Source: an uncultured Sutterella sp. (GTDB taxonomy: Bacteria; Pseudomonadota; Gammaproteobacteria; Burkholderiales; Burkholderiaceae_F). From it: a DNA stretch of 64,000 nucleotides. This document shows, piece by piece, positions 1-64,000 of the stretch. The translations under genes and the position numbers were made by a program. The notes beneath the pieces are model-generated. The model was not told the origin of the DNA. It made no database searches and was given only the letters and a program-made list of their open reading frames with translations. Location: assembly GCA_944392755.1 (NCBI GenBank), contig CALXXT010000070.1, forward strand, positions 26,138 through 90,137, read 5' to 3'. Numbering within the stretch: position 1 is the stretch's first letter; each line of letters opens with the position of its first letter.

Positions 1-149
1 GTTCCCGCCACCGTAACGACGGGACACTCAAAGCGAATTCCCATTCGCTCGATCATGAGCTTCATGCGGTCGAGGCCGAGATCAATCGGCTTTTCGTGAA
101 GCTTTTCGACGTGCGCGAGCCAGTCGTCAAGCGTGCAGAGCGGTTCCAT
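1..149 (-). CDS. folC: Folylpolyglutamate/dihydrofolate synthase, N-terminal part (runs off window)
   Basis: Only the first 49 codons are present; the gene continues beyond position 1. FolC adds glutamates to folates and joins dihydropteroate to glutamate in the cytoplasm. The translated start has the family's typical opening: LDDWLAHVEKLH, then an IDLGLDR segment, then PVVTVAGT, which immediately precedes the ATP-binding P-loop in FolC proteins. The ATG at 149-147 has a GAAAGGA ribosome site just upstream. It lies downstream of accD, the classic accD-folC order of betaproteobacteria, but a terminator separates the two here. The catalytic part is not visible, so the call rests on the N-terminus and the synteny. 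Confidence 0.85.
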   Translation of the reverse strand, partial: MEPLCTLDDWLAHVEKLHEKPIDLGLDRMKLMIERMGIRFECPVVTVAG

Positions 150-164
150 GGTGCATCCTTTCAG

Positions 165-195
165 AAAAAAGAGGCCGCCCGATGCGGGCAGCCTC
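165..195 (-). terminator. Rho-independent terminator after accD
   Basis: Read on the minus strand, GAGGCTGCCCG, a CAT loop and CGGGCGGCCTC form a stem of about 11 bp with one mismatch, followed by TTTTTT. It lies between the accD stop and the folC start, so folC probably also has its own promoter or depends on read-through. Confidence 0.85.
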
Positions 196-225
196 GCATG
201 TTCAGGATCTTAATCCGAAGGCCGA

Positions 226-1098
226 TCAAATGCCGATGACGGGCGCCTTCTTCATGAGGAGCTGGACGATTTCGGAAATGCGGGCGCGCAGGTCCCTGCG
301 GTCGACGATCATGTCGAGCTGACCCTTCTTCATGAGGAATTCGGCGCGCTGGAACCCTTCGGGAAGCTTTTCGCGCACGGTCTGTTCGATGACGCGCGGG
401 CCGGCGAACCCGATCAAGGCGTTCGGCTCGGCGATGACGACGTCGGCGACAAAGGCAAACGAAGCCGACACGCCGCCCATCGTCGGGTCGGTGAGCACGG
501 TGATGAACGGCAGTCCCGCATCTGCAAGACGGCGGCAGGCGGCCGTCGTTTTCGCCATCTGGTAGAGCGACGTGAGGCCTTCCTGCATGCGGGCACCGCC
601 CGAAGCGGCAAAGCACACGAACGGCGTGCGAAGCGTCACCGCGCGCTCGACGCCGCGGCAGAAGCGCTCGCCCACGACGCTTCCCATGGAGCCGCCCATG
701 AAGCCGAATTCGAAGGCGGCGGCAACCATCGGCTCGCGCCGCACGGTGCCCTCCATCACGACGATGGCGTCGGTTTCGCCCGTAGCCTTGTGCGCCGATT
801 CGAGGCGCTTCGGATAGGGCTTGCTGTCGACGAACTTCAAGAAGTCCTCGGCTACCACGTTCGCCGCGATTTCTCTGGCCGAATCCGGATCAAAGAAGGA
901 GAGGAGGCGCGAGCGGGCGCCGAGCCGGAAGTGGTGGCCGCACTTCGGACAGACCTTCAGGCTCTGCTCGAGCTCTTCTGTGTAGAGCGGCTGCTCGCAT
1001 CCCGGACACTTCGTCCACACGCCTTCGGGAATGGGACTGCGGCCGCGGGGCTCTTCCTCGCGCTTGATTTTCGGAAGAATGTGATGAATCCAGCTCAT
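226..1098 (-). CDS. accD: Acetyl-CoA carboxylase carboxyltransferase subunit beta
   Basis: 290 aa, the normal length for AccD. Together with AccA it transfers the carboxyl group from carboxybiotin to acetyl-CoA to make malonyl-CoA, the first committed step of fatty-acid synthesis (cytoplasm). The N-terminus has the bacterial AccD zinc ribbon, with Cys31, Cys34, Cys50 and Cys53 in CPGC and CPKC. The rest is a crotonase-like carboxyltransferase domain with GGARMQEG and [13 protein letters not shown] segments. It is transcribed leftwards after truA (75-bp gap) and before folC. In most Burkholderiales trpF, trpB and trpA lie between truA and accD; none are here. Confidence 0.97.
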
Positions 1099-1173
1099 GC
1101 GTTTGCCTCAATGGGGAGATTTCGCAGAATTATAGGTGCGCGTTCGGCCTGAAAACCACGGCCAAAACGCCGT

Positions 1174-1986
1174 TTAACGGCTAATGCGTACGGGAGAAGC
1201 GTCCGAAAACACCGAACCGAAGGGTCCGGCCGCCTCCTGCGGAACGTCGGCCGCATATTCGACGCCCGTTAGGTAGAGCCCGCAGGGGCTGAACGTCGGC
1301 GCTGCGGCGGAACGGCATTTCGCGGCGAGAACCTCGGCCATCCATTCGACGGGCTCGCGTCCCGTCCCGATGTAGATGAGCGTTCCCACGATGTTGCGCA
1401 CCATATGCTGCAAAAAGGCGTTCGCCCGGAGGCGCACGCCCACGAAGCTTCCGACGCGCACGACGTCGAGCGCCTCCATCGTGCGCACGGGCGTCGCCGC
1501 CTGGCACTCCGCAGCCCGAAAGCTCGTGAAGTCATGCGTGCCGAGGAGCGTCTTCGCCGCTTCGGCCATCCGCTCGTGATCGAGCGGCCGGAAGACCCAG
1601 CCCGTGCGCAGCCTCATGATGGGCGAACGCACGGGATCGTTCAGAATCCAGTATTCATACGTGCGCGAACGCGCGGAGAAGCGCGCATGAAAGTCCTCCG
1701 GCACCTCGCGCATCCAGCGAACGGCGACGCTTTTCGGAAGATTGGTGTTCAAGCCCCGCACCCAGCTCTCGGGCCGGCGAAGCGCCTCCGTCGCGAAGCT
1801 CACGACTTGGTGCGTCGCGTGCACGCCCGCATCGGTGCGTCCAGCGCAGATCGTCGGCGTCGGACGGCCCAGAAAAGCTTCGAGCGCGCGTTCAAGCGCC
1901 GCCTGCACGGTGGGCTGATCGGGCTGAACCTGCCAGCCCGAAAACTCCGACCCGTCGTATTCGATCCCGAGCGCGACGATCATCAC
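1174..1986 (-). CDS. truA: tRNA pseudouridine(38-40) synthase
   Basis: 270 aa, the usual TruA length. The enzyme isomerises uridines 38-40 in the tRNA anticodon stem-loop. The N-terminal YDGSEFSGWQ segment and the catalytic motif AGRTDAGVHA, with Asp52 as nucleophile, are intact. The C-terminus keeps FLQHMVRNIVGTL, typical of the family. Its start overlaps the fimV stop by 4 bp (ATGA-type arrangement), so the two are translationally coupled. A second ATG one codon in is equally possible as the start. Confidence 0.96.
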   Translation of the reverse strand: MMIVALGIEYDGSEFSGWQVQPDQPTVQAALERALEAFLGRPTPTICAGRTDAGVHATHQVVSFATEALRRPESWVRGLNTNLPKSVAVRWMREVPEDFHARFSARSRTYEYWILNDPVRSPIMRLRTGWVFRPLDHERMAEAAKTLLGTHDFTSFRAAECQAATPVRTMEALDVVRVGSFVGVRLRANAFLQHMVRNIVGTLIYIGTGREPVEWMAEVLAAKCRSAAAPTFSPCGLYLTGVEYAADVPQEAAGPFGSVFSDASPVRISR

Positions 1987-3926
1987 TCGATGCGCGAAAG
2001 GAGAAATTCAGCCTGCTCGCGCTGCGCGTCGCTGCCGTGACGACGCACTTCCTCGAGAAGCTCGCGCGCCTCCTTCACGGCTCCGAGGCCGATGAAGGAA
2101 TTGGCCAGCTTGAGCTTCGCGCCGTAGGCCTGCGTGCGGGCGGCTTCACGCTCGTTCGTCGGCCGAGACGGTTCGGCCGGCGGATTCGCCGCTTCCGCAG
2201 GCTCCGGTTCCGCCTGAGGCGGTTCGATCGGTTCGGGTGCGAGCGGCGGAACGTACTCCGAAGGCTTTTGGAGGACAGGCTGGGGCGCCTTCTCCTCCTT
2301 CTTCTCTTCGAGGTCGAGATCGATGGCGCGCACGGCTTCAGGCAGATCTGCGGGTCCGTGGCGCTTCGCCTCTTCGACGTCAAGCGGGGGCAGCTCGTCG
2401 TCGTTGGGATCGAGCCAAGGCTGATCGGCTGGCGCTTCCTTCGTCTGGCTGGCCGCAAAAGCCGCCTCCCCCGCGCCCATGGCGCCCGCCGTCGTCCCCT
2501 TGCGCACCGCCTCGCTCACCACCGCCTTCACGGCTTCGAGCTGCGCTTCGCTCGAGGGCTTCACGTCGCGTTGAATTTCGACCGGTTTGGGTGCTCTGGC
2601 GATTTCCGGCTTTTGCTCTTCCTTGCGGCGCAGAAGGAAAAATCCGGCGAGCAGCAGAAGGAGCGCACCCGCGATCCAGAACCAGGTGCGGTCCGAATCA
2701 GCCGCTTCCGGCTGCGGGGCGGGCTTGGACGCATCCTCGGCGTCCGCCTTCGCGTCGACGGCCGGCTCGACCGTCTTTTCGCTCGAAGCCGAGCGGTCAG
2801 GCGCAGCCTGCGGCTTCGCGTCGGCCTTTTCCTCGGCGGACGGCTCGGCGACCTCCGCTTCGGCCGTTGAAGACGCTTCACGAGGCTTCTCGCCCTCGAC
2901 CGGACTCGCCGCTTCCGCCGCGGGCGCAGTGCGCGCAACGGGAGCGCCCGCGCGCTCGTCGCCCGAAAGCGTGCGCGCCTGCAAAATCCGCGCCTTTTCC
3001 TCTTCGAAAGCCGTCCGTCCCGCCTGCGCGATCGACTGAGCGGTGCCGCCGCGCCGGCGTTCGGCATTCTGCGCTTCGGCCACCTTGCGCGCGCACTCGA
3101 TCGAGACGGACTGCGCGTCGATCAAGTTCCGCGTCGAAAGCGGGACGACCGTGTCGCCGCGCAGGCTCCGGAAAGCGGCCTCGGCAGGCACGGCGAAGAC
3201 GTCTTCCGCGAGCGGAGGTTCAAGCGTTGCGCCGACGATGATGCGGTCGGCCTTGCCGTCCTCGAAGGCCGAAGGATTGCGGTCGACGAAGGCAAGAAGA
3301 AGCTGCTCCATGGTCGTTCCCGGATAGGCCGGCCAATAAATGCGGCCGATCGACCAGAGCGTCATTCCGGACTCAACCTTGAAGGCCTTCTCGGGCGTAA
3401 AGCCCGTGCGGTCCGCCGCTTCCCGCACAAGGCGGCGCGCGCTCTTCTGCACGCGCTTCGGCTTCGGAGCCTCCGCCGCCTTCTTGGGCTCCGACTTGGC
3501 CGAAAGCTTCGTGCGCTCGGCCGTCGGCACCACTTCGTAGCCCCCCTCCTTCGCCACGATCTGGTATTCGCGGAGCGTCACGGCGCCGCCCGCGTTGAGC
3601 TCGATCAGAAGCGGCAGCCCCGCCTGGGGCATCGCTTCGTCGCCCGCCACGCGAACCGTGATGCCGGAGCCGGCGGGATCCCGCGCGATGCGGATGCCCG
3701 CGACCTCCTTCTGCCACTCGACGCCGGCCGCCCTGTAGGCGTCGGGCGGAGCCACGCGCACCTCAAGCGGAGAGAGGCTGAGGTCGACGTCGTTGATCTC
3801 GAGACGGGCTTCAAGCGGCTCGCCGGGTCTGCTCTGCACCGTCAGGTCGCCGAGAGAAACGGCTGCCGAGACGGAGCTGAGGGTGAGAAGCGAGAGAAAA
3901 ACAGCGGTTCTTTGATGAATCTGCAT
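1983..3926 (-). CDS. fimV: FimV-like LysM-domain cell-envelope protein
   Basis: 647 aa from the ATG at 3926. I chose this ATG because it begins a clear signal peptide (MQIHQRTAVFLSLLTLSSVS-AA); the open frame extends upstream, but that extension has no signal and runs close to the preceding gene. After the signal comes the FimV N-terminal region (SLGDLTVQSRPGEPLEARL), then a LysM-like peptidoglycan-binding segment (VESGMTLWSIGRIYWP) near residue 190. A long acidic Ala/Glu/Pro-rich stretch follows, then one membrane helix (FWIAGALLLLLAGFFLL) around residue 420, an acidic cytoplasmic part, and the conserved FimV C-terminal motif (KLKLANSFIGLGAVKEAREL). FimV family members organise pole-localised type IV pili and secretion components. 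Synteny with truA supports the call. Confidence 0.9.
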   Translation of the reverse strand: MQIHQRTAVFLSLLTLSSVSAAVSLGDLTVQSRPGEPLEARLEINDVDLSLSPLEVRVAPPDAYRAAGVEWQKEVAGIRIARDPAGSGITVRVAGDEAMPQAGLPLLIELNAGGAVTLREYQIVAKEGGYEVVPTAERTKLSAKSEPKKAAEAPKPKRVQKSARRLVREAADRTGFTPEKAFKVESGMTLWSIGRIYWPAYPGTTMEQLLLAFVDRNPSAFEDGKADRIIVGATLEPPLAEDVFAVPAEAAFRSLRGDTVVPLSTRNLIDAQSVSIECARKVAEAQNAERRRGGTAQSIAQAGRTAFEEEKARILQARTLSGDERAGAPVARTAPAAEAASPVEGEKPREASSTAEAEVAEPSAEEKADAKPQAAPDRSASSEKTVEPAVDAKADAEDASKPAPQPEAADSDRTWFWIAGALLLLLAGFFLLRRKEEQKPEIARAPKPVEIQRDVKPSSEAQLEAVKAVVSEAVRKGTTAGAMGAGEAAFAASQTKEAPADQPWLDPNDDELPPLDVEEAKRHGPADLPEAVRAIDLDLEEKKEEKAPQPVLQKPSEYVPPLAPEPIEPPQAEPEPAEAANPPAEPSRPTNEREAARTQAYGAKLKLANSFIGLGAVKEARELLEEVRRHGSDAQREQAEFLLSRIE

Positions 3927-4011
3927 GACGAGAAGCGCCGATGAGGGGTAGGCGCCCCGGAGGGTGAAATTTAATCTTTTGAGTTTAGCAAAGAGGGTCG
4001 ATCGCCCGAAA

Positions 4012-5121
4012 TCAGTCGGAGGGAAGCGCCGGAAGTCCTGCGGCCAGCCGATCGAACTCTTCGAGCCACTCAACGCGCCAGCGCCTTGCGTCGGACGCAT
4101 CGGCCCAAGACGCTTCGATCGAAGCGGCAAGCATCCGACGGGTGTCTTCGAGCGAAAAGCCGAAAAATTCGAACGGAATCCGCCAGCTCTCGTCGATGCT
4201 CACGCGGTGCATCGTCGGGTCGTCGGAGTTCGGATACACGGACAGCCCCAGGTCCCGCATGCGGCGGATGGGATGATCAAGCGCCCAGCGCTCGGGTTCA
4301 AGCGTGCGCAGATAGTAGGAATTCGTCGGCACGACGGCGAAAGGAAGGGCTAGCCGCCTCGCCCTTTCCACGAGCTCCGGATTGTCCACGATCGTGTATC
4401 CGTGATCGATGCGGCAGGCTCCCAAAAGGTCAACCGCCGTCTCGACGTTGCGCCAATGCTCGCCGAATTCGCCCGCATGAATCGTGATCTTGAGGCCGCC
4501 TTCAGACGCCAGTCGGAAAGCCTTCCAAAAATTTTCAGGCTCGTGGCCGGTTTCCCGGTAGTCGATGCCGATGCCGGGAACAAGCGGCCGGTCCTTCATC
4601 GAAAGCACTTCCTCGACGAGCCGGCAGGCGTCTTCGGGAGAGGCTTCCCGGTCGATCGCCGGAATGAGGCACCCCGAAATGCCGAAGCGCTCGGGCGCTT
4701 CGAGAAGCGCCGACTGAATGGCGCGGGCCCCGTCGGCATAGCTCATCCAGCGCGAAAGCCCCGTCCAATTCCAGGAAAACTCGATCCAGCGCACGCCGAG
4801 AGAGGCCGCCCGCTCGAGATGCTCGAGCGCAATGCGCCTGAGCATCTCGGGCTCTCGAAGCACCTGCGACTCGAGCGTGCGGAAGATCTTCAGGACCCCG
4901 ACCGGCTTTTCGCCCCGGGTGTAGAACGCGGAAATCTCTTCGTCCGAGACCGACGCTCCCGACTCACGCACGAGATCTCGAAAAGTCGATTCCGCGATGG
5001 TGCCCAAAAGATGGCAGTGGGTTTCCGCCTTGGGAAAGGTTCGGAAAAAGGCAAGCCACTCCGGCGTGAGCTGCCTGCGCAAGGGACTGTCGGGAACCCA
5101 TCCCGGATTCGTGCTTCTCAT
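4012..5121 (-). CDS. add: Adenosine deaminase family protein
   Basis: 369 aa. Family members deaminate adenosine (sometimes adenine) to inosine or hypoxanthine in purine salvage, using zinc. All metal and catalytic positions are visible: HCH near residue 36 (the usual text is HVH), HAGE, RIDHGYT and NSDDPTMH. The LLGT following HCH, where LEGS is usual, is a mild deviation. An AGAGGAAG ribosome site precedes the ATG at 5121, 12 bp after the rimO stop, so it is probably co-transcribed with rimO. A purine-nucleoside ABC importer lies at 57-62 kb. Adenosine versus adenine specificity cannot be decided from sequence alone. Confidence 0.85.
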   Translation of the reverse strand: MRSTNPGWVPDSPLRRQLTPEWLAFFRTFPKAETHCHLLGTIAESTFRDLVRESGASVSDEEISAFYTRGEKPVGVLKIFRTLESQVLREPEMLRRIALEHLERAASLGVRWIEFSWNWTGLSRWMSYADGARAIQSALLEAPERFGISGCLIPAIDREASPEDACRLVEEVLSMKDRPLVPGIGIDYRETGHEPENFWKAFRLASEGGLKITIHAGEFGEHWRNVETAVDLLGACRIDHGYTIVDNPELVERARRLALPFAVVPTNSYYLRTLEPERWALDHPIRRMRDLGLSVYPNSDDPTMHRVSIDESWRIPFEFFGFSLEDTRRMLAASIEASWADASDARRWRVEWLEEFDRLAAGLPALPSD

Positions 5122-5133
5122 GCTCTTCCTCTC

Positions 5134-6474
5134 TTAATCCAAAACTTCGCGGCCGATCAGATCGTGCTCTTCGTTCGCCGTGATGCGCACCTTGACGAAG
5201 TCTCCGGGCTTGAGCGGCCGATCGGTCGTCACGTAGCAGACGCCGTCGATGTCCGGTGCGTCCGCCTTCGTGCGGCCGACCGCCACGCCGTCCTCATCGG
5301 GCGCCTCGTCGATCAGAACATCCTGAACGGTGCCGACCTTTCTCTTGAGCTTCTCGAGCGAAATCTCGGCCTGAAGCTCCATGAAGCGCCGGCGGCGGTC
5401 CTCGCGCACTTCATCGGGAAGCTGTCCGGGAAGCGCGTTCGCGGCCGCTCCGTCGACTGGGGAGTAGGCGAAGCACCCGACCCGGTCGAGCTGCGCCTCG
5501 CGCAGGAAGTCGAGGAGGTACTCGAACTCCTCTTCGGTCTCGCCCGGGAACCCCGCAATGAAGGTTGAGCGGATCGTGATGTCGGGACAGGCGCGGCGCC
5601 ATGCGGCGATGCGCTCGAGATTCTTCTCGGCCGATGCCGGGCGCTTCATCGCCTTCAGGATGCGCGGATGCGCGTGCTGGAAGGGAACGTCGAGATAAGG
5701 GAGGATCAGTCCCTCGGCCATGAGGGGAACGACCTCGTCGACGCTCGGATAGGGATAGACGTAGTGAAGCCGCGTCCAGAGGCCGAGACGGCCGAGCTCG
5801 CGACAGAGGTCAAGGAGCCTCGTGCGAACGGGGCGTCCGCCCGCGAAGTCGAGCTTGTAGCGCGCGTCGACGCCGTAGGCGGCCGTATCCTGACTGATGA
5901 CGAGAAGCTCCTTCACGCCCGCAGCCTTCAGGTTTTCGGCTTCTCGAACGATGTCGCCGATCGGGCGGCTCACGAGCGTTCCCCGCAGCTGCGGAATGAT
6001 GCAGAAGGTGCAGTGATGATTGCAGCCTTCGCTGATCTTGAGGTAGGCATAGTGACGGGGCGTGAGCCGAACGCCCGCCGCGGGAACGAGGTCGCCCCAG
6101 GGTTCGTGGGGCCGCGGCAGATGGCTTTCGACGAGCCGCACCACCTCCTCGACCTGATCGGGCCCCGTGACGCCGAGCACCTTCGGCATCTTTTCGGCAA
6201 TGAAGTTCGAACCGTCAGGGTTCTTCTTTCCGCCGAGGCATCCGCAGACGATCACGCGGCCGTTCTCGTCGAGCGCTTCGGCGATCGCCTGAAGACTCTC
6301 CGCCACGGCTTCGTTCACGAAGCCGCAGGTGTTCACGATGACGAGGTCGGCCTCTTCGTACGTCTGCCCGATGCGGTAGCCGCGGGCGCGCAGTTCGGTG
6401 ACGATGCGCTCGGTGTCGACGAGCGCCTTGGGGCAGCCGAGGGAAACAAATCCGACAACAGGAATTTTCTTCAT
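5134..6474 (-). CDS. rimO: Ribosomal protein S12 methylthiotransferase
   Basis: 446 aa, normal for RimO. This radical SAM enzyme adds a methylthio group to an aspartate of ribosomal protein S12. The N-terminal UPF0004 domain has Cys14, Cys50 and Cys79 for one 4Fe-4S cluster. The radical SAM motif is Cys151-x3-Cys155-x2-Cys158 (GCNHHCTFC). A C-terminal TRAM domain ends the protein ([17 protein letters not shown] region). [12 protein letters not shown] and the lack of tRNA-specific features favour RimO over MiaB. The ribosome site is weak. It is preceded by pgeF (49-bp gap containing a hairpin) and followed by the adenosine deaminase gene. Confidence 0.96.
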
Positions 6475-6486
6475 AGGGTCTCAAAG

Positions 6487-6507
6487 GGCTCCGCGCCGTG
6501 CGGAGCC
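6487..6507 (-). terminator. Hairpin between pgeF and rimO, possible weak terminator
   Basis: GGCTCCGC and GCGGAGCC form an 8-bp perfect stem with a 5-base loop. On the minus strand it is followed by CTTTGAG, only a short T run. It may reduce read-through from rluD-pgeF into rimO. Confidence 0.5.
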
Positions 6508-6523
6508 GCGGTTGTTGCAAAAA

Positions 6524-7315
6524 TCAAGCTTCGGGCTTCATCCAGATGAGCGCCGCATGACGGCCCGATCGTTCGCCGTCGCGCCGGAAGCTCCAGAAGC
6601 GCGCCGGATCGGCGTAGGTCGAAAGGGCGCAGTCTGCCGTCCGAGCCTCATCGATTCCCGCGTCGGCGAGCGCCATGCGGGCGAGAAGTCCAAGGTCGGC
6701 AAGGAACTTCCCGCCTTGAACCGGCCGAAAGGCGGCCTGCGCTTCGGGAAGATGAGCGCGCATCGCCTCCAGCACGTCCTCCCCGACTTCAAAAGCGTCG
6801 GCGCCGATGCGGGGGCCGAGCCACGCCGCCAGATCGAGCGAGGCGTCTCGAGCCAGCATGGCCTGCACCGTTTTCTGAATGACCCCGTCGGCGAGGCTCC
6901 TCCATCCCGCGTGCACCGCTGCGACGGCGCGTCCAGAGCGGTCGGCAAGAAGCACCGGAAGGCAGTCGGCCGTCATGACGGCGCAGACCACGCCGGGAGT
7001 GAACGTGTACGAGGCGTCCGCCTCGGGCGCTCCTTCGATGCGGTCGGCTTCGAGCACGGTCGTGCCGTGAACCTGGGTCAGCCAGCGCGGCTCCTCGGGA
7101 ACGAGGCCGCGCACGATCTGGCGGTTCATCCGCACGCACGCCGCGGCATCCCCCGTATGTTCGGCAAGATTGAGCCCCATGATCCCTTCGGGGCCGCCCC
7201 AGGGGCCGCTGGAAACGCCGCCCATGCGCTCCGTAAAGAAAGCCGAAACGCCCGTGGGGGCGGGTTCGGGCCAGACGGGAACAATCCGCGACAGTTCGGG
7301 CTTGAAGAAATCCAT
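6524..7315 (-). CDS. pgeF: Polyphenol oxidase/purine nucleoside phosphorylase-like protein (YfiH family)
   Basis: 263 aa from the ATG at 7315, which overlaps the rluD stop by one base (TGATG). The open frame extends further upstream but only in antisense-like Arg/Ala-rich sequence. The family (DUF152, YfiH, LACC1) contains zinc enzymes reported to act on nucleosides and to edit cell-wall precursors. The key segments are present: QVHGTTV with the first His, MTADCLPVLL with the Cys, and AVHAGWRSL with the second His. Coupling to rluD is a very common bacterial arrangement. The symbol follows the E. coli peptidoglycan-editing name; the true substrate here is unknown. Confidence 0.88.
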   Translation of the reverse strand: MDFFKPELSRIVPVWPEPAPTGVSAFFTERMGGVSSGPWGGPEGIMGLNLAEHTGDAAACVRMNRQIVRGLVPEEPRWLTQVHGTTVLEADRIEGAPEADASYTFTPGVVCAVMTADCLPVLLADRSGRAVAAVHAGWRSLADGVIQKTVQAMLARDASLDLAAWLGPRIGADAFEVGEDVLEAMRAHLPEAQAAFRPVQGGKFLADLGLLARMALADAGIDEARTADCALSTYADPARFWSFRRDGERSGRHAALIWMKPEA

Positions 7316-8373
7316 CAGCTCAACTCCTCTTCGAACAGCGAACTCGGCCGATCGAGCGGGCCGAACCCCAATTCCTCCATAAGCGCCGCCATGTCCTCGG
7401 GCGGCGGCACGAACCACTGCATCGCTTCGCCCGTCGTCGGGTGCAGAATGCCGAGCCGCGAAGCGTGAAGCGCCTGACGGTGGAAGTCGAGCGCGTTCTC
7501 GAGCTTCACCGCGACGCCGGGCGCACGTCCGCGGTAAAGCTGATCGCCCAGAAGCGGCAGATCCTCTCCCGTGAGGTGAACGCGGATTTGATGCGTGCGG
7601 CCCGTGTCGAGCCGGCAAACGACCCAGCTCATGGGAATTCCGTCGGAGCTCGACCAGCCTGCGGTGCGCACGCGCGTGCGCGCGGGCTTCGCGCGCACCC
7701 CGGTCGAGCCCGGGAATCCCTTGAAGCGGATTCGGCTCCTCGGGTCGCGACCGATCGGCACTTCAACGACGAAGTCGGGCGCCGCCGAGCCGATCGTCAC
7801 CGCCCAGTACTCCCGCTTCACGGTGCGCTCCTGGAGCTGACGCACGAGATTCGTCTGCGCCGCCAGCGTTTTGGCTACGACCATGAGGCCCGTCGTGTCG
7901 CGGTCGAGCCGGTGCACGATTCCTGCGCGCGGCACGCTCATCAATTCCGGATACCGGTAGAGCAGTCCGTTCATCAGAGTCCCGCCGGGATTTCCGGCGC
8001 CGGGATGAACGACAAGGCCCGCCGGCTTGTTGACGACGACCACGGCGTCGTCCTCGTAGACCACTTCGAAATCAATTCCCTCTTCCGGCTCGAAGCGCAT
8101 CTGATCGCCCGCATGCGGCTTGGCGAGGAGCCGCACGACGTCGCCTTCGGCCACGCGGTCCCGCGGCTTCGAGGCAGGCACGCCGTTCACCTCGACCGAA
8201 CCCTCCTCAATGAGCTTTTGGAGTCGGGCGCGCGAAACCTCGGGCATCAGCTGCGCGAGCACCTTGTCAAGGCGCTCGCCCCAAACTCCCTCGAGCGTGA
8301 AGACGGGCAAAATCTCTTCGTCTTCGAAATCGTCGGAAAACGCCTCCTCGCTATAATCGGGGGCGCTATCCAT
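7315..8373 (-). CDS. rluD: 23S rRNA pseudouridine synthase, RluD type
   Basis: 352 aa from the ATG at 8373, preceded by AGGA at 4-bp spacing; in-frame starts at 8391 or 8433 are possible but run into the divergent bamD start. An acidic N-terminal tail is followed by an S4 RNA-binding domain (residues about 30-85, with GERLDKVLAQLMP) and the RluA/RluD catalytic domain. Motif HRLDRDTTG contains catalytic Asp157. RluD makes pseudouridines 1911, 1915 and 1917 in helix 69 of 23S rRNA. It sits back to back with bamD and runs into pgeF, the same neighbourhood as in many proteobacteria. Confidence 0.95.
   Translation of the reverse strand: MDSAPDYSEEAFSDDFEDEEILPVFTLEGVWGERLDKVLAQLMPEVSRARLQKLIEEGSVEVNGVPASKPRDRVAEGDVVRLLAKPHAGDQMRFEPEEGIDFEVVYEDDAVVVVNKPAGLVVHPGAGNPGGTLMNGLLYRYPELMSVPRAGIVHRLDRDTTGLMVVAKTLAAQTNLVRQLQERTVKREYWAVTIGSAAPDFVVEVPIGRDPRSRIRFKGFPGSTGVRAKPARTRVRTAGWSSSDGIPMSWVVCRLDTGRTHQIRVHLTGEDLPLLGDQLYRGRAPGVAVKLENALDFHRQALHASRLGILHPTTGEAMQWFVPPPEDMAALMEELGFGPLDRPSSLFEEELS
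8352..8357 (+). promoter_or_regulatory. Candidate -10 element for bamD
   Basis: A perfect TATAAT lies about 33 bp before the preferred bamD ATG and inside the first codons of the divergent rluD. No convincing -35 hexamer is seen 16-18 bp upstream, so the assignment is tentative. Confidence 0.4.
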
Positions 8374-8389
8374 TTTGTCCTGGCTTGTC

Positions 8390-9178
8390 ATGAATCTTGC
8401 ACATTCCTTCAAACGGCTTCTGATGCGCACCACCGCGCTCGTCGCGGTGACGCTCGCAACCGCTTCCTGCTCGTGGCTGCAGGACCTTGAAACAGACCCT
8501 ACGATCGACTGGCCGGCCGATCGCCTCTATTCGGAAGCGCGTTCCGCGCTTGATGATAGCAATTGGACCACGGCGAAGGACTACTACCAGAAGCTCGAAG
8601 CGCGCTACCCCTTCGGTCAGTACGCTCAGCAGGGTCAGATCGAACTCATCTACGCGACTTGGAAGGACGGCGACGCTCCGGGCGCGGTGCAGGCCGCAGA
8701 TCGTTTCCTGCGCAGCTACCCGAATCATCAGAACAGCGACTACGTGATGTTCCTGAAGGCGCTGGCGACGCTCAACGAGAATGACAGCTGGTTCTCGATC
8801 CTTTCGGCCGAAGACCTTGCCGACCGCGATGCGGACGCCTCAAAGCAGGCCTTCGACATCTTCAAGGAGCTCATCCTCCGCTATCCGAACAGCCGCTTTG
8901 CGCCGGAAGCCCGCCGCCGCATGCACGAGCTCGTCCTCGCGCAGGCCGAGCATGAACTGAACACGGCGAAGTACTACTACGTGCGCCATGCGTACGTGGC
9001 CGCGATCGAACGCGCGCAGCGCGTCGTCAAGGACTTTCAGAACACCCCGATGCGCGACGATGCGCTCGAGCTCATCGCCAACGCCTACGAGGCGCTGCAC
9101 CTGACGGATCTTGCGAACGACACCCGCCGCATCATCGAACTCAACAAGGGCGGCGAGATCGCTCAGCCCTCGCGCTGA
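8390..9178 (+). CDS. bamD: Outer-membrane assembly lipoprotein BamD
   Basis: 262 aa from the ATG at 8390; 8375 and 8423 are alternative in-frame starts. BamD is the essential TPR lipoprotein of the BAM complex that inserts beta-barrel proteins into the outer membrane. A short hydrophobic signal ends in TASC with lipidated Cys27. The body is a run of TPR-like repeats, with DYYQKLEARYPFGQYAQQ and ILRYPNSRFAPEARRRM characteristic of BamD/ComL. It is divergent from rluD, as in many betaproteobacteria, and is followed by a strong terminator. Confidence 0.95.
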   Translation: MNLAHSFKRLLMRTTALVAVTLATASCSWLQDLETDPTIDWPADRLYSEARSALDDSNWTTAKDYYQKLEARYPFGQYAQQGQIELIYATWKDGDAPGAVQAADRFLRSYPNHQNSDYVMFLKALATLNENDSWFSILSAEDLADRDADASKQAFDIFKELILRYPNSRFAPEARRRMHELVLAQAEHELNTAKYYYVRHAYVAAIERAQRVVKDFQNTPMRDDALELIANAYEALHLTDLANDTRRIIELNKGGEIAQPSR

Positions 9179-9199
9179 TCCTCCATTCCTTTCCGCTGC

Positions 9200-9233
9200 A
9201 AAAAAGCCGCTTCACCTTCGAAGCGGCTTTTTT
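9200..9233 (+). terminator. Rho-independent terminator after bamD
   Basis: GCCGCTTC, loop ACCTTC and GAAGCGGC form a perfect 8-bp stem, followed by TTTTTT and preceded by AAAAAA. It would work in both directions. Confidence 0.9.
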
Positions 9234-9451
9234 CATGCCCGCGTGCGCGATTAGATGAAACCCACTAGGGGAAAGCGCCTGCGGCGACGGCTGTTCGAGC
9301 AAACACTCATGCAAAAAGAAGCGCAAGGCCGCCGTCGACCGCTCGATCGGCATTCAAAATCAAGGAAAGCAAAGATGACGATCGAACCGCCGCGGACGCC
9401 GCAGAAGCGCCCGGAGATGCGAGCGCATCGAGAAAACGGAGAAAAAATCTT

Positions 9452-10555
9452 ATGGAAAACTACACCGTCACGCTCCCGCATTACAGCGTCGGTTCCCGCT
9501 GCTACGAAGAGCTCGGACCCGTCGCCGCCCTCTACGGCCGCAAAGTCGCCGTCGTCGGCGGCGAAACTGCGCTTCAGAAAGCCGGCGCACAACTGAAGGC
9601 CGCCATTGAAGCGGCCGGCCTTGAAGTGACCGAATGGTCCGTTTACGGCAAGGACGCCACGATGGCGAACGTGCGCCGCATCGTTGAAAGCGAAGGCGCC
9701 AAGGCGGCGGACATCGTCTTCGGGGTGGGCGGCGGCCGCGCGATCGATACGGTGAAGGCTGCGGCGGACTTCCTCGGGAAACCCTTCTTCTCCTTCCCGA
9801 CCGTCGCCTCGAACTGCGCGCCGATTTCGGCGATCAGCGTCATCTACCATGAAGACGGATCTCTCGACTGCTACCACTTTCCCAAGCGCTGTCCCGATCA
9901 CTGCTTCGTCAACACGAGCGTCATTCTCGACAGTCCCGAGCCGCTTTTCTGGGCGGGCATCGGCGACGCGCTCTCGAAGCAGATCGAATCCCAGCTTGCC
10001 AGCCGCGGCCGCAAGCTCGCCCACACGCCCCTCATGGGCGTTCAGATGGGCCTGATCTGCGAGGCGCCTCTGATGGAGTACGGCAGACGGGCGCTCGAAG
10101 ACTTCCGATCCGGCGTCGAGTCGGACGCCTTCGTGCAGGTCGTTCTCGACATCATCATCTCGACCGGGATCGTCTCCAACCTTGTGACGACGCGGGACGA
10201 CTACTACTACAACTCTTCGCTCGCGCACTGCTTCTACAACGCGTCGATGGTGCTTCCCGCCGTGCACAAGCACCTGCACGGCGAAGTGGTGAGCTTCGGG
10301 AATCTCGTCCTGGAAGCCGCGGACGGCTGCGACGAAGACCTCGAGCGCTTCGTGCGCTTCAACGCGTCGATCGGACTCCCGGTCACGCTTGAAGCGATCG
10401 ACATCACGAGCGAAGCCGATCTCGACGCCCTGATCGAGCGCGCCCCGTCGATCCGCGAATGGAAGTGCGTGCCTTATGAAATGACGAAGGAGAAGTTCCG
10501 AGCGGCAATTTTGAAGGCCGACGCCGCGGGCCGGGCTTTCCTTGCCCGTCGCTGA
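9452..10555 (+). CDS. Iron-containing alcohol dehydrogenase, GldA/HcxA-like
   Basis: 367 aa, the normal length of the glycerol-dehydrogenase branch. Such enzymes oxidise glycerol or reduce 2-oxo acids and other small carbonyls with NAD(P). The dinucleotide site has GVGGGRAIDTVKA, and the substrate region has FPTVASNCAPISAISV. Metal ligands are visible as Asp172 (GIGDALSK), His259 (SLAHCFYN) and the HKHLHG cluster at 272-277. The N-x-AP-I-SAISV segment resembles both GldA and E. coli HcxA, so glycerol specificity cannot be claimed. It is monocistronic: the terminator of bamD is upstream and a large hairpin follows. The 218 bp before it show no other gene. Confidence 0.85.
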   Translation: MENYTVTLPHYSVGSRCYEELGPVAALYGRKVAVVGGETALQKAGAQLKAAIEAAGLEVTEWSVYGKDATMANVRRIVESEGAKAADIVFGVGGGRAIDTVKAAADFLGKPFFSFPTVASNCAPISAISVIYHEDGSLDCYHFPKRCPDHCFVNTSVILDSPEPLFWAGIGDALSKQIESQLASRGRKLAHTPLMGVQMGLICEAPLMEYGRRALEDFRSGVESDAFVQVVLDIIISTGIVSNLVTTRDDYYYNSSLAHCFYNASMVLPAVHKHLHGEVVSFGNLVLEAADGCDEDLERFVRFNASIGLPVTLEAIDITSEADLDALIERAPSIREWKCVPYEMTKEKFRAAILKADAAGRAFLARR

Positions 10556-10580
10556 AGCTCCGGGAGATGAGGAGAAAGAG

Positions 10581-10627
10581 ACTGCCCGCGCGGCGTCCCC
10601 CGGTCGGGGCTTCGCCGCGCGGGCAGT
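10581..10627 (+). terminator. Large hairpin between convergent genes
   Basis: ACTGCCCGCGCGGCG pairs perfectly with CGCCGCGCGGGCAGT (15 bp), with an inner CCCC/GGGG hairpin in the loop. T runs on either side are poor (CTCTTTCTC on the minus side). It lies between the stops of the dehydrogenase and the MFS gene and probably ends both transcripts. Confidence 0.7.
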
Positions 10628-10649
10628 TCCTTGCTTCGACGAATCTCCT

Positions 10650-11933
10650 TCAGGCTTCCCGGGCGCGCCGCGCGCCCCGTTCGACGCGAATGAAGCCGAG
10701 CACGACGAGCGCCGCGACGAAGAAGAGCGCCGTCACGCCGATCGCGAGCCGGTGATTGTTCCCCGTCGCCCAAGCGACCGATCCGTAGGCAAGAGGCCCG
10801 ACGATCGCGGCGAGCCAAAGCGCCGTGTTCCAATAGCCGAAGAATTCCGCCGTGCGCGCCGGCGGCGCAAAAACGGCCGCCATGGCTCGCCCCGCGGACT
10901 GCGAACTGCCCATCGCAAGTCCCGCGAGATTTGCGGCCGCCCAGAAAAGCGCCCGACTTTGGGTCGTGGCGGCGATCCCCGCCATGGCCAGCCAAAGGAG
11001 GAGCGTAAGGCCGAGCGCCGCCTTGTGGCCGATTCGGTCCTGAAGCTTTCCAAAGAGATAGGCTCCGGCAGCGGCCGTGAAGTTGACGACGAAGACCATG
11101 AGAATCGTATCCTCGGTCGTGAACCCCATCACGGCGGAGGCGTAGACCGCCGAAAGCGAAATCACGACCGAAACGCCGGATTGATAGAGAAAGCCGCAGA
11201 CGGCGAGAAGTCCGAAATCGGGAAATTCGCGAAGGGAGAGCAGCGCCCGAAACGTGGCCGCGAGCGACGCCGTCGCGCCTTCGGCCGCATGGGTTTCGCT
11301 CGGCTTCGCCCGCTCCTTGAGCCAAAGGAAGGTGGGAGTCGAGGCGAGCATGAAGACGACGGCGGTTGCTGCAAGCGTTGCCGAAACGCAGGCATCGAGT
11401 CCGAACCCGTGCTTGGGTCCGAACTGCACGATCACGAGCGCACAGCCGAGAGTGGCAATGCCGCCAAGGTAGCCGAACGACCAGCCGAGGCCGGAAATTC
11501 TCCCGACGCTCTCGGGCTTCGAAAGCTCCGGCAAAAAGGCCGAATTGAGGGTCTCGCCCAGGATGTAGCCGAGATTCGAGAGAAGCACCATGGACGCCGA
11601 CCAGACGATGGTTCCCGGTCCCGAGAAGGCGAGACCGAAGGTGCCGAGCACGGCAAGCGCCGTCGCCGCGAAGAGCCACGTCTTTTTGTTCGCATGCCGA
11701 TCGGCCAGTCCGCCGACAAAGGGCATCACGAGAACGCCGAGCGCATTGCTCGCCGCCACGACCACCGTCCAGAGGAACGTCGCCCACTCGGCGTTTCCCG
11801 CCACCACGCCGACGAAGTAAGCGTTGAAGACGGCCGTCATCACGACCGTCGTGTAGCCGGAATTCGCAAAGTCGAATGCGGCCCAGGACCAAACCTCGCG
11901 GGTTGTCACCCCGGCCTGAAGCGACGCCTTCAT
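10650..11933 (-). CDS. MFS transporter of the UMF1/Atg22-like family
   Basis: 427 aa with about 12 hydrophobic segments. The opening REVWSWAAFDFANSGYTTVV is the signature of the UMF1/Atg22-like branch of the major facilitator superfamily, whose fungal members export amino acids from vacuoles. The MFS loop 2-3 motif appears as GGLADRHANKK. Its start overlaps the upstream deacetylase stop by 4 bp (ATGA), so the two proteins are translationally coupled. An obvious idea is export or import of the deacetylase substrate or product (for instance a polyamine), but nothing in the sequence proves the cargo. Confidence 0.85.
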   Translation of the reverse strand: MKASLQAGVTTREVWSWAAFDFANSGYTTVVMTAVFNAYFVGVVAGNAEWATFLWTVVVAASNALGVLVMPFVGGLADRHANKKTWLFAATALAVLGTFGLAFSGPGTIVWSASMVLLSNLGYILGETLNSAFLPELSKPESVGRISGLGWSFGYLGGIATLGCALVIVQFGPKHGFGLDACVSATLAATAVVFMLASTPTFLWLKERAKPSETHAAEGATASLAATFRALLSLREFPDFGLLAVCGFLYQSGVSVVISLSAVYASAVMGFTTEDTILMVFVVNFTAAAGAYLFGKLQDRIGHKAALGLTLLLWLAMAGIAATTQSRALFWAAANLAGLAMGSSQSAGRAMAAVFAPPARTAEFFGYWNTALWLAAIVGPLAYGSVAWATGNNHRLAIGVTALFFVAALVVLGFIRVERGARRAREA

Positions 11934-12901
11934 GACGGCTCGGGCGTGCGGAGCAGCGCCTGCAGATGCGTGACGGCCGAGCGGGCGAGACTTCCGATCG
12001 AGTAGCCGCCCTCGAGCACGCTCACGAGCCGCCCCTCGCAGACGACGGTCGCCGCTTCAACGAGACGCCGAGTGAGATAGGCGTAGTCAAGTTCGGTCGC
12101 CTTCAGCTGCGCCATCGGTTCTTCGGAATGCGCGTCGAAGCCCGAAGAGCAGAAGATCAACTGCGGGCGGAAGCGCTCAAGCTTGGGAAGCCAGTCCGTC
12201 TCAAGAATTTCTCTGAGAACCGCCCCGTCCGCCCCGGCCTCGACGGGCGCCGCCTCGACGTTCATCGGCGTGGGCTCCATGCGGCGGTTCGGATAGAAGG
12301 GCCACTGAAAGATGGAAAAGAATCGAATCTTGGGGTTGCCCGCGACGATCTCCTCGGTGCCGTCGCCGTGGTGAGCGTCGAAGTCGATGATGGCGACGCG
12401 CTCGAGCTTGAAGCGGCGGATGGCGTAGAGCGCTCCGATCGCCACGTTGTTGAGGTAGCAGAATCCGGCCGCGCGCCCGCGGGATGCATGGTGGCCCGGC
12501 GGGCGGACCGCGCAGAAGGCGTTTCGCACGCTGCGCTCGAAAAGCGCATCGACGGCCCGCACGACGGCGCCCGCGCTCGCCAGGGCGCAGCGGAAGGTGT
12601 CGGGACCGACCTTGGTGTCGGGTTCGCTGAAGCGGCGCTGAGCCTCCGGGTCGCCGTCGGAGGCCCGCTCCAGGGCTTCGACGTAGTCGGCATCATGAGC
12701 GAGGAGAACGACGTCTCTCGGCGCCGGCCCGCAGTCGACCCGCCGCACGAAGCGGTCGAGCCCGCCCGCAATCATTCGGGTTTCGATCGCCTCAAAGCGC
12801 TCCGGCGTTTCGGGAGCTTCGGGCAGCGGGTTCGGTCGGTCGACAAGCTGATGCGTGAAAAATCCCGTCGGCAGACGCATCCAATCCGGCAGCGTGGTCA
12901 T
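11930..12901 (-). CDS. Histone deacetylase-family amidohydrolase
   Basis: 323 aa, a complete HDAC/AcuC/acetylpolyamine amidohydrolase fold. The charge-relay segment PPGHHASRG and the zinc ligands in DFDAHHGDG and SSGFDAHSEEP are all intact, as is the C-terminal EGGYSIG loop. Bacterial relatives deacetylate acetylpolyamines, acetoin-pathway proteins or other N-acetyl amides. FSIFQWPFYP and the class II layout resemble deacetylases of the acetylpolyamine branch. It is first in a two-gene unit with the UMF1 transporter. No strong ribosome site precedes the ATG at 12901. Confidence 0.87.
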   Translation of the reverse strand: MTTLPDWMRLPTGFFTHQLVDRPNPLPEAPETPERFEAIETRMIAGGLDRFVRRVDCGPAPRDVVLLAHDADYVEALERASDGDPEAQRRFSEPDTKVGPDTFRCALASAGAVVRAVDALFERSVRNAFCAVRPPGHHASRGRAAGFCYLNNVAIGALYAIRRFKLERVAIIDFDAHHGDGTEEIVAGNPKIRFFSIFQWPFYPNRRMEPTPMNVEAAPVEAGADGAVLREILETDWLPKLERFRPQLIFCSSGFDAHSEEPMAQLKATELDYAYLTRRLVEAATVVCEGRLVSVLEGGYSIGSLARSAVTHLQALLRTPEPS

Positions 12902-13149
12902 GGGGCTTGATGGGGCGCCCGATGCAAGAGCGCGGCGCCGCGTTGATGTTGACGTCTACGAGGTTAGCACGGCTCACGCGATGCGCGAAGCTTCCCGACT
13001 CCGCCAACCGCGCCCGTCGGCTCTCGGCAAGCTCCGCACGCGCCGAGCGGCGAAACTCTTGAACGGAAACCGGCCGAAGCTCCATGTTCCGGGGTAGGCC
13101 CGCTTTGCGGCTCGGGCGTCGAAAGGCATTCCAATCCCGCCCCGCAAGC

Positions 13150-13170
13150 GCCGGAGCGCAACGCTCCGGC
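13150..13170. repeat. Perfect 9-bp inverted repeat
   Basis: GCCGGAGCG, CAA and CGCTCCGGC. No T run follows on either strand, so it is not a standard terminator; it could be an operator or a remnant. Confidence 0.5.
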
Positions 13171-13252
13171 ATTCTCGTCCGAATGAGGCGGGCTTTATGT
13201 CGCAGTTGGTAAATTCCGACGATTTCCGCCTCGAACGAGCTCGAGCCGCCGA

Positions 13253-13258
13253 TACAAT
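13253..13258 (+). promoter_or_regulatory. Candidate -10 element for mltB
   Basis: TACAAT lies 38 bp before the mltB ATG. The -35 region is poor, and no other good -10 is seen near the gene. Confidence 0.35.
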
Positions 13259-13291
13259 CAATGATCGACAAACATTGGAGGCGCATAGGTG

Positions 13292-14410
13292 ATGCTCCTG
13301 AACTCCGCTTCCCGCTTTTTCGGCGCCTTCACGGCCGCGGTCCTTCTCGGCCTTTCCTTCGGCTCGCAGGCCTCGCCCTCGGAAGATCCGCGTGCTTCAA
13401 GCGTCCGCTCGAGCCCGGCCGCATCCGACTATCTCAGCCGCGCGGACGTAAAGGCCTACCTGAAGCGCTTGAGCGAAGAAAAGAAAATTCCGCTCGCCTG
13501 GCTTGAGGCGGAAGTGGCCGTTGCCCGCTACTCGCCCGTTTCCGAGCGGCTCATGACGCCGAAGCCCAAAGCCGACCGAAAGACGACGCCCGAGCGCAAC
13601 TTCCGCCTCTACGAACGCAATCTCGTCGACGACGAGCGCATTGAGCGAGGGCTCGACTTCATCGAGAGAAACCGCGCGGTGCTGCGCCGAGTTTCCGAAG
13701 ACACGGGAGTGAGCCCCTACGCCGTCACGGCCATCATCGGCATCGAATCGATCTATGGACGCAACATGGGGCGCTTTCGGGTGCTCGACGCGCTGATGAC
13801 GCTCTCCTTCGACTACACGCGCCGCGCGAAGTACTACCAATCGGAACTTGCGAGCTTTCTGGAGTTCTGCTGGCGCGAACAGGTTTCACCCATTTCCGTC
13901 ACGGGATCCTTCGCCGGCGCGCTTGGTCTCGGACAGTTCATGCCCGCATCGCTCAACGCCTACGGGCGGGACGGCGACGGCGACGGCAAGATCGACATCG
14001 TGCATTCCGAACCCGACGGCATCGCCTCGGTCGCGAACTTCCTGCGGGTGCACGGTTGGATCACGGGCGAACGGCCGCTCTACAAAGTGGAAGCCAACCC
14101 CGTCATCTTCCAGAAAACGGGTTCGGGCGGCATTCGTCCCCACACGACGGTGGGCTCGCTCCTCAAAGCAGGCGTAAAGCCCCTGGAAAAGCTTCCCCTC
14201 AAAGTCGAAGAGCCCGCGCTTCTCGTCGATCTTCCCTGGATCTCCAAAGACGACGACAAGGGCGTCGACTACTACATCGGCACGGGTTCCTTTTCAGCGA
14301 TTCTCCACTACAACCGCAGCTACTTCTATGCAGCGGCGGTGACCTTCCTCGCCTACAGGCTCGAAGAACTCCACGAAAAGCTCCTCGCGGACGAGCGCTC
14401 GGACGGTTGA
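13292..14410 (+). CDS. mltB: Membrane-associated lytic murein transglycosylase B
   Basis: 372 aa. The enzyme cleaves peptidoglycan glycan strands, leaving 1,6-anhydro-muropeptides in the periplasm. A signal peptide spans about residues 1-28 (FFGAFTAAVLLGLSFGSQA) without a lipobox, so it is probably soluble or loosely bound. Catalytic Glu152 sits in GIESIYGRNMG, and the MltB hallmark GALGLGQFMPAS follows. DGDGDGKIDI is an EF-hand-like calcium site known in this family. GGAGG precedes the start; GTG at 13289 (7-bp spacing) and ATG at 13292 (10-bp spacing) are both possible. Confidence 0.93.
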   Translation: MLLNSASRFFGAFTAAVLLGLSFGSQASPSEDPRASSVRSSPAASDYLSRADVKAYLKRLSEEKKIPLAWLEAEVAVARYSPVSERLMTPKPKADRKTTPERNFRLYERNLVDDERIERGLDFIERNRAVLRRVSEDTGVSPYAVTAIIGIESIYGRNMGRFRVLDALMTLSFDYTRRAKYYQSELASFLEFCWREQVSPISVTGSFAGALGLGQFMPASLNAYGRDGDGDGKIDIVHSEPDGIASVANFLRVHGWITGERPLYKVEANPVIFQKTGSGGIRPHTTVGSLLKAGVKPLEKLPLKVEEPALLVDLPWISKDDDKGVDYYIGTGSFSAILHYNRSYFYAAAVTFLAYRLEELHEKLLADERSDG

Positions 14411-14551
14411 AAAAAGAGCGCTTTGCGCGCGGCCGTTTTTTTGGTAACCTTCGCTCGCTTTTTCAACCACGCAACTCGGACGAACCATGAGCGAGCGAAG
14501 ACCTTCGCGGAAATCCTTATTCCCCGTTGATCCATTGATTGGGAGAGCCTC

Positions 14552-15535
14552 ATGCTGATCGGCGTGCTTCTCGGCGTCGCAGCCGGCGCCCTTTGGGGAC
14601 TCATCTACCTCGCGCCCCTCATGGTCCCGGAATACAACCCCATTCTCCTTGCCCTCGGGCGGTTCGTCGTCTACGGGCTCGTCTCCCTCCCCTTCCTTTG
14701 GATATTTCGCCGCGAACTGGCGAAATTCACCCGTCGGGACTTCTTCGACGCCTTCTGGATGCCGATGGTCGGCAACATCATCTTCTACGCGCTTCTCACG
14801 TCGAGCATCCGTCTTTCGGGCGCTCCGCTCGCGGGCATGCTCATGGCGACGATTCCGGTGCTCGTCGCCGTCGTCTCCAACATCCGATACGCAGCGCACG
14901 GCCGCGCCGCTCCATGGCGGCGCGTCGTGCCGCCCGTCATGCTTATTTTCGGCGGACTCGTTTTCGCCAACTGGTCCGAATTCGAGCTTCTCACCCAAAC
15001 GGCGGGCGAAGAGGGATTTTGGGAGGGGGCCGGCCTCGGCGTGCTCTTCGTCATCGCCTGGACCTGGTTCTCGATTGCCAATGCCGAGTGGCTTGTCGCC
15101 AATCCCGAAAAGAGCCCTTACGCCTGGACCGCGCTTCAGGGCGTGATGATCCTTCCCGTCGCTTCCATTCTCTTCATCGTGGGAGCCGGACCTTTCGGCA
15201 TGCTCGACACCTCGGCCGGGCTTCTGGGCCCAGCGCCCGTGCGCTTCCTGCTCGTTCTTCTCATGCTCGGAACGCTCTGCTCGTGGCTCGCCATGATCTG
15301 CTGGAACAGCATGAGCCAGCGGCTGCCCTCCGCCCTTTCGGGGCAGCTGATCGTCTTCGAGTCGATCTTTGCCGTCGTCTACGCGCTCATCTATCGCGGA
15401 GAAACGCCGGCGCTCACCATGATCGCGGGCTTCATCGTTCTTCTTGTCGGCGTTCTCGGCAGTCTGCGCGCCTTCCGCATGCCCCTCGAGCCGCACGGAC
15501 CCAAGAAGACGCATCCGGTCCGTGCCGCCCAGTAG
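14552..15535 (+). CDS. EamA-family (DMT superfamily) transporter
   Basis: 327 aa with about ten hydrophobic helices arranged as two EamA repeats, the layout of RhaT/YdcZ-like drug/metabolite transporters. ALWGLIYLAPLMVPEYNP and PLAGMLMATIPVLVA in repeat one, and GQLIVFESIFAVVYALIYRGE in repeat two, are typical. Homologues export amino acids or other metabolites across the inner membrane; the cargo here cannot be inferred. GGGAGAG precedes the ATG. It is convergent with the next gene, with only 4 bp between the stops. Confidence 0.85.
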   Translation: MLIGVLLGVAAGALWGLIYLAPLMVPEYNPILLALGRFVVYGLVSLPFLWIFRRELAKFTRRDFFDAFWMPMVGNIIFYALLTSSIRLSGAPLAGMLMATIPVLVAVVSNIRYAAHGRAAPWRRVVPPVMLIFGGLVFANWSEFELLTQTAGEEGFWEGAGLGVLFVIAWTWFSIANAEWLVANPEKSPYAWTALQGVMILPVASILFIVGAGPFGMLDTSAGLLGPAPVRFLLVLLMLGTLCSWLAMICWNSMSQRLPSALSGQLIVFESIFAVVYALIYRGETPALTMIAGFIVLLVGVLGSLRAFRMPLEPHGPKKTHPVRAAQ

Positions 15536-15539
15536 CTTT

Positions 15540-16229
15540 TCAGTGGATTTGAACGCGTAGCGATCCGACGCCGTTGACGCCCGCGAGAATGAGGTCGCCG
15601 CGCTTGACGGGGCGTGCGCCCGCCGGCGTTCCCGTAAAGACGACGTCGCCCGGTTGAAGCGTCCAGGTCTTTGAAATTTCGGCAATGATCTCCGCTGCCG
15701 ACCAGGTCATCTCGCCGGTGGATCCGTGCTGCCGGCGCTCGTTCCCGACATAAAGGTAAAGGTCGGCGGGAGCCGGCATCGGCGAGCGGTAGTCGGGCCG
15801 AACGTACGAGACGGGGGCCGATCCTTCGAAAGCCTTCGCGCGCTCCCAGGAGGAGCCGGCGGCGGCAAGCCGGCCGCGCAGTTCGGGCTTCGTGAAGTCG
15901 ATCCCGACGCACCATCCCCAGACGGCGTCGGCCGCCTCCTCGAGCGACATCGCACGGCCGCCCTTCGAGAGGCAGGCGACAAGCTCGACCTCCGGCATGA
16001 GCGGTTCCTCGTCCTCCTCGACCGCCATGTCGAACACATCGTTCGGTCCGATGGGCACCACGGCGTCCGCAGGTTTCATGAAAATGTGAAGCTGCGGCTT
16101 CGCGCCCGGAGTCCCCGCCTTGGCGTAGCTGCCCGCCACGCAGAAGACGCGGCGCACAGGAAAAAATTCGTAGCGTTCATCCTGAACGGGAATGACGGGC
16201 TGAGCGGGCGGAGCGAAAAGAAACGGCAT
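15540..16229 (-). CDS. Fumarylacetoacetate hydrolase-family protein
   Basis: 229 aa, the short FAHD1/fumarylpyruvate-hydrolase form. Family members hydrolyse C-C bonds of acylpyruvates or decarboxylate oxaloacetate with Mg or Mn. The metal-site core PEVELVACLS (Glu-x-Glu) and the C-terminal GDVVFTGTPAGARP loop are present. The usual GNDVSARD/DLT segment appears as GIDFTKPELR, and the histidine often seen before the Glu-x-Glu motif is replaced (LMPEVEL), so catalysis may differ. The gene stands alone, divergent from pssA. Confidence 0.82.
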   Translation of the reverse strand: MPFLFAPPAQPVIPVQDERYEFFPVRRVFCVAGSYAKAGTPGAKPQLHIFMKPADAVVPIGPNDVFDMAVEEDEEPLMPEVELVACLSKGGRAMSLEEAADAVWGWCVGIDFTKPELRGRLAAAGSSWERAKAFEGSAPVSYVRPDYRSPMPAPADLYLYVGNERRQHGSTGEMTWSAAEIIAEISKTWTLQPGDVVFTGTPAGARPVKRGDLILAGVNGVGSLRVQIH

Positions 16230-16344
16230 CGGGAAGAAACTCCGGAGAAAGTCATATGCAGGGCCTGAAATTTTAACGGCTTTGCGGCTCTGCGCACTTC
16301 GCCCGTCAATCCTGCGTCAAACCTCACCCGGCGCGCTTCCCGCT

Positions 16345-16350
16345 AAAATG
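16345..16350 (+). promoter_or_regulatory. Candidate -10 element for pssA
   Basis: TAAAAT within CTAAAATGGACGG, 71 bp before the pssA ATG. The same 13-base string occurs upstream of the radical SAM gene (40108-40120). Confidence 0.35.
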
Positions 16351-16420
16351 GACGGAATGTTCAACGGGGGCCCGCCTGCGGGCGCCGCTCCGTCACACTC
16401 AAGAAGGACCGAGTCCAACA

Positions 16421-17275
16421 ATGAATCAGCAGACTCCGCGCCGCGAAAGCCTCGCCTCCATCGGTCAGCGCCGACTTCACGCCGTGCGCACCAAGGGCAT
16501 CTACGTGCTGCCGAACGCCTTTACGGCCGCCTCGCTCTTCGCCGCCTTCTACGGCATCATCCAGGCCATGAACGGCGAGTTCGGCACGGCCGCGATCGCC
16601 GTCTTCTTCTCGATGGTTCTCGACGGCATGGACGGCCGCGTGGCCCGCCTCACGCACACGCAGAGCGAGTTCGGCGTTCAGATGGACAGTCTTGCCGACG
16701 CGGTGGCTTTCGGCGTTGCGCCCGCCCTCATCATTTATGAATACGCGCTCTCGGGACTCGGCAAGCTTGGATGGGCCGCAGCCTTCATCTACGCCTTCTG
16801 CGCCGTGCTGCGCCTCGCCCGCTTCAACTGCAACGTCGGCGTCGTGAGCAAGAGCTGGTTCCAGGGGCTTCCCTCGCCGGCCGCCGCCGCGCTTGTCTGC
16901 GGCTTCGTTTGGCTTGCCGTCGAGAATCACCTCCCCGACTGGTTCATCCCCTATCGGAGCACCGCAGCCTTCATCATCACGCTCTACGCCGGCCTTACGA
17001 TGGTGAGCAACGCTCCCTTCTTCTCGGGAAAAAGCATCACGGTCGTGCGCACGATTCCCTTCTGGGTCGTGATCGTTCTCGCAGCGCTTTTCATCATTGT
17101 TTCGAGCAACACTTCGCTCTCGATCTTCGTGCTCTTCTGCATTTACGCGCTCACGGGCTACTTCTACGAATTCTGGTGCTGGTGGCGCGGCCGTCCGAAT
17201 CCGATCCAAGCCGACCTTGCCGCGCAGCAGGCGGCTGAAGCCGCAGCGCAGTCCGCCGACAAGACGACGCCCTGA
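16421..17275 (+). CDS. pssA: CDP-diacylglycerol-serine O-phosphatidyltransferase
   Basis: 284 aa. It makes phosphatidylserine from CDP-diacylglycerol and serine in the inner membrane. The CDP-alcohol phosphatidyltransferase signature D-G-x2-A-R-x8-G-x3-D-x3-D is perfect, starting at Asp71 (DGRVAR ... SEFGVQMDSLAD). About eight hydrophobic helices follow. This is the membrane-integral type, unlike the E. coli phospholipase-D-like PssA. The product feeds Psd, encoded 2.6 kb downstream on the other strand. A terminator follows at once. Confidence 0.95.
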   Translation: MNQQTPRRESLASIGQRRLHAVRTKGIYVLPNAFTAASLFAAFYGIIQAMNGEFGTAAIAVFFSMVLDGMDGRVARLTHTQSEFGVQMDSLADAVAFGVAPALIIYEYALSGLGKLGWAAAFIYAFCAVLRLARFNCNVGVVSKSWFQGLPSPAAAALVCGFVWLAVENHLPDWFIPYRSTAAFIITLYAGLTMVSNAPFFSGKSITVVRTIPFWVVIVLAALFIIVSSNTSLSIFVLFCIYALTGYFYEFWCWWRGRPNPIQADLAAQQAAEAAAQSADKTTP

Positions 17276-17306
17276 CGCCGCCGTCTTCCGACCGCTCGAA
17301 GAAATG

Positions 17307-17339
17307 CGCCGCGCCGGGCACTCTCCGCGCGGCGTTTTC
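17307..17339 (+). terminator. Rho-independent terminator after pssA
   Basis: CGCCGCG pairs with CGCGGCG across a GC-rich loop, followed by TTTTC T. It lies 30 bp after the pssA stop. Confidence 0.75.
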
Positions 17340-17388
17340 TTAGGATGGAAGTCCGCTCCTTTTCAACTCTCTCTTCGGAATTTCAGTC

Positions 17389-18471
17389 ATGTCGACCTCG
17401 GAAACGCCCACCATCTCCTTTGAAGGCGCGGTCATCGTCCTTCGCGTGCTGCAGCTCATTCCGAAGCACGGCTGGACCACCGCGAGAGAAATCCGCGAAA
17501 TTCTCGATGCGGACGGCATCCGCCTCGAAACCCGGACGATGCAGCGCATTCTGAAAACGCTCCGCGAGCACCCGGAGATCTTTCCGCTCGAAACGGAGCT
17601 CGAAGGCCGAACGCTGCGCTACCGATGGTCGCCGAGCGCCAAGGGCTTCCACCTGCCGGTGCTCTCGCCTCAGGACATGCTCCTCCTGCGTCTGGCCGAG
17701 GAACATCTGCTCTTCCAGCTTCCCTCTTCGGTGCTTGCGGGCCTGAGGCCGCTCTTTCGGGAAGCGCGCCAGCTTTCGAGCACGGCGCCGCACGTGAAGC
17801 GCGAATGCTCCTGGCTTCAGAAGGTGAAGGTCGTGAGTCCGGCGCTCTCCTTCATGCCGCCCCGCATTCGTCCGCTCGTCTTCGAGAACGTGACGCAGGC
17901 GCTTTATGAAGACAAGGTGCTCTCGATCGACTACCGCAACGCCAAGGGCCGCCTCATCAGCGCGCGGGTGATGCCGCTCGGCCTCGTTCAGCAGGATGTC
18001 CGCACATACCTCGTATGCCGATTCGAAGGCTACGAAGACACGCGGCATCTCGCGCTTCACCGCATCGAGCAGGCCCGCGTCACGGTTTTCTCGGGCGAGC
18101 GGCCTGAAGATTTCGACCTTGAGGACTACACGGCGAAGGCGCCCTTCAATTACGCCCAGGGCCGAACCATTCACCTTGAAATCTTCACCGACGATCCCGT
18201 GCTCGTCAGGAATCTCACGGAGACGCCCTTCAACCGATCGCAGAAGATTCTCCCGGACCTCACCCGCAAGACGGGCTGGAAGATCGAAGTCGACATCGAA
18301 GATTCGCTTCTTTTGGACGGCTGGCTCGCGATGCGGCGCTCCTCGATCATCGAAACGAGAAAGCGGCTCATCGCCTCATCGGGACGGCCGGCGAATCCCG
18401 TCACGAACGCGCCCGACGAGCTTGCGATCGAAAACCGACAGGTCGTGACGCGGCCGCTTGAAAGCGACTGA
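17389..18471 (+). CDS. WYL-domain transcriptional regulator
   Basis: 360 aa. The N-terminal winged helix (residues about 10-80) contains EGAVIVLRVLQLIPKHGWTT and TRTMQRILKTLREH as the recognition helix. The WYL domain (about 165-240) has LSIDYRNAKGRLISARVMPLGLV and RTYLVCRFEGYEDTRHLALHRIEQA; the eponymous Trp-Tyr-Leu is Thr-Tyr-Leu. A C-terminal WCX extension follows. WYL proteins sense nucleic-acid or nucleotide ligands and regulate diverse genes including defence systems. No defence genes lie nearby, so this is probably a housekeeping regulator. It is convergent with the M20 gene (12 bp apart). Confidence 0.88.
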   Translation: MSTSETPTISFEGAVIVLRVLQLIPKHGWTTAREIREILDADGIRLETRTMQRILKTLREHPEIFPLETELEGRTLRYRWSPSAKGFHLPVLSPQDMLLLRLAEEHLLFQLPSSVLAGLRPLFREARQLSSTAPHVKRECSWLQKVKVVSPALSFMPPRIRPLVFENVTQALYEDKVLSIDYRNAKGRLISARVMPLGLVQQDVRTYLVCRFEGYEDTRHLALHRIEQARVTVFSGERPEDFDLEDYTAKAPFNYAQGRTIHLEIFTDDPVLVRNLTETPFNRSQKILPDLTRKTGWKIEVDIEDSLLLDGWLAMRRSSIIETRKRLIASSGRPANPVTNAPDELAIENRQVVTRPLESD

Positions 18472-18483
18472 GTCCGAATCCGG

Positions 18484-19686
18484 TCAATCTTCGAGCGGAA
18501 GCCTCGCGCGGAGAATCGTTGCGAAGAGATCCGTCCACATCGGGAGCACCCGTTCGTTGAAGGAGAACTTCGGGCTGTGGAGCGGCGCCGAATGGTCCTC
18601 GTCGTCGATCCCGAGCTGAATGTAGATCCCGGGCACGGCGGCCGACATGAAGGCAAAGTCTTCGCCGCCCATGCCCGGGCGAAAATCGGTCGTCATCCGC
18701 TCCCTGCCGTAGCGCTCGGCAAGAACCGGCTCCAGTGCGGCAAAGAGTTCCGGATCGTTCATCTGCGGCGGGTAGACGCGAGCGTAGTCGAGCGAAATCG
18801 TCGTTTCGGTCGCCAAGCCGATGCCTTCGGCCGTCTCCCGCATGCGCCGCTCAATGAGGTCCTGCACCTTCGGGTCGTGCGTGCGCACCGTTCCCCGGAT
18901 CGAAACCCGCGCGGGAATCACGGTGGGCGCCTTCATGTCGCCCGCTTCAAGCGCGCAAAGGGAAACGACCGCCGAGTCGGCCGCATCGACATTTCTCGAC
19001 ACGATCGTCTGGAGCGCCAGAATCAATTCGGCCGCAGCCGGCACCGGATCAACCGTTTGGTGAGGGCGCCCTCCGTGTCCGCCCCGGCCTTCGACCACGA
19101 AAGTCGGCACGTCGACCGAAGCCATCATGGCGCCGGGCTTGACTCGAATTTCCCCGAGCGGACTCTTTCCGGCGGCATGAATCGCGAAAACTTCGCGGCA
19201 GGGATAAACCTCGAAGAGACCCTCCCGGATCATTTTGTCGGCCCCCGCGTAGCCTTCTTCACCCGGCTGAAAAATGAGAAGCACGCTTCCGGCAAATCGC
19301 CGATGACGCATCACCCAAGCCGCAAAAGCCAAAAGTCCCGCAGCGTGGCCGTCGTGTCCGCAGAGGTGCGCGCACTTGGGCACCTCGCTCGCGTACTCAA
19401 GCCCCGTCTCCTCAGCGATCGGCAGCGCATCCATGTCGGCTCGAAAGCCGATCGTCGGCCCGGGCCGCTCGCCCGGAATCAGGGCGGCGACGCCCGTACC
19501 GGCAAAGCGTCGGATCTCCTCGACGCCGAGGGTCCGAAGCGCTTGCTCAACCTTCTCGGCCGTGCGGAAGGTTTCCATTCCGATTTCAGGATGCCGGTGG
19601 AGATCGCGCCGGAACTCAACGACGAGACGCGAGGCCTCGGCTCCAATCAGATCGGCGAGCGTAGCTTGGTCGTTAAAGCGGATCAT
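18484..19686 (-). CDS. M20-family amidohydrolase (hippurate hydrolase/N-acyl amino acid deacylase type)
   Basis: 400 aa, the normal length of the M20D group. Such enzymes remove acyl groups from N-acyl amino acids (hippurate, N-acetyl amino acids) in the cytoplasm. RRDLHRHPEIGMETFRTA opens the catalytic domain. Metal ligands are visible in CGHDGHAA, FQPGEEGYAGA and HSPKFSFNE, and the dimerisation-domain segment GRGGHGGRPHQTVDPV is intact. It is monocistronic and convergent with the WYL regulator. The exact substrate cannot be told. Confidence 0.88.
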   Translation of the reverse strand: MIRFNDQATLADLIGAEASRLVVEFRRDLHRHPEIGMETFRTAEKVEQALRTLGVEEIRRFAGTGVAALIPGERPGPTIGFRADMDALPIAEETGLEYASEVPKCAHLCGHDGHAAGLLAFAAWVMRHRRFAGSVLLIFQPGEEGYAGADKMIREGLFEVYPCREVFAIHAAGKSPLGEIRVKPGAMMASVDVPTFVVEGRGGHGGRPHQTVDPVPAAAELILALQTIVSRNVDAADSAVVSLCALEAGDMKAPTVIPARVSIRGTVRTHDPKVQDLIERRMRETAEGIGLATETTISLDYARVYPPQMNDPELFAALEPVLAERYGRERMTTDFRPGMGGEDFAFMSAAVPGIYIQLGIDDEDHSAPLHSPKFSFNERVLPMWTDLFATILRARLPLED

Positions 19687-19819
19687 GGCGGGTTTTCCAA
19701 CAAGTGCGGAACAATCCGAACATTATCTCGAAACTTCGGCAAATCCCGCTTCAAGGAAGTCGCCGCATCTAGATCTCGACGAAGAGCGTTGGGGAAAACC
19801 ACTCAGCCGTCCGGAACGC

Positions 19820-19854
19820 AATGCGGCGCCTCGTCCGAAGACGGGCGCCGCATT
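19820..19854 (-). terminator. Hairpin downstream of psd, possible terminator
   Basis: AATGCGGCGCC pairs perfectly with GGCGCCGCATT (11 bp) around a 13-base loop. It lies 24 bp after the psd stop on the minus strand. No good T run follows (GCGTTCC), so termination may be weak. Confidence 0.5.
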
Positions 19855-19877
19855 CCTAAGAAAAACCGCCGCTCGGC

Positions 19878-20522
19878 TTAGAGAACGGCCAGCGTCGTCC
19901 GCACGCCGGTCACCTTCTCGCCGATAACGACGCGGGGCTCGGCGTCGAGAGGAAGATAGAGATCGACGCGGGAGCCGAAGCGGATGAAGCCGTAGCGCTC
20001 GCCGCGCTCGAGCTTGTCGCCCACGCCTGCATAGCAGACAATGCGGCGCGCGACGAGACCCGCGATCTGAATGAACGTGACGACGCGTCCTTCGGGGGTG
20101 CGCACCGTCACGGCATTGCGCTCGTTGTCGGTTGAAGCCTTGTCGAGATCGGCGCTGAAGAATTTCCCGGGAACGTACGTCACGCGCTCGACCGTGCCTT
20201 CAACGGGCGACTTTTGACTGTGCACGTTGAAGACGTTCATGAAGACCGAAATCATGAGCGCGTCCTCGCCCGTTTCCGGATTCACGGCCTTCTGCACCTT
20301 GCAGACGCGGCCGTCGACCGGACTGACCACCGCGCGGGGATCAGAAGGCGCCTCACGCACGGGATCTCGGAAGAACTGGCCGGCAAAAACAAGGAAGATG
20401 AGCGCGAGAAGCGCAAGAAAATCCCAGTCGAGCGCCCAAAGCACAAGCGCAAGCACCGCGGCGCCCGCCAGAATGGGCCAGCCCTCGCGGGCGATGATGG
20501 GATAAGAGGCGTTTCGGGACAT
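19878..20522 (-). CDS. psd: Phosphatidylserine decarboxylase proenzyme, short archaeal-type form
   Basis: 214 aa from the ATG at 20522, which has AAGGAA upstream; the open frame extends 34 codons further without membrane or family features. Psd decarboxylates phosphatidylserine to phosphatidylethanolamine. One or two N-terminal membrane helices ([16 protein letters not shown] ...) anchor it. The self-cleavage site that creates the pyruvoyl group is the Gly-Ser of [11 protein letters not shown] near the C-terminus, and [16 protein letters not shown] is the conserved core. The short form is common in betaproteobacteria. It completes the pathway with pssA and is co-directional with the AIM24-like gene. 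Confidence 0.94.
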
Positions 20523-20563
20523 TAAAAACGGTTCCTTCAAAAAGCTGCGCGTATCGTATCGAC

Positions 20564-20582
20564 CTTGCGCAGAGCGCGCAAG
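20564..20582 (-). promoter_or_regulatory. Small hairpin between the AIM24-like gene and psd
   Basis: CTTGCGC and GCGCAAG form a 7-bp stem with a 5-base loop in the 70-bp gap. It has no T run and its function is unclear. Confidence 0.3.
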
Positions 20583-20592
20583 CCGAAAGGAA

Positions 20593-21309
20593 TTATTCGT
20601 TCTTCGGAGCCTTCGACTCTTCATTCGAGCCGCTCAGCCAGTCGAGAAAGCCCGTCTTGCTGCGCGAGCAGACGTAGACCTTGCCTTCGCCCTTGAACTT
20701 GAGCACGATGCCTTCGCCGGAAAGCTGGCTCTGAACGAGCTTGCCGATCAAGCCCGAGCGCGAAGTGTTGAGCGTAAGCTCGTAGTCCAGCGCCTGATCC
20801 CAGGCGACGAGGTGCCCGTTGTCGACGAGGATCGGCCGATCACGGGAAACGTCGAGCTCGCGGATCGAGCCGAAGCCCGAAACCACCACCTCGCCTTCGC
20901 CGGCGGTGCTCATGATGAAAAGCCCGCCGCTCTCGGCCAGCAGCGCTCGGCCGATCGACTGCATCTTCGTCGTGATCTCGACGCCCTCGGTCGCCGCAAG
21001 AAAGGCGCCGTCGGAGAGGCGGTACTGACGCTCGCCGACCTTGAGAACGCGCAGATCGCCGGGAAGGTTCGGCGCGAGAAGCGCTTCTCCCGGCTCCTTT
21101 TCGGCTTCGATCCACTGCTGGAAGAACGTTTCGTCGTTCAGAACCTTTCGGGCGAGCGAACGGAAAAATCCACCCTTCATTTTCCCTTTGAGGGAGAGCG
21201 AGCGGTCCATGGCGACCATGGAACCCGACTCTGCGGCGATTTTTTCGCCGGGTTCAAGCGAGACGCGCAAAAGCGGATCAATGCCGCCGTCGAATTCGAA
21301 ACGAGCCAC
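20593..21309 (-). CDS. AIM24/TIGR00266-family protein
   Basis: 238 aa with a GTG start at 21309. I prefer this start because GGAGG lies exactly 8 bp upstream and the family typically begins with a short [AV]RFEFDGG-type segment; the upstream ATG at 21378 would add 23 residues that do not fit the family. AIM24-like proteins form a beta-barrel jelly-roll fold of unknown biochemical role (the yeast homologue is mitochondrial). [18 protein letters not shown] and [18 protein letters not shown]-like segments identify it. It sits upstream of psd and downstream of a SIMPL-domain gene. Confidence 0.85.
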
Positions 21310-21317
21310 GTAGTCGT

Positions 21318-21322
21318 CCTCC
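21318..21322 (-). promoter_or_regulatory. Ribosome binding site deciding the GTG start of the AIM24-like gene
   Basis: GGAGG, 8 bp before GTG at 21309-21307. The upstream ATG at 21378 lacks a comparable site. Confidence 0.75.
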
Positions 21323-21394
21323 AATGCAAGGGACGGAACCGCCGCCCTCTCTGTGGGCAGCGGTCCGCAACGGTTCATTTTAAATGGACGCTTC

Positions 21395-22126
21395 TTAGGG
21401 CGTGATGCGCACCTGCATCGTGACGCGCAGCGTCACGTCCGCCTCGCCGGCCTCGACCTGCGGAGCGGCATCGGCCGCCGCCATGCGCGCGTTCATGAGC
21501 GCGGGCGCGGCGTAGTAGCGCACGCCGGGCGCTCCCGGCGTGGCGGACTGAATCGATTCGACGCGGACGTTCTTCTCGCCGAGGCCGAAGATTTCCGCCG
21601 TCTTCACGGCCTGTGCGGCCGCGTCGGCCATCGCCTTTTCGAAGAGCGCATCCTGCGCCGATTCTCTCGCCTGCTTCGAGACGCCGAAGGTGATCCCGTC
21701 GTACGTCATGGTGCGCGACAGCGCGGCGAGCACCTCGGGCACGCGCTTGGCGTCCTTCACGGTGACGCGCATGCGCTCGACCGAGCGCCAGGCCCCGATC
21801 TCGGGCGTTTCGCCCTCCTTGGCGCGCGAATAAACGGGATTGGTGGAGAGCGCCAGCGTTTCGACCTTCACCGCATCGCCGAAGGCCTTCATGGCTTCAG
21901 CGGCGGCGTTCCCGGCCTTGACGACTTCGTCCGACGCGCGCTTGGCGTCTCGATCCTGCACCTCCTTCGAAACGGTGATCTGCGCCTCATCGTTCGGAAG
22001 CGTCACGCTCGCCTCTCCGGTCACCGTCATGACTGCGCCCTTTTCCGCGGGAAGCGGCATCGCGGCCGCCCCCGCGGCCATCACGACGCCGACAATGAGA
22101 GCCGCCGACTCTTTCCACTTCAACAT
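21395..22126 (-). CDS. SIMPL-domain (DUF541) periplasmic protein
   Basis: 243 aa from the ATG at 22126, preceded by a strong GGAGAAGGAAG. A signal peptide (KESAALIVGVVMAAGAAAMP) indicates export to the periplasm. The mature part is one SIMPL/DUF541 domain: VTGEASVTLPNDEAQITVSKE at its start and repeated alpha-beta segments such as YDGITFGVSKQARESAQDALFEKAMADA. Homologues (YggE, BP26) oligomerise and have been linked to oxidative stress, but no activity is established. The downstream gene is the AIM24-like one, 85 bp away. Confidence 0.87.
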   Translation of the reverse strand: MLKWKESAALIVGVVMAAGAAAMPLPAEKGAVMTVTGEASVTLPNDEAQITVSKEVQDRDAKRASDEVVKAGNAAAEAMKAFGDAVKVETLALSTNPVYSRAKEGETPEIGAWRSVERMRVTVKDAKRVPEVLAALSRTMTYDGITFGVSKQARESAQDALFEKAMADAAAQAVKTAEIFGLGEKNVRVESIQSATPGAPGVRYYAAPALMNARMAAADAAPQVEAGEADVTLRVTMQVRITP

Positions 22127-22523
22127 TCTTCCTTCTCCTTCGATTGCTTTTTTCCCGAGGGCCGGGAGCGGCCCCTGCAGGGCACGGCTCCATTCCCTCG
22201 AAACCATCTTATCGGCCGCGTGCGAAAAAAATCCTCACCGAATTGAAAACAATCTTGACCGAGCCGAAATCGAGCCTCTTGGAACGAAACTCAAGGTCTT
22301 TGCTCGAAACTTTTAAGCAAAATGTCCTATGGATACGCACCGAGCGCAAAGGGTGGCGAGTTCGAAGGCGAAACTTCTCCGTTTGCAGAGGCCCGCGGGG
22401 GGCCCGCCGCTACAATCGTTCACAATCGTCGACCATTTCGCCTCCTCATGACGTCTAGGCTCGCAACCGCCGGGCGAAACCACGCACACGACGACTCCAA
22501 CAAAAACAAAACAGGACGCCCTT
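22127..22523. other. 397-bp intergenic region between the SIMPL gene and the first NSS gene
   Basis: No gene is supported. The left half is AT-richer than the surroundings. The right half has a direct repeat ACAATCGT at 22412-22419 and 22422-22429, one helical turn apart, overlapping a TACAAT that could be a -10 element. It should hold the divergent promoters of both flanking genes. Confidence 0.55.
22411..22429 (+). promoter_or_regulatory. Candidate -10 and direct repeat upstream of NSS gene 1
   Basis: TACAAT at 22411-22416 overlaps the first of two ACAATCGT copies spaced 10 bp apart. A -35 is not evident. The repeat could be an operator. Confidence 0.3.
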
Positions 22524-23858
22524 ATGTCTACATCTTCTCAGTGGAGCTCGCGCCTCGGATTCATTCTGGCTTCCGCCGGATCGGCCATCGGCCTCGGCGC
22601 GATTTGGAAGTTTCCGTTCTGGGCCGGCGCCAACGGCGGCGCCGCCTTCATCATCCCGTACATCGTCTTCACGTTCACGATCGGCGTCGTGCTGGTCATG
22701 GCGGAAATCGCCATCGGACGCCGCGGCCGCGGCTCGGTGATGAACGCCATGCGCCAGGTGGGCGGCAAGACCTTCGCCGCCCTCGGCGCCTTTGCCGTGC
22801 TCACGAGCTTCATCATCCTTTCCTACTATTCGGTCGTCGGCGGCTGGTGCGTCTCCTATCTGGTCGAGGCGCTTTCGGGCAACGTCGCCGTGGAAAGCGC
22901 CGATGCGCTCAAGGCCCGTTTCGGCGACCTGGTTTCAAACGGCTACACGAACATCGCCTGGCACCTCGTTTTCCTCACGCTCACCTGCGGCACGGTCGTG
23001 CTCGGCGTCGAGAAGGGGATCGAACGTCTTTCGAAGTATCTGATGCCGACGCTCTTCATCCTGATGATCGCGATCATCATCCGCGGGCTGACGCTCGACG
23101 GCTCTTGGGCGGGCGTCCTCTACCTCTTCAACTTCTCCTGGGATTCCGTGACGCCCTCGGCGATCCTGAACGCGATGGGCTTCACCTTCTTCTCGCTCTC
23201 GCTCGGCGCAGGGATTCTCGTCACGTACGGGGCCTATCTGCCGAAGGAAAACAACATTCCGACCTCCTCGATCTGGGTTGCGGTCCTCGCCATCCAGGCG
23301 GCGCTCCTTGCGGGCCTCATGATCATGCCGGCCGTCTTTGCCTTCGGCCTTGAGCCGAACGCCGGTCCGGGACTCGTCTTCATCACGGTTCCGATGATCT
23401 TCTCGCACGTGCCTTTCGGCGCCGTCTTCGCCGTGCTCTTCTACATCTGCCTGCTCGTCGCGGCACTTACGAGCTCGGTTTCGCTCCTTGAAGTGGTGGT
23501 CGCCTTCATGCACAACGAATGGCGCATGAGCCGTCGGGCCGCGACCTTCACGTGCTGGGTGACGCTCTTCTTCCTCGGGGCCGTTTCCGCGCTTTCTTTC
23601 GGCGTCTGGAGCGACTTTACGATCGGCGGCCGCGTCTTCTTCGACTTCCTCGACTACGTCTGCTCGAACTTCATGATGCCGATCGGCGGCCTTGCCGTGG
23701 CGGTCCTCATGGGCTGGAAGGCCTGGCCGGTCATGGCCGAAGAACTGTCCACCGCATGCGCCTACAGCCCCGCCGTCATGAAGACGATCCGAATCGCGAT
23801 CGCCTACCTCGCCCCGATCCTCGTTCTCGTGGCGATTTATCAGGGCGTGTTCGGCTGA
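22524..23858 (+). CDS. Neurotransmitter:sodium symporter (NSS) family amino-acid transporter, copy 1
   Basis: 444 aa with about 11 hydrophobic helices, the common bacterial NSS form. These transporters import amino acids (Trp, Tyr, Leu and similar) with Na+. TM1 carries the hallmark SAIGLGAIWKFPFWAG with the unwound substrate site; the residue aligned with LeuT Asn27 (a Na1 ligand) is Ala26, and LeuT Arg30 is Lys29. Copy 1 differs from its sisters in having FWAGANGGAAF where they have YMAGTNGGS. It is the first of four paralogues on the plus strand and is preceded by AGGA at 7 bp. A terminator follows. Confidence 0.92.
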   Translation: MSTSSQWSSRLGFILASAGSAIGLGAIWKFPFWAGANGGAAFIIPYIVFTFTIGVVLVMAEIAIGRRGRGSVMNAMRQVGGKTFAALGAFAVLTSFIILSYYSVVGGWCVSYLVEALSGNVAVESADALKARFGDLVSNGYTNIAWHLVFLTLTCGTVVLGVEKGIERLSKYLMPTLFILMIAIIIRGLTLDGSWAGVLYLFNFSWDSVTPSAILNAMGFTFFSLSLGAGILVTYGAYLPKENNIPTSSIWVAVLAIQAALLAGLMIMPAVFAFGLEPNAGPGLVFITVPMIFSHVPFGAVFAVLFYICLLVAALTSSVSLLEVVVAFMHNEWRMSRRAATFTCWVTLFFLGAVSALSFGVWSDFTIGGRVFFDFLDYVCSNFMMPIGGLAVAVLMGWKAWPVMAEELSTACAYSPAVMKTIRIAIAYLAPILVLVAIYQGVFG

Positions 23859-23888
23859 TCGAAATCCGTCAGTCACCCTTGAGTCCAT

Positions 23889-23927
23889 GGCCGGCGCTGA
23901 CTGCAGAGAAGTCCCGCCGGCCTTTTT
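23889..23927 (+). terminator. Rho-independent terminator after NSS copy 1
   Basis: GGCCGGCG pairs with CGCCGGCC around a 19-base loop, followed by TTTTTC. It lies 31 bp after the stop, so copies 1 and 2 are probably separate transcripts. Confidence 0.8.
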
Positions 23928-23992
23928 CTTCCGAGGCATCCGGCACGTTTTCCGAATAGCATTGGTAAAAACACCTTCAAGGACCCTTTCTC

Positions 23993-25327
23993 ATGTCGCA
24001 AGAACGCATCACCTGGACCAGCCGAATCGGCTTCGTGCTCGCCAGCGCAGGCGCAGCCGTTGGGCTCGGTGCAATTTGGAAGTTCCCTTACATGGCCGGG
24101 ACGAACGGCGGTTCGGTCTTTCTCTTCCCCTACGTGCTTCTCACCTTCACAGTGGGGCTCGTTCTCCTCATCGCGGAAATCGCCCTCGGCCGCCTCGGCA
24201 AGGGCGGGATCGTCACCACGTACCGAAAGCTTGCGGGATCGTCCTTTCTTCCCGCAGGGTACCTCGGCGTCGTCACGGGCTTTCTCGTCCTCTCCTTCTA
24301 TTCGGCGATCGGCGGATGGACCATTTCCTACTTCTGCGAGGCGCTCGTCGGCCGCGGACTCATCACGGATCAGAGCCTTCTGGGCGCGCACTTCGCCGAA
24401 TTCACGGCCGATCCCGTGATGGCGCTTGGCTTTCAGTGGCTCTTTCTCATTCTGAACGGCCTCATCGTCGCCTTCGACGTGACCAAGGGAATCGAGCGCG
24501 TGAGCAAGATCCTCATGCCGCTTCTCTTCTTTCTCATGCTTGTTCTCATCGTGCGCGGCCTCATGCTTCCCGGAGCGGGCGCGGGCGTGGAGTTTCTCTT
24601 CAAGTTCGCCCCTGAAGCCTTCACCTTCGACGCGCTCCTGCAGGCGATGGGCTTCACCTTCTTTTCGCTTTGCGTCGGGTGCGGCTGCATGATGACGTAC
24701 GGCTCCTACCTCAGCGAAGAGACGAACCTCATCCGCTCCTGCCTTTGGATCGCTTTCCTCGGCGTGCTCGCGTCGATCATGGGCGGGCTCATGATCATGC
24801 CAAGCGTCTTCGCCTTCGGCTTGGATCCGACGGCAGGCCCGGGCCTCACCTTCATCACGATGCCGGCCGTCTTCGCTCAGCTCCCCTTCGGTCAGGTCTT
24901 TGCCGTGATCTTCTACCTCTGCCTCATCGTCGCGGCGATCACCTCCTCCGTCTCGATGATCGAGATTCTCGTCGCGTTCCTCGTCGACGAAAAAGGCTGC
25001 GGCCGTCCGAAGGCGGCGGTCGTCTCCACGATTGCGCTCGCCCTGGTGGGCGCGCTCCCCTGCCTCTCCTTCGGGATCCTCGCGGACGTGAAGCTCGGCG
25101 GAAAGACCTTCTTCGACATCTTCGACTTCTTCACGAGCAACATATCTCTGCCCGTAGGAGGACTCGTCATTCTTTTCCTCGCGGGCTTCAAGTGCTGGCC
25201 GCTCGTCGAACGCTCGCTCTCGCCGACTGGAACGCTCTCGTCGGCCGCAGCGTCGACCCTTAAATTCTTCATGCGCGTCGCGGCGCCCATTTTGGTCGCA
25301 GCCGTACTGCTGAGCGGACTCCTGTAA
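23993..25327 (+). CDS. NSS family amino-acid transporter, copy 2
   Basis: 444 aa with about 11 helices. TM1 reads AAVGLGAIWKFPYMAGTNGG, with Ala27 at the LeuT Asn27 position. The central segment GIERVSKILMPLLFFLMLVLIV is shared almost word for word with copy 3, suggesting these two are the closest pair. The YNVSM-type TM6/TM8 regions are replaced by SLCVGCGCMMTYGSYL and SSVSMIEILVAFLVDE. AAGGA lies 9 bp before the ATG. It is followed by its own terminator and then by the YidC-sulfatase fusion gene. Confidence 0.92.
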   Translation: MSQERITWTSRIGFVLASAGAAVGLGAIWKFPYMAGTNGGSVFLFPYVLLTFTVGLVLLIAEIALGRLGKGGIVTTYRKLAGSSFLPAGYLGVVTGFLVLSFYSAIGGWTISYFCEALVGRGLITDQSLLGAHFAEFTADPVMALGFQWLFLILNGLIVAFDVTKGIERVSKILMPLLFFLMLVLIVRGLMLPGAGAGVEFLFKFAPEAFTFDALLQAMGFTFFSLCVGCGCMMTYGSYLSEETNLIRSCLWIAFLGVLASIMGGLMIMPSVFAFGLDPTAGPGLTFITMPAVFAQLPFGQVFAVIFYLCLIVAAITSSVSMIEILVAFLVDEKGCGRPKAAVVSTIALALVGALPCLSFGILADVKLGGKTFFDIFDFFTSNISLPVGGLVILFLAGFKCWPLVERSLSPTGTLSSAAASTLKFFMRVAAPILVAAVLLSGLL

Positions 25328-25364
25328 AAAGGACGTCTCTGGTAACATTTGACGCCGCATTGAC

Positions 25365-25394
25365 GGCCGCGCGTTATCGTGCGGCCGCCTTTTT
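25365..25394 (+). terminator. Rho-independent terminator after NSS copy 2
   Basis: GGCCGCGCG, TTAT and CGTGCGGCC form a 9-bp stem (one G-T pair), followed by GCCTTTTT. The next ATG is only about 27 bp further on. Confidence 0.75.
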
Positions 25395-25420
25395 ATCGAC
25401 CGCACCCTTTCAGCAGAAGC

Positions 25421-28393
25421 ATGCTTTCCACGCTCTACACGCTTTTCATAGCGCCGCTTGAGCTTTTCATGAGCTCAATCCTCAGCGCCTCGCATTCCTG
25501 GCTTGATTCTTGGGGTTGGGCCATTGTGGCGATGAGCCTCGTCGTCAACACGGTGATCCTTCCCATCTACAACAAAGCGGAAAGCTGGCAGGAAGAGGAA
25601 CGGGCGGTGCGGCGCGGATTCGAAGCGCGGGAAGCGATGATCAAGCGCACCTTCAAGGGCCAAGAGCGCTTCGCAATGCTCTCGACCATGCGTCGGCAAG
25701 CAGGCTTCACGCCGCTTCTGGCCATGCGCTCGAGCGTCGGCTTTCTCCTGCAGATTCCCTTCTTCATCGCCGCCTATCATCTTCTCTCGCATTGGGAGCC
25801 CCTAAAGGGAGTGGCCTTCGGTCCGATCCCGGATCTGGGCGCTGCGGACGGACTTCTCTTCGGACTCAACCTGCTGCCGATTCTCATGACGGTCGTGAAT
25901 CTTCTCTCGGCCTTCATCTACACGGCGAGCCTCACGCGTCAGGACAAGATCCAGCTCTACCTCCTCTCGGCGCTCTTCCTCGTGCTGCTCTACGCGTCGC
26001 CCGCGGCGCTCACGCTCTACTGGACGCTCAACAACGTCTACTCGCTCGGAAAGAACATCGTCGAAAAGTCGCTTCTGCCCGCCTTCGAAGCCCGTCGAGG
26101 AGAGACCTTCGCATCGGCCGCCTACAAGCGCTTCCTCGGGCAAGTCCCAAGCCGCCGAAGCGTCTGGATCCTGATCGCGGCCGCCGTCGTGCTTTTTCTC
26201 GCCGCGGTCGCCATCGGCGCCTGGTGCTGGAAGGGCTGGCGTGGCGCCAGACTGGCGCCTCCGGCTCCACTGCTGCAAGCCTTCCTTCTGCTGCTCTGCT
26301 CGGCCTCGGCGCTCCTCTGGTGGGGAATTCGCGGTTACGCCTTCTCTTCACGCCGCCTCGACCTTCCCGCGCTCGACCTGCTGGGTAGCGCCGTCTCGAT
26401 CTTCGTGGTGCTTTTCGGACTCTTCACCACCTTTGCCGTCGATCTGAGCGGTTGGCGTGCGGTGCTCAACACGCCGCCCGCCGTCGTGAAGATCTACGGC
26501 TGGAGCCTCGTCTGGTCGACGGCGCCAAGCGCGCTCGTTCTCCTTCACCTCGCGCTCGAGAAGCGCCTCCCCGAGAGGGCCGAAAGCTTCGGCCGGCTCT
26601 TCCTCCCCGGCGTCTTCTGCGCCTCGGCGCTCCTCTTCCTCGCGCTCCCGACGCTTGTCCTCGTCTCCGACCCGGGCGCCGTCTCCGCCCCGCTCTCGGA
26701 AGTCTTCGCGTTCGAAGCGCTCGGCGCGGCCGCGGCGCTCCTCGTCGGAGCGCTTCTGCGGTCGCTCTTCCGACCGCGCCTGCGCGGCGTCGTTGCCGTC
26801 GGCCTTCTCACGGCCGTCGTCGCGGCGGTTCTCTACGCCTTCATCTTCGTCGGCGACTACGGCTTCATCATGGACGGCGTTCTGGACAACCCGCCCGTGG
26901 ACAAGGTCGTGCCGAAGGACGCGCTCCTCGACGCGGCGATTCTGGCTGCCCTTCTTGCCGTCGTTCTCTTCATCCTGCTTCGCCGCCGAGCGGACATTGC
27001 CGGGTTCGCGCGCGGCTTCGCCGGGCTCTCCGGCATCTTCTTTGCCGGCGCCTTCGGTGCGGCGGGACTCGCGCCGAGCTTGGTCTCCGAACCCGCCCAG
27101 AACATGCAGGAAGTGCGGTTCGATCCGCCCGAATCCGAGAAGGCGCTCATGAGCTTCTCGAAGGAGAAAAACGTCGTTCACATCGTCTTCGACATGTTCA
27201 CGGGCGACAACTTCCCGGTGATTCTCGAAATGTTCCCGGAATTGAAGCGCTCCTTTGAGGGCTTCGTCTGGTACAAAGACGTCGTCGCGGCCGGCAGCGG
27301 CACGTCCTACGGACTCGCCGCAGCGACGGGCGGCCCCGGATACATTCCGCGCAACGTGAATGCGCGCGCTTCGGAAGGCAAGCGCTTCGACGCGATCTAC
27401 GGCGAGAGCTACGCCGTCGTCCCCAACGCGCTCCCCGACGACTGGAACGTGACGATTTCGGGCACGATCTGGCCGATGGAACTCGCCCTCTTCCGCCGCC
27501 CGCCCGCCGCGATCGAACCCTACGGCCCGCTCGCCCAGGACTGGTTCAACTACTACTACCGCGAAGGTCTTTCCGAAGCGGTCGGCGCAGAATCCGAGAA
27601 CGCCTTCATGCTTCTTTTCTCGATCTCGGCCTTCAAGGCGGCGCCCTATGCCCTCCGCGGCAAGATCTACCGAAGCGGCGCGTGGCTGCTTCCGGAAAGA
27701 ACGTCGACGGACGGCTTCCGCGCCGAAGCGCCCCTGCGCGCGCTCGCCGAGCGAAGCCGCATCGACGAGACCCTCGGCAACGCGTATCGATACTTCTACT
27801 TCGACAGCTCTCACACCGGCATGTACTACGACGTCGAGGGGCGTCCCTCAGGCAAGAAGCCCGTGCCGTCGAGCGCTTGGCTCAAGGCGAATCCCAGCCT
27901 TGACTACGCGCACCTCCTTGCCGAGGCTGCTTCCGTGCGGCGTCTTGCCGAGTGGCTCGACTGGCTGCGCAAGGAAGGCATCTACGACCGCACGCGCATC
28001 GTCGTCACGTCCGACCACGGCGCCTTCGACTCTCCGACGCTGGTCGAAGCCATCGGGCTCGTGCCGCTGCGCGGCCGCGAACCTGAAAAGAAGAACAATA
28101 CGAATCCCGGATTCCGCTACGGAATCCTCATCACGAAGGACTTCAACGCCAAGGGTGAAATCCGCACCGAAGCCGACGCGCTCGCCGCCACCTACGATGC
28201 TCCCGCCTTTGTGCTCGAAGGCATCGCGCCCGTTCCGGACAGCCTCAAGGCCGACATCCGCAATCCGAACCGCGTGCGGCACTACGAGAGCTCCACCGAC
28301 CGGGATCTCGGCAAGTCGGAATTGAAGATCTTCCGCTACGACGTTCGCGGAAGCATGTTCAAGGCGGAAAATTGGACGATCCTCGACCAATAA
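25421..28393 (+). CDS. YidC/Oxa1-like insertase domain fused to a membrane sulfatase/LTA-synthase-like domain
   Basis: 990 aa from the ATG at 25421; a GTG at 25379 lies inside the preceding terminator and is unlikely. Residues about 1-220 match the YidC/Oxa1 core: AIVAMSLVVNTVILPIYNKAE, then LLQIPFFIAAYHLLSHWEPLKG, NLLPILMTVVNLLSAFIY and YWTLNNVYSLGKN. About eight further helices fill residues 250-560. Residues 580-985 form an alkaline-phosphatase-superfamily domain: VHIVFDMF (Asp591), GSGTSYGLAAATGG (candidate nucleophile Thr628) and VVTSDHGAF (Asp865-His866). These match the metal/nucleophile pattern of LTA synthase and EptA-type transferases, which transfer phosphoglycerol or phosphoethanolamine outside the membrane. 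The ribosome site is weak. Role unknown: perhaps envelope modification rather than protein insertion. Confidence 0.85.
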   Translation: MLSTLYTLFIAPLELFMSSILSASHSWLDSWGWAIVAMSLVVNTVILPIYNKAESWQEEERAVRRGFEAREAMIKRTFKGQERFAMLSTMRRQAGFTPLLAMRSSVGFLLQIPFFIAAYHLLSHWEPLKGVAFGPIPDLGAADGLLFGLNLLPILMTVVNLLSAFIYTASLTRQDKIQLYLLSALFLVLLYASPAALTLYWTLNNVYSLGKNIVEKSLLPAFEARRGETFASAAYKRFLGQVPSRRSVWILIAAAVVLFLAAVAIGAWCWKGWRGARLAPPAPLLQAFLLLLCSASALLWWGIRGYAFSSRRLDLPALDLLGSAVSIFVVLFGLFTTFAVDLSGWRAVLNTPPAVVKIYGWSLVWSTAPSALVLLHLALEKRLPERAESFGRLFLPGVFCASALLFLALPTLVLVSDPGAVSAPLSEVFAFEALGAAAALLVGALLRSLFRPRLRGVVAVGLLTAVVAAVLYAFIFVGDYGFIMDGVLDNPPVDKVVPKDALLDAAILAALLAVVLFILLRRRADIAGFARGFAGLSGIFFAGAFGAAGLAPSLVSEPAQNMQEVRFDPPESEKALMSFSKEKNVVHIVFDMFTGDNFPVILEMFPELKRSFEGFVWYKDVVAAGSGTSYGLAAATGGPGYIPRNVNARASEGKRFDAIYGESYAVVPNALPDDWNVTISGTIWPMELALFRRPPAAIEPYGPLAQDWFNYYYREGLSEAVGAESENAFMLLFSISAFKAAPYALRGKIYRSGAWLLPERTSTDGFRAEAPLRALAERSRIDETLGNAYRYFYFDSSHTGMYYDVEGRPSGKKPVPSSAWLKANPSLDYAHLLAEAASVRRLAEWLDWLRKEGIYDRTRIVVTSDHGAFDSPTLVEAIGLVPLRGREPEKKNNTNPGFRYGILITKDFNAKGEIRTEADALAATYDAPAFVLEGIAPVPDSLKADIRNPNRVRHYESSTDRDLGKSELKIFRYDVRGSMFKAENWTILDQ

Positions 28394-28403
28394 GCCTCAC
28401 CCG

Positions 28404-28436
28404 AAAAGCGCGGAAAACCCGATTTTCCGCGCTTTT
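28404..28436 (+). terminator. Rho-independent terminator after the YidC-sulfatase gene
   Basis: AAAAGCGCGGAAAA, loop CCCGA and TTTTCCGCGCTTTT make a perfect 14-bp stem ending in TTTTCT. It abuts the next gene's -10 element. Confidence 0.9.
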
Positions 28437-28437
28437 C

Positions 28438-28443
28438 TATAAT
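28438..28443 (+). promoter_or_regulatory. -10 element for NSS copy 3
   Basis: A perfect TATAAT directly follows the terminator. It places the transcript start near 28450, so the in-frame ATG at 28442 cannot be the translation start. No clear -35 is seen; that position lies within the terminator stem. Confidence 0.5.
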
Positions 28444-28510
28444 GTGCGTTTTTATCTCGCGGCGCCTCTTCCCGAAATCAGGCGCCAAATTCGCCCTCCA
28501 GACGCTTCCC

Positions 28511-29863
28511 ATGCATCAAAACGCTTCGTCGCCGCGCTCGTCGTGGACATCGAGACTCGGTTTCATTCTTGCCGCTGCGGGTTCCGCAGTCGGTCTCGGC
28601 GCCATCTGGAAGTTCCCCTACATGGCCGGCACGAACGGAGGCTCAATCTTTCTGCTTCCCTACATCTTCTTCACGCTCACGATCGGGCTTGCGCTCCTCA
28701 TCGGCGAGATGTGCATGGGACGCCATGCCCGCGGCGGCGCCGGCACGGCTTTCCGCAAGCTCGGCGGCCGCGCTTGGGGCTGGGCAGGACTTCTCTCCGT
28801 GCTGACGGGCGCGCTTGTCCTTGCCTTCTACTCGGTGGTGGGCGGATGGACCGTGCACTACCTCGTTGAGGCGTGCCTCGGCCGAGGCGTCGCCGAAGAC
28901 CCGTCGACAATGCGGTCGGCCTTCGAAGCCTTCGCGGCCGACCCGGTTTCTTCAATCGGATGCCATGCGGCATTCCTCACGGCGACGGCGGCGGTCGTGC
29001 TCTGCGGCGTTGAGAAGGGCATCGAGCGCGTGAGCAAAATCCTCATGCCCCTTCTCTTCATCCTGATGCTTGTTCTCATCGTGCGCGGGCTCTCGCTTCC
29101 GGGAGCCTTCGAAGGTCTGCGGTTCCTCTTCAAGCCCGATCCCTCGGCCTTCACGGGCGAAGCGCTTCTGAACGCCATGGGATTCGCCTTTTTCTCGCTC
29201 TCGGTCGGCTCGGGCTCGATGATGAACTACGGCAGCTACCTCGGCGAAGAAGCGAAGATCGGCTCCTCGACCACCTGGATCGTTCTGCTCGCGATTCTCG
29301 CCTCGATCCTGGGCGGCCTCATGATCATGCCGGCCGTCTTCGCCTTCGGACTCTCTCCCGATGCGGGTCCGGGCCTCACCTTCGCCACGATGCCCGCCGT
29401 CTTCGCCAAGCTCCCCTTCGGCCATCTCTTTGCCGTCGCCTTCTATGCGTGCCTCTTCGTGGCCGCGATTACGAGCTCGATCTCGATCCTGGAAATGTCG
29501 ACGCAGTACTTCGTCGACGAGCACGGCGTTTCGAAGCGCACCGCCGTCGTCGGCGTTTCGACCGTCCTCGGTCTGCTCGGCATTCTCAGCGCGCTCTCCT
29601 TCGGACCGCTTGCCGACGTGAAGATTTTCGGGCGGACCTTCTTCGACCTCTTCGACGGCTTCACCTCCAACATCGGCATGCCGATCGGATGCCTGAGCAT
29701 CGCCCTCGTGGCGGGCGGCGTCGCCTGGAGCGCAACCCGCGGCGAACTTGCCAAATCGGGCGGATGGACGCAAGGCGCCCTCAAGGCCTTCCGCTTCGTG
29801 CTTCTCGTCCTGGGGCCGATCGTCATCCTTGCCGTCGCCGGCAAGGCGCTCGGACTCTACTGA
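28511..29863 (+). CDS. NSS family amino-acid transporter, copy 3
   Basis: 450 aa from the ATG at 28511, chosen because the upstream in-frame ATG (28442) overlaps the -10 element. TM1 reads SAVGLGAIWKFPYMAGTNGG (Ala31 at the LeuT Asn27 position). The central segment GIERVSKILMPLLFILMLVLIV is shared with copy 2, and GSGSMMNYGSYLGEEAKIGSS replaces the equivalent loop. About 11 helices; Na+-coupled amino-acid uptake is inferred from the family. No strong ribosome site is visible. Copy 4 follows after 124 bp with only a weak hairpin between. Confidence 0.91.
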   Translation: MHQNASSPRSSWTSRLGFILAAAGSAVGLGAIWKFPYMAGTNGGSIFLLPYIFFTLTIGLALLIGEMCMGRHARGGAGTAFRKLGGRAWGWAGLLSVLTGALVLAFYSVVGGWTVHYLVEACLGRGVAEDPSTMRSAFEAFAADPVSSIGCHAAFLTATAAVVLCGVEKGIERVSKILMPLLFILMLVLIVRGLSLPGAFEGLRFLFKPDPSAFTGEALLNAMGFAFFSLSVGSGSMMNYGSYLGEEAKIGSSTTWIVLLAILASILGGLMIMPAVFAFGLSPDAGPGLTFATMPAVFAKLPFGHLFAVAFYACLFVAAITSSISILEMSTQYFVDEHGVSKRTAVVGVSTVLGLLGILSALSFGPLADVKIFGRTFFDLFDGFTSNIGMPIGCLSIALVAGGVAWSATRGELAKSGGWTQGALKAFRFVLLVLGPIVILAVAGKALGLY

Positions 29864-29987
29864 CTCCTACCGAGGCAGCCGTATTCGAGCGCCTTGTAAA
29901 CTAAATACCTGCGTCGCTCTTTACTGAACGACGAAGATCCCGGGCCCGACGCGGCCCTTCCCTCTTTTTCCCGGAAATGCTCTCAAT

Positions 29988-31325
29988 ATGACGGACAAAG
30001 CAAATTCTGGCGGCTGGGGCTCTCGCCTCGGCTTCATTCTGGCAAGCGCCGGTTCGGCTGTGGGTCTCGGAGCCATCTGGAAGTTTCCGTACATGGCGGG
30101 AACGAACGGCGGCTCCGTCTTCATGCTCCCCTACATCTTCTTCACGCTCACGGTGGGCGTGGCGCTTCTGATCGCTGAATTTGCCATGGGCCGTGCGGGC
30201 CGGCGCGGCGCCGTGGGCAGCCTCAACGCCGTTTGCGGCCGCCCCTGGGGAATTTTCGGCGGAATCGGCGTCTTCACGGTCTTCCTCATCCTCTCCTTCT
30301 ATTCGATCGTGGGCGGCTGGTGCCTCAAGTACACCTGGGACGCTGTCACGGGCGTCGGACTCATCTCGGACGCCGAACAACTGAGCGCGCACTTCGGCGG
30401 CTTCGTTTCCGACACGGTCTCCTCCTACGGCTTCCTTTTCGCCTTCCTGCTCCTGACGATGCTCATCGTTCTGCGCGGCGTGCAGGCCGGCATCGAAAAG
30501 CTTTCGAAGGTGCTGATGCCGATGCTCTTCATCCTGATGATCATTCTCATCATCCGCGGCGTGACGCTGCCGAACGGCTGGGCAGGCGTCGAATTTCTCT
30601 TCACGCCGCGCTGGGAAGACTTCAACGCCTCGGCCCTCTTCAATGCGATGGGCTTCTGCTTCTTCTCGCTTTCGCTCGGCGCGGGCACGATGATCACCTA
30701 CGGTTCCTATCTTGATCCGAAGGCCGATCTTCCCTCGTCGGTCGGCTGGGTTGCCTTCCTCGGAATCCTCTCTTCGATCCTGGGCGGCCTCATGGTGATG
30801 CCCGCGGTCTTCGCCTTCCATCTCGATCCTACGGCCGGCCCCGGCCTCACCTTCGTAACGATGCCCGCGATCTTCTCGCAGATGCCCATGGGACAGCTCT
30901 TCGCCGTCTTCTTCTACATCTGCCTCACGGTGGCCGCCATCACGTCGTCCGTGTCGATGCTTGAGGCCTGCACGGTGCTCCTCTCGACCGAAACGGGCGT
31001 CTCGCGCCGCACCGGCATCCTGATCACGGTGGCGGGCGCGGCCGTGGTCGGGTTCCTCGCGAACCTCTCCTTCGGTCCGTGGGCCGACGTCAAGTTCTTC
31101 GGCAAAAACCTCTTCGACCTGCTCGACTACGTCACCTCGAACGTCGGCATGCCGCTCTCGACCTTCGGCATCTCGATTGCCGCCGCATGGGTCGCCTGGC
31201 CCGTGACGGCTCGCGAACTCCAGAGCGCACGCACGCTTTCGCCCTCGGCCCTGCGCACGGCGCGCATCATGATCGGCTTCCTCTCGCCCGTCTTCGTCGC
31301 CATCGTGGCGGCGGGAAGCCTCTGA
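29988..31325 (+). CDS. NSS family amino-acid transporter, copy 4
   Basis: 445 aa, about 11 helices. TM1 reads SAVGLGAIWKFPYMAGTNGG (Ala29 at the LeuT Asn27 position). Its central segment GIEKLSKVLMPMLFILMIILII is closer to copy 1 (GIERLSKYLMPTLFILMIAIII) than to copies 2 and 3, so the array may have arisen by duplication of a pair; this is inference from short segments. Substrate unknown; family members carry aromatic or aliphatic amino acids with Na+. A strong terminator follows. Confidence 0.92.
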   Translation: MTDKANSGGWGSRLGFILASAGSAVGLGAIWKFPYMAGTNGGSVFMLPYIFFTLTVGVALLIAEFAMGRAGRRGAVGSLNAVCGRPWGIFGGIGVFTVFLILSFYSIVGGWCLKYTWDAVTGVGLISDAEQLSAHFGGFVSDTVSSYGFLFAFLLLTMLIVLRGVQAGIEKLSKVLMPMLFILMIILIIRGVTLPNGWAGVEFLFTPRWEDFNASALFNAMGFCFFSLSLGAGTMITYGSYLDPKADLPSSVGWVAFLGILSSILGGLMVMPAVFAFHLDPTAGPGLTFVTMPAIFSQMPMGQLFAVFFYICLTVAAITSSVSMLEACTVLLSTETGVSRRTGILITVAGAAVVGFLANLSFGPWADVKFFGKNLFDLLDYVTSNVGMPLSTFGISIAAAWVAWPVTARELQSARTLSPSALRTARIMIGFLSPVFVAIVAAGSL

Positions 31326-31348
31326 CACAGGTTTGAAAAACCTCGCCT

Positions 31349-31390
31349 CGTTCGGGCGGCGGTCGAGCACCGTCGCCCGAACGTCTTTTT
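31349..31390 (+). terminator. Rho-independent terminator closing the NSS array
   Basis: CGTTCGGGCGGCGG pairs with CCGTCGCCCGAACG (one G-T pair) and is followed by TCTTTTT. Confidence 0.88.
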
Positions 31391-31457
31391 GGACGGCGTT
31401 CCGGCGGATTGATATGCTTTCGGACAACTCCCCCCAAAAATTTTCCCCGAGACCCCC

Positions 31458-32258
31458 ATGGAACTGAAGCGCATCTTCATTCTCTATTTTTCACCGACGG
31501 GCGGCACGCGCCGCGTCGCCCGCATTCTTCTCGACGCCGCCCGCAAGTCCGGCGCTTTTCTCGAAGAAGCGGATCTCACGCCGCCCGAAGCCCGCGAGGC
31601 GCCTCTCGAATTTGAAGCCGGAGACCTCGTTTTCTGGGCCGCTCCGTCCTATGGCGGACGCCTGCCCAAACCCTTCCACGACTACCGCGGCTTCGCGGGC
31701 CGCAGCGCTTGGGGCGTGCCCGTAGCCGTCTACGGCAACCGTCACTTCGACGACCAGCTTGCCGAAATGCAGGACGTCATGGAGGCATGCGGCTTCACGG
31801 TGCCTGCGGGCGCAGCCTTCATCGCACGGCACAATCAGCATCCGCTGCTCGGAGCCGGACGGCCCGACGCCGAAGACCGGAAGGCGGCTGAAAGCTTCGT
31901 CGGCCTCGTGATCGAGAAGATCCGCGCGGCCGATGCGCACGACGACCTGCGCGTCGCCCTGCCCGGTCATCGGCCCTACAAGCCCTACGGGAAGGTGGCC
32001 GCTGCACCCGAAGTGGTGCACCCCGAGAAATGCCACCATTGCGGCGAATGCGCCGAAAGCTGCCCCATGGGCATCATCGATCCGATCACGATGAAAGTGA
32101 CGGATGCCGGCCAATGCATCGGATGCCGCGGATGCATCGAAGCGTGCCATTACGGCGCACGCCATTTCCCCGATGCGGTGGCCGCAGCCATTGCCGCGAA
32201 GCTTGAGACGATCTATCAGGCCAATGCCGAGCGAAAGGCTCCGACGATCTGCCTTTGA
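31458..32258 (+). CDS. EFR1-type flavodoxin-ferredoxin fusion protein
   Basis: 266 aa. The N-terminal flavodoxin fold has the FMN phosphate loop YFSPTGGTRR. The C-terminal ferredoxin has two 4Fe-4S motifs, CHHCGECAESCP and CIGCRGCIEACH. EFR1-family proteins are electron carriers or reductases of anaerobes, with partners mostly unknown. The protein is probably cytoplasmic. Seven base pairs separate it from the RNA methyltransferase gene, itself an Fe-S enzyme; whether this electron carrier serves that enzyme is unproven. The ATG follows the NSS array terminator by 67 bp. Confidence 0.88.
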   Translation: MELKRIFILYFSPTGGTRRVARILLDAARKSGAFLEEADLTPPEAREAPLEFEAGDLVFWAAPSYGGRLPKPFHDYRGFAGRSAWGVPVAVYGNRHFDDQLAEMQDVMEACGFTVPAGAAFIARHNQHPLLGAGRPDAEDRKAAESFVGLVIEKIRAADAHDDLRVALPGHRPYKPYGKVAAAPEVVHPEKCHHCGECAESCPMGIIDPITMKVTDAGQCIGCRGCIEACHYGARHFPDAVAAAIAAKLETIYQANAERKAPTICL

Positions 32259-32265
32259 GTTCGGC

Positions 32266-33675
32266 ATGTCAGGCAAGCTGCATCTCCATCGCGCTTCGTC
32301 CGTCGTCGTGACGGGCCTTGCGCCGTCGGGCGCGGGCACGGCTGAAATCGACGGTCTCCCGGTGCTGCTCCCCGGGGCGCTCCCCGGCGACGTCGTCGAC
32401 TGCCTTTGGGAGCCGCCGAAACCGGGCGGCCGGCAGGGGCTTGCCCGCGAAGTCCGCCTCCTGACGCCTTCGCCCGACCGCGACGCGTCGCGCTGCCCCC
32501 TTGCCGGAGCCTGCGGCGGCTGCGCCGCAGCAGGCCTCGCCTACGAAGCCGAGCTCTCGCTGAAGTGCAGCCTCCTCCTCGAAGTTCCGCTGAAAAAGGC
32601 CGGGCTTCTTCGCGCCGGTCTGCTCGAAAGCCCGGCGGCGCAGCCGGAAAGCGCGCGGCGGGGGTTCCGCAACAAGGCGATTCTCTATCCTGCGCTCGAA
32701 CGCACGCCTCAGGGCGGCCTTGCCGGCCGCTTCGGCTACTACCGCGCTCGCTCGCACCGCGTGGTGCCTGCGGAGAACTGTCCGCAGACGCCCCGATGGA
32801 TGCATGAAGCGGCCCGCGATGCGGCGAGCCTCCTTGTCCGAGGTCCGCTCTCGGGAACGGCGCAGGCGCCCGACCGGACGCTGCGCGCGCTCTGCCTGCG
32901 GGAGGCGCCGGGCACGCGCGAGCGCCTCGTTACGATCGTTTCGCGAAGACCGCTCGGGGAGGCCGAGCGGAAAGAGCTCCGTGAATTGATCGAGCCTCTT
33001 GCGCGCCGGCTCAACCTTGCCGGCGTCGCGCTCAACGTGAACCCGAATCCCGGAAATGCGGTTCTTGCCTTCGGCCCGAATGCCGTCGAGACGCTTTTCG
33101 GGCATTCCGAGATGAGGGCGCGCATCGGCGGTCTCGAATTCGAAGCGACGCCCCTCACCTTCCTGCAGGTGAACAGCGCTCAGATCGAGCGTCTTTATGC
33201 CGAGGCGCTCAAGGGCTTGGACTTGAAGCGCGAAGACCGCTTTCTCGACCTCTACTGCGGCGTTGGAACGCTCACGCTCCTCGGGGCGCGCTGCGGATGC
33301 GAGGCGGCGGGAATCGAGCGCGTGGAGGCGTCCGTGGAACGGGCGCGCAGAAACGCTTTGCTGAACGGACTCGAGCGCGTGCAGTTTTCGGCCGGTCCCG
33401 TTGAAGCGCTCCTCGAGGAGACGGCCGCGTCCATGCGCCCCAACAAGGTGATGCTCGATCCCGCGCACCGCGGCGTCGAACGCTCGGTGCTCGAAGCGCT
33501 CGCGCGGATGCCCGTCGAGCGGCTCGTCTACGTGGCGTGCGGAGCGGCCGCCTTCGTCCGGGACGCGTCGGAACTCGTGCGCCTCGGCTTCCGGCTCGAA
33601 CGCGTGCTCCCGGTCGATCTCTTTCCGGGAAGCCTCAACATCGAGACGATCGGGGTCTTCTCGCGTCAGCGGTAG
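32266..33675 (+). CDS. RlmD/TrmA-family (uracil-5-)-RNA methyltransferase
   Basis: 469 aa from the ATG at 32266; the open frame upstream overlaps the preceding gene and lacks family sequence. Predicted to make m5U in 23S rRNA. An N-terminal TRAM-like domain is followed by the RumA 4Fe-4S set Cys77-x5-Cys83-x2-Cys86 and Cys172 (ENCPQ). The SAM site is FLDLYCGVGTLTL, and the catalytic cysteine is Cys425 in YVACGAAAFVRD (the family usually has CNP). The usual DPPR motif appears as DPAHRG, so the active site is diverged. The four Fe-S cysteines favour RlmD (U1939) or RlmC over TrmA. The last 10 bp overlap the convergent dinG-like gene. Confidence 0.85.
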   Translation: MSGKLHLHRASSVVVTGLAPSGAGTAEIDGLPVLLPGALPGDVVDCLWEPPKPGGRQGLAREVRLLTPSPDRDASRCPLAGACGGCAAAGLAYEAELSLKCSLLLEVPLKKAGLLRAGLLESPAAQPESARRGFRNKAILYPALERTPQGGLAGRFGYYRARSHRVVPAENCPQTPRWMHEAARDAASLLVRGPLSGTAQAPDRTLRALCLREAPGTRERLVTIVSRRPLGEAERKELRELIEPLARRLNLAGVALNVNPNPGNAVLAFGPNAVETLFGHSEMRARIGGLEFEATPLTFLQVNSAQIERLYAEALKGLDLKREDRFLDLYCGVGTLTLLGARCGCEAAGIERVEASVERARRNALLNGLERVQFSAGPVEALLEETAASMRPNKVMLDPAHRGVERSVLEALARMPVERLVYVACGAAAFVRDASELVRLGFRLERVLPVDLFPGSLNIETIGVFSRQR

Positions 33676-35777
33676 AGCCCCTCGCGGAAGCGCTCGGGGT
33701 CGGCGAAGAATTCGATCACCTTCTCCATGCGGCGCGTCCGAAAGAAGTCGGGCAGACTGGAAAGGATGACGCGTCCGTAGCCTCGCTCGACGGCGCGCAC
33801 GTCGCAAAGCATGAAGACGCCCCGATCGGTTTCGCTTCGAATCAAGCGGCCCGCGCCCTGCTTCAGGGCGATCACCGCTTCGGGAAGCACGTATTCGGCA
33901 AACGGATTTCCACCGCGCTCGCGGATCGCCCGGCAGCGCGCCGCGTCGACGGGATCATCGGGCGGCGCAAAGGGGATTTTGTCGATGACGACGAGGGAAA
34001 GCGCGTCTCCGCGCACGTCGACCCCCTCCCAGAAGCTCATCGAGCCGACGAGGACGGCATTGCCCCGACGGCGGAATTCGTCGATGAGAACCGCCTTCGG
34101 CTTCTCGCCCTGCACGAAAAGCGGGTAGAGCCCGCCGTTCGCCTCGAGCTTCGCGCGAAGCGCTTCCGCTGCGCTCGCCACGGCCGAGAGCGACGTGCAG
34201 AGAAAGAAGGTTTTCCCACCCGCCGCGTTCACGAGGGGCCATGCGGCCTCAACCACGCGCTGCGCGTGTTCGGCCGAGTTGTTCGCCGGCGCGGGAAGCT
34301 TCGGAAGATAGAAGCACCCCTGCTCCCAGTAGTTGAAGGGGCTCGGCCACGTTTCGGCCCGCACCGCTTCGCCCGAGAGGCCGACTTCCTCCAAAAAGTG
34401 CGTGAAGTCGCCCGCGCTCGAGAGCGTGGCCGACGTGAAGAGGTAGGCCCCGCCCGCGTCGCCCCGCATCGCGCGGAAGTCTTCGGCGAAGGAGAGCGGC
34501 GTTTCCGTAAAGCGCACGCCGTTCGCCGAGACGGAAATCCAACGCACGACCGGCTTCGCGGGAGCATCCCCATCGGACTTCTCCGAAGCGGACGCCTCCT
34601 CCTTCACCGCGCTCACCGCGCGCTCTCCGGCATCCTCGGCGGCCCGCCTCCAGTCGCGCACCCCCGCAAAAACCTCTTCGGCATAGTCCCGAAGGGTATC
34701 GAGCTCGGCGTCGCGTCCCGCATTCGCCTTCATGGCCGCCAGAAGCGCGCCGAAAGCCTTCTCCACGTCGGCAAGAGGACCGGCCAGGCGGCTGAACCCC
34801 TCCATCGCGTCGATCGACTTGCGGTCGCCTTCGACGAGTCCGGCGTCGCGCACCGCAAGCCGCAGGTCGTAGGCCGTCTTCTGAAGCGCCGCCGACAAGG
34901 CCGCCCAGTCGGCGCCGTCCCTGACGCGGCTCATGCCGAGCTCGCGGGCGGCCGCCTCCACGTCGAGAAGCTGAAACGTCGTGAAGAACGTTCCGAAAAA
35001 ATCCGAAGCAATGCCGGGAAGCTGGTGCGCTTCATCGAAAACCGTGAGGGCGGCCTTCGGCAGAAGGCCGTCGATTGCCCCCGAAGCCGCCTTCTTCACG
35101 GCCATCGAGCTCAAATAAAGATGGTGGTTCACGACGACGATCTGAGCGGCGGCGGCCGCCTCCCTCGCGCGCTTCACGAAGCATTCCGCATAGTGAGGGC
35201 ATCGTTCGGGCCCCAGACAGTTCTCTCGGGTGCTCGTGACGTAGGGCCAGAGCGCATCGTCTTCGGGAACCGAGGAAAGTTCGGCCTTGTCGCCCGTCGG
35301 CGAGACCGCCGCGAAGGCCTGAATGCGGCGCAGCTTTTCGAAGGAATCCTTCTCCGGCAGCCACCCGTCCTCGGCCAAGCGCTCCAGGTGGTGAAGACAC
35401 ACGTAGTTCGCGCGTCCCTTGAGGAGCGCGGCCGAAGGATGAATGCCGAGCGCCCGAGAGAGCGCCGGAATGTCCTTCTTGAAGAGCTGGTCCTGAAGGG
35501 GCTTGCCCGCGGTCGAAATCACGACGACCGCGCCCGACAGGAGCGCCGGAACGAGGTAGGCGAAGGTCTTTCCCGTCCCGGTTCCCGCCTCGGCGACAAC
35601 GGTTGAATTCGCCTCGAGCGCCTCGGCAACGGCGTCGGCGAACGCCGCCTGTCCGTCGCGGGGCAGGAAGCCTGGCGTTGCGCGCGCGATGGGTCCCGCG
35701 GGCCCGAAGGCTTCGCGCACGCGCTCCCTCAGCGGCCGCCGGTCGTCAAAAAGGCTCGAACTGCGTCGCGGCGTCAT
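33666..35777 (-). CDS. dinG: ATP-dependent DNA helicase, DinG/YoaA type
   Basis: 703 aa from the ATG at 35777. This is an XPD-like superfamily 2 helicase with a 4Fe-4S cluster, acting on damaged or structured DNA. Walker A is AEAGTGTGKTFAYLVPALL, the DEAH box is FDEAHQLPG, and the Fe-S cysteines lie in YVCLHHLE and CLGPERCPHYAEC. C-terminal motifs include GSMSFWEGVDVRGD and QGAGRLIRSETDRGV. DinG and YoaA are hard to separate; length and order fit either. It is the last of three minus-strand genes (nitroreductase, secreted repeat protein, helicase) with very short gaps, and overlaps the methyltransferase gene tail to tail. Confidence 0.88.
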   Translation of the reverse strand: MTPRRSSSLFDDRRPLRERVREAFGPAGPIARATPGFLPRDGQAAFADAVAEALEANSTVVAEAGTGTGKTFAYLVPALLSGAVVVISTAGKPLQDQLFKKDIPALSRALGIHPSAALLKGRANYVCLHHLERLAEDGWLPEKDSFEKLRRIQAFAAVSPTGDKAELSSVPEDDALWPYVTSTRENCLGPERCPHYAECFVKRAREAAAAAQIVVVNHHLYLSSMAVKKAASGAIDGLLPKAALTVFDEAHQLPGIASDFFGTFFTTFQLLDVEAAARELGMSRVRDGADWAALSAALQKTAYDLRLAVRDAGLVEGDRKSIDAMEGFSRLAGPLADVEKAFGALLAAMKANAGRDAELDTLRDYAEEVFAGVRDWRRAAEDAGERAVSAVKEEASASEKSDGDAPAKPVVRWISVSANGVRFTETPLSFAEDFRAMRGDAGGAYLFTSATLSSAGDFTHFLEEVGLSGEAVRAETWPSPFNYWEQGCFYLPKLPAPANNSAEHAQRVVEAAWPLVNAAGGKTFFLCTSLSAVASAAEALRAKLEANGGLYPLFVQGEKPKAVLIDEFRRRGNAVLVGSMSFWEGVDVRGDALSLVVIDKIPFAPPDDPVDAARCRAIRERGGNPFAEYVLPEAVIALKQGAGRLIRSETDRGVFMLCDVRAVERGYGRVILSSLPDFFRTRRMEKVIEFFADPERFREGLYR

Positions 35778-35784
35778 GACCCGA

Positions 35785-36633
35785 TCAGAAATAGTCGGCA
35801 AGGCCCGAGTCGTGCTTCGCCTTCGTCTCGTCGTAACGCTCCTGCGCGGCCTCGCGCTCCTTGAGGCTCTTCTCAAAGCGCTGCTGCTTCTTGATGCGCT
35901 CGGCGCGGCGCTTCGCCGCTCGGCTCTCCGCCTTCTTCATGCGCTCTTCGGCTTCGCTCAGCTTCTCGCTGTAATAGGCTTCGTTTTCGGCTTCGAGCGC
36001 CTCCCGGTCGGCTTGAGCGGCCGCATCGGGAGCTTCGGCCTCCTTCGGCTTCAAAGAAGCCGGCTTCGAAGGTTCGCGCTCCGACTTCGGGGCCAATTCG
36101 ATCGGCTCGCGCTTTTCGCGCACGGACTTCGGCTCGAGCTTCATGGGAGGAGCCTTCGGCTCCTTCACGGTTTTGGGCGTCACCTTCATCGGCTCGCGCT
36201 TCGGCTCCGCGAGCGCCTCGGCGCGCTTCTTCTCGTAGGCGGCCGTGCGTTCGGCCCGCTTCACGTCGTTCGCCGCGTTCATGATGCTGCGCACCTCCCG
36301 CTCACGCTCGAACGAGAGCTTTCGCGCCTCATCGATGCAGGCATTGACGAGGAACTTCTTCTGACACCACGGACGGACGTTCTTCACGGCCTCGTGGATG
36401 CGCTTGAGCTCATCGTCGGCAAGAGAAAGCACGCGGTCGGCCTCCTCGCCCGTGCGGATGCTCTCCTTTGCGCTCCACTTCTCGTGAAACGCGTGATCGC
36501 CGAGAACGGCCATCGCCGCATCGTACTTCGCCCGAAGCGCTTCGTCCGAGTCGTCGTCGGCTTGAGCCGCACCGGCCAAAAAGGCGGCCGCAAGCGCAGC
36601 GGCCGCCAGCTTTCTCATCCTCACCCAATTCAT
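35785..36633 (-). CDS. Secreted, highly charged coiled-coil protein with a Lys/Pro-rich repeat (unknown function)
   Basis: 282 aa; I do not recognise a family. A signal peptide (MRKLAAAALAAAFLAGAAQA, starting at Met6) suggests export; Met1 and Met6 are both possible starts. The mature N-terminal part (27-140) is helical and contains only two cysteines, Cys90 and Cys99, which could pair. Residues 148-191 are three imperfect 14-15-residue repeats of the type PMKLEPKSVREKREP. The C-terminal part (205-282) is a strongly charged coiled coil rich in Glu, Lys, Arg and Ala. It sits 7 bp before the dinG-like start and 13 bp after the nitroreductase stop, so it is in an operon with them. Confidence 0.75.
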   Translation of the reverse strand: MNWVRMRKLAAAALAAAFLAGAAQADDDSDEALRAKYDAAMAVLGDHAFHEKWSAKESIRTGEEADRVLSLADDELKRIHEAVKNVRPWCQKKFLVNACIDEARKLSFEREREVRSIMNAANDVKRAERTAAYEKKRAEALAEPKREPMKVTPKTVKEPKAPPMKLEPKSVREKREPIELAPKSEREPSKPASLKPKEAEAPDAAAQADREALEAENEAYYSEKLSEAEERMKKAESRAAKRRAERIKKQQRFEKSLKEREAAQERYDETKAKHDSGLADYF

Positions 36634-36646
36634 CGATCGTCGTCCG

Positions 36647-37300
36647 TCAGCGAATTTCCGTCACGACCGCTTCGCGCGGGAGGCGGGACTTCGGGCGAGA
36701 CGCGTTCGAGTCGTTCGGCCTGCGCACGCCGAGCGAAACGGCGACAACGCTGCGCAGTCCCTTTTCGCGCAGCCCGAGAATGCGGTCAAGCATCTCGAAG
36801 TCCGCCCCTTCGATCGGCGTCGAGTCGACGCCGATCGCGGCGGCCGCCATCAGGAGGAAGCCCTGAGCGATGTAGGCCTGCGCGGTTTCCCAAGCAAAGC
36901 CGTCGCGGCGCTCCTTCTGGTGAAGGTCGACGAAATGGCGCCGTCCGGCGTCGTAGTCCGTGCCGGCCGGAAGCCCCGCATAGCGGCCGTCGGCAAGCTC
37001 CTGCTCGAGAAGGGCCTTCAGGTGCTCGGGACCGATTTCCTCGCGCACCGCAAAAACGACGACGTCGCTCGCGAGCGTGACGCGCTCGCGGTTGAAGTCA
37101 AGAATCGCCGGAAGAATCTTCGCCTTCGCCTCGTCGCTCGAGGCGACGAAGAAGTGCCAGGGCTGGGAGTTCACCGACGACGGGGAGAGCCGAAGCACTT
37201 CAAGGAGCGCCTCGAGCTTCTCGCGCGGGATTTTTTCCCCCGAGTAGTGCTTCGTCGTGTAGCGGCTCTTCATGAGCTCAAGAAGTTCCTCTGTGCGCAT
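36647..37300 (-). CDS. NAD(P)H nitroreductase, NfsB-like
   Basis: 217 aa from the ATG at 37300, with GGAGG 7 bp upstream; a TTG two codons earlier is less likely. FMN-dependent nitroreductases reduce nitro compounds and quinones with NAD(P)H in the cytoplasm. FMN contacts are visible in SRYTTKHYSGEKI, LSPSSVNSQPWHFFV and the C-terminal VVAVSLGVRRPND region, and AAAAIGVDSTPIEGAD is typical of the NfsB branch. It is the first gene of the three-gene unit ending in the helicase. Confidence 0.9.
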   Translation of the reverse strand: MRTEELLELMKSRYTTKHYSGEKIPREKLEALLEVLRLSPSSVNSQPWHFFVASSDEAKAKILPAILDFNRERVTLASDVVVFAVREEIGPEHLKALLEQELADGRYAGLPAGTDYDAGRRHFVDLHQKERRDGFAWETAQAYIAQGFLLMAAAAIGVDSTPIEGADFEMLDRILGLREKGLRSVVAVSLGVRRPNDSNASRPKSRLPREAVVTEIR

Positions 37301-37427
37301 CGCCAATCCTCCATGCAGTGTCGGCCGGTCGTTCCCCTCCAGCGGGGAGAGCTGCAGGCCGATCGGAAAAGTCTAGCAGGAAGCCGGCCGCGTTCGACGC
37401 GCGCCGCAACAGTTCGAAGCAGTTTTT

Positions 37428-38729
37428 TCAGAACCGCTTTCCGTCGACGTGCCGAAGCGCCTCGCCCGAATAGATCTGACGCGGCCGCGCAAGCCGCAGT
37501 TCGTCCGATTCGAGAAGCTCGTTCTTCTGCGCGAACCACCCGACGGTGCGGGCCATCGCGAAGATCGCCGTGAAGAGCGGCGTGGGAATGCCGATCGCGC
37601 GCTGCACGATTCCCGAATAGAAGTCGACGTTCGGATAGAGATGGCGCTCGACGAAATACTCGTCTTCGAGCGCAATGCGCTCGAGCTCGAGGGCGAGCTC
37701 GAAAATCGGGTCGTTCTTGAGGCCGAGGGCGTCGAGAAGCTCGTGGCAGATCCCGCGGATGATCTTCGCGCGCGGATCGTAGCTCTTGTACACGCGGTGG
37801 CCGAAGCCCGAAAGGCGCACGCCCGAATCCTTCGTCTTCACGCGCCGGATGAAGTCGGGAATCGCCTTCACGCCGCCCTCGGCGAGAAGCCGGTCGAGCA
37901 TCCGAAGCGCCGCCTCGTTCGCTCCGCCGTGCCGAGGTCCCGAGAGGCAGGCGATGCCGGCCGCCACCGCCTGGTAGGGATTCGCCCCGGCGCTCGCGCA
38001 GAGCCGCACGGTCGTGGTCGAAGCGTTCTGCTCGTGCTCGGCGTGAAGAATGAGAATCTTGTCGAGCGCCTTCACGGCGGCGGGATGCGGCTCGTAGGGC
38101 TCGACGGGAAGCGCGAACATCATCCGCAGGAAGTTCGCCGCATAGGAAAGGCTGTTGTCGGGATAGACGAGCGGCCAGCCCACCGAATAGCGGTAGCTCA
38201 TCGCGACCAAGGTCGGCATTTTGGCGAGCATCATGACGGCCGCCTGGCGGTGCTGCTCCTGCTCGCTCATCGAGCGGTCGAGCGGGTAGAAGGCGGCGAG
38301 CGCGCCGACAAGTCCGACCAAAATCGACATCGGGTGCGCGTCGCGCCGGAATCCGTTCAGGAGAAGCGAGACCTGCTGATGCACCATCGTGTGGCGCGTC
38401 ACCATGCGCTTGAAGGCGGCGTCCTCGGCTTCGTCGGGAAGCTCGCCCGCGAGGAGCAGGCGGCAGACCTGCAGATAGTCGCATTTCTCGGCGAGCTCCT
38501 CGATCGGGTACCCGCGGTAGGCCAGGATCCCCCGTTCGCCGTCGACCCAGCTCACGGCGCTGCGGCACGATGCCGTGCTCTGGAAGCCTGGGTCGTAGAG
38601 AAGCACGCCCTCCCGGCGGTAAAGGCTCGAGACGTCGTATCCCGACGCCCCGTAGACGCCCCGAACTTCCTGAAGAGCGATGCGCCGCCCGTCGGGCAGC
38701 TCGAGATGGGCTTGACGATTCGATTCCAT
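37428..38729 (-). CDS. gltA: Type II citrate synthase
   Basis: 433 aa, close to E. coli GltA. It condenses oxaloacetate with acetyl-CoA at the entry to the TCA cycle. Active-site segments are complete: SGPRHGGANEA, LSGFGHRVYKSYDPR and the aspartate of NVDFYSGIVQRAIG. The long N-terminal domain (LELPDGRRIALQEVRG) marks the hexameric, NADH-regulated gram-negative type. Unlike many betaproteobacteria it is not beside sdhCDAB here but stands alone. In this organism it may serve glutamate synthesis as much as a full cycle. Confidence 0.96.
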   Translation of the reverse strand: MESNRQAHLELPDGRRIALQEVRGVYGASGYDVSSLYRREGVLLYDPGFQSTASCRSAVSWVDGERGILAYRGYPIEELAEKCDYLQVCRLLLAGELPDEAEDAAFKRMVTRHTMVHQQVSLLLNGFRRDAHPMSILVGLVGALAAFYPLDRSMSEQEQHRQAAVMMLAKMPTLVAMSYRYSVGWPLVYPDNSLSYAANFLRMMFALPVEPYEPHPAAVKALDKILILHAEHEQNASTTTVRLCASAGANPYQAVAAGIACLSGPRHGGANEAALRMLDRLLAEGGVKAIPDFIRRVKTKDSGVRLSGFGHRVYKSYDPRAKIIRGICHELLDALGLKNDPIFELALELERIALEDEYFVERHLYPNVDFYSGIVQRAIGIPTPLFTAIFAMARTVGWFAQKNELLESDELRLARPRQIYSGEALRHVDGKRF

Positions 38730-38815
38730 GGCTCACTCCGTCGCCTTCGGCGCACTGGATGATTTGAAGACGAACTGATGCTAGCCGCACGCGGCCTCGA
38801 GCGCCAGTCCCCGAA

Positions 38816-39928
38816 TCAGGGAACGGCCGGCCACCATCGGCGTGAGGCCGTCTCGGCGCGCGCCCACGGGAAGGCCTCGCCGATCATCGGAGTCGCGAGC
38901 GCAATCCCGAGCGCTTCGCTCGAAGCGGCCGCGCGTTCGAGAGGATCCGTCCACACATGCCGCGAAAGGTCGTACTTCGAATTGTGGCAGGGGAGAAGCG
39001 CCGCAGGCGCAAGCTCGGCCGCAGCCCGGCGCCAGTCGGCGGGCATCAGGTGAATCGTCGACCAGTCGCGGTTGTACTGACCGTCCTCCAGCACCGCAAG
39101 ATCGATCTTGGGCCAAATGCGGCGGATCTCGGCGAAGTGCGGCCCCATGCCGCCGTCGCCCGAAAGATAGAGGGTCCGCCCCGGGAATTCGATGACGAAC
39201 CCCGCCCAAAGGGTCGTGTTGCGGCGCATCGTCCGCCCCGAAAAGTGCTGCGACGGCACTGCGGTGATCGTCGTGCGGGCGCCCGCCTTGGTCGACTCGA
39301 ACCAGTCAAGCTCGGTGATGATTTCCCGCGGCCAGCCCCAGGCGGCGAAGTGCGAGCCCACGCCGAGCGGACAGACGACGCGCTTGACCCGTCCGAGAAG
39401 CGCCCTGACGGTTCTCCAGTCGAGATGGTCGTAGTGGTCGTGCGTGATGAGAAGAATGTCCGCATCGGGAAGATCGGCGGGCGCATACGGGTTGCTTCCC
39501 GGAAAGGGCCGGAAGGTGAAGGGCAGGGGCGAAGCTTCGTGGAGCGAGGGATCGATGAGGATCGTCAGCCCGTTTTCCCGCAGAACGAAGCCCGAGTGTC
39601 CGAGCCACACCATCTCGCCCGCGCGCAGATCCCTCAGGCGCATGCGGCGCGAAGGCACCGGCGCCGTGGGCTTCAGTCCGGGCGTGTCGTCGAGAAGGAA
39701 TTCGGCCATCGTGCGCCAGCCCGAACGCTCGCTCGTCATGTCGGGGACGTCGACGAGATTGCGGAAGGCGCCCTCGCGGAAGTTCGGCGAGCGCGCGATG
39801 CGCTCGAGGTCCGCTCCGCTCGGATCGGCGCCGAGCCCTGGGCGCACGCCCGCGTAGCCCGCGGCGGCCGTCGCGGCGCCGAGCCCGACCAAGGCCGCCG
39901 CTCCCCGTAGAAGATGTCTGCGGCGCAT
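38816..39928 (-). CDS. Tat-exported metallo-beta-lactamase-fold hydrolase (NAPE-PLD/UlaG-like)
   Basis: 370 aa. I start it at the ATG at 39928 because AGGA lies 8 bp upstream; the ATG at 39937 overlaps that site. The N-terminus MRRRHLLRGAAALVG is a plausible twin-arginine signal, so the enzyme would be folded before export. The metal site is clear: ITHDHYDHLD, then VPSQHFSGR and LYLSGDGGMGPHF, with a downstream His (LLPCHNSKYD). NAPE-PLD relatives cleave phosphodiesters of N-acylethanolamine phospholipids, and the bacterial ones are mostly uncharacterised. It is divergent from the radical SAM gene. Confidence 0.85.
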   Translation of the reverse strand: MRRRHLLRGAAALVGLGAATAAAGYAGVRPGLGADPSGADLERIARSPNFREGAFRNLVDVPDMTSERSGWRTMAEFLLDDTPGLKPTAPVPSRRMRLRDLRAGEMVWLGHSGFVLRENGLTILIDPSLHEASPLPFTFRPFPGSNPYAPADLPDADILLITHDHYDHLDWRTVRALLGRVKRVVCPLGVGSHFAAWGWPREIITELDWFESTKAGARTTITAVPSQHFSGRTMRRNTTLWAGFVIEFPGRTLYLSGDGGMGPHFAEIRRIWPKIDLAVLEDGQYNRDWSTIHLMPADWRRAAAELAPAALLPCHNSKYDLSRHVWTDPLERAAASSEALGIALATPMIGEAFPWARAETASRRWWPAVP

Positions 39929-39936
39929 AGCGTTCA

Positions 39937-39940
39937 TCCT
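39937..39940 (-). promoter_or_regulatory. Ribosome binding site deciding the start of the Tat-exported hydrolase
   Basis: AGGA 8 bp before the ATG at 39928. It coincides with the earlier in-frame ATG at 39937, which therefore has no usable site of its own. Confidence 0.65.
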
Positions 39941-40108
39941 GAAAAAATTCGAACCATATTAGCCCGTCCGCATCTGCAGTCAAACCGCTCGAGATCCATG
40001 CCGACCCGTCGAAATTCTTCGAAAAAATTGCCCGAGACTCCCGCCCGACTTCCCGATCCTCCTGACAAACCCGATGGATGGAAAGATCCGACGAGGCTGC
40101 GCTCGGCC

Positions 40109-40114
40109 TAAAAT
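40109..40114 (+). promoter_or_regulatory. Candidate -10 element for the radical SAM gene
   Basis: TAAAAT inside CTAAAATGGACGG, the same 13-base string as before pssA, 58 bp upstream of the ATG. Confidence 0.35.
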
Positions 40115-40171
40115 GGACGGGATGCGGATCATCCATCCGTCCGCTCGATCTTCAACCCTTCTGCGCAGCCC

Positions 40172-40984
40172 ATGTCCACGTTTCTCTTCTCCGGCCCCGT
40201 CTTCGGGCCCGTTCATTCGCGCCGCCTCGGAAATTCGCTCGGCATCAACCTCCTTCCGGTCGACGGGAAGGTCTGCAGCTTCGACTGCGTCTACTGCGAG
40301 TGCGGATTCAACGCCGACACGCGCCCGAAATCCCGTCTTCCGACGCGGGCCGAAACCGCCGAAAAGCTTGAGGCGCGTCTGCGCCGGTACGCCGAAGAGG
40401 GAGTGCGCATCGACGCCCTCACCTTTGCCGGAAACGGCGAACCGACGGCTCATCCCGAATTTCCCGAAATCATCGAGGATGCCATCGCGATCCGCGACCG
40501 CTGGATGCCCGGAGCCGCGGTCTGCGTCCTGACGAACGCCGTCAACATCCTGAAGCCGCGCGTGGCCGTGGCGCTGACGCGCATCGAGAAGCCCATGCTC
40601 AAGCTCGATTCGGTCGACCCGGACTACGTCCGCCTCGTCAACCGCCCGCAATGCCGCGTCGACATTCCGAGGCTGGTCGAAGCCATGTCGAAGCTGAAGG
40701 GCAAATGCATCATCCAGACGATGTTCATCAAGGGAAGCGTCGAGGGCCGTCCGATCGACAACACGGCCGACAGCTTCGTCCTTCCCTGGATTGAAGCCCT
40801 CAAAAAGATTCAGCCTGCCGAAGTGTCCATTTACTCGCTTGACCGGGACGTGCCCTGCCCGACCGTCCTTTCCGCCTCGGGCGAAGATCTCCGGCGCATC
40901 GGCCGCCTCGTCGAGGCCGCCGGCATCCGAGCGGTCGTTTCGGCTGAACGCTCCGAAGTGGAGCGCGAAAAGGAAAAGGACTGA
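40172..40984 (+). CDS. Radical SAM protein of unknown substrate
   Basis: 270 aa. The 4Fe-4S/SAM motif is CSFDCVYC near residue 36, with GNGEPTAHPEFPEII as the SAM-binding GGE-type motif. The N-terminal GPVFGPVHSRRLGNSLGINLLP is typical of a group of small radical SAM proteins related to wyosine-base-forming and activating enzymes. No SPASM or other C-terminal cluster is visible. The gene is monocistronic: promoter-like sequence in front, strong terminator behind. No neighbour suggests the substrate. Confidence 0.83.
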   Translation: MSTFLFSGPVFGPVHSRRLGNSLGINLLPVDGKVCSFDCVYCECGFNADTRPKSRLPTRAETAEKLEARLRRYAEEGVRIDALTFAGNGEPTAHPEFPEIIEDAIAIRDRWMPGAAVCVLTNAVNILKPRVAVALTRIEKPMLKLDSVDPDYVRLVNRPQCRVDIPRLVEAMSKLKGKCIIQTMFIKGSVEGRPIDNTADSFVLPWIEALKKIQPAEVSIYSLDRDVPCPTVLSASGEDLRRIGRLVEAAGIRAVVSAERSEVEREKEKD

Positions 40985-41013
40985 AGGCTTCAAGTTCGCC
41001 GTGCGCCCGACGG

Positions 41014-41048
41014 AAGCGGTCCGCAGTCCTCGCGGACCGCTTTCTTTG
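41014..41048 (+). terminator. Rho-independent terminator after the radical SAM gene
   Basis: AAGCGGTCCGC pairs perfectly with GCGGACCGCTT (11 bp) around AGTCCTC, followed by TCTTTG. Confidence 0.88.
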
Positions 41049-41194
41049 TCTTCAGCGCCGCCTCATCCTCTGATCCGGCGCAAAGGATCAACGCCTTCGT
41101 TCGAATGGATCGCCTCGCGGCGGCTGATAAACTTTTTCCATTCGCCGCGGCGCCGATGACCATGCCGGCACCGCGCCAACAAGGAGGATTTTTC

Positions 41195-42178
41195 ATGAAA
41201 GCACCCCTTCGCATCGCCGTGACGGGTCCGGCCGGGCAAATCGGCTATTCCATTCTTTTCCGCATCGCCGCGGGCGACCTTCTCGGGCCGGATCAGCCCG
41301 TGCACCTTTCGCTGCTCGAGCGCGACACGGACGAAAGCCGCCGCCGGCTCAAGGGCGTGATGATGGAGCTTGCCGACTGCGCCTTCCCGCTTCTCGCCGG
41401 CATGACGTCGTCCTCCGATCCGGACGAAGCCTTCCGCGACGCGGACGCAGCCTTCCTCATCGGCGCGCAGCCGCGCGGACCCGGCATGGAGCGCTCGGAT
41501 CTCCTTGAGGCCAACGCGCGCATCTTCCGCGCGCAGGGCGCCGCCCTCAACCGCACGGCCAAGCGGGATGTGAAGGTGCTCGTCGTCGGGAATCCCTGCA
41601 ACACCAATGCCTGGATCGCCATGAAGTCCGCGCCGGACCTTCCTGCGGAAAACTTTTCGGCCATGGTGCGGCTCGATCAGAACCGCGCGATGTCGCTCCT
41701 GTCCGAAAAGACCGGCGTTCCCGTGCGCGACATTGAGCGCACGGCCGTTTTCGGCAATCATTCGCCGTCGCTCTTGGTCGATCTCTCGCAAGCGCGGCTT
41801 GCCGGGCGACCCGCACTCGAACTGATCGACCGCCGCTGGTTCGAGGACGTTCTCACGCCCACGGTCGGCAAGCGCGGAGCCGCCATCATTGAAGCCCGCG
41901 GAAAGAGCTCCGCGGCCTCGGCCGCCTCGGCCGCGATCGACCACATGCGCGATTGGATGCTGGGCACAAACGGCCGCTGGGCGGCCATGGCCGTGCCCTC
42001 GAAGGGCGAATACGGCGTCCCCGAAGGGATTGTCTTCGGCTACCCGTGCGTTTGCGAAGGCGGCCGCTGCCGCCCGGTCGAAGGCATCGAATTCGACGAC
42101 TTCGCCCGCCGTCGCTTCGAAGCAACGCTCGCCGAGCTTCTGAAGGAGCGCGACGCGGTGGCGAAGCTCCTCGGCTGA
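41195..42178 (+). CDS. mdh: Malate dehydrogenase
   Basis: 327 aa from the ATG at 41195, which has a textbook AAGGAGG 7 bp upstream. It interconverts malate and oxaloacetate with NAD. Features: [23 protein letters not shown] (dinucleotide loop), the mobile-loop arginines in [31 protein letters not shown], and the catalytic His in [13 protein letters not shown] (usually GNHSxTQ). This is the betaproteobacterial, LDH-like group. A strong terminator separates it from the oxidoreductase operon. With gltA it covers the oxaloacetate end of the TCA pathway, or malate reduction on the way to fumarate. Confidence 0.95.
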
Positions 42179-42197
42179 TCGAGTCGCCCGTGCGAAA

Positions 42198-42234
42198 AGG
42201 CGCCGGCCCTCCGCGGAGGCCGGCGCTTTTTTTT
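42198..42234 (+). terminator. Rho-independent terminator after mdh
   Basis: GCGCCGGCC pairs with GGCCGGCGC, with a CTCCGCGGA-type inner stem, followed by TTTTTTTT. Confidence 0.93.
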
Positions 42235-42375
42235 CTTCTTTCGCCGCCGAATCCCTCCCGCTGACTACGCCTTTTGGGGAGTTTCGCCGAGCTCCCTCAT
42301 TCGATAGAGTGGAATGAGGTGCGCGCCGCGATTCCCCTCGCCGGTTCGCGCCCAGACCCCCCTGGCATCAAAGAA

Positions 42376-42382
42376 AAGGAGG
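42376..42382 (+). promoter_or_regulatory. Ribosome binding site deciding the GTG start of the gamma subunit
   Basis: AAGGAGG, 5 bp before GTG at 42388. This fixes the start at the conserved FQIRLHGRGGQG; the upstream ATG at 42274 has no such site. Confidence 0.8.
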
Positions 42383-42387
42383 ATGCT

Positions 42388-42966
42388 GTGTTTCAAATCC
42401 GACTGCACGGCCGCGGCGGACAAGGCGTCGTCACGGCTGCGGAAATGCTTGCGCTCGCCGGCTTCAAGGAAGGCCACAACGCGCAGGCCTTTCCGAGCTT
42501 CGGCTCAGAGCGCACGGGAGCGCCCGTCGTCGCCTTCGCCCGACTTTCCCCCAACGAAATTCGCCTTCGCGAACCGATTCAGGAGCCCGACGTCGTTCTG
42601 ATTCAGGACCGCACGCTGCTCGACAGCGTCGACGTCTTCGCAGGGCTGCGCCCCGAGGGCTACGTTCTCATCAATTCGAGCCGCTCGCCTGAGGAGCTCG
42701 GCCTCGCCGAACTCGTCGAGCGCCTCCCCGCGGGACACGTGCGCACGCTTCCCGCGACGCGCTTCGCGCTCGAAAAAATCGGACGTCCGCTCCCCGGCGC
42801 CGCCATGCTTGCGGGCTTCGCCGCCCTCACCGGCATGCTTCGCCTCGAGAGCGTTCAAGCGGCCTACGCCGTGAAGTTCTCGGGCAAAGTGGCCGAAGCG
42901 AACGCCGACATCGCCCGTCTCGCATGGGACTACGTCAAGGCTCAATTAGGAGAGAACCATGCTTAA
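42388..42966 (+). CDS. 2-oxoacid:acceptor oxidoreductase, gamma subunit
   Basis: 192 aa with a GTG start. The protein begins with the gamma-domain signature FQIRLHGRGGQGVVTAAEML and keeps the AFPSFGSERTGAPV segment. In pyruvate, 2-oxoisovalerate and phenylglyoxylate oxidoreductases this subunit helps bind CoA and assemble the complex. The reaction is oxidative decarboxylation of a 2-oxo acid to acyl-CoA, reversible with reduced ferredoxin. It is the first gene of a four-gene operon; its stop overlaps the alpha-subunit start by 8 bp. Confidence 0.9.
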   Translation: MFQIRLHGRGGQGVVTAAEMLALAGFKEGHNAQAFPSFGSERTGAPVVAFARLSPNEIRLREPIQEPDVVLIQDRTLLDSVDVFAGLRPEGYVLINSSRSPEELGLAELVERLPAGHVRTLPATRFALEKIGRPLPGAAMLAGFAALTGMLRLESVQAAYAVKFSGKVAEANADIARLAWDYVKAQLGENHA

Positions 42967-44224
42967 GCAGCTCGAAGGCAGTCAGGGCGTCGCACAGGCC
43001 GTTGCGCTCTGCCGTCCGGACGTCGTCTGCGCCTACCCGATTTCGCCGCAGACCCACATCGTCGAAAATCTCGGCCTCCTTTGCCGCAAGGGCGTGCTTG
43101 AAACCTGCGAGTACATCAACGTTGAGAGCGAGTTCGCGGCCATGTCGGTGGCGATCGGCGCGGCCGCTGCGGGCGGGCGCGCCTACACGGCGACGGCCAG
43201 TCAGGGACTTCTCTACATGGTCGAGGCCGTCTACAACGCGTCGGGGCTCGGACTTCCGATCGTCATGACGGTCGCCAACCGCGCCATCGGCTCGCCCATC
43301 AACATCTGGAACGACCATTCCGATTCCATGAGTCAGCGCGACAGCGGCTGGATTCAGCTTTTCGCGGAAACGAACCAGGAAGCGTGCGACCTCCATATTC
43401 AGGCCTTCCGAATCGCCGAAGAGATGTCGCTGCCCGTCATGGTCTGCATGGACGGGTTCGTGCTCACGCACGCCTTCGAACGCATGGACATCCCCGAGCA
43501 GAGCGAGGTCGACGCCTACCTGCCGCCCTATGAGCCCCGTCAGGAGCTCGACCCCGACCATCCCTACTCGATCGGCGCCATGGTGGGACCCGAAGCCTTC
43601 ACCGAAGTGCGCTGGCTCGCGCACCGCCGCATGCTCGACGCAATTCCGGCGATTGAGGCCGCATCGCGTGAATTCGAAGCCCGTTTCGGCCGCGCTTCGG
43701 GTGGTCTCGTTTCCGAATACCGCATGGAGGATGCCGAAGTGGCCGTCCTCGCCATGGGATCGATGCTCGGCACGATCAAGGACACGGTCGACGAAATGCG
43801 GGAAAAGGGCGCGAAGATCGGCGTCGTCTCCCTCAAGTGCTACCGGCCCTTCCCGTACGAAGCCGTTCGACGCGCGCTTCAGCGCGCGCGCACCGTGCTG
43901 GTGATGGAACGCATGGTGAGCGTCGGCACGGGCGGCGCTCTTGAGCTCGACGTCATGAAGGCGCTGCGCGGACTGCCCATCGAAGAAAAGTCGGTCATCG
44001 CGGGATTGGGCGGACGCGCCGTCACGCGCGCGTCGCTCGCCGCGCTCTTCGAGAAGGCGCTCCGGGGCGAACTCGGAGACGAAACGCACTTCCTCGACCT
44101 GGATCGGGAGCTTGTCGAGAAGGAGCTTGAGCGCGAACGCTCCGGCCGGCACATCGGCCCGGTCGCCGAAGCTCTCAACCGCCACGTCGCCGAACGGCAT
44201 CTGGCGCGCGGAGAGGAGATTTGA
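42959..44224 (+). CDS. 2-oxoacid:acceptor oxidoreductase, alpha subunit
   Basis: 421 aa, somewhat longer than typical separate PorA proteins. The N-terminal domain has DVVCAYPISPQTHIVE and the 2-oxoacid-binding YINVESEFAAMSVAIGAAAAGGRAYTATAS region, and the second domain has VGTGGALELDV. AGGAGA lies before the ATG. There are no Fe-S cysteines, as expected. The set matches pyruvate synthase (PorCDAB) and also phenylglyoxylate dehydrogenase (Pad) of Azoarcus; substrate choice cannot be read from this sequence, with pyruvate most likely on metabolic grounds. Confidence 0.9.
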   Translation: MLKQLEGSQGVAQAVALCRPDVVCAYPISPQTHIVENLGLLCRKGVLETCEYINVESEFAAMSVAIGAAAAGGRAYTATASQGLLYMVEAVYNASGLGLPIVMTVANRAIGSPINIWNDHSDSMSQRDSGWIQLFAETNQEACDLHIQAFRIAEEMSLPVMVCMDGFVLTHAFERMDIPEQSEVDAYLPPYEPRQELDPDHPYSIGAMVGPEAFTEVRWLAHRRMLDAIPAIEAASREFEARFGRASGGLVSEYRMEDAEVAVLAMGSMLGTIKDTVDEMREKGAKIGVVSLKCYRPFPYEAVRRALQRARTVLVMERMVSVGTGGALELDVMKALRGLPIEEKSVIAGLGGRAVTRASLAALFEKALRGELGDETHFLDLDRELVEKELERERSGRHIGPVAEALNRHVAERHLARGEEI

Positions 44225-44226
44225 TC

Positions 44227-45294
44227 ATGACGGACAAAATCGTTCACTTCTATCAGACGGGCACCTTCACGGTCGGCAACCGCCTGCTCGATCCCTCGGA
44301 CCGGGCGATTCAGGCCGACATGAAGCGCGCCAATTCGCTCACTTCGGGCCACCGCGCATGCCAGGGCTGCGGCGAAGCGCTCGGCGCCCGCTATGCGGTC
44401 GACGCGGCCATCCGCGCTTCGGGCGGCCGGCTCGCGGCCGCGAACGCCACCGGTTGTCTTGAAGTCTTCTCGACCCCTTATCCTGAATCGAGCTGGCAGA
44501 TTCCCTGGATCCATTCGCTCTTCGGAAACACCGCCGCCGTCGCAACGGGCATGGCGGCCGTCTACCGCAACCGAGCGAAGAAGACAGGCAAGCCCATGAC
44601 CCGCGTCATCGCGATGGGCGGAGACGGCGGCACGACCGACATCGGCTTCGGGTGCCTCTCGGGGATGTTCGAGCGCAACGACGACGTTCTCTACATCTGC
44701 TACGACAACGAGGCCTACATGAATACGGGCGTGCAGCGCTCGTCGGCGACGCCGCCTGCGGCGCGCACGGCCACGACGCCCATCGCGGGAGAAGCGCCCG
44801 GCAATGTGTGGGGGCAGGGCAAGAACGTGCCCCTCATTGCGATGGCGCACGGCATTCCCTACGTCGCGACGGCGACGGTGGCGGATCTGCGCGACCTCGA
44901 GCGCAAGGTCGAACGGGCCATGCAGTTCCACGGCGCGCGGTACATCCACATTCTCGTGCCGTGCCCGCTCGGCTGGGGCGCCGCCTCGTCGCAGACGATC
45001 CGCTTGGCTCGGCTCGCCAAGGAAACGGGACTCTTCCCCGTCTTCGAAGCCGAATACGGCGAAGTGACGAACGTTCTCAAGATCCGCCGCCGCGAACCCG
45101 TCGAAGCGTACCTGAAGCTGCAGAAGCGCTTCGCGCACCTTTTCGGCAAGAAGGCCGACCCGGCGACGCTTGAGCGCATTCAGCGCCTCGCGGACCGCAA
45201 CATTGAAAAATTCGGCCTCCTCGACTCTGACGACGAGGGGCTCGAAGGCGTGCCCGTCCCCGAACAGGGCGAAGAGCGCGCGCACCAGATTTAA
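44227..45294 (+). CDS. 2-oxoacid:acceptor oxidoreductase, beta (TPP-binding) subunit
   Basis: 355 aa from the ATG at 44227, 2 bp after the alpha stop and preceded by GGAGAGGAG. It binds thiamine diphosphate: the motif is MGGDGGTTDIGFGCLSG ... YDNEAYMNTG. CQGCGE near residue 39 and NATGCLEV provide cysteines for a proximal 4Fe-4S cluster. A C-terminal extension of about 40 residues rich in Asp and Glu follows the core. It forms the catalytic core with the alpha and gamma subunits, passing electrons to the fourth gene product. Confidence 0.92.
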   Translation: MTDKIVHFYQTGTFTVGNRLLDPSDRAIQADMKRANSLTSGHRACQGCGEALGARYAVDAAIRASGGRLAAANATGCLEVFSTPYPESSWQIPWIHSLFGNTAAVATGMAAVYRNRAKKTGKPMTRVIAMGGDGGTTDIGFGCLSGMFERNDDVLYICYDNEAYMNTGVQRSSATPPAARTATTPIAGEAPGNVWGQGKNVPLIAMAHGIPYVATATVADLRDLERKVERAMQFHGARYIHILVPCPLGWGAASSQTIRLARLAKETGLFPVFEAEYGEVTNVLKIRRREPVEAYLKLQKRFAHLFGKKADPATLERIQRLADRNIEKFGLLDSDDEGLEGVPVPEQGEERAHQI

Positions 45295-45308
45295 GGAGAA
45301 GGCGAACC

Positions 45309-46934
45309 ATGACTCAGAAGCCTTTTGCCATTACGCTCGACGTGGGCACCTCGCTCGCCAACCGCACGGGGAGCTGGCGCACGATGCGGCCAGTCTATGC
45401 GGCGCATCTGCCGCCATGCCAGGCGAAGTGCCCGGCGGGAGAACAGTGCCAGGCGTGGCTCTTCCATGCGGAATCGGGCGACTATGAAGCCGCCTGGCTC
45501 AAGATCGCCGAGGACAACCCCCTGCCCGCCTGCATGGGGCGCGTCTGCTACCACACCTGCGAAGGCGCCTGCAACCGAGGCGAACTGGACGAATCCGTCG
45601 GCATCAACGCCGTCGAGCGCTTCCTCGGCGATCACGCGCTCGAAAAGGGCTGGGACTTCCCGAAGCCCGAACGGCGCTCGGGAAAGCGCGTCCTTGTCGT
45701 CGGCTCCGGTCCGGCCGGGCTCTCCTGCGCCTACCATCTGGCCCGCATGGGCCACGACGTCGAAGTCGTCGACGGCGCTTCGGCCGCGGGCGGGATGATG
45801 CGCTACGGCATTCCGAAGTACCGTCTGCCGCGCCGCGTTCTCGACGCCGAAATCGACCGCATTGCGCGGCTCGGCGTGAAGTTCCGCCTCGACCACGAAG
45901 TCAAGAACCTCGCCGAGGAAATGCAGGCCGGACGCTTCGACGCGGTCTTCCTCGGCGTGGGCGCCTCGCTCGCGCGGCGCACCTACATTCCGGCGGGCGA
46001 CGCCGCGCACATCCTCGACGCCGTTAGCGGGCTCCGCTCCATGGAAGGCGAATCGGCGCCGATGCTCGGCCGCCGAGTCGTCGTCTACGGCGGCGGCAAC
46101 ACCGCGATCGACGTCGCGCGCACCGCCAAGCGCCTCGGCGCCGAGCCTCTCGTCGTCTACCGCCGCACGCGCGAGCGCGCTCCGGCTCACGCCTTCGAAA
46201 TCGAAGAGGCCATTGAGGAAGGCGTTTCGATGAAGTGGCTCTCGACCATCGCCGAAGCCGAAGCGGGCGAGATCCGCATCGAAAAGATGCGGCTCGACGA
46301 AAACGGATCCCCGCAGCCGACGGGCGAATTCGAGACCATTCCGGCCGACAGCGTGGTTCTTGCGCTCGGTCAGGAAACGAACCTCGACTTCCTCTCGGGC
46401 ATCGAAGGCGTCAAGGTCGAGCGCGGCTCCGTCCTCGTCGACGCCAACATGATGACGGGCGCGAACGGGATCTTTGCCGGCGGCGACATGGTGCCCGGAG
46501 AGCGCAACGTCACGACCGCGATCGGCCACGGAAAGCGCGCCGCGCGCGCCATCGACGCCTATCTCGACGGCCGCGTCTACGAAGCCCCCGCGCCGCTCGC
46601 GCCCGCGCCCTTCGGCCGGCTCAACCCTTGGTACTACGCCGACGCGCCGAAGTCGATCCGACCGCAGCTCGACCTCGTGCGGCGGCAGACGACCTTCGAG
46701 GAGGTGCTTCAGGGCCTCAACGAGGAAACGGCGCTCTTTGAAGCCCGCCGCTGCCTCTCCTGCGGCAACTGCTTCGAATGCGACAACTGCTACGGCGTCT
46801 GTCCCGACAACGCGATCATCAAGCTCGGACCGGGCAAGAAGTTCGCCGTGAACTACGACTACTGCAAGGGCTGCGGCATCTGCGCCAACGAGTGCCCGTG
46901 CGGCGCGATCGAGATGGTGCCCGAAGACATCTGA
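45309..46934 (+). CDS. GltD-like NAD(P)H/FAD oxidoreductase fused to a 2x[4Fe-4S] ferredoxin (delta-type subunit)
   Basis: 541 aa. N-terminal cysteines in CQAKCPAGEQC and CMGRVCYHTCEGACNRG are the GltD-type Fe-S site. Then come FAD binding (VLVVGSGPAGLSCAYHLARMG) near residue 135 and NAD(P) binding (VVVYGGGNTAIDVARTAKRLG) near 258. The C-terminal ferredoxin, from about residue 475, has CLSCGNCFECDNCYGVCP, with extra cysteines, and CKGCGICANECPCG. The subunit would replace the free ferredoxin delta subunit and link 2-oxoacid oxidation to NAD(P), as PadH does in phenylglyoxylate dehydrogenase. AAGGAGAA precedes the ATG, 14 bp after the beta stop. Confidence 0.9.
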   Translation: MTQKPFAITLDVGTSLANRTGSWRTMRPVYAAHLPPCQAKCPAGEQCQAWLFHAESGDYEAAWLKIAEDNPLPACMGRVCYHTCEGACNRGELDESVGINAVERFLGDHALEKGWDFPKPERRSGKRVLVVGSGPAGLSCAYHLARMGHDVEVVDGASAAGGMMRYGIPKYRLPRRVLDAEIDRIARLGVKFRLDHEVKNLAEEMQAGRFDAVFLGVGASLARRTYIPAGDAAHILDAVSGLRSMEGESAPMLGRRVVVYGGGNTAIDVARTAKRLGAEPLVVYRRTRERAPAHAFEIEEAIEEGVSMKWLSTIAEAEAGEIRIEKMRLDENGSPQPTGEFETIPADSVVLALGQETNLDFLSGIEGVKVERGSVLVDANMMTGANGIFAGGDMVPGERNVTTAIGHGKRAARAIDAYLDGRVYEAPAPLAPAPFGRLNPWYYADAPKSIRPQLDLVRRQTTFEEVLQGLNEETALFEARRCLSCGNCFECDNCYGVCPDNAIIKLGPGKKFAVNYDYCKGCGICANECPCGAIEMVPEDI

Positions 46935-46989
46935 CGAGCGCGAACCTGCGCAAGGCCGGCCGCATGCCGTGCGCCCTTCACTGAAAGAC

Positions 46990-47026
46990 GAAGCTCGGAG
47001 GCCGAGAGGCTTTCGGGCTTCTTTTT
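46990..47026 (+). terminator. Possible terminator after the 2-oxoacid oxidoreductase operon
   Basis: GAAGC ... GCTTC closes a region with an inner CTCGG/CCGAG hairpin and is followed by TTTTTC. The pairing is imperfect. Confidence 0.45.
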
Positions 47027-47065
47027 CTTTCCCGCCGCCTTCTTTCCCCGGCCTTCGCCGAAGGC

Positions 47066-47071
47066 TAAGAT
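47066..47071 (+). promoter_or_regulatory. Candidate -10 element for the double-FMN flavoprotein
   Basis: TAAGAT, 37 bp before the ATG. It resembles the TAAAAT-GGACGG elements elsewhere but is weaker; no -35 is evident. Confidence 0.25.
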
Positions 47072-47107
47072 GAGCGGATCCGCCCATTGCGTCCAGGAGA
47101 TGCCTGC

Positions 47108-49240
47108 ATGCCGATCGATGCCCCCAAGACCTATCGTCCCGGAACTTACGAAGCCGAAGCCCAAGGACTTCTCGGCCCCGTGCGCGTTGCGCTCACGGTG
47201 GGCGAGAAGGGAGAGCTTGACCTGCGCGTCCTCTCCCACCGGGAAACGCCCGGCGTCGGCACCCGCGCCGTCGACGCCCTTCCCGCCGCAGTCCGCGCGG
47301 CGGGCTCGCTCGACGTCGACGCCGTTTCGGGCGCAACCGTCACGTCGCGGGCGATTCTCGACGCCGCACGCGAAGCGCTCCGCGCCGCTTCGGGCGCCGC
47401 CCAGGACGAAGGACGAACGGCGCTTCGAGCCGGCGTCTACCGGGGCCGCGCCTACGGCAGCAACGGCTGGATCGAGCTCGAAGTGAAGGTCGACGAAAGC
47501 ACGATTCTCGACGTGCGCGTCGTCGAATCGCATGAAACGCCCCTGATGGGCACGACCGCCATCGAGCGGATCACGCACCGCATCGTGGAGGATCAGACGC
47601 TTGCCGTCGACGCCGTCTCGGGCGCAACCGTCACGTCGCAGGCCGTCCTCGAAGCGGCGCGGCAGGCGCTTGCCGAAGCCGGAGCCCGGCCCAAGGACTT
47701 CACCCGAAAAGTTTTGCGGGGAGCGCCGCCCGCCCCATGCCGGCGAGAAGCTTTCGATCTCGTCATTGTGGGTTCCGGCGCAGCAGGTCTCGCCGCGGCC
47801 GTGACGGCAGCCGAAGCGGATCCGAAGCTCAGCATTCTTGTTCTCGAGAAAATGCCCGTGATCGGCGGCAACTCGCTTCGATGCGCCTCAGGCTGCAACG
47901 CGGCCGATCCCGAAGCGCAGGCTTCGATTCCCATGACGGAGACGCTCGCGGCGGCAGTCGAACGGGCTCTCGCGGTCGAACCTGCCGATCCGTCGGAAGC
48001 CGAGCTTCTCGCCGACTGCCGCTCCGCTTGGGAGCGCTACCGCGCGAGCGGCTCGCGTTCGCTCTTCGACTGTCCCGAATGGCATGCGGTGCAGACCCAT
48101 TGGGGCGGCGACCGCAAGGGCGACGTCGCGCTTATCCGCACCTTCGCCGATCATGCGCTCGAAGCGCTGCGATGGCTTGAATCCGAGGGCGCGCCGTTCC
48201 TCCCCACCGCGAGTCAGGGCGCCGGCGCGCTTTGGCAGCGGACGCATCAGATCGCCGCGCCGGCGGGCACCGGAATCATTCTTCCCCTTCTCGATCGCGC
48301 CCGCGCGCTTGGAATCGACCTGCGAACCGAGGTGCGCGCCGAGATGCTCGTGCAGGATCCCGTCACCCGGCGCATCACGGGACTGGAAGCCATGGCGGCC
48401 GACGGAAGTCCGTTTCTTTTCGAAAGCCGGCTCGGCGTCATTCTCGCCTCAGGCGGCTACAGTCAAAATCGAGCGATGCGTGCGGCCTCTTCGCCCGCCC
48501 TCACGGCAGACATGGTTTCGACCAATCAGCCGGGCGCGACCGGCGACGGAATTCTTCTCGCCGAGGCCGTCGGCGCCGCGGTCACCGGCATGGAGTACGT
48601 TCAGGTCTATCCGCTTGCCGCGCCGGGATCCGGCGCCATTCAGGGCCGCGCCCGCCGCATGTCGGGACTTGACGACGTGATCGACGTGAACTGCAGGGGC
48701 GAACGCTTCGTCAACGAAGACGCCCGTCGAGACGATTTCGTCGCGGCCATCCTCCGGCAGCCGGGCAGCATGTGCTGGGATGTGAACGACAGTTCGATCG
48801 TGGAGCCCGTGAACGGCTCAGGCGAAGACATTGAAACGCTCGTTCAACTCGGGCGCATCCGCCGCGCCGATACGCTCGCCGAGCTTGCCCGAAAGATCGG
48901 CGTGCCCGCCGATGCCCTCGAGCGCACCGTCGCCGAATTCAACCGCATGGTCAAAGCCGGACGGGACCCCGTTTTCGGCCGACAGCTCTTCGACCGTCCG
49001 ATCGAAAAGCCGCCCTTCTATGCAGTGGCCCGCGCACCCTCGATCCATCACACGATGGGCGGACTCAAGATCAACCCGAGGGCCGAGGTGCTCGACGGCG
49101 AGGGCCGCCCGATCCCCGGCCTCTTCGCCGCGGGCGAAGTCGCCGGCGGCATTCACGGCTCGAACCGTCTCGGCGGAAACGCCATCACGGACTGCCTCGT
49201 CTTCGGACGAATCGCCGCTCGAACGGCAATGGCAGGGTAA
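47108..49240 (+). CDS. Fumarate reductase-like flavoprotein with two FMN-binding domains
   Basis: 710 aa from the ATG at 47108 (AGGAGA 7-8 bp upstream). Two FMN_bind domains, residues about 10-95 and 110-195, each end in DAVSGATVTS (starting at Asp71 and Asp168), the motif that ApbE flavinylates covalently. From about residue 215 a flavocytochrome-c-type FAD domain begins (FDLVIVGSGAAGLAAAV), with the capping domain and the substrate segment SIHHTMGGLKINP, ending in GGIHGSNRLGGNAITDCLVFGRIA. Family members reduce fumarate, urocanate or related enoates. No signal peptide or haem motif is seen, so it is probably cytoplasmic with an NADH- or flavin-linked donor. The true acceptor is unknown. Confidence 0.9.
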   Translation: MPIDAPKTYRPGTYEAEAQGLLGPVRVALTVGEKGELDLRVLSHRETPGVGTRAVDALPAAVRAAGSLDVDAVSGATVTSRAILDAAREALRAASGAAQDEGRTALRAGVYRGRAYGSNGWIELEVKVDESTILDVRVVESHETPLMGTTAIERITHRIVEDQTLAVDAVSGATVTSQAVLEAARQALAEAGARPKDFTRKVLRGAPPAPCRREAFDLVIVGSGAAGLAAAVTAAEADPKLSILVLEKMPVIGGNSLRCASGCNAADPEAQASIPMTETLAAAVERALAVEPADPSEAELLADCRSAWERYRASGSRSLFDCPEWHAVQTHWGGDRKGDVALIRTFADHALEALRWLESEGAPFLPTASQGAGALWQRTHQIAAPAGTGIILPLLDRARALGIDLRTEVRAEMLVQDPVTRRITGLEAMAADGSPFLFESRLGVILASGGYSQNRAMRAASSPALTADMVSTNQPGATGDGILLAEAVGAAVTGMEYVQVYPLAAPGSGAIQGRARRMSGLDDVIDVNCRGERFVNEDARRDDFVAAILRQPGSMCWDVNDSSIVEPVNGSGEDIETLVQLGRIRRADTLAELARKIGVPADALERTVAEFNRMVKAGRDPVFGRQLFDRPIEKPPFYAVARAPSIHHTMGGLKINPRAEVLDGEGRPIPGLFAAGEVAGGIHGSNRLGGNAITDCLVFGRIAARTAMAG

Positions 49241-49243
49241 GGA

Positions 49244-49268
49244 AAGGGCGTCCGCCTCGGACGCCCTT
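49244..49268. terminator. Convergent-gene hairpin after the flavoprotein
   Basis: AAGGGCGTCCG, CCT and CGGACGCCCTT form a perfect 11-bp stem between two convergent stops. There is no strong T run on the plus side, and TTTCC on the minus side. Confidence 0.65.
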
Positions 49269-49279
49269 CGCCTTAGCCG

Positions 49280-50809
49280 TCAGCTTGAGGCCGGCGTGAT
49301 CTTCACGCTCGCAATGCGGTTTCGCACGACTGCCGCCGCTTCAAACCGCCAGCCCGAGACCACGATCGATTCGCCCGCTTCGGGAAGTCGACCGAAGCGC
49401 TCGAGCAGAAGACCGGCGACCGTCACGTAGTCGGCATCCTCCTCCATGAGGCCGTCGATGCCGAGCGTCTGCTCGATCAGCATGAGGTCGGCGGTGCCGT
49501 CGGCGAGCCACCCGCCCTCGATCTTCTTCACCATGTCGCGGTCGCCTTCATCGGGAAAATCACCCGCAATCGCCTCAAGAATGTCATGCGAGGTGGCCAG
49601 TCCTTGAACAACGCCGAATTCATCGGCGACGATCACAACGGAGGCGCGCGTGCGCTTGACGTCCCGCACCAGGCGGATGACGCTGATCGTCTCGGGCACG
49701 GTCAGCGGCTGACGAGCGGCGGCAAGCCGTCGAATCGATTCGACGTCCTTCGGGCCGTTGATCAGCTCCTTCGCCTTCACGAGCCCCACCATGTGATCGA
49801 GCGAACCGTCGCAGACGGGGAAAATGCTGTGCGAAAGGGAACGCGCGTCGGAAATAATCTCATCGATCGGCTTTCTCAGATTCAGCCAGCCGATCTCGGA
49901 GCGCGGCGTCATGACCGTGCGGATCGAACGTTCGGCGAGCGTCAGCACGCCTTCGACCATGCGCTGCTCGTCAAGCGAGAAGACTTCCGACTGGGGCGCA
50001 AGCGCCTCCGCCTCCGTGCGCGGTTCCGAACGCTGCGGACTCATGAGCTTCACGATCGCGAGCGTCGTCCGCGCGCGGAAGGGCATCTTTGCCAAGCGCT
50101 GATTCGTGCGGCGGCTTGCCGTCTGGTTGAAGGCCTCGATCAGAACGGAGAAAGCGATGGCCGCGTAGAGGTATCCCTTCGGAATATGCAGGCCGAATCC
50201 CTCGGCGACGAGGCTGAATCCGATCATGAGCAGGAATGCTAGGCAAAGCACGATCACCGTCGGGTGACGGTTGACGAAGCTCGTGAGGGGACGGCTCGCC
50301 GCCATCATCACGATCATGGCGACGACGACCGCGGCCATCATGACGGCAAGCTCGTCAACCATGCCGACCGCCGTAATGATCGAGTCGATCGAGAAGACGG
50401 CGTCGACGAGCAGAATCTGCGTGATGACAACCCAGAAGCCCGCGGACGTGCGCTTTTCGACCTCCGCGGCAGAGTGAGACTCGAGCCGCTCGTGAAGCTC
50501 GAGCGTCGCCTTGAAGATCAGAAAGAGGCCGCCCGCAATGAGAATGAGATCCCGCGCGGAGATCGGGCGCCCGAGAACTTCAAAGAGTGGCGTCGTGAGC
50601 GAAATGAGCCACGACATGATGCTCAAAAGCCCGAGACGCATCAAAAGCGCAAGACCGAGGCCCGTGTAGAGCGCGCGGTCCTGCTGGGCGGGTGGAAGTT
50701 TTTTCGCCAGGATGGCGATGAAGACGAGATTGTCGATTCCCAGAACGATTTCGAGAACGACGAGCGTAAGAAGACCGGCCCATATCGCCGGATCAAGCAG
50801 GATGTCCAT
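49280..50809 (-). CDS. TerC-family membrane protein with CBS and CorC/HlyC domains (YegH/YoaE type)
   Basis: 509 aa from the ATG at 50809, similar in length to E. coli YegH and YoaE; the longer open frame upstream lacks family sequence. About seven helices form the TerC domain ([20 protein letters not shown] and [17 protein letters not shown] with the paired acidic residues). Two CBS domains follow ([13 protein letters not shown] onward), then a CorC_HlyC domain ([25 protein letters not shown]). Members are linked to metal-ion homeostasis, recently Mn2+ export for TerC, but this class is not biochemically defined. No clear ribosome site is visible. Confidence 0.87.
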
Positions 50810-50955
50810 CAGGGAGGGAAAGGAGAGTGCGCTCGGTCCGGAGCGCTTCGGTGCGCCGCACGAGACGCGCGGCACGCATGCATGCGGAATTTTCCGCGTT
50901 CGAACGTTAGCAGATGTCGCGCCGCGCGTGAGAAAATGTGCTCCCGAAAAATTGT

Positions 50956-50960
50956 GAGGA
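50956..50960 (+). promoter_or_regulatory. Ribosome binding site supporting the TTG start of the PIN gene
   Basis: GAGGA, 6 bp before TTG at 50967. Confidence 0.55.
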
Positions 50961-50966
50961 TTTCTT

Positions 50967-51467
50967 TTGACGACCGACCGTCCTTGCGCCCAGCCCCCCG
51001 AGAGCCCCGTTCCAACCCGCCGCATGGTCTTCGACACGAACGTCGTGCTGGACATGCTCCATTTCGGCAACCCGGCGGGACTCCGTCTTCTTGACGCCGT
51101 CCGGCGAGGCGAAATCGTCTCGATCGTCTCCCGCGCGTCTCTTGCCGAAGCCGCCGTCGTGCTTTCCCGCCCCGCCTTCGGCTTGTCTCCCGAATCAGCC
51201 GGAGCGCTTGCGCAGGAGTGGGCCTCCCTTTCGCGCCTCATTCCCGAAGACCGAATCGACGCCGCGCGCAGCGCTTCGCCCGGCCTGCGGTGCCGCGACC
51301 CGGAGGACGAGAAATTCCTTCATCTCTCGATCGCCGGACAGGCCGAGGCGCTCGTCACCCGAGACAAGGTGCTTTTGAAGGCCGCGCGCAAGCTCCGGCG
51401 CTTCGGAATTGAACCCGCCACGCCCGAAAGCTGGCTTCTCTCGCACGATTCCCAAAAAAAGTCTTGA
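50967..51467 (+). CDS. PIN-domain protein (PF13470-like, solitary toxin-type)
   Basis: 166 aa with a probable TTG start; an ATG at 51024 (MVFDTNV) is the alternative and would begin right at the domain. The PIN nuclease fold is visible: [11 protein letters not shown] with the first acidic residue, [27 protein letters not shown] and [11 protein letters not shown] with the remaining acidic ones. PIN toxins cleave RNA and normally pair with an antitoxin; none is encoded next to this gene, and solitary members of this family are frequent in betaproteobacteria. It lies between a divergent TerC gene and the alanine symporter promoter. Confidence 0.82.
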
Positions 51468-51502
51468 CATTTTTGTGACAAGATCTTCTAAAAAATTACA
51501 AT
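51464..51502 (+). promoter_or_regulatory. Probable promoter of the sodium:alanine symporter gene
   Basis: A perfect TTGACA (51464-51469) overlaps the end of the PIN gene, with TCTAAA 17 bp downstream. A second reading pairs TTGTGA (51473-51478) with TACAAT (51497-51502) at 18 bp. It is the most AT-rich stretch near the gene. Confidence 0.6.
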
Positions 51503-51504
51503 GA

Positions 51505-51600
51505 ATTTCCGCGCCCTCGAATGGATGCGGAAATCTCCCCCCTCCCTTTCACTCTTGCACCGGTTCCGTCCCTCGAGGAATCCGAAAGGGCAAGCATAAA
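51505..51600 (+). promoter_or_regulatory. Structured 5' leader of the alanine symporter mRNA
   Basis: The leader of about 115 bases has ATTTCCGC/GCGGAAAT (8-bp stem). Further on CTTGC/GCAAG encloses GGTTCC/GGAATCC with a bulged T. The sequence CCGAAAGGGCAAGC is reminiscent of the glycine-riboswitch 3' motif, but the GGAGAG element is absent. It is a possible cis-regulatory RNA of unknown class. Confidence 0.3.
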
Positions 51601-51617
51601 AATTCAGGAGAAGCGCC

Positions 51618-53132
51618 ATGCCGATGGATACGGCAACGCAAATCGTTCAGAGCATCAACGGGCTCCTTTGGGGCATCTACTGCCTCATTCCGCTCCTCGT
51701 CGGAACGGGGCTCTACCTCACCTTCCGCCTTCGCTTCGTCCAGATCCGACAATTCGGCGCCGCCTTCAAGCATGTCTTCGGCAGCGTGAAGATCTTCGGA
51801 CGCTCCGCCGACAAGGACGGCATGTCCTCCTTCCAGTCGCTCGCCACGGCCATTTCCGCTCAGGTGGGCACGGGCAATCTGGCCGGCGTCGCCACCGCCA
51901 TGGTGATGGGCGGCCCCGGAGCCATCTTCTGGATGTGGCTCGCCGCCTTCTTCGGCATGGCGACCATTTATTCCGAAGCGATTCTCGGTCAGTGCTTCCG
52001 CGCGCGCGACGCCCACGGGCACATCATGGGTGGCCCTGCCTTCTACATCAGCCAAGGACTCCACAGCCGCACGCTCGCCGCGATTTTCGCCGTGACGATC
52101 GTGATTGCGCTCGGCTTCATCGGCAACATGGTGCAGGCGAACTCCATTTCTCACGCCTTCCAAACGGCCTTCCACATTCCGAGCTGGGCGACGGGCATCG
52201 CCATCTTCATGATTGCGGGCTTCATCTTCATCGGCGGAATCCGCCGCATTGCAAGCTTCGCCGAGAAAATGGTTCCCCTCATGGCCGTCGTCTACATCGT
52301 GGGTTCGCTCACGGTGATCTTCAGCAACGCCGACATGATCATCCCGGCGATCAAGCAGATCTTCGTGGGCGCCTTTGATCCCCAGGCCGCCACGGGCGGC
52401 ATCATCGGCGCGAGCCTGAAGGAAGCGATCCGCTACGGCGTCGCCCGCGGCCTCTTCTCGAACGAAGCGGGCATGGGATCGACCCCGCACGCGCACGCGC
52501 TCGCCAAGGTCGAGCATCCGGCCGAACAGGGGCTCGCCGCCATCGTCGGTCTTTTCATCGACACCTTCATCGTGCTCAACATGACGGCCTTCGTCATTCT
52601 CTGCACGGGTTCGCTCGACGGCGCCTCAACCGGCATTGAGCTCACGCAGCGCGCCTTTACGAGCGGGCTGGGCATGATCGGTCCGGCTTTCGTCGCGATC
52701 TGCCTCTTCTTCTTCGCCTTTACGACGATCATCGGCTGGTACTTCTTCGCCGAGCAGAACGTCAAGTACCTCTTCGGGCTGCGCTGGATTCAGTCCTTCC
52801 GAGTGGTGGTCCTCTGCTTCCTCATGCTCGGGAGCTTCCTCCACGTGAGTCTCGTTTGGGAACTCGCCGACCTCTTCAACGGACTCATGGTGATTCCGAA
52901 CGTGATTGCGCTCCTCGTGCTCACGAAGTTCGTCTGCGGCGTCTCAAAGGACTACGAAACCCGCTTCCTGAAGGGCCTCACGCCCGAATACGGGGTGCAT
53001 GCCGCCAAGCCCGAAACGCTCATCGAGGTGGAAATCGAGGGCGATGAAGCGACGCCCGCGGAAAAGAAGAAGCAGGGCCGCTTCCAAAGCGTTGCCGACA
53101 ACCTGAAGGAAGAAGGCGTCGACCGGTTCTGA
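51618..53132 (+). CDS. Sodium:alanine/glycine symporter, AGCS family
   Basis: 504 aa with about 11 membrane helices. AGCS proteins (AlsT, DagA, AgcS) import alanine or glycine with Na+ or H+. Family text is strong: SFQSLATAISAQVGTGNLAGVATA with the Na+/substrate segment, GGPGAIFWMWLAAFFGMATIYSEAILGQCFR, FSNEAGMGSTPHAHALAKVEHP and GWYFFAEQN. AGGAGAAG lies 7 bp before the ATG. The C-terminal tail (about 45 residues) is charged and cytoplasmic. The gene has its own promoter and a terminator, and a structured leader. Confidence 0.94.
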   Translation: MPMDTATQIVQSINGLLWGIYCLIPLLVGTGLYLTFRLRFVQIRQFGAAFKHVFGSVKIFGRSADKDGMSSFQSLATAISAQVGTGNLAGVATAMVMGGPGAIFWMWLAAFFGMATIYSEAILGQCFRARDAHGHIMGGPAFYISQGLHSRTLAAIFAVTIVIALGFIGNMVQANSISHAFQTAFHIPSWATGIAIFMIAGFIFIGGIRRIASFAEKMVPLMAVVYIVGSLTVIFSNADMIIPAIKQIFVGAFDPQAATGGIIGASLKEAIRYGVARGLFSNEAGMGSTPHAHALAKVEHPAEQGLAAIVGLFIDTFIVLNMTAFVILCTGSLDGASTGIELTQRAFTSGLGMIGPAFVAICLFFFAFTTIIGWYFFAEQNVKYLFGLRWIQSFRVVVLCFLMLGSFLHVSLVWELADLFNGLMVIPNVIALLVLTKFVCGVSKDYETRFLKGLTPEYGVHAAKPETLIEVEIEGDEATPAEKKKQGRFQSVADNLKEEGVDRF

Positions 53133-53153
53133 CGCTCCGTCCTGCGTCTTTCA

Positions 53154-53196
53154 CGCCCGCCTCGGTCTCTGCGCCGAAGGCGGGCGCTTCGTTTTC
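53154..53196 (+). terminator. Terminator after the alanine symporter
   Basis: CGCCCGCCT pairs with AGGCGGGCG (9 bp), followed by CTTCGTTTTC. It lies between convergent stops (symporter and rmuC). Confidence 0.75.
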
Positions 53197-54598
53197 ATCC
53201 CTGCCGATCGTCGTTCGGCAGTTCGGCCGGTGCATCCGCATCGGCGGAAAGCCGATCGATGGCGGCCATGCGGCGGTCGAGCCGATCGCGCTTCGCGCTC
53301 ATTTCCTCGAGCGAGCGCTGCGCTTCGCGGAACTTCTTCTCCACAACTGAGAATTGGTGCGCAAAGGCGGCGAAGTCCGCCTTCACCTCGGCGAGTATCT
53401 TCCAGACTTCGGCGCTTCGCTTTTCCATGGCGAGCGTCATGAAGCCCATGAGGAGACTGTTGAGAAGCGCCGCGATGACGACGGGCCCCGCAGGCGTGAT
53501 CCGAAATTCACGCTGAAGCCGCTCGAAAAGGCCCGGCGCGCGGAGCACCTCGGCATAGAGTCCCTCGGCGGGCAGATACATCACGGCAAACTCCGTCGTG
53601 GCGGGAGGCATCACGTACTTTTCCCGAATGGACTTCGCCTGGCGGAGCACCGCCCGCTCAAGCGCGCGGCGCGCCTCCTTCGCGCCCGATGCGTCTGCTT
53701 CCGCCTCGCACGCCTGCAAAAGCTCCCAATCTTCCAGAGGGAACTTCGCGTCGATCGGCAGCCAGCACGCCGCGCTCGATCCGCGGCCCGGCATCCGCAC
53801 CGCGAAGTCGACCCGATTCCCCGACTGCGGATCGAGCTGGACCTGAGAAGCCCACTGGCCCGGCGCCAGGATTTCGGAAAGCAGCGCTTCAAGCTGCGTC
53901 TCGCCGAAGATGCCGCGCGTCTTCACGTTGGCAAGCACGGCCTGAAGCTTCGTCACGCTTTCCGCCATCCGCCGCATTTCACCGAGACCGGTCTGCACGA
54001 GTCCGAGCTTGTCGTCGACCATGCGGAAGCTTGCGGCAAGCCGCTCGCTCAAAGTCTTCTCGAGCTTTTCCTGAACGGTTTCGCGCATCGCCTCCAGCTT
54101 CTCGGCGTTGTCGGCGCGCACGCGTTCGAGCGAGGCGCCCATTTCCGTGCGGATTTCCTTCAGTTCCTCGGCAACGCGCGCGCCCATGCGCTCTGAAGCT
54201 TCGGCGTTTACGGTAAGGAGCTTCGAAAAACGCTCGTCCATGATCCCCTGCAGGAGTCGGATCGATTCGCCGAGCTTGAGCTGCATGCCGGAGAGGTCCG
54301 AACGCGCTTCGGCTGAAAAATTAACGACGGCGTCGCTCGAGCGGCGCTGCTCGCGCGTCACGAAATCGATGAGAGCGCTCGAAGACTGCGCCTGCCGCGC
54401 ATCGATCGCAAAGATCTGAGCGCCGAGATCGCGCTTCATCGCGCTCAAGTTTTCAAGGAGCGCGTCGGCCAATTCGTCCGCCCGCTCGTCGGCGCGCGTG
54501 CGTTCCGCGCGAAGCATCCAATAGCAGAGCCCTGCCGAAGCGGCCAGCATGAGCACGCCGAAGAGCGCGCAAAAAAGAATCACCGTGTTCGGCGTCAT
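53195..54598 (-). CDS. rmuC: DNA recombination protein RmuC
   Basis: 467 aa from the ATG at 54598, which begins a membrane anchor (NTVILFCALFGVLMLAASAGL). A long coiled coil spans about residues 35-220, followed by the RmuC nuclease-like domain: KTRGIFGETQLEALLSEILAPGQW, NRVDFAVRMPG, LPIDAKFPLEDWELL and MYLPAEGLYAEVLR. RmuC limits inversions at short inverted repeats and has been linked to defence against foreign DNA. It is downstream of the TSUP gene (38-bp gap) in the same orientation, probably co-transcribed. Confidence 0.94.
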   Translation of the reverse strand: MTPNTVILFCALFGVLMLAASAGLCYWMLRAERTRADERADELADALLENLSAMKRDLGAQIFAIDARQAQSSSALIDFVTREQRRSSDAVVNFSAEARSDLSGMQLKLGESIRLLQGIMDERFSKLLTVNAEASERMGARVAEELKEIRTEMGASLERVRADNAEKLEAMRETVQEKLEKTLSERLAASFRMVDDKLGLVQTGLGEMRRMAESVTKLQAVLANVKTRGIFGETQLEALLSEILAPGQWASQVQLDPQSGNRVDFAVRMPGRGSSAACWLPIDAKFPLEDWELLQACEAEADASGAKEARRALERAVLRQAKSIREKYVMPPATTEFAVMYLPAEGLYAEVLRAPGLFERLQREFRITPAGPVVIAALLNSLLMGFMTLAMEKRSAEVWKILAEVKADFAAFAHQFSVVEKKFREAQRSLEEMSAKRDRLDRRMAAIDRLSADADAPAELPNDDRQG

Positions 54599-54636
54599 GA
54601 TGCTCCCGATGGTGTCGAGACCCCCTGCCGACGACC

Positions 54637-55392
54637 TCAGAAAAAGTAGTCCCAGGCGGTCTTCGCAAAAAGGATCGAAAGGACGACGGCAATGATGGGC
54701 CGCACGATCCTCGAGCCGTTCTTGACGACAAGCCCGGCCCCAATGTAGTTGCCCAGAATCCCAAAGACGCCTGCAACGATGCCGAGAAGCCAGTCGATCT
54801 GTCCGGCGCAGGCGAAGGTGACGAGCGCGGCGAGCCCGCTTGAAAAGTTCGTGCACTTCATTTCGCCCGCGGCGTCGCGCACGGCCATGCGTCCCACAGC
54901 CGTGAAGAGAATGAGCATGAAGGTGCCCGCTCCGGGGCCGTAAAAGCCGTCGTAGGCGCCGCATGCAAAGGCGCAGAGGGAGAGAATCGCCCAACGCCGG
55001 TTGAGGCTCATCTCCACGGGCACGGGCTCAAGCGTGCGGGGCCGGAGCACAAGCGCCGCCACAAAAGGGAGCAGGACGAGAAGGATGACCTGAAAGATCT
55101 CGGGAGGCAGGAGGAGCGCAATGCTCGCTCCAATGACGCTTCCGGCGAAGGCTGCGGCCGAAGGAACGCTGGCGAGCTTCAAATCGATGAAGCCGTTGCG
55201 CCAAAAACGGTAGGTCGAGACCAGCGTGCCGAGGCTCGCCGAAATCTTGTTCGTGCCGATCGCGACGTGGGGCGGAACGCCCGCCATCAAGTAGGCCGGA
55301 AGGGTGATGAGCCCGCCGCCGCCTGCAATGGCGTCGACGAGTCCGCCGAGGAAGACGAGCGGACAAACAACGAGCAGCTGCATCAAGTCCAT
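54637..55392 (-). CDS. TauE/SafE-family (TSUP) membrane transporter
   Basis: 251 aa with about eight helices. FLGGLVDAIAGGGGLITLPAYLMAGVPPHVAIGTNK is the diagnostic N-terminal TSUP repeat (given here as a region, residues about 15-50); the second repeat has GAYDGFYGPGAGTFMLILF. Family members move sulfite, sulfoacetate or other organosulfur anions. Met1 has AAGGA only 3 bp away and Met4 is an alternative start. No sulfur-metabolism gene is adjacent; it shares a unit with rmuC. Confidence 0.87.
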   Translation of the reverse strand: MDLMQLLVVCPLVFLGGLVDAIAGGGGLITLPAYLMAGVPPHVAIGTNKISASLGTLVSTYRFWRNGFIDLKLASVPSAAAFAGSVIGASIALLLPPEIFQVILLVLLPFVAALVLRPRTLEPVPVEMSLNRRWAILSLCAFACGAYDGFYGPGAGTFMLILFTAVGRMAVRDAAGEMKCTNFSSGLAALVTFACAGQIDWLLGIVAGVFGILGNYIGAGLVVKNGSRIVRPIIAVVLSILFAKTAWDYFF

Positions 55393-55607
55393 GATCCTTT
55401 TCCTGGCAACGGCACAAAAGAACGCATTTTACCCTCCTCCATCCCCTTTGAAAAGTCCCGCTTTCCCTGCCTCCGTAGGGAGACGAAAGGCCCAATTACG
55501 CAAAAGGTCTTAATACCCCTTCGACCTACCTCTCCCGTAAATGGCTTGCATAAGCCCCTGAATGGAAATTAACCCTTGCGCCATCAAAGCAGAAATGAAT
55601 AAAAAAT

Positions 55608-55615
55608 GATACAAT
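55608..55615 (+). promoter_or_regulatory. Extended -10 promoter element for the MFS gene
   Basis: TGATACAAT (an extended -10, beginning at 55607) in an AT-rich stretch, 31 bp before the ATG at 55647. The in-frame ATG at 55614 overlaps it and is therefore not the translation start. Confidence 0.5.
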
Positions 55616-55646
55616 GGCGCCATCTTCAGGAACCAGAGTGCTGCCT

Positions 55647-56897
55647 ATGACCAAATTGAGAGAGAAGTTACAGTCCGCCGCCGCCGTCTTCACATCGTCC
55701 GGAGCCGCGGGGAGCGTCCGAAGCCGTTCGGAGCGCTTCTCTCTCCAGCGTCAAATTCTGGCAGCACGCATCGCCTTTTTTACGGGCGGCTTTACGGTTG
55801 CCGCATGGGCACCTCTGATCCCCTTCGTCCGCAATGGACTTCTGCTCGACGAATTCCGACTCGGCCTTCTTCTTTTCGGCCTTGGTCTCGGTTCGTTCTT
55901 CGGCATGCCGTTTGCCGGTTCGCTCTCCGAACGCTACGGAAGCCGCCATGCGCTCGCCTTCTCGGGAATCGGTTCCTGCATTCTGCTCATCCTGCTCGCC
56001 ACGGTTCCGAACTACTACGTTGAATGCGCGCTCCTTTTCCTCTACGGCGTAGTGCTTTCTTCGCTCGAAGTGAGCGCCAACATCTACGGCACGCATCTTG
56101 AGCGTCTGAGCGGCCGTCGTCTTCTCTCGGGCCTGCATGCCGGATATTCGGTGGGTGAGATGTCGGCCGCCGCGGTCGTCTCGCTTCTCTTCATGAGCGG
56201 CGCCTCGCCCCTGTGCGCCATCACCATCGCCATGACCGCGATGGCTCTGCTCTTCGCCGCCGTGCTTCCTTCGATTCCGCAGGTGCAGCGCTCGGCCGAC
56301 GCCGAAGACAAGCACGCCGCCGTCTTCATCATTCCGAGGGGCTTCATGCTTCTGCTCTGCATCCTGGCGGGTTCGGCCTTCCTTGCGGAAGGCGCCATGC
56401 TCGACTGGGCTGCGCTCTACCTCCACGACGAGGGCGGTGTTCCGCTTGAAACGGCCGGGCTCGGCTACACCTTCTTCGTGGCGGCGATGTCGATCTCGCG
56501 CGGTCTCGGCGACCGCCTTGCCGAGCGCTTCGGCAGCGTGCGCGTGCTCGCCACCGGCTTTGCGATGGTGATCGCCTCGCTTCTTGTCATGATCGTCATT
56601 CCGACCCCGGTGACGCTTTTTGCCGCGCTCTTCATCATGGGCCTCGGCATTGCCAACGCGGCGCCTCTTCTCATTTCGAACGCCGCGCACGATCCGACGG
56701 TCAACCAGTCTTCAGCCGTCACGACGGTTACCACGGTGGGCTACGCCGGCCTCATGGCCGGTCCCGCCCTCATCGGATTCCTCGCCCATGCGACCTCGCT
56801 CAAGGGCGCCTTCCTCTGCATCGTCGTCCTGATGAGCCTCGCTTCAATCATTGCGCACAACTGGCGCCGCCGCTTCCATAGTCCGGAGCGCGCCTGA
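55647..56897 (+). CDS. MFS transporter
   Basis: 416 aa with about 12 helices. After a basic N-terminal tail the first helix begins at AARIAFFTGGFTVAAWAPLIPFV. GSLSERYGSRHALAFSG is the MFS motif A between TM2 and TM3, and the second half has LGYTFFVAAMSISRGLGDRLAERFGS. The layout resembles the YbjJ/FucP-like inner-membrane MFS proteins, whose substrates are unknown. It is flanked by an extended -10 promoter and a strong bidirectional terminator, so it is monocistronic. Confidence 0.85.
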   Translation: MTKLREKLQSAAAVFTSSGAAGSVRSRSERFSLQRQILAARIAFFTGGFTVAAWAPLIPFVRNGLLLDEFRLGLLLFGLGLGSFFGMPFAGSLSERYGSRHALAFSGIGSCILLILLATVPNYYVECALLFLYGVVLSSLEVSANIYGTHLERLSGRRLLSGLHAGYSVGEMSAAAVVSLLFMSGASPLCAITIAMTAMALLFAAVLPSIPQVQRSADAEDKHAAVFIIPRGFMLLLCILAGSAFLAEGAMLDWAALYLHDEGGVPLETAGLGYTFFVAAMSISRGLGDRLAERFGSVRVLATGFAMVIASLLVMIVIPTPVTLFAALFIMGLGIANAAPLLISNAAHDPTVNQSSAVTTVTTVGYAGLMAGPALIGFLAHATSLKGAFLCIVVLMSLASIIAHNWRRRFHSPERA

Positions 56898-56937
56898 CGC
56901 CTCCGCCGGCTCATTCGACAGCAGCGTTCAAGAAGAA

Positions 56938-56970
56938 AACACCCCGGAGCTCAAAGACTTCCGGGGTGTT
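56938..56970. terminator. Bidirectional terminator between the MFS and BMP genes
   Basis: AACACCCCGGA pairs with TCCGGGGTGTT (11 bp). It is followed by GATTTTT on the plus strand and by TTCTTCTT on the minus strand, serving the convergent transcripts. Confidence 0.9.
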
Positions 56971-56993
56971 GATTTTTATGCCGATCGATGCCG

Positions 56994-58148
56994 TCAGCCC
57001 GCTTGCGGAAGCTTGCCGACGACGCCTTCGACGAGGTAGTCCATGGTCAGAAGCTGTTCGTCGGTCGCCTTTTCGCCCGCCTTCAGGACTTCACGGCCGT
57101 CGTTCGAACGGATCGGTCCCGTAAACGGGTGAATTTCTCCGGCCTCAAGCTTCTTCTGCGATTCGGCAATGTCGGCCGCCACTTTCGGATCGAGCTTCGA
57201 AGTGATGTCGACGAGCGCGACCATGTGCTTCGGGAAGCCGCCCCAGACGGACTGCTTCGTCCAGGTTCCGTCGAGAACCGCCTGAACTCGGTCCGCGTAG
57301 TAGTCGGCCCACTGATGGATCACAGCACCAACGAGCATGGTGGGCGCGGCCTTCTTCATCGATGTGTTGTAGCTGATGACCGGAATCTTCGCCTCTTCGG
57401 CCGTCGCCGCCACGGCGGAAGAATTGGTGTGATGCGTGATCACGTCGCACTGCTGGCCAATGAGCGATTTCGTGGCATCGGCTTCCTTGCCCGGGTCGTA
57501 CCAGGCCGAAGTCCACACGACGCGGATCTCCGCCTTCGGATTCACGGAGCGCACGCCGAGGGTAAAGGCGTTGATGCCCTGAAGCACTTCGGGAATGGGC
57601 AGCGCGGCAACATAGCCGATAACGTTCGTCTTCGTCGTGGCGCCGGCGAGCTTGCCCGCGAGATAGCGCGCTTCATAAAACCGTCCCGAGTAGTTCGAGA
57701 CGTTCTCGGCCGTCTTGTAGCCCGTAGCGTGCTCAAACTTGACGCCCGGGAATTCCTTAGCAACCTTCATCACGGAATTCATGTAGCCGAAGGACGTCGC
57801 GAAGATCAGCTTGTTGCCCTGATTTGCGAGATCCCGGAGCACGCGTTCCGCGTCGGCGTTTTCCGGAACCGATTCGATGAACTTCGTTTCGATCTTGTCG
57901 CCGAATTTCTGCTGAACAGCCTGACGGGCGAGCTCGTGCTGCGTCGACCAGCCTTCTTCATTGGCCGGACTTACGTAGACGAAAGCAACCTTGAGCTTGC
58001 CGCCGGCAGTCGTCTGCGCGGCTGCCGCATCCTTCTTCTCGGCCGGCTGCGCCGAACCGGCAGCGGCGTCCTTTTCGCCGCCGCAGGCGGTTAGCACAAG
58101 AGAGGCTGCGCCTGCGAACGCAAATTTCAGAACCTGTCGCTTCTGCAT
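56994..58148 (-). CDS. BMP-family nucleoside ABC transporter, substrate-binding lipoprotein
   Basis: 384 aa. The signal peptide ends in the lipobox LTAC with Cys22, followed by a flexible Ala/Lys linker, so it is a lipoprotein on the periplasmic face. The Bmp/PnrA fold is clear: KVAFVYVSPANEEGWSTQHELARQA, then ATSFGYMNSVMKVAKEFPGVKFEHATGY and DVITHHTNSSAVAATAEEA. Homologues bind purine nucleosides, though this clade resembles Med/BmpA relatives of uncertain ligand. It is last in order after the ATPase and two permeases, separated from them by a terminator, so it has its own promoter. Confidence 0.9.
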   Translation of the reverse strand: MQKRQVLKFAFAGAASLVLTACGGEKDAAAGSAQPAEKKDAAAAQTTAGGKLKVAFVYVSPANEEGWSTQHELARQAVQQKFGDKIETKFIESVPENADAERVLRDLANQGNKLIFATSFGYMNSVMKVAKEFPGVKFEHATGYKTAENVSNYSGRFYEARYLAGKLAGATTKTNVIGYVAALPIPEVLQGINAFTLGVRSVNPKAEIRVVWTSAWYDPGKEADATKSLIGQQCDVITHHTNSSAVAATAEEAKIPVISYNTSMKKAAPTMLVGAVIHQWADYYADRVQAVLDGTWTKQSVWGGFPKHMVALVDITSKLDPKVAADIAESQKKLEAGEIHPFTGPIRSNDGREVLKAGEKATDEQLLTMDYLVEGVVGKLPQAG

Positions 58149-58295
58149 GGTGAAGAGCTCCGAATGAAGGTTGTATGCGCCGTCCGCTCAAAACGGTCCG
58201 GCGATGGGAATGGAGGATCGACGCTGCGGCCGTCCTTTGGGATTGGTCGTGATTTTAACGGATGGGATGGATTTTCCGAAGAGATCCGGGCGCCG

Positions 58296-58328
58296 CAAAA
58301 AATAAGGGCGACCCGAACAGGGCCGCCC
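58296..58328 (-). terminator. Terminator after the BMP-type permease genes
   Basis: On the minus strand GGGCGGCCC, TGTTC and GGGTCGCCC form a stem with one mismatched pair, then TTATTTTTTG. It lies between the second permease and the binding-protein gene. Confidence 0.8.
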
Positions 58329-58353
58329 GAAGGCTTCGATCCCGACTTCCCGA

Positions 58354-59274
58354 TCAGGACCGGGGCGTGAAAGGCTTCCCGAGAGAAGCAGGGACATTCA
58401 GCCGAATCCACGCCGGGTTGCGGGAAATCAGAATCAGAACGAGGATCGTCGCGAGATAGGGCGCCATCGACATGAACTGCGGAGGCACTGCGATGCCCAT
58501 GCCCTGGAAGGCAAACTGGAGCATCGTGACGCCGCCGAAGAGATAGGCGCCAACCACAACGCGAAGCGGGCGCCACGTGGCGAATGTAACAAGCGCGAGC
58601 GCAATCCAGCCGCGGCCGGCGGTCATGCCTTCCACCCAGAGCGGCGTGTAGACGAGCGAGAGATAGCTGCCGGCAAGCCCCGCGCATGCCGAACCGAAAA
58701 GCACCGCCATGCAGCGGATTCGACGGACCGGATATCCAAGGTCATATGCAGCCTGAGGCGATTCGCCCACCGAGCGAAGAACGAGCCCGGCCCGAGTGCG
58801 GAAAAGGAAGTACCACACGCCCGCCAGAAGCACCAGTGCGCCGTAGACGAGCCAGTGCTGAGAAAAGAAGGCGTCGCCGATAAACGGGATGGATTCAAGT
58901 CCGGGGATGCCCAGGGACGCGCGGCTCGGGAGCGCCGCTCCCTGAAGCGGCTTGCCGAGGAAGGCGGAAAGACCGCCGCCGAAAAGCGCCAGCGCGAGGC
59001 CGGCGGCATATTGATTGGCGTGCATGCCGACCGTGAAGAAAGCGAAGACAAGCCCCAGAAGCACGCCGACGCCGATGCCAGCGAGGAATCCGAGCGCGAA
59101 GCTCCCGGTCGCGAGCGTCGTCGCAAAGCCCGTCACGGCTCCCATCAGCATGATGCCCTCGATGCCGAGATTGAGAACGCCCGACTTTTCGTGAATCACG
59201 ATGCCGGCGGCAGCTATAAGAAGCGGCGTCCCGGCATTGAGCGTGGACGAAATAATGGATGCGGCGAGGCTCAT
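58354..59274 (-). CDS. BMP-type nucleoside ABC transporter permease 2 (NupQ-like)
   Basis: 306 aa with about eight helices in the BPD_transp_2 fold. LNAGTPLLIAAAGIVIHEKSGVLNLGIEGIMLMGA is the hallmark N-terminal region (residues about 12-47), and RTRAGLVLRSVGESPQAAYDLGYPVRRIR is the cytoplasmic coupling loop. It pairs with the upstream permease to form the channel of the importer. Its start overlaps the stop of permease 1 by 4 bp. Its RNA ends at the terminator before the BMP gene. Confidence 0.92.
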   Translation of the reverse strand: MSLAASIISSTLNAGTPLLIAAAGIVIHEKSGVLNLGIEGIMLMGAVTGFATTLATGSFALGFLAGIGVGVLLGLVFAFFTVGMHANQYAAGLALALFGGGLSAFLGKPLQGAALPSRASLGIPGLESIPFIGDAFFSQHWLVYGALVLLAGVWYFLFRTRAGLVLRSVGESPQAAYDLGYPVRRIRCMAVLFGSACAGLAGSYLSLVYTPLWVEGMTAGRGWIALALVTFATWRPLRVVVGAYLFGGVTMLQFAFQGMGIAVPPQFMSMAPYLATILVLILISRNPAWIRLNVPASLGKPFTPRS

Positions 59275-60356
59275 GCGCGCTCCTCCGACTGAAAGCCCAC
59301 CCAGACGAACCGATGCGTGATCAGCGTGTCGCAGGCAAGAATGAAGAAAAGCAGGAGACCCTGATAGACGCCGGTGATGGAGGACGGCATGCCGAGTCGG
59401 CTCTGCGCGAGTTCACCCCCCAGATAAAAGAGCGCCATGATGAGGGATGCGGGAATGCAGCCCCAGGCCGAAAGGCGGCCGACAAAGGCGACGATGATGG
59501 CCGCGAAGCCGTACCCCGGAGAAATCGTGGGCGTCAGCTGCCCGAGCGGACCTGAGGCCTCAATCCCGCCCGCCAGGCCGGCAAGCGCGCCTGAAATGAG
59601 CATGCTCGTCCAGATGAGGTGCCCGGGACGATAACCCGCATAGCGCGCTGCCAAGGGCGCCATGCCGGAAACCTTGATCTGGAAGCCGAGCGCCGTCTTT
59701 TTCATCATGATGCCGAGCGCAATGGCGGCGGCCAGGGCAATGAGCGCCCCCGCATGCAGACGGGTTCCGCCGATCAGCACCGGAAGAAGCGCGCCGGAAT
59801 CAAAGAGCTTCGTCTGCGGAAATCCGAAGCCCATCGGATCGCGCATCGGACCCTGAACGGCCCAGGCAAGCAGGAACTGCGCCACGTAGACGAGCATGAG
59901 GGAGACGAGAATTTCGTTCGCATGAAAGCGATGGCGCAGGAGCGCCGTGAAGCTGCCCCAGAAAGCGCCGCCCGCCGCGGATGCGGCGAGCACGACGATG
60001 ACGTACCAGCGCCCCGTCTCGGGCCCGCAGGAGAGCGCGGCGAGACCGCCCGCAAGCGCTCCCGCCACGAGCTGACCTTCAGCGCCGATGTTCCAGACGT
60101 TTGCGCGGAAGCAGACGACGAGACCCGCTGAACAGAGCAGCAGCGGCGTCGCCTTGACGGCGAGCTCCGACCAGCCGCGCAGGCCGATCAAGGGCTCGAT
60201 GAAGAAGGTTCTCAGAGCCGTGAAGGGATTCTGTCCGAGTGCGGCAAAAATCAAAAAGCCGCTCACGACGGTGAGCGCCAGCGCGAGAGCCGGAGAAGCC
60301 CAGCGCATGGAGTGCCGGGGCTCTCCACGGGGAATCATGCGGATCGGAAAGTTCAT
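59271..60356 (-). CDS. BMP-type nucleoside ABC transporter permease 1 (NupP-like)
   Basis: 361 aa from the ATG at 60356, which is preceded by GGAAGGAG and overlaps the ATPase stop by 4 bp. About nine helices; LKATPLLLCSAGLVVCFRANVWNIGAEGQL-like text near residue 75 and HANEILVSLMLVYVAQFLLAW are characteristic. The coupling loop is TALGFQIKVSGMAPLAARYAGY. It forms a heterodimeric membrane channel with permease 2. Confidence 0.92.
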   Translation of the reverse strand: MNFPIRMIPRGEPRHSMRWASPALALALTVVSGFLIFAALGQNPFTALRTFFIEPLIGLRGWSELAVKATPLLLCSAGLVVCFRANVWNIGAEGQLVAGALAGGLAALSCGPETGRWYVIVVLAASAAGGAFWGSFTALLRHRFHANEILVSLMLVYVAQFLLAWAVQGPMRDPMGFGFPQTKLFDSGALLPVLIGGTRLHAGALIALAAAIALGIMMKKTALGFQIKVSGMAPLAARYAGYRPGHLIWTSMLISGALAGLAGGIEASGPLGQLTPTISPGYGFAAIIVAFVGRLSAWGCIPASLIMALFYLGGELAQSRLGMPSSITGVYQGLLLFFILACDTLITHRFVWVGFQSEERA

Positions 60357-61855
60357 GAAGCCACTCCTTCCTGCGGCCACAGACCGGCCATCCAGCGGCC
60401 CACTTCTTCAATCGTGAGCTCGCGCTTCGGCACTGCCGGGGATAGACGGCCCCGATGCATCACCGCGATGCGGTCGGAAATTTCAAAGAGTTCGTCGATT
60501 TCTTCGGAAACGACCACGATGGCCGCCCCCTCCTCCCGCAGACGCATCAGTGCATTGCGGATGACCGCCGCCGCCCCCACGTCGACGCCCCAAGTGGGCT
60601 GATTGACGAGGAGCACGCGGGGCCGCTGAAGAATCTCGCGGCCCATGATGAATTTCTGCAGATTGCCGCCCGAGAGACCGCCCGCAGCCTTGTCTTCGTT
60701 TGGCGTCTTCACGTGAAAGCGATTGATCACTTCCTTGGCAAATTCCCGCGCGCGCTGCTGAAGAATGAAGCCGCCCTTGGTGAAGCTGTCACCCGTCAAA
60801 TAGGTGTTGGCGACGAGTGAGAGTTCTGGAACTGCTGCATGACCGAGACGCTGCTCGGGCACATAGCGCAGCCCCGAAATGCGGCGAGCCTTCGTGTCGA
60901 GATTCCCGATCGGATGACCGAAAAGCCGAACCATGTCGGGCTCGGTCAAATATTCTCCCGAAGCGGCCGCCATGAAGCGCGCCTGCCCGTTTCCGGAAAT
61001 GCCGGCAATGCCGACGATTTCACCCGCCCGGACTTGGAGCGAGATCGATTCGGTCCCGCAAACCTTTTCCGTTCCGGGCGTCGTGAGACCGTGAAATTCC
61101 AGCACGACGTCGCCCGCTTCGCCGCCCGCTTCGCGGATGGCGGGAGGATCGCCCCCGATCATGAGGCGGGCGAGGCTTGCTTCCGTTTCCTTCTTCGGAT
61201 TGACGCTTGCAACGATCCTGCCCGCCCGAAGCACGGCGCAGCGGTCGGCCAGTTCTCGGATTTCGTCGAGCTTGTGCGAGATGAAGAGAATCGTCACGCC
61301 TTCGGCGGCAAGCTGGTGAAGCGTCTTGAATAGCTTGGCCACAGCCTGCGGCGTCAGCACCGACGTAGGCTCGTCGAGAATGAGAAGCTTGGGATTCGTC
61401 ATCAGCGCGCGAATGATTTCGATGCGCTGCCGCTCGCCCATGGAGAGCTCCATCACGACCGCCGAAGGATCGACCTCGAGACCGTATTGACGGCCGAGAC
61501 GCTCGATCTCGCGGGAGACTTCGGCCACCGTCATCGGCTTCGTCTGCCCGAGCAGAACGTTTTCCGCTGCGGTCAACGTGTCGAAAAGCGCAAAGTGCTG
61601 GTGAACCATCGCGACGCCCCGAGCCCGCGCTTGAGCCGGAGAGTCCACGTCGAACGGCATGCCGTCGAATTCAATCTCGCCCTCATCCGGACGGGTCGCC
61701 CCGTAGATGATGCGCATCAGCGTCGATTTGCCAGCACCGTTTTCGCCTAAAACGGCTAATACTTCGCCCGGCATCGCGTCGAGCGAAATCCGATCGTTAG
61801 CTGTGATCCCTGGATAACGCTTGGTGATGCCGCGCAGAGAGAGGCGTGGAGTCAT
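60353..61855 (-). CDS. BMP-type nucleoside ABC transporter ATP-binding protein
   Basis: 500 aa from the ATG at 61855, two ABC domains in tandem as in NupO/RbsA-like proteins. Domain 1 has a full Walker A (GENGAGKST), signature LSMGERQRIEI and Walker B LLILDEPTSVL. Domain 2 has a degenerate Walker A (GISGNGQAR) with signature LSGGNLQKFIMGREI and LLVNQPTWGVD; such degeneracy is normal for this family. It powers import of a nucleoside-like substrate. The ribosome site is poor, and a 7-bp hairpin lies 26 bp upstream in the leader. Confidence 0.93.
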   Translation of the reverse strand: MTPRLSLRGITKRYPGITANDRISLDAMPGEVLAVLGENGAGKSTLMRIIYGATRPDEGEIEFDGMPFDVDSPAQARARGVAMVHQHFALFDTLTAAENVLLGQTKPMTVAEVSREIERLGRQYGLEVDPSAVVMELSMGERQRIEIIRALMTNPKLLILDEPTSVLTPQAVAKLFKTLHQLAAEGVTILFISHKLDEIRELADRCAVLRAGRIVASVNPKKETEASLARLMIGGDPPAIREAGGEAGDVVLEFHGLTTPGTEKVCGTESISLQVRAGEIVGIAGISGNGQARFMAAASGEYLTEPDMVRLFGHPIGNLDTKARRISGLRYVPEQRLGHAAVPELSLVANTYLTGDSFTKGGFILQQRAREFAKEVINRFHVKTPNEDKAAGGLSGGNLQKFIMGREILQRPRVLLVNQPTWGVDVGAAAVIRNALMRLREEGAAIVVVSEEIDELFEISDRIAVMHRGRLSPAVPKRELTIEEVGRWMAGLWPQEGVAS

Positions 61856-61880
61856 GAAGGAGCTCGTCTGAGAGAAAGGC

Positions 61881-61898
61881 CGACGTGAAGACACGTCG
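61881..61898 (-). promoter_or_regulatory. Leader hairpin upstream of the ABC transporter genes
   Basis: CGACGTG, tetraloop and CACGTCG form a 7-bp stem, followed on the minus strand by GCCTTTCTCTC, in the 5' leader of the ATPase gene. It could act as a weak attenuator. Confidence 0.35.
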
Positions 61899-61963
61899 CG
61901 GGCTTGAAACAAATAATTTTAAACTTTTGGTCGAACTTCTTGCCGCAATTTTCAAACTTCGAC

Positions 61964-61991
61964 TTGCGTTTTTCGCGCCAATGATTAAAAT
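61964..61991 (+). promoter_or_regulatory. Promoter of tRNA-Arg
   Basis: TTGCGT and TAAAAT, 16 bp apart, 13 bp before the mature tRNA 5' end. The AT-rich surroundings support it. Confidence 0.6.
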
Positions 61992-62004
61992 ACGTTTCTC
62001 GCAA

Positions 62005-62081
62005 GCGGCTGTAGCTCAGTTGGATAGAGTATCTGGCTACGAACCAGAGGGTCGTGGGTTCGAATCCTGCCAGCCGCGCCA
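62005..62081 (+). tRNA. tRNA-Arg (anticodon ACG)
   Basis: 77 bases with encoded CCA. Acceptor stem GCGGCTG/CAGCCGC with discriminator G; anticodon stem TCTGG/CCAGA with loop CTACGAA, giving anticodon ACG (read as ICG after editing by TadA); T-arm GGGTTCGAATCC intact. It reads CGU, CGC and CGA codons. Confidence 0.97.
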
Positions 62082-62091
62082 AGTTTCATGG

Positions 62092-62128
62092 CTGTCGAGG
62101 GAGTGATCTCCTTCGGCAGTTTTTTTTT
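62092..62128 (+). terminator. Terminator after tRNA-Arg
   Basis: CTGTCGAGGGAG, TGAT and CTCCTTCGGCAG form a 12-bp stem with two G-T pairs, then a run of nine T. Confidence 0.9.
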
Positions 62129-62235
62129 CGCCTGTTCTCTTTACTTTTTCGTCCTTGAATGCTATCCTTCGCATTCTGATTTTTCTGTCTACTTCAGAAA
62201 ATCCCTGCGGCGCGCAAGCGCACCAGGCTTTGTGC

Positions 62236-62328
62236 GGAGAAGTGGCAGAGAGGTCGAATGCACACCCCTGCTAAGGGTGCAGGTCCGAATTAAGGGCCTC
62301 GGGGGTTCGAATCCCCCCTTCTCCGCCA
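62236..62328 (+). tRNA. tRNA-Ser (anticodon GCT)
   Basis: 93 bases with encoded CCA and a long variable arm, as expected for serine tRNA. Acceptor GGAGAAG/CTTCTCC with discriminator G; anticodon stem CACCC/GGGTG with loop CTGCTAA, anticodon GCT, reading AGC and AGU. Confidence 0.97.
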
Positions 62329-62342
62329 TCAATTCATTTAAG

Positions 62343-62379
62343 AAAACCCCGAGAATCCTTTGATTTCTCGGGGTTTTTC
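62343..62379. terminator. Terminator after tRNA-Ser
   Basis: AAAACCCCGAGAA pairs with TTCTCGGGGTTTT (13 bp), followed by TCTTTG. It also faces the end of the truncated oxidoreductase on the other strand. Confidence 0.9.
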
Positions 62380-62384
62380 TTTGT

Positions 62385-62705
62385 TCAAACGTCGAGCGAA
62401 TTAAGGAGTTCGGCAAGACGCTTTGCATGATCCTCAGAGAGGCGATGCTGCTCCTCGATTTTGACCGGATCTGTTCGGTAAAGATAGCTCACTCCGCTGG
62501 TACGAATACACCCGGCAAGAGTCATCTGACAGAGCCGGCAGGTCGCCTCAAAACCTTTCAAAAGTTCATCAAGTTCCACACCCATGGTTCCCTCAACGGC
62601 ATAGGCGCTCGAAGATGCGCCTGTCGTGAGAGAAAGAACGAGCTTCTTACCCTTTAGCTTGTCGCCCTTGCGGCCATGCGAAAAACCGTAAAAAACAAAA
62701 GGAAT
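62385..62705 (-). pseudogene. C-terminal remnant of a flavodoxin-fold NAD(P)H:quinone oxidoreductase
   Basis: About 105 codons remain. The visible part (FYGFSHGRKGDKLKGKKLV, SLTTGASSSAYAVEG, then a Leu-rich segment and CRIRTSG-like C-terminal strand) matches the second half of KefF/MdaB/NQO-type enzymes, which begin with a flavin-binding strand missing here. The homology stops where the IS256-family transposase element begins, and the only upstream start is a TTG inside the element. The gene was most likely cut by the insertion, and the N-terminal half should lie beyond the element, outside the window. Confidence 0.7.
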
Positions 62706-64000
62706 GTCAGAAATTTCATGTAAATGGTGATTTGGCACAAAGTTATTCAAGGTAATCCGTGAATCTGCTGCCGTACAGAATGGCCATTTCTTCCATTGCA
62801 GCCGACCATGTTCTTGTCGGCCGCCTCCATTTTTGCAGCACCTCTCTCAGCGACAGCCAGACGAGCTTCTTGGCCGCTTCATCCGTGCTGAAGCAGCCCT
62901 TCGTCTTAATCGCCTTCCTGATCGTCCTGTTCAGACTCTCAATGGCGTTCGTCGTGTAAATCAGCTTCCGAATGCCGGGCGAAAAAGCAAAAAACGGAAT
63001 CACTCGATCCCAGGCGCTTTCCCACATATCCGCGACGCGCGCATACCGCTCGCCGAGTTCACTTTCTTTGAATGCCTCCAGCGCTGCCCTTGCTGCATCC
63101 GTCGTCGCGGCCGAGTAAATGGGCTTGACGGCTGCCGCAAGTGCGGCCCGGTTCTTCTGGCTCACGCATACCAAGCTGTTGCGAATCAGGTGAACAATGC
63201 ACGTCTGCAGAGTCGAGCTTGGGAAAGCCGTCTCAAGGGCCTTGGGAAGTCCCTTCAAGCCATCCGTAACGGCAATCAAAATGTCTTGCACGCCCCTGGC
63301 CTTGAGCTCATTAAAAACTGACAGCCAGAACGAAGCGCTCTCGGTTTCATCAAGCCAAAGTCCGAGAATGTCTTTTGTTCCGTCGACGCGTACGGCAAGT
63401 GCAATGTGCATGGCCTTAGGGATCACAGCTCCCGAGGCAGAACGAATCTTGATGCGGATCGCATCAAAGAAGACAACCGGGTACATGGGCTCGAGCGGGC
63501 GATTCTGCCACTTATTGACGGAGGCCATGACTTCGTCCGTTACCGCTGAAATCAAGTCCGGACTCACGTCCGTGCCGTACTGCTCTTTCAAGAAGCTTTG
63601 AATATCGCGCGTGGACATGCCCCGGGCATAGAGACCTATGATCTGATCGTCAAAGCCCTCAAACCGCCGAGAATGCTTCGGAACGATGCGAGGCAGAAAA
63701 CGACCGCGTCGGTCTCTCGGATACTCGATGCGAACTTTGCCGCTCTTAGTGGAGACGGTCTTCTCCCCGTAGCCGTTGCGGCTATTGCCCGCGGCCTCAG
63801 GGTCTAGCGAAGCCTGCCTGACTTCCTCTTTGAGAAAGTGGTTCATTTCGCCCTGCATGGCACGTTCCAGAAACGCTTTCATGAAGAGCTTGCTGTAGTT
63901 CACGACCTCTTCTTGAGTCGTTGCGTTCAGGCCGCTCTGCGCAACCATGGCTTCGATCGCGGCGTAGGTAGGGTCTTTCGGCTTGGAAGGTTTGCGTCCC
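62706..64000 (-). mobile_element. IS256-family insertion sequence (one end in window)
   Basis: A Mutator/IS256-type transposase gene plus about 37 bp to its 3' side that separates it from the truncated oxidoreductase. The exact left end is uncertain (about 62700-62735) because the partner inverted repeat lies outside the window. The segment is visibly more AT-rich than the flanking housekeeping genes. Confidence 0.75.
62743..64000 (-). CDS. IS256-family (Mutator-type) transposase, 5' end beyond window
   Basis: At least 418 codons; the frame is still open at 64000 (reading GRKPSKPKDPTYAAIEA before the Met at 63948), so the N-terminus is cut by the window edge. The DDE nuclease is intact: PVVFFDAIRIKI, ILIAVTDGLKGLPKAL with the second Asp, and YTTNAIESLNRTIRKAIKTKG with the Glu. 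KTVSTKSGKVRIEYPRDRRGRF and GLYARGMSTRDIQSFL are typical of the family. The element looks functional within the window. It transposes by a copy-out mechanism through circular intermediates. Confidence 0.95.
   Translation of the reverse strand, partial: GRKPSKPKDPTYAAIEAMVAQSGLNATTQEEVVNYSKLFMKAFLERAMQGEMNHFLKEEVRQASLDPEAAGNSRNGYGEKTVSTKSGKVRIEYPRDRRGRFLPRIVPKHSRRFEGFDDQIIGLYARGMSTRDIQSFLKEQYGTDVSPDLISAVTDEVMASVNKWQNRPLEPMYPVVFFDAIRIKIRSASGAVIPKAMHIALAVRVDGTKDILGLWLDETESASFWLSVFNELKARGVQDILIAVTDGLKGLPKALETAFPSSTLQTCIVHLIRNSLVCVSQKNRAALAAAVKPIYSAATTDAARAALEAFKESELGERYARVADMWESAWDRVIPFFAFSPGIRKLIYTTNAIESLNRTIRKAIKTKGCFSTDEAAKKLVWLSLREVLQKWRRPTRTWSAAMEEMAILYGSRFTDYLE

Follow-up and report, generated by a model that had tools for sequence, protein, structure and literature searches.

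A gene in which a YidC-like membrane core is joined to a predicted phospho-transferase domain is present in the DNA of an uncultured Sutterella sp. and is conserved in related genomes. A literature search found no YidC-core/phospho-transferase fusion of this kind. The window, which is the whole stretch of 64,000 nucleotides that was analysed, contains the gene together with the following features:

23993..25327, + strand: SNF-type sodium symporter, upstream neighbour
25421..28393, + strand: gene for the YidC-like/phospho-transferase fusion (990 aa), an orphan paralogue
25421..26062, + strand: YidC/Oxa1-like core, residues 1-214, based on PF02096 (E=4.6e-19), conservation and Foldseek
25547..25549, + strand: Asn43 codon, aligned with the groove arginine R366 of E. 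coli YidC
26063..27100, + strand: linker plus another eight or nine membrane helices (residues 215-560), with no family match above cut-off
27143..28240, + strand: alkaline-phosphatase-superfamily (sulfatase/LtaS/OpgB-like) domain, residues ~575-940
27191..27193, + strand: Asp591 codon (pairs with Glu170 of E. coli OpgB in the alignment; predicted metal ligand)
27302..27304, + strand: Thr628 codon (pairs with Thr211 of OpgB; predicted nucleophile)
27812..27814, + strand: His798 codon (pairs with His336 of OpgB; predicted active-site histidine)
28013..28018, + strand: Asp865-His866 codons (pair with Asp394-His395 of OpgB; predicted metal ligands)
28442..29863, + strand: SNF-type sodium symporter, downstream neighbour

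The frame runs from the ATG at 25421 to the stop at 28393 and comprises 990 codons with no internal stops. An alternative upstream start, the GTG at 25379, would give a protein of 1004 aa. All ten fusion copies have a Met where the window has its ATG at 25421, and in two of the loci (L087 and L102) this Met was taken as the start with a longer frame available. An earlier note had described a YidC core, about eight helices and an alkaline-phosphatase-superfamily domain within one 990-residue frame, and each of these parts has been borne out. An annotation, assembly or frameshift artefact might be suspected in a fragmented metagenome assembly of 96 contigs; the chance of this is negligible, and it was ruled out by the same uninterrupted fusion, with a conserved junction, in nine genomes from three genera.

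The genome of the window also contains a second copy of the fusion, which adjoins a tagF-like gene (contigs C82 and C3), and no TagD-like or TagF-like neighbour of the window copy was found at its own locus. The functions of both flanking symporters are probably unrelated to the fusion. As an extra paralogue in which all catalytic residues have been kept, the window copy is probably active, perhaps on a different acceptor.

The YidC-like core

The core of the window protein is matched by PF02096 (60KD_IMP) at E=4.6e-19 over residues 31-214, scoring 69.4 bits where the cut-off is 35. This cut-off was passed by all nine complete fusions scanned and also by the G000 paralogue. For TIGR03592, the NCBIfam model of the YidC C-terminal domain (cut-off 84.3), scores of 70.4 bits for the window protein, 86.4 for G019 and 85.3 for G072 were obtained, and the canonical YidC of G010 reached 226.4 bits. 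Structure modelling of the window protein gave a mean pLDDT of 74-95 for all but one of the initial 22 ten-residue blocks, and of 62 for that one. A Foldseek search with the model returned YidC for matches 1-8, with a TM-score of 0.72 by target length for the YidC of B. halodurans; this result is partly circular, since the input alignment of the model itself contained YidC sequences.

In addition to family and fold (~21-27% identity), the core shares with the YidC/Oxa1/Alb3 insertases (PF02096) two features in the last helix, the Tyr-Trp and the Asn positions. It differs from them in that it forms a separate clade (support 1.0) and is joined to helices and an enzyme. The large periplasmic domain, which the earlier note had also reported missing, does not precede the core in the window protein. 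The Gly-Gly-Cys-Leu-Pro stretch of canonical YidC has been replaced, and the positive residue of the groove (R366 in E. coli) has given way to Asn in all ten fusions, whereas Arg (50) or Lys (29) is found in all 79 canonical YidCs compared, many of which are closely related to one another. In the cytoplasmic loop, the acidic residues E54, E58 and E60 are newly invariant, being present in 10/10 fusions and in 0/76 canonical YidCs. Trp201 of the fusion occupies the column of E. coli Y517. In E. coli YidC, the groove arginine can be dispensable with an aromatic or polar residue 517, and in Streptococcus mutans YidC2, which has Trp in this column, the arginine is still required (PMC8920935).

The core is the most strongly conserved part of the protein. 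The fusions have 144 invariant positions in common, 102 of them within residues 1-214, and the mean pairwise identity of the nine complete fusions is 73% in the core versus 35% and 42% in the other two parts. Between the same species, the identity is 77% for the true YidC core versus 63% for the fusion core.

A separate, ordinary YidC is also present in four of the nine genomes that hold the fusion (G001, G010, G019 and G033), and the search in the other five gave no clear result. The check for a normal yidC that the earlier note had proposed was answered in G010, of the same genus as the window, where the gene is located between dnaA and mnmE; the arrangement in G001 looks similar. Neither canonical yidC nor mnmE was found in the window's own assembly of 96 contigs, in which only weaker matches to other GTPases were seen. 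The absence of yidC is probably an assembly gap, since mnmE, its neighbour in G010, is likewise missing.

The membrane helices and the enzyme domain

After the core, a 19-residue hydropathy scan of five fusions counted nine helices in G010 and G072 and eight in the other three (G019, G073 and the window protein). In the model of the window protein, the stretch from 245 to 547 holds nine helices at least 20 residues long, with low confidence for the later ones. Nine helices, an odd number, would place the enzyme domain in the periplasm; eight, if real (the scan count in three of the five fusions), would reverse the topology.

The enzyme domain of the window protein reached 12.6 bits with Sulfatase and 15 with Phosphodiest, below the respective cut-offs of 25 and 23, and the Sulfatase cut-off was passed by one of the ten fusion sequences scanned (G073, 27.3 bits, profile 1-244). 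The positions Asp591, Thr628 and Asp865-His866, which had been singled out earlier, are all invariant across the fusions, as is His798. The catalytic roles of these five residues are those that we take them to have in the superfamily. Of three E. coli superfamily enzymes compared, the domain resembles OpgB, with which these residues could be aligned in a profile comparison, and not EptA or OpgE, with which no real alignment was obtained. OpgB was the best of ten profile comparisons, at weak values (E=0.012, probability 1.7%). The equivalog models for OpgB (NF003000, NF009027) and LtaS (NF053595) gave no match at E<=1 for the window protein, E<=0.1 for G019 and E<=0.01 for G072. A single-sequence model of the domain, made without relatives, had a mean pLDDT of 31.8 and gave no structural confirmation of the fold.

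The fusion is similar to OpgB/MdoB phosphoglycerol transferase I and LtaS (PF00884) in its membrane anchoring and, as aligned with OpgB, in its metal, nucleophile and histidine positions. It differs from both in its N-terminal YidC core and the missing equivalog match, from OpgB in that the DUF7024 end of the latter is unmatched, and from LtaS, which has about five membrane helices, in having eight or nine. Distant proteins with the enzyme domain and without the YidC core are found in G095 and G203 (703 and 568 aa). Taken alone, the assignment of periplasmic phospho-transfer to this domain is likely.

Partner genes and distribution

The fusion is found in nine of 67 genomes of the host's family, as ten copies in three genera. 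Genes for a TagD-like (E<=1e-15) and a TagF-like (E<=1e-10) protein were each matched in the same nine genomes as the fusion (E<=1e-10), and the remaining 58 gave no match to any of the three; the nine holders belong to related genera and are not independent, and some of the 58 are incomplete. In all nine holders, the TagF-like gene is located directly upstream of one fusion copy, overlapping it or at most eight bases away, and the co-occurrence also holds where the TagD-like gene is located elsewhere in the genome (G001, G010).

Outside the family sample, the fusion was found in five of 399 genomes of the order, all of the host's family, and in the phylum sample of 398 genomes, queried by the enzyme part and by the YidC part, the window's own genome alone was matched. 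At most two candidates per genome were scored in the order sample and in the enzyme-part phylum sample, and the non-matching genomes listed for the phylum samples were all of the host's order. In another sample of the order (250 genomes), strong TagF-like matches (E<=1e-200) were found in four genomes, every one a fusion holder, and weak partial matches (E 1e-18 to 1e-20) in three genomes of another family. The 49 loci from a scan of named genomes are all ordinary YidC, as judged from frame length and match position; the scan used six peptide words, none of which is present in the other fusions, and says nothing on absence. No fusion was found on plasmids, and no relative on viral contigs.

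The TagF-like protein passed the PF04464 cut-off of 22.1 in all three cases tested (25.3, 25.8 and 23.8 bits), and its profile had no meaningful match among solved structures. The TagD-like protein was above the PF01467 cut-off in both cases tested and is about equally close to ethanolamine-phosphate enzymes. Both belong to the families of the teichoic-acid TagD/TagF pathway and of the TagF-like capsule polymerases that exist in Gram-negative bacteria, but the TagD-like protein is below the TIGR01518 cut-off of 165.4 (67.4 and 67.1 bits) and the TagF-like protein begins with a hydrophobic stretch, as read by eye. No exporter or polymer genes were recognised beside the TagF-like gene by eye and in partial family scans. 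In six of the nine holders, a 2-aminoethylphosphonate-type ABC importer adjoins the TagD-like gene. Its subunits are best matched by TIGR03261/03262/03265, all below cut-off (five binding proteins at 289-304 versus 393 bits), and in the window's own genome the best match in a search for this importer was 99 bits.

A possible relay and its alternatives

The fusion may act as the final enzyme in an envelope-decoration pathway of three genes that includes lipid handling by the YidC part, a reading that we hold tentatively and at somewhat less than an even chance. To judge from its family, the TagD-like cytidylyltransferase would form a CDP-linked alcohol or phosphonate, and the TagF-like transferase would put the phospho-group on a lipid or lipid-linked acceptor at the cytosolic side. 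The YidC-like domain, whose fold has a hydrophilic groove that faces lipid, could then move the product over the inner membrane as a scramblase or flippase. In the periplasm, the OpgB/LtaS-like domain would hand the phospho-group to an acceptor, with T628 as the nucleophile and D591, D865 and H866 as metal holders. Candidate groups are glycerol phosphate, ethanolamine phosphate, choline phosphate or a phosphonate.

More doubtful is that the insertase fold has become a dedicated lipid flippase that supplies a lipid with an unusual CDP-derived head group to the fused enzyme, with flipping and transfer in one polypeptide. In view of the importer beside the TagD-like gene, the head group would possibly be a phosphonate taken up from outside, such as 2-aminoethylphosphonate; as a substrate, this compound is only suggestive. 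With OpgB and EptA-type enzymes drawing on ordinary phospholipids as donors, the pathway could in principle do without a dedicated flippase. The bifunctional synthase/flippase MprF resembles the proposed protein in coupling lipid head-group chemistry with flipping, but the folds are unrelated and the logic is reversed, with the enzyme domain of the fusion outside. Lipid scrambling in liposomes has been described for purified E. coli YidC, in a preprint (PMC10491306). The suggestion in the earlier note that a lipid-linked substrate, and not protein insertion, is the business of the YidC part is strengthened by the loss of the groove residue, the conservation of the core and the co-occurrence with the partner genes, and is weakened by the dispensable arginine of E. 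coli YidC with an aromatic residue 517, where the fusion has Trp.

The enzyme domain could instead be an ordinary periplasmic phosphoglycerol/phosphoethanolamine transferase with phospholipid donors, and the core a mere scaffold or docking platform for a TagF-like partner or an acceptor carrier. This is rather unlikely, although the full catalytic set is present, a tagF-like gene is adjacent and E54, E58 and E60 could form a docking surface; a bare anchor would not need a core with 102 of 214 residues invariant, and the relatives in G095 and G203 do without it. Retention of family and fold, and a Trp where an aromatic residue frees E. coli YidC from its arginine, are what would be expected of a core that is still an insertase or chaperone, dedicated to the fused helices or a partner enzyme. 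That role is improbable in view of the lost positive groove residue, the replaced Gly-Gly-Cys-Leu-Pro stretch, the ordinary YidC in four holders and the arginine requirement of S. mutans YidC2 despite its Trp (PMC8920935). Membrane proteins of the alkaline phosphatase superfamily can also be regulatory, as in YejM/PbgA, but a non-transferase regulator or sensor of the envelope lipid state is very unlikely here, with every catalytic position invariant, the nucleophile included, and with co-occurring biosynthetic genes.

Insertases of the Oxa1 superfamily can scramble lipids in vitro, and we know of no lineage in which this is their job. A natural, conserved fusion that has lost the hallmark residue, has fixed partner genes and couples the core with a phospho-transferase of a lipid-dependent type provides a test case for a lipid role of the insertase core. 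It also serves as a warning for annotation, in that extra 'YidC' genes are not always insertases. If the relay is true, it would add a phospho-decoration pathway to the bacterial family of the host.

Architecture of the fusion protein

The earlier note described one frame joining a YidC/Oxa1-like core, extra membrane helices and an enzyme domain of the alkaline phosphatase superfamily, and this description was upheld.

25421-28393, forward strand: fusion gene, a single stop-free frame of 990 residues

The core is recognized by the 60KD_IMP profile (residues 31-214, E=4.6e-19). Its match to TIGR03592, the NCBIfam model of the YidC C-terminal, lies under the model cut-off in the window copy (E=2e-19), and the cut-off is just exceeded by the orthologues of genomes G019 and G072. 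Residues 215-560 form eight or nine hydrophobic helices, and family profile scans of this region of the window protein returned no family above cut-off. The C-terminal domain of the window copy is too divergent for Pfam (Sulfatase, 12.6 bits versus a cut-off of 25); eight further fusion copies also miss this cut-off, and the G073 orthologue passes it with 27.3 bits. In line with the statement that no characterized protein has this combination, full-text searches of open-access literature, which takes in few subscription journals, brought up no paper describing such a fusion in its title or abstract opening.

Across ten fusion copies, 144 positions are invariant, including D591, T628, H798, D865 and H866 (codons checked). 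The ten fusion enzyme domains and two relatives lacking the YidC core were combined in a profile, which was set against ten proteins: three superfamily enzymes from E. coli and seven that are unrelated. The best of these ten comparisons was OpgB (E=0.012), in which the five residues align on E170, T211, H336, D394 and H395; Asp591, Thr628 and Asp865-His866, singled out earlier, are among them. EptA and OpgE gave no alignment with the profile. The weak OpgB match, the Pfam match of G073 and the conserved residues are, taken together, enough to call the domain a putative phospho-group transferase or hydrolase of the alkaline phosphatase superfamily. The window's own genome contains two ordinary genes of this superfamily. 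Two further families of the order have proteins related to the enzyme domain but lacking a YidC core, and a similar methyltransferase-like gene (read by eye) adjoins each of the two genes.

L082, 8392-10041: ordinary alkaline-phosphatase-superfamily gene
G000:C87:2014-2880: ordinary alkaline-phosphatase-superfamily gene
L108, 2373-4484, reverse strand: enzyme-domain relative
L109, 5251-6957, forward strand: enzyme-domain relative

In known YidC proteins, the C-terminal end of the core is cytoplasmic; therefore, nine helices would put the enzyme in the periplasm and eight would not. In Bacillus subtilis, LtaS is among the exported enzymes metalated by TerC. The gene at 49280-50809 (reverse strand) belongs to the TerC family and also encodes CBS and CorC_HlyC domains. 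TerC proteins are described as metalating exported enzymes in Bacillus subtilis (PMC10550928), and a link between this gene and the predicted metal site of the fusion is possible.

Divergence and conservation of the YidC-like core

Alignment to E. coli YidC pairs N43 with R366 and W201 with Y517 (indices 372 and 523 in an alignment frame with six extra residues). The R366 column holds arginine 50 times and lysine 29 times in 79 canonical YidCs (49 loci of a named-genome scan, 27 relatives' loci, two further family genomes and E. coli), which include many close relatives (Akkermansia) and hence fewer independent cases than 79; all ten fusions have asparagine, and the groove charge is lost. The canonical Gly-Gly-Cys-Leu-Pro stretch is replaced in the fusions, and glutamates at 54, 58 and 60 occur in 10/10 fusions versus 0/76 canonical sequences.

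Among the nine complete fusions the core has a mean pairwise identity of 73%, compared with 35% in the helical region and 42% in the enzyme domain. Judged by this highest identity of the three parts, the core is not vestigial. Between G010 and G019/G033, fusion core identity is 63-64%, below the 77% of the true YidC cores, and in a tree the fusion cores form a single clade (support 1.0) on a long branch. A YidC fold of the N-terminal part is supported by a mostly confident model of residues 1-220, whose best structural matches are solved YidC structures, with the caveat that its underlying alignment contained YidC sequences.

Distribution and partner genes

The fusion was observed in 9 of 67 family genomes, from three genera that each mix holders and non-holders.

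Genus g1: 3/12 genomes (G000 with two copies, G001, G010)
Genus g9: 2/9 genomes (G019, G033)
Genus g16: 4/10 genomes (G072, G073, G074, G075)

Nine of the ten copies are complete, each a single frame in which the core comes first. The tenth, the second fusion of the window's own genome (G000; a fragmented 1.74 Mb metagenome assembly, 89.8% complete), is split between contigs C82 and C3 at their ends; the two contigs have 127 overlapping bases in exact agreement. Judged by how solved FabI and citrate synthase chains rank against this genome, it belongs to a betaproteobacterium that is probably Sutterella-like. No fusion was found outside the family in an order sample (399 genomes) or a phylum sample (398), where at most two candidates per genome were scored in the order search and one phylum search, and the genomes listed without a match in the phylum samples all belonged to the same order. 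The earlier note had proposed examining this distribution and looking for a separate normal yidC. In a first set, 56 of 61 genomes had a YidC-type match and five had none; five of the 56 are fusion holders, and 51 have a single match each (frames of 541-738 codons). A canonical YidC accompanies the fusion in G001, G010, G019 and G033, the holders in which co-presence was established.

A TagF-like transferase gene (PF04464) lies immediately upstream of a fusion in 9/9 genomes, overlapping it or within 8 bases. A TagD-like cytidylyltransferase gene (PF01467) is near the fusion in seven genomes and at other sites in G001 and G010. Queried with the TagD-like protein at E<=1e-15, and with a TagF-like profile at E<=1e-10, the 67 genomes gave matches in exactly the nine fusion holders each time. 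An accidental fit of one gene to those nine would have a chance of about 2 in 1e11 if the genomes were independent, and the real surprise is smaller because the genomes are related, but each of the three genera includes both holders and non-holders, and the genes lie apart in G001 and G010. Among 250 order genomes, four gave strong TagF-like matches, namely the fusion holders, and three genomes of another family give weak partial matches. ABC importer genes closest to 2-aminoethylphosphonate systems, all under family cut-offs, accompany the TagD-like gene in 6/9 genomes (tested on the binding protein in G019, G033, G072, G074 and G001, and on the permease and ATPase in G010).

The window copy lacks TagD-like, TagF-like and importer company. 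It is flanked by sodium symporter genes, standing in the middle of four tandem same-strand genes of the SNF type (22524-31325). G001 and G010, where the genes are not neighbours, have retained the TagD-like and ABC genes apart from the TagF-like/fusion pair, and in G000 as in G010 the TagD-like gene has a fabI-like gene at a distance of about 4 kb. This suggests one ancestral cluster that was later broken up.

A possible lipid relay

The proposed role of the YidC-like part in handling a lipid substrate was partly supported: the lost groove charge, the conserved core and the co-occurring partners are consistent with it, and lipid passage itself stays hypothetical. Such passage is supported by the lipid scrambling reported for purified E. 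coli YidC (PMC10491306). Against such passage, Asn43 is no proof of lost insertase function, since the arginine of E. coli YidC is described as dispensable if residue 517 is aromatic or polar; Streptococcus mutans YidC2 has Trp at that position, yet its arginine is essential (both PMC8920935). The TagD-like protein is about equally close to ethanolamine-phosphate and glycerol-phosphate cytidylyltransferases, with further matches to choline-phosphate enzymes and a chain named phosphoenolpyruvate phosphomutase, leaving several candidate groups for transfer.

From the protein families, a group would be activated with CDP and transferred onto a lipid in the cytosol; the lipid may then cross the membrane along the YidC-like groove, and the enzyme domain, again judged by its family, would carry out a periplasmic transfer. 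Such a relay is the favoured account of how the fusion and its partners work.
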